Shown here piece after piece: positions 1 through 33,202 of a stretch of DNA of 33,202 nucleotides (within the stretch, counting starts at the first letter, position 1; each line of letters begins with the position of its first letter). Both the position numbers and the translations under genes were made by a program. The notes beneath the pieces were generated by a model, which did not search any database, was not told the origin of the DNA, and worked only from the letters and a program-made list of their open reading frames with translations. Origin of the DNA: Lachnospiraceae bacterium (GTDB lineage Bacteria > Bacillota > Clostridia > Lachnospirales > Lachnospiraceae); NCBI GenBank assembly GCA_021203465.1, contig JAJQBC010000058.1, forward strand, positions 1 through 33,202. Reading direction: 5' to 3'.

Positions 1-2
1 GG

Positions 3-31
3 ATATTAGCACAATTATTAGCACTTGTCAA
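3..31 (-). promoter_or_regulatory. Leftward sigma-A promoter under CIRCE control
   Basis: Read on the minus strand there is TTGACA (26-31), a 17-nt spacer and TAATAT (3-8), a near-consensus vegetative promoter pointing out of the window to the left. The -35 box lies inside the CIRCE operator, so bound HrcA would block RNA polymerase. The gene served is outside the window; a chaperone operon (groESL or hrcA-grpE-dnaK) is inferred from the operator type only. Confidence 0.8.
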
Positions 32-44
32 CATCGAGTGCTAA
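18..44. promoter_or_regulatory. CIRCE operator (HrcA binding site)
   Basis: The sequence TTAGCACTT-N9-GAGTGCTAA matches the CIRCE consensus TTAGCACTC-N9-GAGTGCTAA with one mismatch and the exact 9-nt spacer. CIRCE is the binding site of the heat-shock repressor HrcA. It sits on the -35 box of the leftward promoter, while the leuDC promoter (63-91) lies entirely outside it, so the leftward gene is the likely target. A further TTAGCAC half-site lies at 6-12. Confidence 0.9.
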
Positions 45-62
45 TAATTTTATTTCACAATC

Positions 63-91
63 TTTACAACACAAAAAGAAACCCTTATACT
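63..91 (+). promoter_or_regulatory. Promoter of leuD-leuC
   Basis: TTTACA (63-68), a 17-nt spacer and TATACT (86-91) form a good sigma-A promoter. Transcription would start near 98, about 26 nt before the leuD start codon. This leaves no room for a leucine attenuator or T-box, so leucine control is not visible here. Confidence 0.7.
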
Positions 92-123
92 ATGGATATA
101 TAATCAGAAACGAGGAAAACATC

Positions 124-621
124 ATGAGCAAGACATTTACCGGCAGGGTCTGGGTGCTGGGCGACGATATCGATACGGATATCATCATCCCCACCGAGTA
201 CCTTGCCCTGAAAACCGTGCAGGATATGGCTCCCTACGCCTTCTCCCCGCTGCGCCCGGAACTAGCAGCGCAGATCCAGCCGGGAGATGTGATCGTGGCG
301 GGCAAGAATTTCGGCTGCGGCTCCTCCCGGGAGCAGGCGCCGGAAATCATAAAAGCGCTCGGTGTGCGCTGTGTCATCGCGCGCTCCTTCGCGCGCATCT
401 TTTTCCGCAATGCGATCAACAACGGACTGCTGCTGATTGAAAATCCTGACCTGCGTGACGCGGTATCGGAAGGCGACACGATCGAGGTGCATGTGGGCGA
501 AAAGATCATACATAACGGCAGGGAATTTCCAATCGCCTCTCTCCCGCAGAACCTGATGGATATTCTGAACGCGGGCGGACTTGTGAAAGCCATGCGCCGC
601 CTGAACGGACTGGAGGGCTAA
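124..621 (+). CDS. leuD: 3-isopropylmalate dehydratase small subunit
   Basis: Small subunit of the aconitase-family isomerase that converts 2-isopropylmalate to 3-isopropylmalate in leucine synthesis. At 165 aa it is the short, archaeal-like form. The DDIDTDIIIP stretch (residues 14-23) and the swivelling-domain motif GKNFGCGSSREQAP are clear. The loop after IIIPTE reads YL (26-27); in this family YL at this site favours isopropylmalate over homoaconitate. The start at 124 is chosen because GAGGAAA lies at proper spacing; the frame stays open to position 25, but that part resembles no LeuD. leuC begins 4 nt downstream. Neither leuA nor leuB is nearby, so a related substrate such as a dimethylmalate-type dehydratase cannot be excluded. 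Confidence 0.9.
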   Translation: MSKTFTGRVWVLGDDIDTDIIIPTEYLALKTVQDMAPYAFSPLRPELAAQIQPGDVIVAGKNFGCGSSREQAPEIIKALGVRCVIARSFARIFFRNAINNGLLLIENPDLRDAVSEGDTIEVHVGEKIIHNGREFPIASLPQNLMDILNAGGLVKAMRRLNGLEG

Positions 622-625
622 AACT

Positions 626-1867
626 ATGGGACAGACAATTATTGAGAAAATTATCAGCAGAAATGTTGGGCGCGCAGTCCGTCCGGGCGACATCGTGACC
701 GTAAATGTGGATCGCGTCATGATCCATGACATTTTCATCCCCTTTGTCGCGGACAAGTTCGAGGAGATGGGCTTTTCGAAGCTCTGGGATCCGGACCGGG
801 TCGTCCTCATCTACGACCATCTCGTCCCGGCGAGCCAGGTTGACGACACGCGGCACTTCCGCGTAGGCAATGCTTTCGTGGAGAAATACGGGTTGAAAAA
901 TATACACCGCAGCGATGGCATCTGCCATCAGCTGATGACCGAGGCGCTGTATGTGAAACCGGGAGATATTGTATTTGGAACGGACAGCCATACCACAACC
1001 TACGGCTGCGTCGGCGCTTTCTCGTCCGGCATTGGCTACACAGAGATGGCGAGCATTCTCGGCACCGGCACGCTGTGGGTCAAGGTTCCGGAGACGATCC
1101 GAGTCGAGATTGAAGGCGAGCTTCCTGCAAATGTCACGTCCAAGGACATCATTCTCACGCTGATTGGCGACCTCAGGGCGGACGGCGCGACCTATCAGGC
1201 GCTCGAATTCTGCGGCAATACCGTAGAACACATGAGCGTCGCGAGCCGCATGACAATGTCCAACATGGCGGTCGAGGCCGGCGCCAAGTGTGCGCTTTTC
1301 ACACCAGACGAGAAGACAGCTGAATACTGTGAAATCGAGCTGACGGAGCGTGAACGCTCCCTTGTGGGAGACACGGACGCATCTTATATCCGCACCCTTC
1401 ATTACCGCGCGGAGGACTTCGTCCCGGTGCTGGCCTGTCCCTCTCAGGTAGACAATATCCATCCGGTGAGCGAATTCGCAGGAGCGGCTATCGACCAAGT
1501 CTTCATCGGCTCCTGTACGAACGGCAGGCTCGAGGATCTGCAGTGCGCGGCGGCCATATTAAAAGGAAGAAAAGTCGCTCCCTTCGTGAAGCTGATCGTG
1601 ACCCCGGCCAGCCGGAAGATCTATAATCAGGCTCTCGAGGACGGCACGCTCGCGATTCTCGCGGAGGCCGGAGCAATCATCACACATCCGTCCTGCGGCC
1701 TCTGCTGCGGACGCACCGGCGGCATCTTAAGCGACGGCGAGCGCGTCGTCGCGACAAACAACCGCAATTTTCTGGGTCGCATGGGCACCTCGAAGGTAGA
1801 AATCTTTCTGGCCTCACCTGCCACCGCAGCGGCCTGCGCAGCAGCGGGGAAGATTGCGGAGCCCTGA
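626..1867 (+). CDS. leuC: 3-isopropylmalate dehydratase large subunit
   Basis: Catalytic, [4Fe-4S]-binding large subunit of the LeuCD isomerase, 413 aa, the length of the short type (about 415-420 aa). The cluster ligands are visible as C297 in GSCTNGR and C357/C360 in PSCGLCCGR. The active-site stretch GTDSHTTTYG is also present. The Shine-Dalgarno GGAGGG lies in the last codons of leuD, so the two genes are probably translationally coupled. The order leuD-leuC is the reverse of the common leuC-leuD order. The family assignment is firm; the exact substrate is inferred from the small-subunit loop. Confidence 0.92.
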   Translation: MGQTIIEKIISRNVGRAVRPGDIVTVNVDRVMIHDIFIPFVADKFEEMGFSKLWDPDRVVLIYDHLVPASQVDDTRHFRVGNAFVEKYGLKNIHRSDGICHQLMTEALYVKPGDIVFGTDSHTTTYGCVGAFSSGIGYTEMASILGTGTLWVKVPETIRVEIEGELPANVTSKDIILTLIGDLRADGATYQALEFCGNTVEHMSVASRMTMSNMAVEAGAKCALFTPDEKTAEYCEIELTERERSLVGDTDASYIRTLHYRAEDFVPVLACPSQVDNIHPVSEFAGAAIDQVFIGSCTNGRLEDLQCAAAILKGRKVAPFVKLIVTPASRKIYNQALEDGTLAILAEAGAIITHPSCGLCCGRTGGILSDGERVVATNNRNFLGRMGTSKVEIFLASPATAAACAAAGKIAEP

Positions 1868-1938
1868 GCATCAGGACACCATAGGAACATACTGCAGGAT
1901 GAAGACAAACGTAAAAACGATAACCGAAGGAAGCTCAC

Positions 1939-2655
1939 ATGTCAAAAAACCGAAAACGGCTTCTGCCGCTCTGCCTTATTATCATTGTTATCATTCTGGG
2001 AGCTGCCGCGCTGCACAGTGTCTCTCACCGCTCCCGCGGCGTCACCCTCTACTTTGTGCGGCACGGCCAGACCGACACAAATGTGGCCGGTCTGCTGGTC
2101 GGCACCTCCGGGAACCCGACGCTGACTGAGCTTGGTGAGGAGATGGCCGCGCAGCTCGGCGAAGGTTTGAGCGATATCACCTTTGACGCGGCCTACGCAA
2201 GCACCCTGACACGTGCTTACGACACTGCCTCTCTCGTGCTCTCTGCCGCCGGGCAGGGGGACCTTCCCATCACACAGCTCGAGGGGCTATGCGATATCTC
2301 CTGGGGCGATGCGGAGGGCATGACTTCCGAAGAAATGTACGAAAAATTCGGCATCAGTACGCCCGCCGAAGCTTTCGGAAGCGTAGATGACGCCGAATTT
2401 GTCTCCCCGATCCATGCGGAGAGCAAATATGATTTCTGTGAGCGCTTTGAGGACGCAGTCTTTGAGATCCTCGAGGCACAGGAGGACGGCGACACCGTGC
2501 TGGTCGTCGCACACTCCTCGATGGACTACTTTTTCCAGAAATATTTTCTGGAACAGGCGGGCGGCGGCGTTGCGAACCTGAGCGTGACCATCCTGCGCTA
2601 TGAGAACGGTGCGTTCACGCTCGTCGACTACAACGACACGTCCTACCTACAGTGA
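1939..2655 (+). CDS. Membrane-anchored histidine phosphatase superfamily protein
   Basis: A 238-aa protein with a charged N-terminus (SKNRKR), one hydrophobic segment (about residues 8-25) and a phosphoglycerate-mutase-like domain. The hallmark RHG is at 41-43 in LYFVRHGQTDTN, and the second catalytic histidine is probably H192 in VVAHSS. The family transfers phosphate through the first histidine. Substrates range from sugar phosphates to nucleotides and cannot be told from sequence. With a single N-terminal anchor behind positive charges the catalytic domain should face outside. The start has GAAGGAAG upstream. It lies 71 nt after leuC and may be co-transcribed with it. Its last 9 bp overlap the convergent NYN gene. 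Confidence 0.85.
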   Translation: MSKNRKRLLPLCLIIIVIILGAAALHSVSHRSRGVTLYFVRHGQTDTNVAGLLVGTSGNPTLTELGEEMAAQLGEGLSDITFDAAYASTLTRAYDTASLVLSAAGQGDLPITQLEGLCDISWGDAEGMTSEEMYEKFGISTPAEAFGSVDDAEFVSPIHAESKYDFCERFEDAVFEILEAQEDGDTVLVVAHSSMDYFFQKYFLEQAGGGVANLSVTILRYENGAFTLVDYNDTSYLQ

Positions 2656-3591
2656 ATAATAATACTGCTTCAGCCGCACCACATTTCCCTCCACGCTTAA
2701 TCCCTCGATACTGCGCAGGAAGCTGGAAAAGCGGTTGTAGCCGTAATCCTTGGAGTCGAAGCCGCTGTAGTGCTTCTTCAGCTCCTCATTGATCATCGCG
2801 AGGTTGTCCACCGCCCCGCCGTTTTTACGAATAATACTCTGCACCTCGCGCTCAATCATCTCGCGCGACACGCCCCCGCTCTTCATGACGCGGTAATGAT
2901 TCTCCTCGCGCACTACCTTCAGCGACGACATTTCCTCGGAGAGGAAAACGCTGAGCTTCGAGTAACCGTAATTTCGCACATCAAAATCCGGGTATTTGTC
3001 CGACAGACGCTGCCCAATAAAACTTAAGTCCAGCTCCTCCCCACCGGACTCGTTCAGCATCGTCAGAATCGCGTTCTCCACGTCGCTGATGCTCGTTACA
3101 GAGTCCCGGTCGCTGCCGGCGCTCGAGTGGTGCTCCGAACCGCGGTTCGCCTCGTTGATCAGGTTCAGGTGCACAAATTTGTTGCAGGCACGCGTCAGCG
3201 AGAGCGGCGTCTTCGACTCGCCCATACCGAGCACATATTTTTTCTCCTCGCGCAGGCGCACCGCCAGCCTCGTGAAATCGCTGTCGCTCGTCACAAGGCA
3301 GAAGCCGTCGACCTTGTTCTGGTACAGCAGGTCCATCGCATCGATGACCATCGCCATATCTGTGCTGTTCTTGCCGGTCGTGTAGGAAAACTGCTGAATC
3401 GGCGTCACCGAGTATTCGAGCAGCGTGTTCTCCTTCCAGCCGTTCTCCTTCGACCAGTTCCCGTAGATCCGCCTGCAGGACGCAAAGCCATATTTTTCCA
3501 GTTCATCAAAAATAACCTGCACGTAGCGCGCGCTGACATTCTCCGCATCAATTAGCACCGCAAACTGCATTTTTTCTTCTATTTCCATCAT
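2647..3591 (-). CDS. NYN-domain protein with two OST-HTH/LOTUS domains
   Basis: A 314-aa cytosolic protein. Residues 8-145 form a NYN (PIN-like) domain with acidic residues at the expected places: D15 in AVLIDAEN, D78 in NSTDMAMVID, and D103/D105 in LVTSDSDF. Such domains are metal-dependent RNases. Two tandem OST-HTH (LOTUS) domains follow at about 168-235 and 244-308, each with a D-Y/N-YGY-aromatic signature (NYGYSKLSVFL and DYGYNRFSSFL). These domains bind RNA, often structured RNA. ATG codons at residues 1, 2 and 8 are possible starts; GGAGAG lies very close to the first, so residue 2 may be the real start. It lies 37 nt downstream of the sigma-like gene on the same strand, suggesting an operon. 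Confidence 0.85.
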   Translation of the reverse strand: MMEIEEKMQFAVLIDAENVSARYVQVIFDELEKYGFASCRRIYGNWSKENGWKENTLLEYSVTPIQQFSYTTGKNSTDMAMVIDAMDLLYQNKVDGFCLVTSDSDFTRLAVRLREEKKYVLGMGESKTPLSLTRACNKFVHLNLINEANRGSEHHSSAGSDRDSVTSISDVENAILTMLNESGGEELDLSFIGQRLSDKYPDFDVRNYGYSKLSVFLSEEMSSLKVVREENHYRVMKSGGVSREMIEREVQSIIRKNGGAVDNLAMINEELKKHYSGFDSKDYGYNRFSSFLRSIEGLSVEGNVVRLKQYYYSL

Positions 3592-3628
3592 TTCTCTCCA
3601 GACTACCCCTATTATGTTTTTTGTCTTT

Positions 3629-4387
3629 TTATTTCGGCGCTGTTTCGGACTGATCGGTTTCTATGTCTTCCCCGGCGATCTTGAGCAGGCGTTCGATCTC
3701 CTCCAGCGGCATGTCGAGATAGAAGGACAGCTCATCCGGCGTCACCTGACGCCCAAGATCCTCCGTCAGCTCAGTGATCGAGTCCGCCAGCTTATTCAGC
3801 TTTCCGACGACCTCCTCGCCCAGACTCCGATTCCCCTCCTGCGCGTCCAGTGCCGCACGCATCGCACGGCGTATCTCCTGCTCCAGCCAGACTTCGTACC
3901 CGATATTTTCCCCCACCGTGTCAAGTGTGTCAAGCCCCAGCAAAAGCCCCAGATGGCCCTCCTGGATGAGATCCTGGATCAGCAGTCCCCGGTGTGCGTA
4001 GTCCTCCGCAATCGTAAGCATCTTTCCCATATAGTGCTCTGCCAGAAGATGACGCGCCGATACTTCTCCCCCTGCAGCACGCGCAAAGACATCCGCCAAC
4101 TCCGCTCCCGCGACGCGCCGGGCCGCTTTCATATCCTTTCTGTACTGCTTAAGAAAAGTCTCCTCTTCTTCCGTGTAAGGCTGCGCCTCCGCTTTCGGGA
4201 GTTCGAGCCCCTCCACCTGAATATGCCGGGACGCCAGGAATTCATACACGAGCTGCAACTGCCCCTCGTCAAATTCCATATCCTTCAGGTACTCCCGCAC
4301 ATCCTCCTTTGTCAGCTTTCCATCCTTCTGCTCCGCATACGCCGACAGCGCCGCAAGCGCAGTGCGGAATTTACTCTGCTCATCCAA
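3629..4387 (-). CDS. Sigma-70-like protein lacking region 4
   Basis: A 252-aa protein resembling a primary sigma factor without the -35 recognition domain. Residues 5-58 look like region 1.1. Residues 113-153 match regions 2.1-2.2 (DYAHRGLLIQDLIQEGHLGL, the core-binding helix). Residues 160-180 are a degenerate 2.3-2.4 (YEVWLEQEIRRAMRAA in place of the usual aromatic-rich DNA-melting segment). Residues 195-238 match region 3 (ELTEDLGRQVTPDEL, LDMPLEEIERLLKIA). The frame then stops after a short acidic tail, with no region 4. The start is TTG, supported by AAGGAG nine nt upstream; the nearby ATG is out of frame. It may bind core RNA polymerase without normal promoter recognition, or act as a regulator. 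The function is unknown. Confidence 0.75.
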   Translation of the reverse strand: MDEQSKFRTALAALSAYAEQKDGKLTKEDVREYLKDMEFDEGQLQLVYEFLASRHIQVEGLELPKAEAQPYTEEEETFLKQYRKDMKAARRVAGAELADVFARAAGGEVSARHLLAEHYMGKMLTIAEDYAHRGLLIQDLIQEGHLGLLLGLDTLDTVGENIGYEVWLEQEIRRAMRAALDAQEGNRSLGEEVVGKLNKLADSITELTEDLGRQVTPDELSFYLDMPLEEIERLLKIAGEDIETDQSETAPK

Positions 4388-4644
4388 TTGATGTCACTCC
4401 TTCTTCCCGGATGTCCACTGAGACTTCGTCTCATACGTTCCTGTCATTGAAAATAACGAACCTTCAGCATGCATACTGACTTTCCCGCCAATCTCCCGTC
4501 TCCTTAAGTTCCTGTCACCAAAAGCAACCGGCTTTCCTGTCCAGCAGCAGACTCCTGCACTTAAAGCTCACTTCCCGACCGCAGTCACCAAAAACAGCGT
4601 CTTACCATATACTAACATGAAACCATATAAGGACAGCAAACATT
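4388..4644. other. Intergenic region between divergent genes, with degenerate ~70-bp periodic motif
   Basis: This is the divergent spacer between the sigma-like gene and the amidase. A motif beginning TGTCA or AGTCA and running into CCAAAA-type sequence recurs near 4442, 4513 and 4583, that is every 70-71 bp, with decaying similarity. A perfect small hairpin (TGAGAC-TTC-GTCTCA) lies at 4419-4433. TATACT at 4608-4613 could be a -10 box for the amidase, but no good -35 box is 17 nt upstream. No gene is seen. Confidence 0.35.
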
Positions 4645-5517
4645 ATGGCCACAAAAATAGTAGTGGACGCCGGGCATAACGGCCTGACCGACCCGGGCGC
4701 GGTCTACGAGGGACGGCTCGAGAGCGACGACACCCTGCGGCTCGCGATGGCCGTTGGCAACATTCTCGCACGGAACGGCTACGACGTCGTGTACACGCGC
4801 ACCGGCGACCTCACCCAGTCGGTCACGCAAAAGGCCCAGCTCGCGAACGACGCGGACGCCGACCTCTTCATCTCCCTGCATCGAAACATGGGCACTTATC
4901 CGGGGCAATACGACGGCGTACAGACGCTCGTCTACGACCTGGGCGGCGAAAAGCTCATAATGGCCGAGGCCGTCAATGAAAATCTCGAAGCGCTCGGCTT
5001 CCGCAATATCAACGTGGAGGCCCGTCCCAACCTCACCGTCCTGAGGCGCACCGAGATGCCCTCCATCCTCGTGGAGGTCGGCTTCATCGACAGTGAAAAG
5101 GACAATCAGCTCTTCGACAGCCGTTTTAATGAAATCGCGCAGGCGATCGCGGACGGCGTCATGGACACGCTGGACGCTACGCTGGCTGACGCAGGGCAAA
5201 ACGTGCCGGGCGTACGCATCGCGCAGGCAAACGGCCTTCCATATCTCCGATCTGAGCAGACTCCCCCGCAGGGCGAAACAAATCCGACTCCACGGATGAT
5301 GACGGAGATACCGCCTCAGGAAGAATCCGCGCAGGCTGCAACGCCGGAGACAGTGCTGCTCTCTCCGGATGGGACTGAACCTCCCTCATCGGACGACGCG
5401 CCGCAGCACCCGCTCTACCGCGTACAAGTTGGCGCCTTCTACAAGCTGAGCAACGCCGTCGCGCTCGAGCAGGAGCTGAAACGCATGGGCTACAACACCT
5501 GGATTGTTACCGTATAA
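4645..5517 (+). CDS. N-acetylmuramoyl-L-alanine amidase (Amidase_3) with partial SPOR domain
   Basis: A zinc amidase that cuts the bond between MurNAc and the stem peptide of peptidoglycan. The zinc ligands are visible as H11 (VDAGHNG), E26 (GRLESDD) and H79 (FISLHRN), with catalytic E144 in ILVEVGFI. The catalytic domain spans about residues 1-180 of 290. A Pro/Gln/Glu-rich linker follows (about 205-250), and the last ~35 residues (from LYRVQVGAF) look like the first half of a SPOR domain, which binds denuded glycan; the second half is absent. There is no signal peptide, so export would need another route such as lysis. The start has a weak AAGGACAG at a long spacing; no better ATG is present. 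Confidence 0.85.
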   Translation: MATKIVVDAGHNGLTDPGAVYEGRLESDDTLRLAMAVGNILARNGYDVVYTRTGDLTQSVTQKAQLANDADADLFISLHRNMGTYPGQYDGVQTLVYDLGGEKLIMAEAVNENLEALGFRNINVEARPNLTVLRRTEMPSILVEVGFIDSEKDNQLFDSRFNEIAQAIADGVMDTLDATLADAGQNVPGVRIAQANGLPYLRSEQTPPQGETNPTPRMMTEIPPQEESAQAATPETVLLSPDGTEPPSSDDAPQHPLYRVQVGAFYKLSNAVALEQELKRMGYNTWIVTV

Positions 5518-5522
5518 GAGCT

Positions 5523-5552
5523 TGCCCCACTCCCGGCTAAGCCCCGGGCAGA
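5523..5552. terminator. Possible shared hairpin between convergent genes
   Basis: In the 57-bp gap between the amidase (+) and rarA (-), TGCCC (5523-5527) can pair with GGGCA (5546-5550), or CCCGG with CCGGG around a 7-nt loop. No U-tract follows on either strand, so this is a weak terminator candidate. Confidence 0.3.
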
Positions 5553-5574
5553 AAATCCTCAAAAGGGTACTCTT

Positions 5575-6894
5575 TCAGTCCCTGCTCCGCAACCTCTCGA
5601 GCCGCTCCTTCAGAGCCCGCTCTGCGCCGATATCCGTCGGCTCATAGAAGTGCTCACCGAGCAGCTCGTCCGGCAGGTACTGCTGCTTCACGTAGTGCTC
5701 CGGGAAATCGTGCGCGTAGAGATAGCCGATGCCGCGGCCCAGCTTCGCCGAACCGCCATAGTGCGCATCCTGCAGGTGAGAAGGCACGGTCGTGGTCATC
5801 TTCGCAGCCGCCGCCATCGCCTTCTCGATCGCGTTGTTCGCGGCATTGCTCTTCGGCGCGCAGGCGATATAGCAGACCGCCTGCGAGAGGATGATCTGCG
5901 CCTCCGGCATACCGACGCGCTCCACTGCCTGCGCCGCGGCCACCGCCACCTGCAGCGCCTGCGGATCCGCGTTCCCGACGTCCTCCGAGGCGCAGATCAT
6001 CATACGGCGCGCGATAAACTTGATATCCTCGCCCGCATAGAGCATCTTCGCCAGATAGAAGACCGCCGCGTCCGGGTCGGAGCCCCGCATGCTCTTGATA
6101 AAGGCGGAGATCGTGTCGTAGTGATTGTCCCCGTCCTTGTCGTAGCGCACGGTCTTCTTCTGGATGCACTCGAAGGCGACGTCAAGCGTGATGTGAATCT
6201 GCCCGTCCGCACCCGGCTCCGTCGTCAGCACCCCCAGCTCCAGCGCGTTCAGAGCGTTCCGCGCGTCGCCGCCCGCAATGTCCGAGAGGAAATCCAGCGC
6301 CTCCTCGTCGGCCACAGCGTTAAAGGCGCCCATCCCCCGCTCCACGTCGCTGAGCGCCCGCTTCAGAATTACCTTGATGTCGTCTGGCGTGAGCGCCTTC
6401 AGCTCAAAAATGATCGAGCGCGAGATCAGCGCCCCGTTGACCTCGAAGTAAGGATTCTCCGTCGTCGCACCGATGAGAATCAGCGTGCCGTCCTCGACGA
6501 AGGGAAGCAGATAGTCCTGCTGGCCTTTGTTGAAGCGGTGAATCTCATCGATGAAGAGAATCGTGCGCTTTCCGTACATGCCGAGGCTGTCCTTCGCCTG
6601 CCGCACGACCTCCTCCATGTCCTTCTTTCCTGCCGCCGTCGCGTTAATCTGCGTGAACTCGGCGCTCGTCGTATGCGCGATCACCCGCGCGATCGTTGTC
6701 TTGCCCGTGCCGGGCGGCCCGTAAAAAATCACGGAACGCAGCTTGTCGGCCCGGATCGCGCGGTAGAGCAGCTTGTCCTTCCCCAGGATATGCTGCTGCC
6801 CCACGATCTCGTCAAGGCTCCGCGGCCTGAGGCGGGACGCGAGCGGTGCCTCGGACTTCATCGTATTGCTGCGCATGTAGTCAAATAAATCCAT
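5575..6894 (-). CDS. rarA: Replication-associated recombination protein A (AAA+ ATPase)
   Basis: RarA/MgsA (WRNIP1 family) is a clamp-loader-like AAA+ ATPase that acts at stalled replication forks. The protein is 439 aa, the usual length. Walker A GPPGTGKT is at 59-66 and Walker B TILFIDEIHRF at about 111-121, followed by sensor sequence ATTENP. The C-terminal half carries the family-specific tetramerisation region (AVFYLAKMLYAGEDIKFIARRM, YAHDFPEHYVKQQYLP). The N-terminus MDLFDYMR is typical, with GGGAGG upstream. It starts 11 nt after lepA on the same strand and is probably co-transcribed with it. Confidence 0.95.
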   Translation of the reverse strand: MDLFDYMRSNTMKSEAPLASRLRPRSLDEIVGQQHILGKDKLLYRAIRADKLRSVIFYGPPGTGKTTIARVIAHTTSAEFTQINATAAGKKDMEEVVRQAKDSLGMYGKRTILFIDEIHRFNKGQQDYLLPFVEDGTLILIGATTENPYFEVNGALISRSIIFELKALTPDDIKVILKRALSDVERGMGAFNAVADEEALDFLSDIAGGDARNALNALELGVLTTEPGADGQIHITLDVAFECIQKKTVRYDKDGDNHYDTISAFIKSMRGSDPDAAVFYLAKMLYAGEDIKFIARRMMICASEDVGNADPQALQVAVAAAQAVERVGMPEAQIILSQAVCYIACAPKSNAANNAIEKAMAAAAKMTTTVPSHLQDAHYGGSAKLGRGIGYLYAHDFPEHYVKQQYLPDELLGEHFYEPTDIGAERALKERLERLRSRD

Positions 6895-6905
6895 GCCGCG
6901 CCTCC

Positions 6906-8720
<1,815 letters not shown>

Positions 8721-8753
8721 GTAAGATTCCTCCGTCCTTACGTTCTTCTAAGT

Positions 8754-8782
8754 AGCATAGCATGAATCCGCAACCTTCGCAA
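8754..8782 (-). promoter_or_regulatory. Promoter of lepA-rarA
   Basis: On the minus strand there is TTGCGA (8777-8782), a 17-nt spacer and TATGCT (8754-8759), with TG one base before the -10 box (extended -10). It lies between the M20 gene and lepA, so the lepA-rarA pair is probably an independent transcription unit. Confidence 0.6.
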
Positions 8783-8789
8783 GTTTCAA

Positions 8790-9962
8790 TCAGCAGTGCT
8801 TTTCCAGCCAGTCCATGGCCACCTTCGCATAAATCGCAGCCCCTCTCGGAAGGATATCCTCATTGAACAGGATGTGCGGATTGTGCTGACCATACCATTT
8901 GGACTCATCCTCTACACCCGCGCCCACAAAGAAGAAACTGGCCGGGATCCGCTCGGTGATAAACGCGAAGTCCTCCGAGCCCATCGTGTGGAACGCATTG
9001 ATCGTCTCCATCTCAGGATCCACCTCGTGAAGGCTTTCCAGAAATTCCTGCGTACAGGCATCATCGCAGACCGTGGCCGGCACATCGCTCAGAACCTCAA
9101 TCTCGAATTCTGTGCGGTAAGCCTTACATACGGACGCAACGACTTCGTGCAGTCTGCGGATCAGGAACTCGCGAAGCTCTGTCTTAAACGTACGCAGGGT
9201 ACCTTCGAGAACCGCCGTATTGGGGATGACATTGTTCGCCTTTCCGGACTCAAAATGTCCGATGGTCAACGTCGCCTCGTCCTGCGCGGAAATTTCTCTG
9301 GCCAGCAGCTCCTGCAGCCCCAGGTAGACGTGAACGCCAGTGTTGATCGGATCCACGCCCAGCTCCGGCATCGAACCATGCGTTCCTTTTCCGGTTAGCA
9401 GGATGCGGAAGCCATAGACAGAAGACATCGTATATTTCCCGTAAATCAGCGTATTATACTTCTGCGCTCCGCCCACATGCATCGCAAAGGCGGCGTCCAC
9501 CTTCGGGTTCTCCAGCAGTCCTTCTTCAATCGCCGCTTTCGAGCCGGCGAAAATCTCCTCGCCGGACTGGAAAAACAGTTTCACCGTTCCCTTCAGCTCA
9601 CTCTCATGCGCCTTCAGAAGTCTGGCCGCCCCAAGCAGGGTCGCCGCATGAAGATCATGTCCGCAGGCGTGCATGCAGCCATTTTTCGATGCAAAGGGCA
9701 GGCCGCTCTCCTCTTCTACAGGAAGAGCATCCATATCGCTGCGAAGCATGAAGCATTTCCCGCCCTGTCCCACCGTGGCAACGACGCAGGAACAGTCCTC
9801 ATATACCTGATACGTAATTCCCATCTCTGAGAGTTTCCCGGTGACATAGGCCACCGTGTTCGGAAGCGAAATTCCAAGCTCCGGGATCTGATGCAGCGCC
9901 CGGCGATCTGCCACCAGCGCTTCCTCCATATCGAGAGCTTCCTGTAATAACGGATGGATCAT
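8790..9962 (-). CDS. M20 family amidohydrolase/peptidase
   Basis: A 390-aa cytosolic metal-dependent hydrolase of the M20D type (aminoacylase, hippurate hydrolase, N-acyl amino acid and IAA-conjugate amidohydrolases). Metal-site motifs are MHACGHDLHAAT (C100, H102), the catalytic FFQSGEE (E135/E136), AMHVG (H162) and the C-terminal FHTMGSEDFAFI. The dimerisation lid domain begins near THGSMPELGVDPIN. Its start codon overlaps the stop of the upstream membrane gene (ATGA), so the two are coupled. It is the last gene of a glycine-riboswitch operon. Hydrolysis of an N-acylglycine, hippurate-like conjugate or glycine peptide is therefore a reasonable guess, but the substrate cannot be read from the sequence. 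Confidence 0.9.
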   Translation of the reverse strand: MIHPLLQEALDMEEALVADRRALHQIPELGISLPNTVAYVTGKLSEMGITYQVYEDCSCVVATVGQGGKCFMLRSDMDALPVEEESGLPFASKNGCMHACGHDLHAATLLGAARLLKAHESELKGTVKLFFQSGEEIFAGSKAAIEEGLLENPKVDAAFAMHVGGAQKYNTLIYGKYTMSSVYGFRILLTGKGTHGSMPELGVDPINTGVHVYLGLQELLAREISAQDEATLTIGHFESGKANNVIPNTAVLEGTLRTFKTELREFLIRRLHEVVASVCKAYRTEFEIEVLSDVPATVCDDACTQEFLESLHEVDPEMETINAFHTMGSEDFAFITERIPASFFFVGAGVEDESKWYGQHNPHILFNEDILPRGAAIYAKVAMDWLEKHC

Positions 9963-10663
9963 GCTTTTTCCCCTTCTTTCTTTTTATCTACCGTCAGCAT
10001 GGCAACCGCGATGCTGAAGAAAATGCACCCTAAGGTCGGGAGATAATTGCTGGCTCCCGGCAACCAGTTAAACAGACCGCCATTGATTGCAAGGTAAATC
10101 AGAATACCAAACGCAAGCACGACAACCCCCAGCTTCACCTTCTTCATGGCAAACTGCACCAGCAGCGCCCCAAACAGGGAAGGAAGCAGATAATTCAGCG
10201 CGCTCGTAACGCTCGCAGGCAGCATCGAGAGTACGGAGCTGCCCAGAATCACGCCGATCGTCAGAACAGAAATATTGATCACGATCGATACCGCCATGCC
10301 CAGTGTCGCAATCACAGAGGCCTTTTCACTGCCCGGCTCCACCTCGGCAGCCGCCTGTGCCATGCTGGCGCAAGGAACACGCATGTTGGAAATATTGCCG
10401 GACAGGAAGGCCATATAGGTTCCCACCGTACCCAGCACCGGATAGTACGAAATCGGCTCTACAAACCACAGAGCTCCAAAAGAAGCCGCACCCGCAATAA
10501 ACGCGGTCAAAAGAGCGGCCGGCTGCGGCAGCAGGCCATATACCAGCGCAAGGGCCACCGCCGGGCAAAAACACAGAATCACACCCAGAAGTCCCGTGAT
10601 CTTCCCGATCCGGTTCATCTGCGGCATATATTCTCCCTCAAAATAATCTTTCTTCTGTTCCAT
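9959..10663 (-). CDS. Polytopic membrane protein, putative transporter partner
   Basis: A 234-aa hydrophobic protein with about six or seven membrane segments. The first begins near residue 20 (ITGLLGVILCFCPAVALAL) and the last near 205 (LGCIFFSIAVAMLTV). A short charged cytosolic tail ends in KKKEGEKA. I do not recognise a named family with certainty. The conserved-looking polar patch GNISNMRVPCASMAQAAAE between membrane segments could line a substrate path. It lies 20 nt after the DUF5058-like gene and overlaps the M20 gene by 4 nt, so the three form one operon. The likely role, by context only, is one half of a two-protein membrane transporter. Confidence 0.75.
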   Translation of the reverse strand: MEQKKDYFEGEYMPQMNRIGKITGLLGVILCFCPAVALALVYGLLPQPAALLTAFIAGAASFGALWFVEPISYYPVLGTVGTYMAFLSGNISNMRVPCASMAQAAAEVEPGSEKASVIATLGMAVSIVINISVLTIGVILGSSVLSMLPASVTSALNYLLPSLFGALLVQFAMKKVKLGVVVLAFGILIYLAINGGLFNWLPGASNYLPTLGCIFFSIAVAMLTVDKKKEGEKA

Positions 10664-10683
10664 TTCATTTCCTCCTGATACGC

Positions 10684-11394
10684 TTAGACCGGCAACAGCG
10701 CGGTGATAATCATGCTTCCAAGAATTGCAAAGGTCAATGCCCAGTCACGCAGCCATTTTATCTGCTTTGTCTCGCAGATTTTCATCATCACAAACATGAT
10801 AAGACCTCCGAGGATCACGGCAATCGTGTTCTTATTTACTTTCACAATATTCTGTGCGCAGAAAGACGAGAACGCACCGATGACAGCCGCGCTGGAAAGA
10901 GCCGTCAGCAGCGCCGGATTGCTCCCGGTCACTTTCTTCTGAACCTTCTCCATCTGGTCCGCGGTGAGCGTGGCGAAGATAACCCAGCCGATTGAGCACA
11001 GGATCATTGTCCAGAGGCCCATCGTATAAGCCAGCTCCGTCATCCCTGTGCTTCCCAGCTCCACGCCTACGGAAGCGGTACCAAAACCGGCTGCCAGCGA
11101 TTCAAACATGACAGAGCCGATCAGCGAGAGGCGCATCCAGGCAACCGGTCCGCCCATCGTCACCAGCAGGGACAGCATGCCGCTCAGGATTACCACCGAC
11201 GGTCCCAGCGAGGTAATCGCGCTGCTGCGCATACCTGCCTTCATCTGCTTCTGCGTCAGACCCAGCTTCGGCCCGGCCTGATACGCCTTTCGCGCAAAAA
11301 TAATCGCCTGAGCCAGTACCAAGACGACCGGAATTCCGCAGGCCACCCACATGACTGCGCTGTTCTGTAGTTCACTTACACTCATTTTCTTCAC
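10684..11394 (-). CDS. DUF5058-like polytopic membrane protein
   Basis: A 236-aa integral membrane protein that I recognise as DUF5058-like. It has a first membrane segment at about 12-31 (VMWVACGIPVVLVLAQAIIF), a positively charged loop (RKAYQAGPKLGLTQKQMK) and at least four more hydrophobic segments. The biochemical function of the family is unknown to me. It has AAGGAGTG before the ATG and is the first gene after a glycine riboswitch and its terminator. In Clostridia, glycine riboswitches commonly control glycine cleavage genes or amino-acid transporters. That makes glycine or glycine-conjugate transport the leading hypothesis. Confidence 0.75.
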   Translation of the reverse strand: MKKMSVSELQNSAVMWVACGIPVVLVLAQAIIFARKAYQAGPKLGLTQKQMKAGMRSSAITSLGPSVVILSGMLSLLVTMGGPVAWMRLSLIGSVMFESLAAGFGTASVGVELGSTGMTELAYTMGLWTMILCSIGWVIFATLTADQMEKVQKKVTGSNPALLTALSSAAVIGAFSSFCAQNIVKVNKNTIAVILGGLIMFVMMKICETKQIKWLRDWALTFAILGSMIITALLPV

Positions 11395-11424
11395 TCCTTT
11401 TTATGATAGGTAATAGTGGATAGG

Positions 11425-11456
11425 CAAAAAATAAGAGCCGTTCTCATGTCGGCTCT
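11425..11456 (-). terminator. Intrinsic terminator of the second glycine riboswitch
   Basis: On the minus strand, AGAGCCG and CGGCTCT (11434-11456) pair around a 9-nt loop and are followed by TATTTTTT. It lies between the glycine aptamer and the DUF5058-like gene, where a riboswitch expression platform is expected. Confidence 0.85.
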
Positions 11457-11504
11457 CTGAAGAATGCGGAACGTCTACATACAAACTGACGTATCGCCAT
11501 ATTT

Positions 11505-11612
11505 TGCATGCTCTGTCCTTTTGCCTGAGAGATCGGCGGTCGATCGCATTTCGGCCAGCCTTACACCTTCGGCGCTCCATCTTTGGAGACTCTCCAGAGT
11601 GCTCCGCCACTC
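11505..11612 (-). promoter_or_regulatory. Glycine riboswitch (apparently a single aptamer)
   Basis: Read on the minus strand, the element carries the conserved glycine-aptamer core: CTCTGGAGAG, then GCGCCGAAGGTGTAAG, then ATCTCTCAGGCAAAAGGACAG. Only one complete aptamer is seen. The sequence between it and the terminator (11457-11505) has a short ACGTC/GACGT hairpin but no second core, so this is probably a singleton with a partial neighbouring helix. Glycine binding usually switches such elements on. It controls the DUF5058-like, membrane and M20 genes. Confidence 0.88.
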
Positions 11613-11660
11613 CCAGACTTTTCAGAAAGGGTAGCGTGGTCTCTTATTCTCAATGGATTT

Positions 11661-11689
11661 ATGGTAACACAATTCTTATGACTATGCAA
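11661..11689 (-). promoter_or_regulatory. Promoter of the riboswitch-DUF5058-M20 operon
   Basis: On the minus strand there is TTGCAT (11684-11689), a 17-nt spacer and TACCAT (11661-11666). A very AT-rich stretch (11690-11740), possibly an UP element, lies upstream. The inferred start is near 11654, leaving a leader of about 260 nt that contains the riboswitch. Confidence 0.65.
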
Positions 11690-11840
11690 TCCAAATTTTA
11701 TATTTATTTACAATTTATTTATAATTTGTTTATTTTTTTACAGTTCTGAACGGCACGAAATGGAAAAACAGACGGAACCGCGCCAAACATCTGTGGGATG
11801 TCCGCTTAATGCGGACCGGAGCGAGACGGAGACACATCAG

Positions 11841-11880
11841 GCCTCAGACTTCGCAAGTCGAAAAATGCGAAGTCTGAGGC
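11841..11880. terminator. Strong hairpin downstream of the gcv operon
   Basis: A perfect 15-bp stem (11841-11855 with 11866-11880) around a 10-nt loop lies 13 bp beyond the gcvPB stop codon. No long U-tract follows on either strand, so it may terminate inefficiently or protect the 3' end of the gcv mRNA. A second small hairpin (GTCCGC-TTAAT-GCGGAC) lies at 11801-11817. Confidence 0.5.
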
Positions 11881-11893
11881 AATGTTCTGAAGC

Positions 11894-13333
11894 TTAAATA
11901 TCCTGTTCCTCCGGCGTCCAGCGAAGCACCGGTTTGCGCGCCGCGCCGACCTCGTCAAGCCGTCCGACCGGCGTGACATGCGGAGCGCTAAGGAGCTCCT
12001 CCGGCTGCGTGCGCGCCAGTTCTGCCAGCTGTATGAATACCCCGATCGCCTCGTCCAGCGTATCCTTCGTCTCAGTCTCCGTGGGCTCGACCATCAGCGC
12101 CTCGTGCACGATCAGCGGGAAGTACATCGTCGGCGGATGAATGCCGTGATCCAGCAGTCCCTTGGCGATATCCATCGCGCTGACTCCTGTCTCCTTCTTG
12201 AGCTCACTTAAATTCATGACGAACTCGTGCATACAGATCGTGTCATAGGCCATGTGATAGCTGTCCTTCAGCCGCGCCATCATATAGTTCGCGTTCAGTA
12301 CCGCGTGCTTTGCCGCCTCCGGGATTCCCTCTTTTCCGAGCGTCTGAATGTAAGTCAGCGCGCGGACGACGACCAGAAAGTTTCCATAGAAGCCGCGCAC
12401 GCGTCCGATCGACTGTGCCGGTTTCCGGAGAATCAGCCCTTCATCGGATTTCTCCACACAGGGTCCCGGCAGAAAAGCAGCCAGATGCGCCTTGCAGCCC
12501 ACCGGACCGGAACCCGGACCGCCGCCGCCATGCGGCGTCGAGAATGTCTTGTGCAGGTTCACATGAATCACGTCAAAGCCCATGTCTCCCGGGCGGACGA
12601 CGCCCATGACTGCGTTCAGGTTCGCGCCGTCATAATAACACTGACCGCCTGCCTCGTGGATAATCTTCGTGATCTCCAGAATATTTTTATCGAAAATACC
12701 GACCGTATTCGGGTTCGTCAGCATCAGGCCCGCCGTGTCGGGGCCGACCGCGGCACGCAGCGCTTCCACATCGACGCAGCCGTTCTCATCGGACGGTACG
12801 TTGACCACGGTAAATCCTGCCATAACCGAGGAAGCCGGATTTGTGCCGTGCGCGGAGTCCGGGACAATAATCTTCGTTCTTCCGAAATCTCCCCGGCTCT
12901 TATGGTACGCCTTGATTAGCAGAAGTCCGGTGAACTCGCCATGTGCGCCGGCCGCCGGCTGCAGCGTCATGCGGTCCATGCCGGTGATCTCGCAGATCGC
13001 CTCTTCCGTCTCCTTCAGCACCCGCAGCGCGCCCTGCGCGGTCTCTACCGGCTGCAGTGGATGCAGATCCGTGAAGCCCGGCAATGCCGCCATCTCCTCA
13101 TTGATCTTCGGATTGTATTTCATCGTGCAGGAGCCGAGCGGATAGAAGCCGTCGTTCATGCCGTGCACCCGTTTCGCGAGCGCGGTGTAGTGCCGGGTCA
13201 ACTCATTCTCGCTGACATGCGGCAGGACGGGAGGCTTCCGCCTCGTGCGGGAAAGGCTCACCTTCGGGACGTCACACTCCGGCAACAGGCCCAGGCCATG
13301 CCCCTCCTGCCCTTTTTCAAAAATCAGTTTCAT
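11894..13333 (-). CDS. gcvPB: Glycine dehydrogenase (decarboxylating) subunit 2
   Basis: PLP-binding half of the split P-protein, which decarboxylates glycine and hands the aminomethyl group to lipoyl-GcvH. It is 479 aa, usual for the beta subunit. The PLP lysine is K262 in [33 protein letters not shown] near the N-terminus is the family signature. The start at 13333 overlaps the gcvPA stop in ATGA, with AAGGAGG upstream; the frame extends further but inside gcvPA. It is the last gene of the gcv operon, followed by a strong hairpin. Confidence 0.96.
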
Positions 13334-14652
13334 CTTGCCAGCACCTCCTTCACGATCGCAGCAGTCTCGTCGAGCTTCGCCCGGGAGACCATCTCCGTCG
13401 CGCACCAGAGAAGTCCACCCTCCACCGGCAGACCGCCGAGAATGCCTTTTTTCTCCAGCGCGTCCAGAATCGCCTGCGCCTTCTGAGACTCACAGACAGT
13501 GACAAACTCGTGGAAATACTCGCCCTCATATTTCAGCGGAAGCTCCGCCTCTGCGAGAAGCCCTGCCAGATAGTGCGCCTTCGCCATGCTCTGCTCTGCC
13601 GCTTCCGTGAGGCTCTTCGCTCCCATCGCGGACAGATAGACCGCCGCGGTCAGCGCGCAGAGCGCCTCATTGGAGCAGATATTGGAAGAGGCCTTCTCGC
13701 GGCGGATATGCTGCTCGCGAGCCGTCAGCGTCAGGACATAGCCGACATTCCCATCATGATCGGAAGTTTTCCCGACAATCCTGCCGGGGAGCTTGCGCAT
13801 CATGGCCTGCGTAGCGGTCATAATACCGAGATACGGGCCGCCAAAGCTTGTTGGCAGGCCAAGCGGCTGCCCCTCGCCGACCGCGATATCTGCTCCGCAC
13901 TCGCCGGGCGTCGCCATGACGGCGCAGGCGATCGGATTCACGCCCATGATGTACTTTCCTCCGGCCTCATGAATGATCGCGCCAAGCCCCTCAGCGTCCT
14001 CCATCTGGCCATAATAGTTTGGCTGCTGGATATACAGGCAGGCCGTATCAGCGCCAGCCAGCTCCTTCAGCGCATCCGCGTCCGTCTGCCCGTTCTTCTC
14101 CGATACCAGAGCAAGTTCCATGCCGGAACCAAAGCAGTAGGTGCGGATCGTCTCGATCACCTGCGGATCCGCACAGGCAGACACCAATGCTTTCCCCCTG
14201 CGGCGGTCACGGCACATGCCCACAGCCTCCGCAGCCGCGGTGCAGCCGTCATAGACAGAAGCGTTGGAGACATCCATGCCAAAAAGCTGGCAGATCATGG
14301 ACTGATATTCATAAATTGACTGCAGGATGCCCTGGCTCACCTCCGCCTGATAAGGCGTGTAGGCCGTGACAAGCTCCTCGCGCGAGATGACCGACTTCAC
14401 CACGGCAGGTATATAATGACGGTAAGACCCCGCCCCCCGCAATACGGTCGCAAAACGCGTATTCTGCGCGGCGTAAGCGCCGATAGACTCCCGCACCTCC
14501 AGCTCACTTTTTCCCGAGGGCAGCTTCAGCTCGCCCTCTGAGAGAAGCATCTCGGCGGGAACATCTTTGTAGAGCTCATCCAGCGAACGGACGCCGACGG
14601 CGTCCAACATTTTCTGCTGTTCCATCTCCGTGATGGATACATAAGAGCCCAT
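13330..14652 (-). CDS. gcvPA: Glycine dehydrogenase (decarboxylating) subunit 1
   Basis: N-terminal half of the split glycine-cleavage P-protein, 440 aa, the usual length. Clear family stretches are FLGAGSY-like [35 protein letters not shown], and the late [20 protein letters not shown]. It pairs with gcvPB as an alpha2-beta2 enzyme. It starts 2 nt after gcvH and overlaps gcvPB by 4 nt, so stoichiometric, coupled translation is likely. Confidence 0.96.
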
Positions 14653-14654
14653 AC

Positions 14655-15044
14655 TTATTCCTCCTCCTCGCAGGTCTTCAGATATTCTTCATAAGCCGCA
14701 GCATCCAGCAGCTCCTCCGTCTCCGTGATACCGCTGACCTTGATGATCCAGCTTTCATAGCAGTCCTGGTTGAGCAGCTCCGGCGCTTCGTCCAGAGCCT
14801 CGTTGACCTCTGCGATCTCTCCGGAGACCGGGCTGATCACCTCGGACACCGCCTTGACAGACTCCACATCCGTGAAAGACTCTCCGGCTGTCACGGCATC
14901 GCCGGCCTCCGGAATGTCTACGAAGACCACATCGCCCAGCGCGTCCTGCGCGTAATCGGTGATACCGATCAGAGCAGTCGTCTCATCCAGCATTTTAACC
15001 CATTCATGTGTTTTGGAATATTTCAGTTCAGCAGGGATATTCAT
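14655..15044 (-). CDS. gcvH: Glycine cleavage system H protein
   Basis: Lipoyl carrier of the glycine-cleavage system, 129 aa. The lipoylated lysine is K64 in TDVESVKAVSEV. The N-terminal KYSKTHEWVK and the central GITDYAQDALGDVVFVDIPE are typical. The start MNIPAEL at 15044 is chosen because of GGAGG 7 nt upstream. No lipoate ligase or gcvL (lpd) gene is in the window, so the lipoylation and dihydrolipoamide dehydrogenase functions must come from elsewhere. Confidence 0.96.
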   Translation of the reverse strand: MNIPAELKYSKTHEWVKMLDETTALIGITDYAQDALGDVVFVDIPEAGDAVTAGESFTDVESVKAVSEVISPVSGEIAEVNEALDEAPELLNQDCYESWIIKVSGITETEELLDAAAYEEYLKTCEEEE

Positions 15045-15076
15045 TTTTATTTCCTCCATTATAATGATTTACAATT

Positions 15077-15144
15077 AAAGTCCCTGACGATGCCTATGTG
15101 AGCTGCGTGCCTGCATGCAATGACACATAGACGTCGGACGGGCT
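15077..15144. repeat. Dispersed structured repeat, copy 1
   Basis: This shares with 21811-21882 the blocks AAAGTCCCTG, CTATGTG, CTGC-TGC and GACACA...TCGGACGG, in the same order and spacing apart from one ~8-bp difference. Here a 7-bp stem CTATGTG/CACATAG (15094-15130) is perfect. It sits inside the gcv operon, between the gcvT-glyA fusion and gcvH. Confidence 0.5.
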
Positions 15145-15173
15145 GGCCTACATAAGCAGAACATGTCCGCTTA

Positions 15174-17825
15174 TTAGAAGCCCAGTTTCTCAGACAAGGC
15201 GCCGAACGCGCCTTCCATCTGCGCGTCGGTGAAGCAGTATTTCGGCTCGGTGAAGCCCGCGCGCAGTTTCTTGATCTCTTCTCCTACTTCAGCCCCGTTC
15301 AAAACGCAGTCTGCCATCAGCTCTGCCAGCTTCTTGAACTCCATCTCGCCGAAGCCAAAGCGCGTCATCTCGGAGACGCCCATGCGCAGCGCTCCCGAGG
15401 CGGTGAAGCCCTCGTTGTCGGGTGTAGCCTGATAGTTGACGATAATATTATTTCGCTCCAGGCGCTCGGCGACCTCATAGCCCTGGCCGTAACCGACGGA
15501 TGCGATGACCTGATGCGTCTCGGTGTAGTCGATCGCGGGATCGCCGGCCACCTCCATACCGGCCTCCTTCAGACACTTCGCGAAGTACTTTGCATTGTGA
15601 ACAACCGCGCTCTGATACGCATCCTTGAATGCGTTCATCTCGTAGGCGGCCATCAGCATGCCGAGCTGCGTGCCGAGGTGATGGTTGGAGACGCTGCCCG
15701 GGAACGCGCGGGTCTCGATCGTCTCCCACAGACCGTATTTCAAGTCCTCCTTCTTCCAGTTCGTGCCGATCACGCCGCGCTGCGGTCCGAAGAAAGTCTT
15801 GTGCGTCGAGCCGGTGACGATCTCCGCGCCCTCCTCAAAGGGTTTCTGGAAATGATCGCCCATCAGGCCAAGGACATGCGCCATATCGTACATGATCGTC
15901 GTCTGGATACCCTGCTCGTCCACAAATTTCCGGATCTCAGCCACCGGCTCCCTGTGAAGCACCATGGATTTCCCGAAAATAATCAGCTCCGGACGGTAAC
16001 GCTCAAGCAGCCCCTTCGCGGCCTCCACGTCGATCTTGTAGGGATTGTCCGCGCACACCGGGAAATTCACCAGTGCCGGTTTCTCTGTCACGGGATCAAC
16101 GGCGATGTAATCGTGCAGCGCCCCCATCGGCTGCGCGGACAGATGACCGCCGCGGATAATATGGTTATTCATAATGTAGCCGAGGCGCTTCGGCGTCACC
16201 TTGTGGTCGACGCGGTTCTTAAAATCCATCAGCGCGGAGAACACGGCGGTATTTGCCATCTGGCCGGAGGTCACGCGGGTCTCGACCTCCGTGCATCCCA
16301 GATATTTGCGCATCTCGTCCACCAGCAGGCACTCGACCTCCTCGATGAATTTTGTTCCCTGATAATAGAAGACCTCACTGTCATAGAAAGCGCGCACCTT
16401 CTTGTGCTCCGCATAGCGGTTGCTCGGATCCGAGGCGCACAGCGCATGCACGGCCGGTGATGCCGTCATCTCCGAAGGAATCAAGTTCACACACTCACTC
16501 TGTCTCCAGACCTGGTTGCCCGCGGCTTTCTGAAGGAGCGCGGCTGCCTTCGCGGCATAATCGTCGCTGACATGCAGCTCCTCTTCCTCCTCCGGCTGCC
16601 ACAGGATGGGCCGCGCAAAAGGCGGTGCGTCGGTGCGCATATGATAAGGCACGACGACCGCGTCGAGTTTCTTTCCGCGCACGTCAATCTGCACATGGTC
16701 GTCGTTGATCAGATCACTCTTCAGGTAGGCCAGACCAATCGAGCGCCGGGACATCTCGTCCAGAATCTCCGTCGCCATGCCCTCACCCTCTGTATTAAAA
16801 TAGGGAACCATCGTGCCGGAGGTCACATAGCCGACCTCCTCGCCGTCCCGGTAGATCGGAAAACCGGCGCGCAGCACACCCTTTTCGAGCAGCGCGATCG
16901 GACGGATGCGGTAAGGCAGATCCGCGCAGGCCGCAAAATCGCGGTTCAGAATGCGGCGGAACGCGGCGGCCTGCTTCTGAAGCGGCTTCCTGCCCACGAA
17001 ATCTCCCTTATTCTCCGCGAAGGAGACCGCGAATTTAGCCAGCGGCACAGAGAAAATCGGGATATCCTCCCCATATTTATTGATCCCCATCTCATGGCCA
17101 TAGAGCGGCAGCGCAGCCTCCAAACGCAGCGTGTCGCGCGCGCCAAGAGCGGCGGGATGCGCGCCCATGTCCATCAACTTTTTCCAGAAATATTCCGCCT
17201 TCTCCGAGGCGATGAAAATCTCATAGCCCAGCGGCTCGCCGGTGTAACCGGTCTTCGCGATGCGCACCGGGATACCGTCGATTTCCGTCGTGGCCAGCGC
17301 GTTCTTGCTCGGATCCTCGGTCGGCTGTTTCCCATTCAGCATGGAAATCAGGATTCCCTTTGACTTCGGTCCCTGGATGGAGATCGAAGCCGTCCTGTCG
17401 CTGACATCCTCGATCGTGACATCGTAATCCTTCGCGTAAGAGAAAAGGTGCTCCTTGTCCTTTTCAATGTTGGCGGCGTTGATCACAAGGAAATAATTGC
17501 CCTCCTCATAGCGGTAAAGATACGCGTCGTCGACCGCGCCGCCGGTCTCATTCGGAATGATGCAGTACTGCGCCTGATTCAGCTCCAGCGCCTCCACATT
17601 GCTGCTCAACACATGCTGCAGGAATTCCACCATCTGCGGCCCGCTGACGACAAGTCTCCCCATATGGGAGACGTCGAAGATGCCGCAGCCCTGCCGCGTC
17701 TTAAGATGCTCCTCCACAATGCCGCAGGGATACTGAATCGGCATATCCCAGCCGCCGAAGTCCACCATCTTTGCGCCGAGTTCCACGTGGACATCATGAA
17801 GTACCGTTTTTTTCAGTTCGCTCAA
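15174..17825 (-). CDS. Fused glycine-cleavage T-protein and serine hydroxymethyltransferase-like protein
   Basis: One uninterrupted 883-aa frame joins two enzymes. Residues 1-400 are a GcvT aminomethyltransferase (FGGWDMPIQY, FDVSHMG with catalytic-region D51, GARDTLRLEAALPLYGHEM), which releases ammonia and makes methylene-THF from aminomethyl-GcvH. After an acidic linker (about 403-420), residues 422-883 are a PLP enzyme of the SHMT/GlyA family, with the PLP lysine K676 in GSTHKTFFGPQRG. SHMT uses methylene-THF and a second glycine to make serine, so the fusion links consecutive steps. The SHMT half is divergent (NLIPSEMT instead of the common ELIASEN), and the GcvT half has extra segments near 285-305 and 345-365. 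The start is TTG at 17825, supported by GGAGGAGGG. The gene is directly downstream of the tandem glycine riboswitch. Confidence 0.9.
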   Translation of the reverse strand: MSELKKTVLHDVHVELGAKMVDFGGWDMPIQYPCGIVEEHLKTRQGCGIFDVSHMGRLVVSGPQMVEFLQHVLSSNVEALELNQAQYCIIPNETGGAVDDAYLYRYEEGNYFLVINAANIEKDKEHLFSYAKDYDVTIEDVSDRTASISIQGPKSKGILISMLNGKQPTEDPSKNALATTEIDGIPVRIAKTGYTGEPLGYEIFIASEKAEYFWKKLMDMGAHPAALGARDTLRLEAALPLYGHEMGINKYGEDIPIFSVPLAKFAVSFAENKGDFVGRKPLQKQAAAFRRILNRDFAACADLPYRIRPIALLEKGVLRAGFPIYRDGEEVGYVTSGTMVPYFNTEGEGMATEILDEMSRRSIGLAYLKSDLINDDHVQIDVRGKKLDAVVVPYHMRTDAPPFARPILWQPEEEEELHVSDDYAAKAAALLQKAAGNQVWRQSECVNLIPSEMTASPAVHALCASDPSNRYAEHKKVRAFYDSEVFYYQGTKFIEEVECLLVDEMRKYLGCTEVETRVTSGQMANTAVFSALMDFKNRVDHKVTPKRLGYIMNNHIIRGGHLSAQPMGALHDYIAVDPVTEKPALVNFPVCADNPYKIDVEAAKGLLERYRPELIIFGKSMVLHREPVAEIRKFVDEQGIQTTIMYDMAHVLGLMGDHFQKPFEEGAEIVTGSTHKTFFGPQRGVIGTNWKKEDLKYGLWETIETRAFPGSVSNHHLGTQLGMLMAAYEMNAFKDAYQSAVVHNAKYFAKCLKEAGMEVAGDPAIDYTETHQVIASVGYGQGYEVAERLERNNIIVNYQATPDNEGFTASGALRMGVSEMTRFGFGEMEFKKLAELMADCVLNGAEVGEEIKKLRAGFTEPKYCFTDAQMEGAFGALSEKLGF

Positions 17826-17865
17826 AATAACCCTCCTCCGTTTCATAAAATTAGAACAACCCGAC

Positions 17866-17906
17866 AAAAAAGACGGCGCACGCCCTTTTTATCGGCGCAC
17901 CCCGTC
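17866..17906 (-). terminator. Intrinsic terminator of the gcv glycine riboswitch
   Basis: On the minus strand a stem of about 13 bp with one mismatch and two G-U pairs (17894-17906 with 17872-17884) is followed by six U residues (17866-17871). Its 5' arm overlaps the end of aptamer II, as expected for a riboswitch expression platform. Confidence 0.85.
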
Positions 17907-18068
17907 CTGGTACCTGAAAGATTGTCCCGCTATCCGCGGAATTACTTCTTCGGTGTTCATCTGAGAACTTTCCGGAGAGCTGTCAGGATCTTGTCCTTTT
18001 GCCTGAGAGTTTACCTGCAACTGCCCCTTCGGCTCCGCGTGAAATATGTTCCGCGGCCTCTCCAAAAC
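17901..18068 (-). promoter_or_regulatory. Tandem glycine riboswitch
   Basis: Two glycine aptamers lie in series on the minus strand. Aptamer I (about 18068-17987) has TTGGAGAGGCC, GAGCCGAAGGGGCA and ACTCTCAGGCAAAAGGACA. Aptamer II (about 17986-17901) has AGCTCTCCGGAAAG, ACACCGAAGAAGTAA and ATCTTTCAGGTACCAGGAC. The arrangement is the classical gcvT element, which activates glycine-cleavage genes when glycine is plentiful. The terminator follows directly, then the TTG start of the fusion gene. Confidence 0.95.
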
Positions 18069-18100
18069 CCGTCATCCAGCGATATTCTGTTCTGGTTTTC

Positions 18101-18130
18101 AGTATAACAATAAACCAAATTTCATGTCAA
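18101..18130 (-). promoter_or_regulatory. Promoter of the glycine-cleavage operon
   Basis: On the minus strand there is TTGACA (18125-18130), an 18-nt spacer and TATACT (18101-18106). The start is near 18094, just upstream of aptamer I. The boxes are near consensus, in keeping with a leader regulated by termination rather than initiation. Confidence 0.8.
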
Positions 18131-18183
18131 GATAAATATCGCAATTAATTTTACAGATAATTTAATTTTTTTTCAAAAATAGC

Positions 18184-18211
18184 TTGACAAATAATTTTTA
18201 TTTGTTATAAT
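18184..18211 (+). promoter_or_regulatory. Distal promoter upstream of the A-rich leader
   Basis: TTGACA (18184-18189), a 16-nt spacer and TATAAT (18206-18211) are both perfect hexamers. The start is near 18218, some 450 nt before the bactofilin gene and divergent from the gcv promoter. The long distance suggests an independent RNA or a long regulated leader. Confidence 0.75.
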
Positions 18212-18217
18212 AGACAC

Positions 18218-18596
18218 ATAAAAAAGAGAGAGACAAAACAAAATCAAAAAATAAAGGCAAGAAGGGAGGAGATTCCGATCAAGACTTAACGGAGTACCCC
18301 ATAGCATAAAAGGAAGGATGGTACGGTCCACCGGAAGTACAAGTTTAAAAAACTAAATAGAGAAAAAAATATTTATAATTACCACTAAGGTAATAAGAGA
18401 GAAATACAAGCAGAAGGTGAAGGAACAGACCTTGATAATAAAAAACCACTATAAAAGGCCATGAGGGTGCCATAAAATAAAAATCTAAGGAAAAGAGGTT
18501 TACTCCATTGGACAATATAGTTTCATAGGCGGTATGAGGATTGCAGAGCAGATTCTCGTACCGTCTTTTCTTTTGCGCTTTTTCACGAAAAATACA
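18218..18596 (+). other. A-rich, gene-free transcribed region (leader or small RNA)
   Basis: These ~380 bases lie between the distal and proximal promoters. The plus strand is strikingly purine- and A-rich, unlike the surrounding GC-rich DNA, with stop codons in every frame. Several Shine-Dalgarno-like stretches (GGGAGGAG near 18267, AAGGAAGG near 18310, AAAAGAGG near 18492) precede only very short frames. A small hairpin ATTACC-ACTAA-GGTAAT lies near 18379-18395. I recognise no known RNA family. The frame open from 18534 runs into the bactofilin, but its N-terminus looks non-coding. Confidence 0.45.
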
Positions 18597-18625
18597 TTTA
18601 CAGACAACACAATTTTATTTATAAT
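18597..18625 (+). promoter_or_regulatory. Proximal promoter of the bactofilin operon
   Basis: TTTACA (18597-18602), a 17-nt spacer and TATAAT (18620-18625). The start is near 18632, giving a 40-nt leader with the bactofilin ribosome-binding site. Confidence 0.75.
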
Positions 18626-18671
18626 AAAGGACAGTTATAAGAATTCACCATTACACGAGAGGAAGCAGCTT

Positions 18672-19307
18672 ATGGCCAGAAAAAATGACAGTAATTTTAA
18701 AAAGGCGGTAAATGAACTATTCGGCTCTGCCACGCCCGATATAGACAGACCCCCTGTCCAGCAAGAGACCTCCATACCGGCGATACAGGTGGAGGATATT
18801 GCACTACAGTCAGCGGCGGAGTCTACGCGCGATGACAGAATCCATGTCTACAATCCGGGCGAAGACAGCGATGGCTCGGAAAATCCCTTCGTCCGCAGGG
18901 ACAACGCCATCATCCCGGAAGACATGATAATCTCCGGAAATATTGTCACAAAATCCAATATGAAGATTGCCGGCAGTATTGTAGGCGACATCAAATGTGA
19001 AGGCGACATCGAGCTGCAGGGGACAATTCAGGGAAATGTCAGTGCGGGCAATCTCTCCCTCCAGTCAGGTACGTTAAATGGAGATGTATCCGCCTCCGAG
19101 GTCGTCTACATAGAGGCAAATTCCTGCCTGAAAGGCAATCTCACAGCGCAGAATGTCCGCTCGAACGGGAGAAGTGAGGGGCAGATTCAGGCCTCCGGAA
19201 TTGTAGAGCTGTGTGAGTGTGCTATCGTGCAGAGAGATATCACCGCCGGAGCGCTGTCGGTGGAGACGGGGGCACGCATCAAGGGCATGGTAAATATCCG
19301 TGAGTAA
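18672..19307 (+). CDS. Bactofilin family protein
   Basis: A 211-aa cytoskeletal protein. The first ~75 residues are polar and unstructured-looking. The bactofilin beta-helix spans about residues 80-208 as glycine-punctuated repeats (MKIAGSIVGDIKCEGDIELQ, GTIQGNVSAGNLSLQ, GTLNGDVSASEVVYIE). Bactofilins polymerise without nucleotides and scaffold cell-wall enzymes at the membrane. The start MARKNDSN at 18672 has AGAGGAAG at good spacing and a promoter 47 nt upstream; the in-frame extension to 18534 lacks support because it contains that promoter. Its 3' end overlaps the M15 peptidase gene by 8 nt. Confidence 0.9.
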   Translation: MARKNDSNFKKAVNELFGSATPDIDRPPVQQETSIPAIQVEDIALQSAAESTRDDRIHVYNPGEDSDGSENPFVRRDNAIIPEDMIISGNIVTKSNMKIAGSIVGDIKCEGDIELQGTIQGNVSAGNLSLQSGTLNGDVSASEVVYIEANSCLKGNLTAQNVRSNGRSEGQIQASGIVELCECAIVQRDITAGALSVETGARIKGMVNIRE

Positions 19308-20169
19308 ACCGGGTCGCACGCCATATATAGGCAGTGTAAAATTTTACAAACACATCATGATCGCGTGCATAACAGCCGCAATCGCAATTCCCACCGGCCT
19401 TTGTGTCCTCCTTGCGATCTCCAACCGGGAACTGAACCAGATGGTCGGAGATCTCAAATCTCAGGTGGCAGAACTGCAGCAGTCCGAACAGGTCACAACG
19501 GCGTCCATTGCGGCTTCCGACAGTTCTTCCCCGGTATCGGAGCAGACTTCCGAATATGCTGACGGAGAAAACGGGGAAGAAAAGCTATCCATCTCCACCG
19601 ACGACTGGAATCTTTTTCTTGTCAACGAACAGAATTTTCTCCCATCTGACTTTACGGTAGAGCTGGAAAAATTCCCCAACACCGGCGGAAAACAGGTGGA
19701 CACTCGTATCGTAGAGCCTCTCACGGAAATGCTGGACGCCATGGAAGAAGAAGGGCTGCGCCCTGTAGTCTGCTCCGCCTACCGCACAATCGAGTATCAG
19801 ACAGAGCTCTTTGAGAACTACATAGACAAGCGGCTCGCGGAAGGCTGGACCTACGAGGACGCGTTTTATAAAGCCAGGACGCGGATCGCGATTCCCGGTG
19901 CCAGCGAACATCACACGGGTCTGGCAGTGGACATTGTCAGCAAGACTCATCAGCAGCTGGACGACGCCCAGGCGGATACGGAGGAAGCGATATGGCTTGC
20001 CGAACACTGTGCGGAATATGGTTTCATCCTTCGCTATCCGGAAGGTAAAGAGGATATCACCGGCATCGAATATGAGTCCTGGCATTTCCGTTATGTAGGT
20101 GAGGAAGCCGCCTCCTATATTATGGAAAATGAAATCACACTGGAAGAATATCTGGCACTCGCGGAATGA
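19300..20169 (+). CDS. M15 family D-alanyl-D-alanine carboxypeptidase, membrane anchored
   Basis: A VanY-type zinc carboxypeptidase that trims the terminal D-Ala of peptidoglycan stem peptides. It has a membrane segment at about 19-40, a short coiled coil (41-63), a Ser/Thr/Glu-rich linker and the catalytic domain (about 130-275). Zinc motif SxHxxGxAxD is S202-H204-G207-A209-D211, and the second motif is E259-SWH262. The 289-aa frame begins with GTG inside the bactofilin stop region; an in-frame ATG at residue 20 would cut into the membrane segment, so GTG is preferred. The overlap implies coupled expression with the bactofilin. Confidence 0.88.
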   Translation: MSKPGRTPYIGSVKFYKHIMIACITAAIAIPTGLCVLLAISNRELNQMVGDLKSQVAELQQSEQVTTASIAASDSSSPVSEQTSEYADGENGEEKLSISTDDWNLFLVNEQNFLPSDFTVELEKFPNTGGKQVDTRIVEPLTEMLDAMEEEGLRPVVCSAYRTIEYQTELFENYIDKRLAEGWTYEDAFYKARTRIAIPGASEHHTGLAVDIVSKTHQQLDDAQADTEEAIWLAEHCAEYGFILRYPEGKEDITGIEYESWHFRYVGEEAASYIMENEITLEEYLALAE

Positions 20170-20220
20170 GCGGACTTAAGGAGAACTACGGATACATTGA
20201 AAAATCCTTTGTCCGCTCAT
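20166..20220. terminator. Shared bidirectional hairpin containing both stop codons
   Basis: ATGAGCGGAC (20166-20175) pairs perfectly with GTCCGCTCAT (20211-20220); an inner AAGGA/TCCTT pair extends the stem. It covers the 16-bp gap between the M15 gene (+) and the M23 gene (-) and both their last codons. No strong U-tract is present, so termination strength is uncertain. Confidence 0.5.
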
Positions 20221-21334
20221 AAGATTCCGCCGCCGGATCCTTCATCTGGTACACGCGCCGCCAGACCTTTGTCTCATCATCCCGTTTCACTTCCGACTGC
20301 TGGCGGTACAGAAAGCCGATAATCTGGTAGCAGTCTATCCAGATCTCCCCATTCCCTTCTTTTTGCGATTCGTCAAAGATGAGCTGCATTCCGAAGTGCA
20401 GATGCGTCTCGTCGATATTATTCGTATCTTCTGTCGTGCTGTAGCCGGTATGTCCCATATAGCCGATCACATCTCCCGCCAGCACAACCGACCCCTCCTC
20501 CAGATCCGGCTGCCAGGGAAAGCCCTGCCGCAGATGGGCATAGTAATAGTAGCGCAGCCCGTCAAAGCTGCGAATTCCGATCCGCCAGCCCCCGTACTGG
20601 TTCCAACCGAGCGCCTCGACATAGCCGGACTCCACCGCAATAATCGGCGTACCGGTCTGCCCCATCATATCATGCCCGAGATGCTGCCGTTCATAGCCAT
20701 AGCTCCGCGACACGCCGAAATCATCATAATCTGTGTAGGGAAATCCTTTCGCGATCGGGTGAAAGGCCTTCAGCCCATACTTTTTCACCATACTCACGCC
20801 TCCATCCTCTCCCACTTCCTCGATTTCGTATTCTCCGACCATTCCCCCAAGCACCGCCGCGTAGGCCTCCTGATAATAGGAATAATAAGGAAGTTCCGCG
20901 GTCAGAGTTTCCAGTTCTTCTCCCGCCGCGATCTGTTCCTTCAGCTCCTGTATGCAGGAGTATACCGTCCGGTCATTGTCGAAAACACCTCCGGTGTAAG
21001 CCGCCGTCCATGCCAGCAGGTCGATCCAACTGATATGAGCATCCGTTCCGTAGCTGTCCCGGTCATATTCATAAGCCTCCGAGAGCGCAAATTTTGAGAC
21101 GTCAAAATCTACCCACTTTATAAAATCATCCGTCTCCGATTCCGCCGCGGCATAATCTTCTTCCTGCTTTTCCTCTGTATCGATCCCTTCTCTGAAAATC
21201 TCTGTTTCACGCTCCATGGAAATCTCTACCCGACTCTCCATGGCAGCCTCCAGTTTTTCCCTCTCGGCCGTCCAATATGATACGCTGGCAAATACTGACA
21301 AAATCAGTAGGTTGACTAGCAGAATCCGTCTCAA
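20186..21334 (-). CDS. M23 family peptidoglycan endopeptidase, membrane anchored
   Basis: A 382-aa LytM-type zinc endopeptidase that cuts peptide cross-bridges or stems. An N-terminal membrane segment (about 3-20) is followed by a Glu-rich stretch (25-70) and a helical domain (about 75-165). The M23 domain (about 190-345) has the zinc motifs H218-xxx-D222 (QHLGHDMMG) and HLHFG (H311/H313). The C-terminal ~40 residues are charged. The start is TTG with GGAGGAGG 7 nt upstream. It converges on the bactofilin-M15 pair; bactofilins and M23 enzymes are frequent partners in cell-shape systems. Confidence 0.88.
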   Translation of the reverse strand: MRRILLVNLLILSVFASVSYWTAEREKLEAAMESRVEISMERETEIFREGIDTEEKQEEDYAAAESETDDFIKWVDFDVSKFALSEAYEYDRDSYGTDAHISWIDLLAWTAAYTGGVFDNDRTVYSCIQELKEQIAAGEELETLTAELPYYSYYQEAYAAVLGGMVGEYEIEEVGEDGGVSMVKKYGLKAFHPIAKGFPYTDYDDFGVSRSYGYERQHLGHDMMGQTGTPIIAVESGYVEALGWNQYGGWRIGIRSFDGLRYYYYAHLRQGFPWQPDLEEGSVVLAGDVIGYMGHTGYSTTEDTNNIDETHLHFGMQLIFDESQKEGNGEIWIDCYQIIGFLYRQQSEVKRDDETKVWRRVYQMKDPAAESYERTKDFSMYP

Positions 21335-21421
21335 AACGCAGCCTCCTCCACTCCCGTTATTAAGCAGTCTATTCTGGAAAATATCGCTTCATGCGCGCTT
21401 CTCGTCCGCTGATTTTTTCAA

Positions 21422-21450
21422 TTGACACCTTGTGAAAACTGTGATAGTCT
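21422..21450 (+). promoter_or_regulatory. Promoter of the cold-shock gene
   Basis: TTGACA (21422-21427), a 17-nt spacer and TAGTCT (21445-21450). The ~40-nt leader contains a small GTGC-GATTTT-GCAC hairpin before the AAGGAGGT ribosome-binding site. It is far shorter than the cold-responsive leader of E. coli cspA. Confidence 0.7.
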
Positions 21451-21494
21451 AAGGTTGTGCGATTTTGCACGTATTATTTTAAGGAGGTACCGAG

Positions 21495-21695
21495 ATGAAT
21501 AAGGGTACAGTAAAATGGTTCAACAACCAGAAGGGCTACGGCTTCATTTCTGACGAGCAGGGCAACGATGTTTTCGTTCACTACTCGGGACTGAACATGG
21601 AAGGCTTCAAGTCTCTGGAAGAGGGCCAGGCGGTTGAGTTCGAGGTAGTCAACGGCGCAAAGGGACCGCAGGCTACGAACGTGACCAAACTCTAA
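21495..21695 (+). CDS. Cold-shock protein (CspA family)
   Basis: A 66-aa single cold-shock domain that binds single-stranded RNA and DNA and acts as an RNA chaperone. RNP1 is KGYGFIS and RNP2 is VFVHYSGL; the start [12 protein letters not shown] is typical. It has its own promoter, a strong AAGGAGGT and a downstream terminator, so it is monocistronic. Confidence 0.96.
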
Positions 21696-21776
21696 TCTGA
21701 ACATTTCGACAGATTCTTACGTTAAAATAGATATATTTTGAATTGAGAATTATGCAAAAATGAAGGACTGGAAGTG

Positions 21777-21809
21777 AAAGAGAGAGACGCGGACGCGCCT
21801 CTCTTTTTT
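21777..21809 (+). terminator. Terminator of the cold-shock gene
   Basis: AAAGAGAG and CTCTCTTT pair around a GC-rich ACGCG/CGCG core, followed by TTTTTT. It lies 82 bp beyond the stop codon. Confidence 0.75.
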
Positions 21810-21810
21810 A

Positions 21811-21882
21811 CTGTAAAAGTCCCTGTCAGCGGCTATGTGGACTGCATGCAGGGACACAGAAACATCGGACGGACTTTTACAG
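21811..21882. repeat. Dispersed structured repeat, copy 2
   Basis: It is related to 15077-15144. This copy is bounded by a perfect 12-bp inverted repeat, CTGTAAAAGTCC (21811-21822) and GGACTTTTACAG (21871-21882), with the shared blocks CTATGTG and ACATCGGACGG inside. That suggests a small palindromic intergenic element. Confidence 0.55.
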
Positions 21883-22091
21883 AAACATCAAAAAAGCGTC
21901 CGGGAACCGAACGCTGTTGTTGTTAGTCGAGGTCCGGCGGCCGCTCTGCGCATCGGCGAACCGCCGTCCCCATTTTTAAGTTTTTCTCAAAATTCTTCGC
22001 CCGCAGATCCTGCAGGCGAAGGACTCTGTTCAACTTGTATGGGTACATATTACCAGAGAAATATGTACAAAATATGGGGAAACCGTTAAAA
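21883..22091. other. Gene-free intergenic region with two dyads
   Basis: No convincing gene is seen. An imperfect GC-rich hairpin (TTCGCC-GCAG/CTGC-GGCGAA with one mismatched pair) lies at 21996-22020. A 9-bp dyad GTACATATT-N8-AATATGTAC lies at 22043-22068 and resembles a repressor operator. An 84-codon frame at 21838-22089 lacks a ribosome-binding site and is rich in Ser, Pro and Gly; it is not called. Confidence 0.4.
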
Positions 22092-22130
22092 TTCTATAAA
22101 AAGTTCCGGAGCAATCGACTTTTTATAGAA
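22092..22130 (-). terminator. AT-rich hairpin downstream of gatB
   Basis: A perfect 13-bp stem (22092-22104 with 22118-22130) around a 13-nt loop lies 8 bp past the gatB stop. The stem itself supplies runs of A and U. It is a plausible terminator of the gatCAB transcript. Confidence 0.5.
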
Positions 22131-22137
22131 ATTCTCT

Positions 22138-23568
22138 TTATAGCAGTTCCTTCAATATCCGGTTCACCATCCCCGGGTCGGCCTTGCCCTTCATAGCCTT
22201 CATCGTCTGGCCCACGAGGAAGCCCAGCGCCTTCTGCTTGCCGCCACGGTAATCGGCCACGGACTGCGGATTATCCGCAATGACCTGCTCGACCGTGCTG
22301 CGCAGCGCGCCCTCATCGTTCACTGTCTTCAGGCCGTGCTCCTCCACATAAGCATCCGGATCGACGTTCTCCAGAAAAATCTTCTCGAAGACTTCCTTTG
22401 CGACGGAATTGTTGATCGTCCCCGCGTCGACGAGCTCGATCAGCTTCGCGAGGTTCTCCGGCGAAAAGTCGAGATCGTCGGCCTCCATCTCATGCTCCTT
22501 CATCAGGCGCATCGTCTCGCCCATCAGCCAGTTCGAGACCTTCTTCGGCTTGCCGCAAACTGCGGCCGCGGCCTCAAAGAGATCCGCCATCCGCTTGGCG
22601 GAGGTGAGAATCTGCGCGTCGTAATCCGGAATATCAAAATCCTTCTTATAACGGATCAGCTTCTCCGTGCGCAGCTCCGGCTGACGCGCTTTGATCTCAG
22701 CGAGCCACTCGTCGCTGATGATGACCGGCACAAGATCCGGCTCCGGAAAATAGCGGTAATCCTGCGCGTCCTCCTTGGAGCGCATCGCAAAGGAGGCCTC
22801 CTTATTATCGTCCCATCTGCGTGTCTCCTGAATGACCGGGCGCCCCATCTCGATCAGTTCGATCTGGCGCTCCCGCTCCCCATCGATCGCATGGGCAATC
22901 GCCTTGAAGGAGTTCAGATTCTTCATCTCGGTACGGGTGCCGAGCTTCTCGCTCCCCGCCTCGCGCACTGACAGGTTCACGTCCGCGCGCATCGAGCCCT
23001 CCTGCAGCTTGCAGTCGGACGCGCCAAGATACTGGATAATCAGGCGCAGCTTGTCAAGGTAAGCGATCACCTCGTCCGCGCTGCGCATATCCGGCTCGGA
23101 CACAATCTCGATCAACGGCACGCCGGAGCGGTTGAAGTCGACCAGAGAGACGTCCTCCCACTCATCGTGAATCAGCTTTCCTGCGTCCTCTTCCATGTGA
23201 ATCTCGTGAATGCCGATCTTCTTCGGCCCCGCAGGCGTGTCGATTTCGACCCAGCCGTTCCGGCAGATCGGATAATAGAGCTGGGAAATCTGGTAATTTT
23301 GCGGGTTATCCGGATAAAAATAATTTTTCCGGTCAAACTTGCAGTTCTGCGTGATCGTGCAGTTTGTCGCAAGGCCGACCGCCGCCGCGTACTCCACGAC
23401 CTGCTTATTCAGTACCGGCAGCGAACCCGGCATACCGGTGCAGACTGGGCAGGTGTGGCTGTTCGGCGCGCCGCCGAAGGCCGTACTGCAGGAACAGAAG
23501 ATCTTGGTCTTCGTGGCGAGCTCCACGTGAACCTCCAGACCTATAACCGTCTCATATTGTCTGCTCAT
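22138..23568 (-). CDS. gatB: Asp-tRNA(Asn)/Glu-tRNA(Gln) amidotransferase subunit B
   Basis: tRNA-binding kinase/transamidase subunit of GatCAB, 476 aa. The N-terminal cradle domain has YETVIGLEVHVELATKTKIFC and the zinc-type cysteines CSCS and CPVC. The YqeY-like tail ends in GKADPGMVNRILKELL. It phosphorylates the misacylated Asp or Glu on tRNA and accepts ammonia from GatA. The start MSRQYETV at 23568 is chosen because GAGGGGGAGA lies just upstream and 13 nt separate it from gatA. It is the last gene before an AT-rich hairpin. Confidence 0.97.
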   Translation of the reverse strand: MSRQYETVIGLEVHVELATKTKIFCSCSTAFGGAPNSHTCPVCTGMPGSLPVLNKQVVEYAAAVGLATNCTITQNCKFDRKNYFYPDNPQNYQISQLYYPICRNGWVEIDTPAGPKKIGIHEIHMEEDAGKLIHDEWEDVSLVDFNRSGVPLIEIVSEPDMRSADEVIAYLDKLRLIIQYLGASDCKLQEGSMRADVNLSVREAGSEKLGTRTEMKNLNSFKAIAHAIDGERERQIELIEMGRPVIQETRRWDDNKEASFAMRSKEDAQDYRYFPEPDLVPVIISDEWLAEIKARQPELRTEKLIRYKKDFDIPDYDAQILTSAKRMADLFEAAAAVCGKPKKVSNWLMGETMRLMKEHEMEADDLDFSPENLAKLIELVDAGTINNSVAKEVFEKIFLENVDPDAYVEEHGLKTVNDEGALRSTVEQVIADNPQSVADYRGGKQKALGFLVGQTMKAMKGKADPGMVNRILKELL

Positions 23569-23581
23569 CTTCTCCCCCTCC

Positions 23582-25042
23582 TTACTCTGCCGCCGGGCAG
23601 TGCGCATAGCTGCGGCTCTGCTCGAAGGCATAGGCCGCGCGGATGATATTTGCTTCCTTAAAACAGTCTCCAATCAGCTGCATGCCGACCGGCAGACCCT
23701 TGCTGTCGAGACCGCAGGGTACCGTGATGCCCGGCAAACCCGCCAGATTGACGGAGATCGTGTAAATATCGCCAAGATACATCTTGATCGGGTCGCTCAA
23801 GGATTCCCCGAGCTTCGGCGCAGTCGTCGGCGCCGCCGGTCCGAGGATGACATCGTATTTTGCGAAAGCACGGTCAAAGGCCTGCTTGATCAGCGCCTTA
23901 GTCTTCAGCGCCTTGAGATAGTAGGCGTCGTAGTAGCCGGAACTCAGGACGAAGGAGCCGAGCATAATGCGTCTCTTTACCTCTGGCCCAAAGCCCTCGC
24001 TGCGTGATTTCTTGTACATATTGTGCAGGCCGTTATAATCCCGCGTGCGGTAGCCGTATTTCACGCCGTCAAAGCGGGCAAGGTTCGAGCTGGCCTCCGC
24101 CGAGGCAATGATGTAGTAGGCGGGAATCGCGTACTCCACGAGGCTTAAGTCAAATTCCTCGAGAATCGCTCCCTTCTCCTCGAGCACCTTCGTGGCCTTC
24201 AGGATCTGTTCCTTCACCTCCGCGTCAAGGCCGTCCCCGAAATAATCCCGCGGAATGCCGATGCGAAGACCTTTCACGTCGTCCCGCAACGCCGCGGTAA
24301 AATCATAACTCTCGCAGTGCACCGAGGTGCTGTCCTTCGGGTCATGCGAGGCAATCGCTTCCAGCACGGTCGCGCAGTCCGTCACGTCCTTGCAGATCGG
24401 CCCGATCTGATCGAGCGAAGAGCCGTAGGCGATCAGGCCGTAGCGGGACACCGTGCCGTAAGTCGGCTTGAGACCCGTGACGCCGCAGAAGGAACTGGGC
24501 TGGCGGATCGAGCCGCCAGTGTCGGAACCGAGCGCAAAGGAGCACTCTTCCGCCGCCACCGCCGCGCAGCTGCCACCCGAGGAACCGCCCGGCACATGTT
24601 CCGGATTCCAGGGGTTTTTCGTCGGGCCAAAGAACGAAGTCTCGGTCGTGCTGCCCATCGCGAACTCGTCCATATTGGTCTTGCCGATGACCACGGCGCC
24701 GGCCTTTTTGAGGTTCAGCACGGCCTCCGCCGTATAGGTCGGCTTAAAATTATAGAGGATCTTCGAGCTGCAGGTCGTCAGCATGCCCTCCGTACACATA
24801 TTGTCCTTGATCGCGACCGGCACGCCCGCAAGCGGCCCTGTCAGCTCTCCGGCGGCAATCCTCTGCTGCACAGCCTCCGCCTCACGTAGCGCCGCCTCCT
24901 CGTCCACAGTCACATAGCAGTTGTAGGTATCATCCAGCCGTTTCGCCTGTGCAAGCGCATCCTTCATCGCCTCGACAGCAGATACTTCGCCCGCGGCGAT
25001 CTTCTTTCCCAGCTCCACGGCGGTCAGACTCATCAAACTCAT
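23582..25042 (-). CDS. gatA: Asp-tRNA(Asn)/Glu-tRNA(Gln) amidotransferase subunit A
   Basis: Glutaminase subunit of GatCAB, 486 aa, of the amidase-signature family. The Ser-cisSer-Lys triad is visible as K79 (VAIKDNM), S154 (PGGSSGGSCA) and S178 (GSDTGGSIRQP). It releases ammonia from glutamine and channels it to GatB. The first ATG (25042) has AGGAGGG at good spacing; a second in-frame ATG three codons later is less well placed. It lies 13 nt after gatC. Confidence 0.97.
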   Translation of the reverse strand: MSLMSLTAVELGKKIAAGEVSAVEAMKDALAQAKRLDDTYNCYVTVDEEAALREAEAVQQRIAAGELTGPLAGVPVAIKDNMCTEGMLTTCSSKILYNFKPTYTAEAVLNLKKAGAVVIGKTNMDEFAMGSTTETSFFGPTKNPWNPEHVPGGSSGGSCAAVAAEECSFALGSDTGGSIRQPSSFCGVTGLKPTYGTVSRYGLIAYGSSLDQIGPICKDVTDCATVLEAIASHDPKDSTSVHCESYDFTAALRDDVKGLRIGIPRDYFGDGLDAEVKEQILKATKVLEEKGAILEEFDLSLVEYAIPAYYIIASAEASSNLARFDGVKYGYRTRDYNGLHNMYKKSRSEGFGPEVKRRIMLGSFVLSSGYYDAYYLKALKTKALIKQAFDRAFAKYDVILGPAAPTTAPKLGESLSDPIKMYLGDIYTISVNLAGLPGITVPCGLDSKGLPVGMQLIGDCFKEANIIRAAYAFEQSRSYAHCPAAE

Positions 25043-25055
25043 ATCTCACGCCCTC

Positions 25056-25349
25056 CTACTCTACCGTCTTCGGCACCTTGAACGCATTTTCGCTGCGCGC
25101 GGGTGCATTTGCAAGGGTTTTCTCGTGCTCGTCACCGTTCGTCACCACGTCCTCGCGGAACACGTTGTGCACCGGAAATACGTGCGACATCGGCTCGACG
25201 CCCTCGGTGTCGAGGCCATTCAGCATATCGATATAGTCCAGCATGTTTCCCATGTCTTTCTTTGCCTGCTCCTTCTCCTCGTCGGAGAGTTCGAGCTTCG
25301 CGAGGATGCCGACGTACTCGATCGTCTCATCCGAAATAATATTTGCCAT
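25056..25349 (-). CDS. gatC: Asp-tRNA(Asn)/Glu-tRNA(Gln) amidotransferase subunit C
   Basis: A 97-aa subunit that wraps around GatA and helps assemble the complex. Typical features are the N-terminal [20 protein letters not shown] helix and the C-terminal VFREDVV. The start at 25349 has GGGAGGAG upstream; the frame remains open into the repeat region but that part is not GatC. It is first of gatC-gatA-gatB and separated from aspS by ~760 bp of repeats. Confidence 0.95.
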
Positions 25350-25441
25350 GAAGGTCTCCTCCCTTTCTCTATAGCCCCGTCTGGGGCAGCCTCCGTATAG
25401 TCGTCCTGCGGACCCGCTCAGTTTCCACTCAGTTCCCGCCC

Positions 25442-25589
25442 GGTCCACTCCCCGTCTGGTCTTAAGGACTCGCTCCCGCTCAGGAGGAAGACGCAGCAGA
25501 CACTAAGGCTCAGCTCTCGCCTGACGGCTCGGCTTCGCCAAGTGCCGGCGCTTCCTCAATGGTCCTTAAGACCAGACGGGGAGTGAACC
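25442..25589. repeat. 148-bp palindromic element with 28-bp terminal inverted repeats
   Basis: Positions 25442-25469 and 25562-25589 are inverted copies matching at 27 of 28 bases. The 92-bp centre holds an inverted copy of the core of the neighbouring direct repeats (CACTTGGCGAAGCCGAGCC, TCAGGCGAGAGCTGAGCC, TTAGTGTC, GAGCGGGAGCG). On RNA it would fold into a long hairpin inside the aspS-gatC spacer. It looks like a MITE-like or other intergenic palindromic element with no coding capacity. Confidence 0.8.
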
Positions 25590-25696
25590 AGGCTGCACAA
25601 TGGCAGGGGGCAGAGATGTTATTCTTTATTCCTTTAATTTACAATTTACAGCGTAACACATATATTGATCTTCGCAACTATCCGCGTAGCCAAAGT

Positions 25697-25903
25697 ATTA
25701 CAGCTTCTACCGTTAGCAACGTGACACTTGCCTCGACCTTATGGGGTGCTGCTGTGGTCTGTATGCGGACCATCAGGGCGGCGTCTGCACTTGGCGAAGC
25801 CGAGCCGTCAGGCGAGAGCTGAGCCTTAGTGTCCGCTACGTCCGACCTCTGAGCGGGAGCGGGTCCGCAAACTGACCATTGCAGCTCCCAACAGGGCCAA
25901 CGC
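25697..25903. repeat. ~205-bp direct repeat, copy A
   Basis: It aligns over its whole length to 25904-26106 with roughly 80-85% identity by eye. Landmarks include CTTCTAYCGTT, GGGGTGCTGCTGTGGTC, CGGACCATCAGG, GCGAAGCCGAGCCG, TTAGTGTCCGCTACGTCCGA and GAGCGGGTCCGC. Its left edge resembles the 3' end of aspS (ATTAC-GCT-CTA-CCGT), hinting that the unit arose by tandem duplication at that end. Confidence 0.75.
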
Positions 25904-26106
25904 GCTACAACTTCTATCGTTTACAACGTGGCACTTGCCTCAACCTTGTGGGGTGCTGCTGTGGTCCGTCTGCGGACCATCAGGTCGGCGTCGGCACTTA
26001 GCGAAGCCGAGCCGACAGGCGAAGGCTGAGCTTAGTGTCCGCTACGTCCGACCTCTGAGCGAGAGCGGGTCCGCAGACGGACCTCAGCAGCTCCCCACGG
26101 GCCACA
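25904..26106. repeat. ~205-bp direct repeat, copy B
   Basis: Second tandem copy of the unit at 25697-25903, ending next to the aspS stop codon at 26110. The core of both copies is an imperfect dyad, and it is the part found inverted in the 25442-25589 element. Frames across it are not conserved between copies, so it is not coding. Confidence 0.75.
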
Positions 26107-26109
26107 GCA

Positions 26110-27441
26110 TTACGGCTCTAACCGTGACAGGTCGCGGGGGTAGAGGGTGGCCTCGCGCACGTTGTCCTCGCCGACCAGCTTCATGGTCAAGCGTTCGAGG
26201 CCAATGCCGAGGCCTCCGTGCGGCGGCATACCATAGCGGAAGGTATCGAGGTACTGCTCGAGGCCCTCCTGCTCCATCCCGCGGGCCGCGATCTTGTCAA
26301 CCAGCATCTGGTAGTCGTGGATGCGCTGCCCGCCGGTCGTAACCTCCAGCCCCTGATACAGCAGATCAAAGCTGAGTGTGAAACGGCTGTCCTCCAGATC
26401 GTCCATCGCGTAGAAGGGACGCTTCTTTGAGGGATAGTGTGTGACAAACACGAAGTCCGCATCGTACTCCTCCTTGAAATACTGTCCGATCAGCGATTCT
26501 TCCTCCGGCTCCAGATCGAAGGGGTTGCGGATCTTTCGATTATATTTCTCCGCAACAAGCTCCTTTGCCCGGTCGAAGCGCACCGCGGGAATCTCGTCCA
26601 CCTTCGGCAGGGTGATGTTCAGCATCTTCAACTCTTTCGCGTAATCTTGCTGAAGCAGACGCACCATGTGCTGGAGGAAGCCGGTCTCCATCGCCATAAT
26701 ATCCTCGAAACTGTCAATGTAGCCCATCTCGAAGTCAAGCGAGGTGTACTCGTTCAGATGGCGCTTCGTATTGTGCTTCTCCGCGCGGAACACCGGCGCG
26801 GTCTCGAAAACCCGGTCGAAGACGCCGACCATCATCTGCTTATAGAGCTGCGGCGACTGCTGCAGCACTGCCGGGCGGTGGAAATACTCCAGTTTGAAAA
26901 GGTTCGCGCCACCCTCGGCGCTCTTCGCGCCGATCTTCGGCGTATGGATCTCCGTGAAACCTTCCCCGTAGAGGAAATCACGGAAAGCCCGGACGATGCC
27001 CTCCTGAAGCTTGAACTTCGCGCGTTCGCGCACATTCCGCAGGGAAACTGAGCGCATGTTCAGCTTCGCCTCAAGCGAGGTGTTCAGCTTCCACTTAGCG
27101 ATCGGCAGCGGCAGCGGCGCGCTCGGCTCCGACAGAATCCGAATGCCCTTCAGACGAATCTCGACGCCGCCCGGCGCGCGCTCTTCGCTCTCGAGAATGC
27201 CTTCCACTTCCACTGTGGCGGCTTCGCGGATATCCTTCTGGTCAAATCCTGCCTTTCCTTCCTCATAGACGCACTGCAGCAGCCCGTCCCGCTTGCGCAG
27301 CACGATAAACGCGATCTCGCCCATGTGGCGGATCGTGTGGACTGCGCCGTTCACTTTCACGGTCTGTCCGAGCAGTTCGCCGCTTAAGAGCTCCGGAAGT
27401 TCGCGCGTGTCCGGCTTTTTTACTCCGCTTACAAAATCCAT
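26110..27441 (-). CDS. aspS: Aspartyl-tRNA synthetase, archaeal/eukaryotic type (probably non-discriminating)
   Basis: A 443-aa class IIb synthetase: N-terminal OB fold (about 20-110) and catalytic core. Motif 2 is FRAEKHNTKRHLNE and motif 3 GGLGIGLERLTMKL. It is much shorter than the ~590-aa bacterial AspRS and lacks the GAD insertion, matching the archaeal form. Such enzymes often charge both tRNA(Asp) and tRNA(Asn) with Asp, and GatCAB then converts Asp-tRNA(Asn) to Asn-tRNA(Asn). The neighbouring gatCAB and an Asn-specifier T-box support this role. The start at 27441 has GGAGG upstream; the longer open frame runs into the T-box leader and is rejected. Confidence 0.93.
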   Translation of the reverse strand: MDFVSGVKKPDTRELPELLSGELLGQTVKVNGAVHTIRHMGEIAFIVLRKRDGLLQCVYEEGKAGFDQKDIREAATVEVEGILESEERAPGGVEIRLKGIRILSEPSAPLPLPIAKWKLNTSLEAKLNMRSVSLRNVRERAKFKLQEGIVRAFRDFLYGEGFTEIHTPKIGAKSAEGGANLFKLEYFHRPAVLQQSPQLYKQMMVGVFDRVFETAPVFRAEKHNTKRHLNEYTSLDFEMGYIDSFEDIMAMETGFLQHMVRLLQQDYAKELKMLNITLPKVDEIPAVRFDRAKELVAEKYNRKIRNPFDLEPEEESLIGQYFKEEYDADFVFVTHYPSKKRPFYAMDDLEDSRFTLSFDLLYQGLEVTTGGQRIHDYQMLVDKIAARGMEQEGLEQYLDTFRYGMPPHGGLGIGLERLTMKLVGEDNVREATLYPRDLSRLEP

Positions 27442-27471
27442 ATTTCTTACCTCCTGCACTTTTCTGGGACA

Positions 27472-27505
27472 ACGAAAGTCCCGGAATATTTTCATATTCC
27501 GGGAC
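27472..27505 (-). terminator. T-box-controlled terminator before aspS
   Basis: A perfect 12-bp stem (27478-27489 with 27494-27505) around a GAAA tetraloop, followed by TTTCGTT. It lies just after the T-box sequence, and the antiterminator would form upstream of it. The interrupted U-tract suggests moderate termination. Confidence 0.8.
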
Positions 27506-27770
27506 GGGATAATTTTGATTCCCGCGGTACCACCCGCATTGAGACCAGCCGCGTAAACTCTCCGATCTCCTCTCAAATGCATGTAACGCCTGCCCGCGTG
27601 CTGACCTACTCTTCCTTCGACCAGCCGGCTCCCAGGTGTTCCCTTTGTCCGCTCTTCCAGAGGACGCTCTCAGTCGGTGACGTCCTGTTCCTGTCGGCCT
27701 CTGCGTGACAAGAGTCCTGTTCTCCGCCTTTCCATTTTATGCTGTCCGCGTCAGCGGACGCGTTCATTTG
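27506..27770 (-). promoter_or_regulatory. T-box leader with Asn specifier (AAC), overlapping GAA
   Basis: The conserved T-box GGGTGGTACCGCGGG is at 27521-27535 on the minus strand. Upstream come the AGTAGG stem-III region (near 27606-27611) and CGTTA (near 27586). The specifier context GGGAACACCTGGGAGC has the usual ACC-N4-GAGC-like tail, placing AAC (27638-27640) as specifier, an asparagine codon. The one-base-shifted triplet GAA (27639-27641) is a glutamate codon. Uncharged tRNA(Asn), and perhaps tRNA(Glu), would prevent termination and turn on aspS. A GTCCGC/GCGGAC hairpin lies at the very 5' end. Confidence 0.88.
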
Positions 27771-27776
27771 CAGACT

Positions 27777-27805
27777 ATCCTAGCACAAGTAATCTGGAAT
27801 TGCAA
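27777..27805 (-). promoter_or_regulatory. Promoter of the T-box-aspS transcript
   Basis: On the minus strand there is TTGCAA (27800-27805), a 17-nt spacer and TAGGAT (27777-27782). It lies just after the stop codon of the phospholipase-like gene and gives a leader of about 330 nt. Confidence 0.65.
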
Positions 27806-27831
27806 GGAAAAATTTCGCCCGCCAACAGCTT

Positions 27832-28413
27832 TTAGCCAGCGCAGGCCAGCTTCGCCGCCGGAGCAGGCTGAAACTGTAAAAGTGAAAACAGCACGCGTGC
27901 GCAGGCCGTCGTGATGTAGTCGCAATCCCGCTCCACATCGCTCGGTTCTTCCATATATGCCTGATGAAGCTTTCGGATTTCCTCCAGAATTTCATCCGCA
28001 GAGCAAGGCATCCGATATTGTATAGGAAATAATACTCTGTCCTCACGGACACAGACGCGCAGTCTTTTTTTCAGACGTTTCTCATAGATACAGTGCGCCT
28101 TCAGATTTCCCGGGTAATTCGGGTTATGCGGAAAGGTGAAATAATCCGCGATATAGTGAAGCACCTGACCGAGATCCATGATATAGCGCATCGAATCAAC
28201 AGGGCAGTCCCCTTCCGCACAGGAGAGCGCCCGCAGCTTGCCCGCCACCAGATCAAATGTCGCCTCATATTCGTGCCGCTTCGTCACGAAGGAAGGCTTC
28301 AGATCCGGCAGCACACTTCCAAAATAAAACGCTTTCCACCTACGCCTGAGAGTCTCATTTTCCATGCCGTTCAGCAGATACCCCGCCAGCGCCAGATGCG
28401 ATTTTTTTCTCAT
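27832..28413 (-). CDS. Zinc-dependent phospholipase C-like protein
   Basis: A 193-aa protein of the zinc-dependent phospholipase C superfamily in its widespread Firmicute form. His and Asp residues at the expected spacing are seen: H6 (KKSHLALAGYLL), FGSVLPDLKPSF, the RHEYE region, GQVLHYIADYFTFPHN and KAHCIYEKRL. There is no signal peptide, so a cytoplasmic role is likely and lipase activity is unproven. The start MRKKSH at 28413 has GGAGGAGAGG upstream. It is separated from aspS by the T-box promoter. Confidence 0.8.
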   Translation of the reverse strand: MRKKSHLALAGYLLNGMENETLRRRWKAFYFGSVLPDLKPSFVTKRHEYEATFDLVAGKLRALSCAEGDCPVDSMRYIMDLGQVLHYIADYFTFPHNPNYPGNLKAHCIYEKRLKKRLRVCVREDRVLFPIQYRMPCSADEILEEIRKLHQAYMEEPSDVERDCDYITTACARVLFSLLQFQPAPAAKLACAG

Positions 28414-28445
28414 ATGCCATCCTCTCCTCCGCTTAAACCGAAAAA

Positions 28446-28454
28446 AGTATAGCA
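28446..28454 (-). promoter_or_regulatory. Possible extended -10 promoter of the phospholipase-like gene
   Basis: TGCTATACT on the minus strand is an extended -10 (TG-N-TATACT), with the start about 7 nt downstream and some 25 nt before the ribosome-binding region. No good -35 box is seen. Confidence 0.4.
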
Positions 28455-28523
28455 CAACTTCCTCCGCCGCGCAGCCTGTTTTCCGAAATTCCCAGAAGTT
28501 TACAATATAACGAAGCTTCCTCT

Positions 28524-28541
28524 GGGCAGAAATTTCTGCCC
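28524..28541. repeat. Perfect 18-bp palindrome in a divergent intergenic region
   Basis: GGGCAGAAATTTCTGCCC lies between the divergent phospholipase-like and CotH genes. It could be an operator for one or both genes, or a small hairpin. Confidence 0.5.
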
Positions 28542-28605
28542 GTTTATATTCAGTTTTTATTCCGTTTTCAATTATCGATTAACATAAAAAAACAGGTGAA
28601 ACGAT

Positions 28606-29925
28606 ATGAGGCGACCCATTCTTACAGGAAAATACATACGATCAGCCATCGCCGTCATTCTGGGCATCGCGGCCCTGATCCTGCTGCTCAGGGCAGCACG
28701 CTCAGGGCAGGTCACGCAGGCAGATACCGGTCTTCCATCACTGGAGATCACACTCGCGGATGTCTCTCTGGAGGAGCTGAACGCGGGAACCAAGGACGAA
28801 CGTTATGAAGGCAACAGTCTTGTCATAAACAGTGCCGGTTTCGGCGGCCCGTCCGCCGAAAAGACCGTGGAAATCAAAGGACGCGGCAATAATTCCTGGA
28901 AAATGCCCAAACGCAGCTATCAGATTCGCTTTGATGAGAAGGAAAGCCTCTTTGGAATGGAACCCGCGAAAAAATGGGTTCTGCTTGCCAACTATGCAGA
29001 TGCATCCCTCATGCGAAACAGGCTGATGCTCGACCTGGCGGGCGAACTGATGGATTATGTCCCCGATTCCCAATATGTAGATCTTTATGTAGACGGAAAC
29101 TATCTGGGAAATTATCTCCTGTGCGAAAAAATCGAGATCGGCACCGGCAGGGTCGAGCTGACTGATCGGGAGAGTCTGCTGGTCGAACTCGACAATTATT
29201 ATTACTGGGAGTCAGAAGACCGTTTTCAGAGCTCTGTGAGCGGTTCCTGGTTCATTCTGAAAGACTCGGTTGCCGACGATCTGGATCAGGCAGACTCTAT
29301 CGCCGAGAAAGCGTTCGCCGGTCTGGAGGACGACATCAATCGCTTCGAGGAACTGCTCTATACGGAGGAAAAGGACTGGGACGCCATCAGCAGTATGATC
29401 GATGTGGAGAGTTTTATAAGCTATTATTTTCTGGAAGAATTTGCGGAGAATTCAGACTCATGTCGCACCAGTATCTATCTGTACCGCGACGGTCCGGACG
29501 ATACGCTGCACATGGGACCGGTCTGGGACTTTGACAAGGCGGTGGGTTATTCTAAACGCCAGAAATACGGCGGCGATCCGGAAGCAGACTATGTAAGCAG
29601 AATCGAGGACTACATGGGAACAGACCGGAACACCACCTGGTTTACAGAACTGTTTCAGATTCCGGAATTTCAGGAAGCCGCCTGCTCTATCTATGAAGAA
29701 AAAATCGAGGCTATCTTTCTGTCCGCAGGTGAACGGATCGACGCTTATTCTAAGGAGATACGGCAATCCGCGGCGATGAATTCCGAAATCTGGGACATCT
29801 CAGATATTCCGGTAAACTGTGACCATGAACCATACGAATATACCTGCTGGGAAGAAAGCGTGGAAGGCCTTCGGCAATGGGTCGAAGAACGGGTCAGCAG
29901 CTTAAGCGCGCGCTTCTGCCGGTAA
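28606..29925 (+). CDS. CotH kinase family protein, membrane anchored
   Basis: A 439-aa protein with a membrane segment at about 13-29, so the domain is probably outside. The CotH fold is marked by KGRGNNSWKMPKRSYQIRF (residues 91-109), the middle YADASLMRNRLMLDL, YVDGNYLGNYLLCEKI and the catalytic-type GPVWDFD (304-310). CotH in Bacillus phosphorylates spore-coat proteins; related proteins are also found in cellulosomal and surface contexts. Since the organism seems to sporulate, a spore or surface kinase role is possible but unproven. The ribosome-binding site is AGGTG. Its last 32 bp overlap the convergent membrane-protein gene. Confidence 0.85.
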   Translation: MRRPILTGKYIRSAIAVILGIAALILLLRAARSGQVTQADTGLPSLEITLADVSLEELNAGTKDERYEGNSLVINSAGFGGPSAEKTVEIKGRGNNSWKMPKRSYQIRFDEKESLFGMEPAKKWVLLANYADASLMRNRLMLDLAGELMDYVPDSQYVDLYVDGNYLGNYLLCEKIEIGTGRVELTDRESLLVELDNYYYWESEDRFQSSVSGSWFILKDSVADDLDQADSIAEKAFAGLEDDINRFEELLYTEEKDWDAISSMIDVESFISYYFLEEFAENSDSCRTSIYLYRDGPDDTLHMGPVWDFDKAVGYSKRQKYGGDPEADYVSRIEDYMGTDRNTTWFTELFQIPEFQEAACSIYEEKIEAIFLSAGERIDAYSKEIRQSAAMNSEIWDISDIPVNCDHEPYEYTCWEESVEGLRQWVEERVSSLSARFCR

Positions 29926-31810
29926 GCGTCAATCCCATCAGAATTGTCCCCGGCAGACAGAACGCCAGCGAATACAGATAGCGGAAATACCAGCCGTAGG
30001 CCGGCCCCGCCATGCAGATGAGCAGAAAGATAAAAAGCGGCACCGCCGTCAATAATGCTTCCTTCTCTCTGCAGCGAATACAGTAAAATCCCCACAAAAT
30101 CAGACACCAGGTATAGAACGCCGGCATCAGAAAATACGAGAGGACCGGCAGGGAAAACAGTGTCTCCCGGAAAGTTTCATAGCTCTCCCGCAGCGCCGCC
30201 AGACTCTCCGGATAATAGAGCTCCGTCCCCGTAGTTTCCGCCAGACTTTCATTGATCGCGGCCATCCGCTCCGCACTGCTCGCATAATCATAATACTCCG
30301 CCGTATACCCGTCAGGGTAGAAATAGCCGTACAGATTATTCATGGTGGCCTGCACATAGATACCCGGATGCTTACACAGCATCTGAAACCAGACGCGGAA
30401 ATAGGCGATCAGCTCCTCAGCCGTGGCCTCATCATTATAGGTGGCCTTGACCGGATCGGACAGGTTCGGATTGTACAGTTCCGCCAGTTCCTCGTAATTC
30501 AGGATCGCCGAAATCGCCGCCTGCTGCTCCGGCGTCACGTCGTCCGCCGCATCACGCACATAGCGGGCTGTTTGCTGAAAGGGTATGGAGAGCGCCTCTC
30601 TGGGATTCGATGCCTTAATATTGAGAGCCGGGATTAGAATACATTGATACAGCAGGAAAAAGCAGAACGTCCCGCCGAGCAGGCCGCCCCAAAGCCGTCT
30701 GTTTTTGCGGCAGCAGATCATCGTCATCAGGAAAGTCAGTAAGAGCACATATACGCCGTCCTGTCGGAAGAAGAACACGCCGAGCACCGACACCGCGAAA
30801 AGTATTCGGTGGAGCAGCCCTCTCTTCTCTTCCTGCAGTTTCCCGGTAAGCAGCCTGTAAAGCTGCACCAGAAAAATCATCAGGAATGCGGCAAAACATA
30901 CGTCTTTCACCGCCAAGAACATATAGTTCTGAATTCTTGGTGCAATAGCAAAAAACCCCATAAATAAAAACAGATACCGTTCTGGGATCCGGCATTCGGC
31001 CAGCAGCTTCATCACCCAGGAGATAGCCGCCAGTACCAGACTCATCTGAAGAATCGTGTAGAGAAAAAGTCCTGCGTTGGCGGACGAAAACAGCAGCGTG
31101 CCGATGTTGACACAGCCGTAAAGCAGCAGTGTATGGGCGATCGGATGATGATTGCTCAGCCTGTTTGTGTGCGTCTTAAGCGCTCCATAGGCGTTGAGAA
31201 GCTGATTTTTCGAATCGGTGGACAGGATCCCCGGATAGGACAGAATCAGGTTGGGAATATAGAGAATCAGCATGGTCAGAAAGCAGGTGCGAAACGGATA
31301 ACGGTGTAAACAGTCCAGATACCACCGAACGCCTCGCGGCAGCGATCGCGCGCACTCCTTCTTTCTTCTGCCCGGGGCTACGCGGTCGAGACAGCGATAA
31401 AGAGAACAGATGCAGCAGAAAAAAAGCACATAGTAACCCAGAAACACGATGCACGCTTTGAGAAACTGAACCATACTCCCAAACACAAGGCTCCAGTCAT
31501 TTTCCTTTAAAAAGGAGAAACCCATGACCATGAAGAAGGCAAACAAAGCCGTCGGAATATGACAGCAAAGCCTTTCGCGGACAGAATGCTTCCGCCCACA
31601 CCAGTTTTCCAGAACACGGCAATAAAACCGGAAAAAGAGAAAACAGATAATCCCATCCGTAATATCCACGCTGCGGAAGGATTCCAGAAAAAGCTCCCAG
31701 CTCTGCCCGCCATCCCGGATCTCCATATCCACCGAGAGGGACAGTGTCGTCAAAATACTTCCCAGAAAACTGGTAATGCCTGGAATATTCTGTCTGAAAG
31801 TTTTTTGCAT
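29894..31810 (-). CDS. Large polytopic membrane protein (DUF6020-like)
   Basis: A 638-aa protein with about 11-13 membrane segments and a large extracytoplasmic loop (about 410-545). The motif SYPGILSTDSKNQL after a membrane segment, then LSNHHPIAHTLLLYG, recalls GT-C type glycosyltransferases and the DUF6020 family, where an acidic residue in the first outside loop is catalytic. A role in transferring sugars to a surface polymer is a possibility only. The ATG at 31810 is chosen over a GTG two codons upstream; the ribosome-binding site is weak (ACAGGTG). It overlaps CotH tail-to-tail, and the gene upstream is spoVAD. Confidence 0.72.
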   Translation of the reverse strand: MQKTFRQNIPGITSFLGSILTTLSLSVDMEIRDGGQSWELFLESFRSVDITDGIICFLFFRFYCRVLENWCGRKHSVRERLCCHIPTALFAFFMVMGFSFLKENDWSLVFGSMVQFLKACIVFLGYYVLFFCCICSLYRCLDRVAPGRRKKECARSLPRGVRWYLDCLHRYPFRTCFLTMLILYIPNLILSYPGILSTDSKNQLLNAYGALKTHTNRLSNHHPIAHTLLLYGCVNIGTLLFSSANAGLFLYTILQMSLVLAAISWVMKLLAECRIPERYLFLFMGFFAIAPRIQNYMFLAVKDVCFAAFLMIFLVQLYRLLTGKLQEEKRGLLHRILFAVSVLGVFFFRQDGVYVLLLTFLMTMICCRKNRRLWGGLLGGTFCFFLLYQCILIPALNIKASNPREALSIPFQQTARYVRDAADDVTPEQQAAISAILNYEELAELYNPNLSDPVKATYNDEATAEELIAYFRVWFQMLCKHPGIYVQATMNNLYGYFYPDGYTAEYYDYASSAERMAAINESLAETTGTELYYPESLAALRESYETFRETLFSLPVLSYFLMPAFYTWCLILWGFYCIRCREKEALLTAVPLFIFLLICMAGPAYGWYFRYLYSLAFCLPGTILMGLTLTGRSARLSC

Positions 31811-31900
31811 GAACACACCTGTTTCTCTTTTGTTTTCATGCTATATATACTTTCTGACTTTAAATTTTGAATAAATTTAATATTAACTTTTCTCCATTTT

Positions 31901-32932
31901 TCAGTTTGTCCACTCCAGCACCACCGCGTGCGCGATACCCGGGATGCTCTGCCCCTCATTGAAACTGACCTTCGAGAGCAGCGCTCCGGTCGGGACGAAC
32001 AGCACACGCCTCCACTCGCCGCGCTCAATTTTCGACAGAATGTAAGCGGCCAACACTGTCGCCGCGCAGCCGCAGCCCGAACCGCCGGCATGCGTGTCCT
32101 GCTTCTCCGGGTCAAAGATCAGAATACCACAATCGTCATGCCGATTCTTAAGGTCAATACCCCGATCGAATAACAGATCTTTCAAGATCGTCTGACCGAT
32201 ACTGCCCAGATCTCCGGTGAGGATGCAGTCATAATCGGAGGCCTCCCGCCCGGTATCCTTCAGGTGCTGAAAGATCGTGTCCGCCGCCGCGGGAGCCATC
32301 GCCGCGCCCATGTGCATCGAATCTTTCACGCCGTAGTCCACGATTTTCCCAGTGGTGATCCCGCTGATCTGTACATGAGCCTGCGCAGCCATCGCGGAAT
32401 CACCGGCAGCCAACACAAAACCGCCTGCACCGGTGACCGTCCAAGTCGTCGAAAGCGGCCGTTGCCCCGCATATTCCAGCGGAAAACGGAATTCGCGCTC
32501 TGCGCTCGCGAAGTGGCTCGAAGTCAACGCCATCGCACAGTCCGCGAAGCCTCCGCCCACCGCCATCGCCGCAAGCGAAAGACTCTCACCGCAGGTGGAA
32601 CAGGCTCCATAGAGCCCGAACAGCGGAATCTGCAGCTCCATGATGCCATAAGAAGTCGCAATGCCCTGCGCGAGCAGGTCCCCCGCAAACAGATAGCGCA
32701 TCTGCTCCTCATTCATGCCGGATTTCTCCATTGCCTTTCGAGCTGTGCGCAATTGCAGCTCGCTCTCCGCCTCCTCCCAGGTATCTTTTCCGAATTTTGG
32801 ATCTTTCTCGATACAGTCAAACAAATGCCCGAGCGGTCCCTCTCCCTCCTTTTCCCCGACAATAGAAGCTGCTCCGATGATGCGGGGCGGTCTGTCAAAT
32901 ACAATACTTGCTCTTCCCTGATTTTGTGCCAT
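31901..32932 (-). CDS. spoVAD: Stage V sporulation protein AD
   Basis: A 343-aa thiolase-like protein of the SpoVA dipicolinic-acid channel in the spore inner membrane. SpoVAD binds dipicolinic acid. Family features are FDRPPRIIGAASIVG near the N-terminus, the pseudo-active-site GACSTCGESLSLAAMAV, SGITTGKIVDYGVKDSMHMG, DCILTGDLGSIGQ and AGGSGCGCAATVLAAYILS. The ATG at 32932 is chosen because AAGGAG lies 9 nt upstream; the ATG two codons earlier is too close to it. The usual neighbours spoVAC and spoVAE are not in the window: 91 bp downstream lies the membrane protein, and the 270 bp upstream hold no gene. Confidence 0.95.
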   Translation of the reverse strand: MAQNQGRASIVFDRPPRIIGAASIVGEKEGEGPLGHLFDCIEKDPKFGKDTWEEAESELQLRTARKAMEKSGMNEEQMRYLFAGDLLAQGIATSYGIMELQIPLFGLYGACSTCGESLSLAAMAVGGGFADCAMALTSSHFASAEREFRFPLEYAGQRPLSTTWTVTGAGGFVLAAGDSAMAAQAHVQISGITTGKIVDYGVKDSMHMGAAMAPAAADTIFQHLKDTGREASDYDCILTGDLGSIGQTILKDLLFDRGIDLKNRHDDCGILIFDPEKQDTHAGGSGCGCAATVLAAYILSKIERGEWRRVLFVPTGALLSKVSFNEGQSIPGIAHAVVLEWTN

Positions 32933-33202
32933 AGTCATTATCTCCTTCTCATGATTTACTATAAAATTCCCGGGCAGCGATTGCGAGATAAGTAAGACAG
33001 AAAATCTTCGATTTTCATAGCCGGACTTATGCGCAGCTGCTCGCAGAGTGTAGCAATCGTCTTTTATATTTAATGATGTCTGTTCAGATAGATAGTTTCC
33101 TTCATGGATCAAATATTATGTAAGGACTTTTTTGCCAGCTTTCTCTGACCTTTTTTAATCCTCTTTTCCTGAAAAACGGATAAAATTCTCGCTCTGGGAT
33201 AA
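32933..33202. other. Upstream region of spoVAD, no gene seen
   Basis: A minus-strand frame stays open to 33112 but has no SpoVA similarity and no ribosome-binding site. CATAATA on the minus strand (33114-33120) matches the -10 pattern of forespore sigma-G promoters, but no GNATA-type -35 box stands 17-18 nt upstream, so it is not called as a promoter. SpoVA operons are normally under sigma-G control. Confidence 0.4.

Follow-up and report, generated by a model that had tools for sequence, protein, structure and literature searches.

Can a single polypeptide free a one-carbon unit from one glycine and add it to a second one? The question is raised by a gene in the stretch of Lachnospiraceae DNA analyzed here (33,202 nucleotides, the whole of contig JAJQBC010000058.1; hereafter, the window), which joins the aminomethyltransferase GcvT to a divergent serine hydroxymethyltransferase (SHMT). 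The sequence features described below make it probable that the product is a glycine-induced bifunctional enzyme that would form serine from two glycines and would be the sole SHMT in some lineages.

The fused gene and its distribution

The gcvT-SHMT fusion gene lies at 15174..17825 on the minus strand; translation of this interval on the plus strand is interrupted by stops. The frame is open from 17867 to 15174 (897 codons), and the start was placed at a TTG at 17825, which is preceded by the ribosome-binding site GGAGGAGGG and yields a protein of 883 aa. M1 of this form is invariant among the aligned homologues, and the alignments begin at its first residue. An alternative in-frame ATG, seven codons upstream of the TTG, precedes the ribosome-binding site and was not preferred. 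As the original prediction had it, GcvT and a divergent SHMT share this one frame: Pfam recognized GCV_T (residues 9–247, 5.8e-75), GCV_T_C (315–343), and SHMT (436–836, 4.9e-39) together.

The SHMT half was used to scan one genome per species for 84,980 species. The scan gave 556 pattern matches; 532 of these were relatives, and the best 80 relatives were kept. All of these 80 were fused (L049 and L082 are truncated by contig ends), and the fused number within the 532 lies between 80 and 532. A sequencing or assembly error joining two frames deserves practically no credence as an explanation. L094, with two overlapping frames, is the one record with a frame break; the other 79 of the 80 best separate records have a single continuous frame, which rules the artefact out, and Vescimonas fastidiosa MM35 carries the fusion operon, in which the fusion is again one continuous frame, on an 861-kb second replicon (L161, pMM35_01).

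By title, and with MAG labels as given, the best 80 comprised 36 Oscillospiraceae (including strains of Oscillibacter valericigenes and O. ruminantium), 31 Bacillota without a family, seven Lachnospiraceae, one each of Anaerovoracaceae, Actinomycetota, and Bacteroidota, and three without a phylum. In genome samples that each counted the window's own genome, a match was present in 3 of 397 genomes of the family (threshold 1e-45), 6 of 391 of the class (1e-35), and 2 of 398 of the phylum (1e-45); every match under threshold was a frame of 884–924 aa, long enough for the fusion. Within the window's genus, 5 of 17 genomes had it. No unfused close relative was seen among the best 80 or in the genome samples. 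When phage and plasmid records were searched with the SHMT half, the V. fastidiosa protein was the one fused relative, and all other matches were below 60% identity.

The fusion had been predicted to be rare, which did not hold, since the best 80 of the 532 relatives were all fused. The prediction had also allowed for a wide, already characterized family with one dead half. Wide it is; as to the rest, the catalytic residues are kept in both halves, and no description of a GcvT-SHMT fusion was found in the open-licence literature, although one may be in print elsewhere. A GcvT-like domain fused to an enzyme that makes C1 units is familiar from dimethylglycine oxidase, DMGDH, and the alpha subunit of sarcosine oxidase. 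In those proteins, the folate domain is supplied by a flavin enzyme as its partner, whereas the partner here is the PLP enzyme that uses the methylene-THF.

Conservation and affinities of the two halves

The GcvT half (residues 1–405; 16611..17825, minus strand) passed two curated families, TIGR00528 with 266.5 bits (cut-off 235.85) and NF001567 with 323.1 (cut-off 300). The predicted GcvT motifs were intact in that D100, Y194, E202, and R230 were kept in 71 of 71 fusion members. D100 corresponds to D96 of Thermotoga maritima GcvT, which we take to be the catalytic aspartate, and the other three presumably have catalytic or folate-site roles. Of 15 checked positions, however, only 10 were identical; Y168, E180, Y236, L97, and T316 differed, the first three of them presumably folate contacts. 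A second GcvT without SHMT, which groups with the fused GcvTs, lies directly after the fusion gene in one relative (L051:8578-9870).

In the SHMT half (residues 406–883; 15177..16610, minus strand), which scored 134.5 bits against a Pfam SHMT cut-off of 27, the PLP lysine K676 and ten further positions were kept in 71/71 members, and S451 in 70/71; we take the checked positions to be the PLP lysine and the substrate and folate residues. Five of 20 positions of the Escherichia coli enzyme were altered in all 71 members (S99 to Q, L121 to I, T226 to S, R235 to Q, and N347, presumably a folate contact, to Q), and position 349 differed too. The family consensus is NLIPSENT, and the window protein has NLIPSEMT, as had been read from its sequence.

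Among solved structures, the SHMT of Methanocaldococcus jannaschii (4bhd/4uqv; 30–35% identity) came closest to this half in sequence and, by a small margin, also in fold. It differs in being a stand-alone archaeal enzyme with shorter loops and in its use of an archaeal pterin. Canonical bacterial GlyA has most catalytic residues and the fold in common with the SHMT half; nevertheless, the trees put the fusion SHMTs and GlyA into separate groups with full support (100/100), and the 247–275 bits obtained on NF000586 (246.9 for the window protein, 261–275 for three relatives) did not reach its cut-off of 335. Could the half be a threonine aldolase or transaldolase-like enzyme instead of an SHMT? 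The L-threonine transaldolase (ObiH-like) lies on the fusion side of the tree, which is long-branched, and nearly ties with M. jannaschii SHMT by Z; by sequence, it falls well behind. We regard this reading as very improbable. With the catalytic residues of both halves kept in the 71 aligned members, there was no sign of a dead half, and both look active.

The extra segments that had been noted relative to stand-alone enzymes were found; compared with T. maritima GcvT, those of the GcvT half lie at about 251–255, 290–293, and 299–308. They enter into the question of whether the joining does more than fix a 1:1 ratio and co-expression, with methylene-THF exchanging freely with the pool and no channelling. 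This plainer reading has close to an even chance. The joint looks like a plain linker: in the 71-member alignment, 401–440 is among the least conserved stretches (mean identity 0.59 and 0.62), and the pLDDT of the AlphaFold monomer falls to 57 at 411–420. The near-constant length (878–888 aa among 71 members, 882 aa in 52 of them) and the extra GcvT segments hint at more than a loose tether, but neither bears directly on channelling. The monomer model also had low confidence at 470–489, 556–566, and 709–714, as might be expected if a second subunit contributes to the sites.

The fusion and canonical glyA

Whether the fused SHMT stands alone was examined in the window's genome (98.47% complete), where the Pfam SHMT search found the fusion only and no separate glyA. 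Among the five fusion-bearing congeners, canonical glyA was present in one (G001, which has both genes). Of the twelve congeners without the fusion, 11 had a full-length SHMT and G008 (88% complete) had a fragment; four were confirmed also by Pfam. Fisher p was 0.0021 with G008 counted as present and 0.0099 with it counted as absent, for five fusion-bearers that are close kin and rows that are not independent.

Fifty further fusion genomes were searched (50 of 76 loci, with no completeness figures given). Canonical SHMT was present in 21 and the fusion alone in 29, mostly MAGs or uncultured by title; all 14 control genomes gave an SHMT signal. Seven of the 29 had a second, weak Pfam SHMT match (E 2.3e-8 to 2.4e-6; four above the Pfam cut-off), which we took for other PLP enzymes and left uncounted. 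What is new is that, with these weak matches left aside, no SHMT besides the fusion was found in the window's genome or in 29 of the 50. G278 likewise had the fusion only, and G307 and G543 had the fusion and canonical glyA, as did the three named, cultured Oscillibacter strains (L034, L036, and L037). With glyA kept in 21 of the 50, these strains included, and in G001, G307, and G543, replacement by the fusion is not general.

The home locus of glyA can be followed in G001, where the order is a glnS-type synthetase, a 104-aa gene, glyA, mscL, thyA, dhfr, ftsW, ispG, and polC, with glyA at 2268–3518 of the stretch. The DNA of the window's genome (G000) matches this stretch to base 2188 and then from 3520 on (with a short gap at 3557–3611), so that neither glyA nor its leader is present and some 320 bases of unrelated sequence take their place. 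G014 lacks bases 2190–3610. No glyA remnant was found at the home locus of either (best tblastn E 0.061), and an assembly gap was ruled out for both, as the two flanks lie within one contig. G011 and G012 match the G001 stretch from 3520 on, on the mscL side only, and their lack of glyA rests on the genome-wide SHMT search. In both, a Fic gene lies beside mscL at the position of G001's glyA (L158:10813-11589 in G011; L159 in G012, where the gene is a fragment at which the contig begins), and G011 also has a recombinase-type zinc-ribbon frame there.

Given the genomes in which the fusion is the one SHMT seen, two of them with glyA gone from an otherwise complete home locus, the SHMT half very probably works and seems to have replaced glyA in some of the lineages that carry it. 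The glyA of G001 looks native, since its identity to that of four congeners (81–83%) matches that of ispG to two (82–83%). By ispG, the five fusion-bearers form one close group (94.9–98.1%) in which G001 pairs with G014 (97.8%), and this pairing suggests at least two losses of glyA among them, unless G001 regained the gene through recombination.

Of two congeners without the fusion that were searched for GcvT with Pfam, G015 had a weak fragment and G005 had no match. The resemblance to GcvT seen in G002 and G007 was also weak (E 2e-6 to 8e-6 at best). Upstream of lepA in six such congeners (about 18 kb fetched in five, 2.7 kb in one), there was no match to the fusion, gcv, DUF5058, the 234-aa protein, M20, bactofilin, vanY, or M23. 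The fusion block beside lepA is therefore an addition or a loss at that site, and the empty site together with the weak or absent GcvT makes it seem that the clade gained the glycine cleavage block and then lost glyA.

Glycine riboswitches and the direction of flow

The fusion lies, as predicted, behind a glycine riboswitch. RF00504 matched at 17981..18075 (57 bits; gathering cut-off 32), followed by a weak second, tandem aptamer at 17897..17980 (20.7 bits, E 0.0012) and, between riboswitch and start codon, by a terminator-like hairpin in the predicted fold (17861..17895). A promoter-like site, TTGACA-18-TATACT, is a consensus match (11/12) at 18101..18130. Profile matches placed gcvH (14655..15059), gcvPA (13330..14652), and gcvPB (11894..13405, a long frame that overlaps gcvPA) downstream; all these features are on the minus strand.

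Among the best 80 of the 532 relatives, gcvH was downstream of the fusion in 79 loci, and a glycine riboswitch lay within 700 bases upstream in 67, seven of which helped build the search model. Twelve loci gave no riboswitch match, three of them being truncated at a contig end, and the riboswitch of L099 was 1.8 kb away. Two loci had an extra match upstream, on the strand opposite to the operon (L098:4636-4710 (−) and L069:1507-1598 (−)). lpdA was downstream in 45 of the 80 fetched stretches, with a lipoate ligase preceding it in L035 and L060 (after gcvPB in L092); the window has no lpdA after the gcv operon. In V. fastidiosa, a 5-formyl-THF cyclo-ligase gene is next after lpdA; at that position, it was absent from the 80 stretches, which gave one distant match (L043). 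In G014, a MAG, gcvPA and gcvPB are each split over two frames and the fusion is intact (L029:8824-11636), through sequencing error or decay.

A second glycine riboswitch in the window (11503..11607, minus strand, 60.3 bits) lies upstream of a block with a DUF5058 protein (10684..11394; Pfam), a candidate transporter subunit, a 234-aa protein with no Pfam family (9959..10663), which adjoins DUF5058 wherever both were seen, and an M20 amidohydrolase (8790..9962; profile match), all on the minus strand. The DUF5058/234-aa pair also adjoins the fusion operon in L076 (with M20), L104, and L107 and may serve in the uptake of glycine or of a compound that contains it. We found no mention of DUF5058 in the open-licence full-text literature.

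In the proposed mechanism, glycine would be decarboxylated by GcvP (PA and PB), which would pass the aminomethyl group to GcvH. The GcvT half would then release ammonia and make methylene-THF, from which the SHMT half would transfer the C1 unit to another glycine, so that serine forms and THF is set free. Two glycines would thus yield serine, CO2, NH3, and reducing power, with THF only cycling, and high glycine would turn the operon on through the tandem riboswitch acting on the terminator. We count the predicted glycine-to-serine logic of the pairing as right; for the flow itself, we infer active halves, an ON switch, glycine to serine as the main direction, and a sole-SHMT role where glyA is gone.

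As a rule, a glycine riboswitch that precedes cleavage genes turns them on in response to glycine. A study of Clostridium acidurici suggests the same for its riboswitch, and describes a glycine-serine-pyruvate pathway with separate gcvT and glyA (PMC3519856). There too, methylene-THF from glycine cleavage is added to glycine by SHMT, and a two-aptamer glycine riboswitch precedes the cleavage genes; GlyA, however, has its own distant locus tag, whereas the window has a divergent SHMT fused to GcvT. A study of Streptomyces describes gcvT-gcvH-glyA-sdhA operons behind contiguous glycine riboswitches (PMC12452182), with the same enzymes behind one leader but as separate genes and not, as in the window, as one protein.

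The flow could instead run mainly in reverse, with serine giving glycine and methylene-THF and glycine cleavage a second C1 unit and NADH, or, in full reversal, with serine formed from CO2 and formate by way of glycine synthase. We think this unlikely, but not negligibly so. In genomes with no other SHMT found, the fusion may be needed under some condition as the supplier of glycine and C1 units, and the glycine-synthase direction is described for C. acidurici (PMC3519856). The riboswitch found in 67 of the 80 loci, on the other hand, points to glycine disposal, and in the synthesis direction both halves would consume methylene-THF, with nothing passed on by joining them. The flow from glycine to serine is favored because of the presumed ON-type riboswitch and because this is the only direction in which the product of one half is consumed by the other. 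That it is one-way, which the prediction had raised as an option, is questionable in genomes without another SHMT: unless it has some other source, such a cell must also draw on the fusion for glycine or C1 units when little glycine is at hand. A sole SHMT that glycine induces is, moreover, ill suited to forming glycine from serine.

The RefSeq name of the V. fastidiosa protein (WP_212821284.1) is only "glycine cleavage system aminomethyltransferase GcvT," and on the SHMT side the fusions score below NCBI's cut-off. Annotation of gut bacteria that have the fusion alone would therefore report no SHMT, although this usually near-essential enzyme is encoded within their gcvT gene, and metabolic models that start from it would be in error. 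The genus, with members that carry the fusion alone, glyA alone, or both, offers a natural experiment on a fused enzyme replacing a central one, and a protein with two sites lets folate channelling be tested directly. In its boldest form, which we hold only tentatively and think improbable as a whole, the fusion would be a serine synthase of single origin with an archaeal-like SHMT, which passes methylene-THF from the GcvT site to the SHMT site, has spread with its operon in gut bacteria, and has repeatedly displaced glyA. If that is true, serine and C1 metabolism would run from glycine through a single glycine-switched enzyme.
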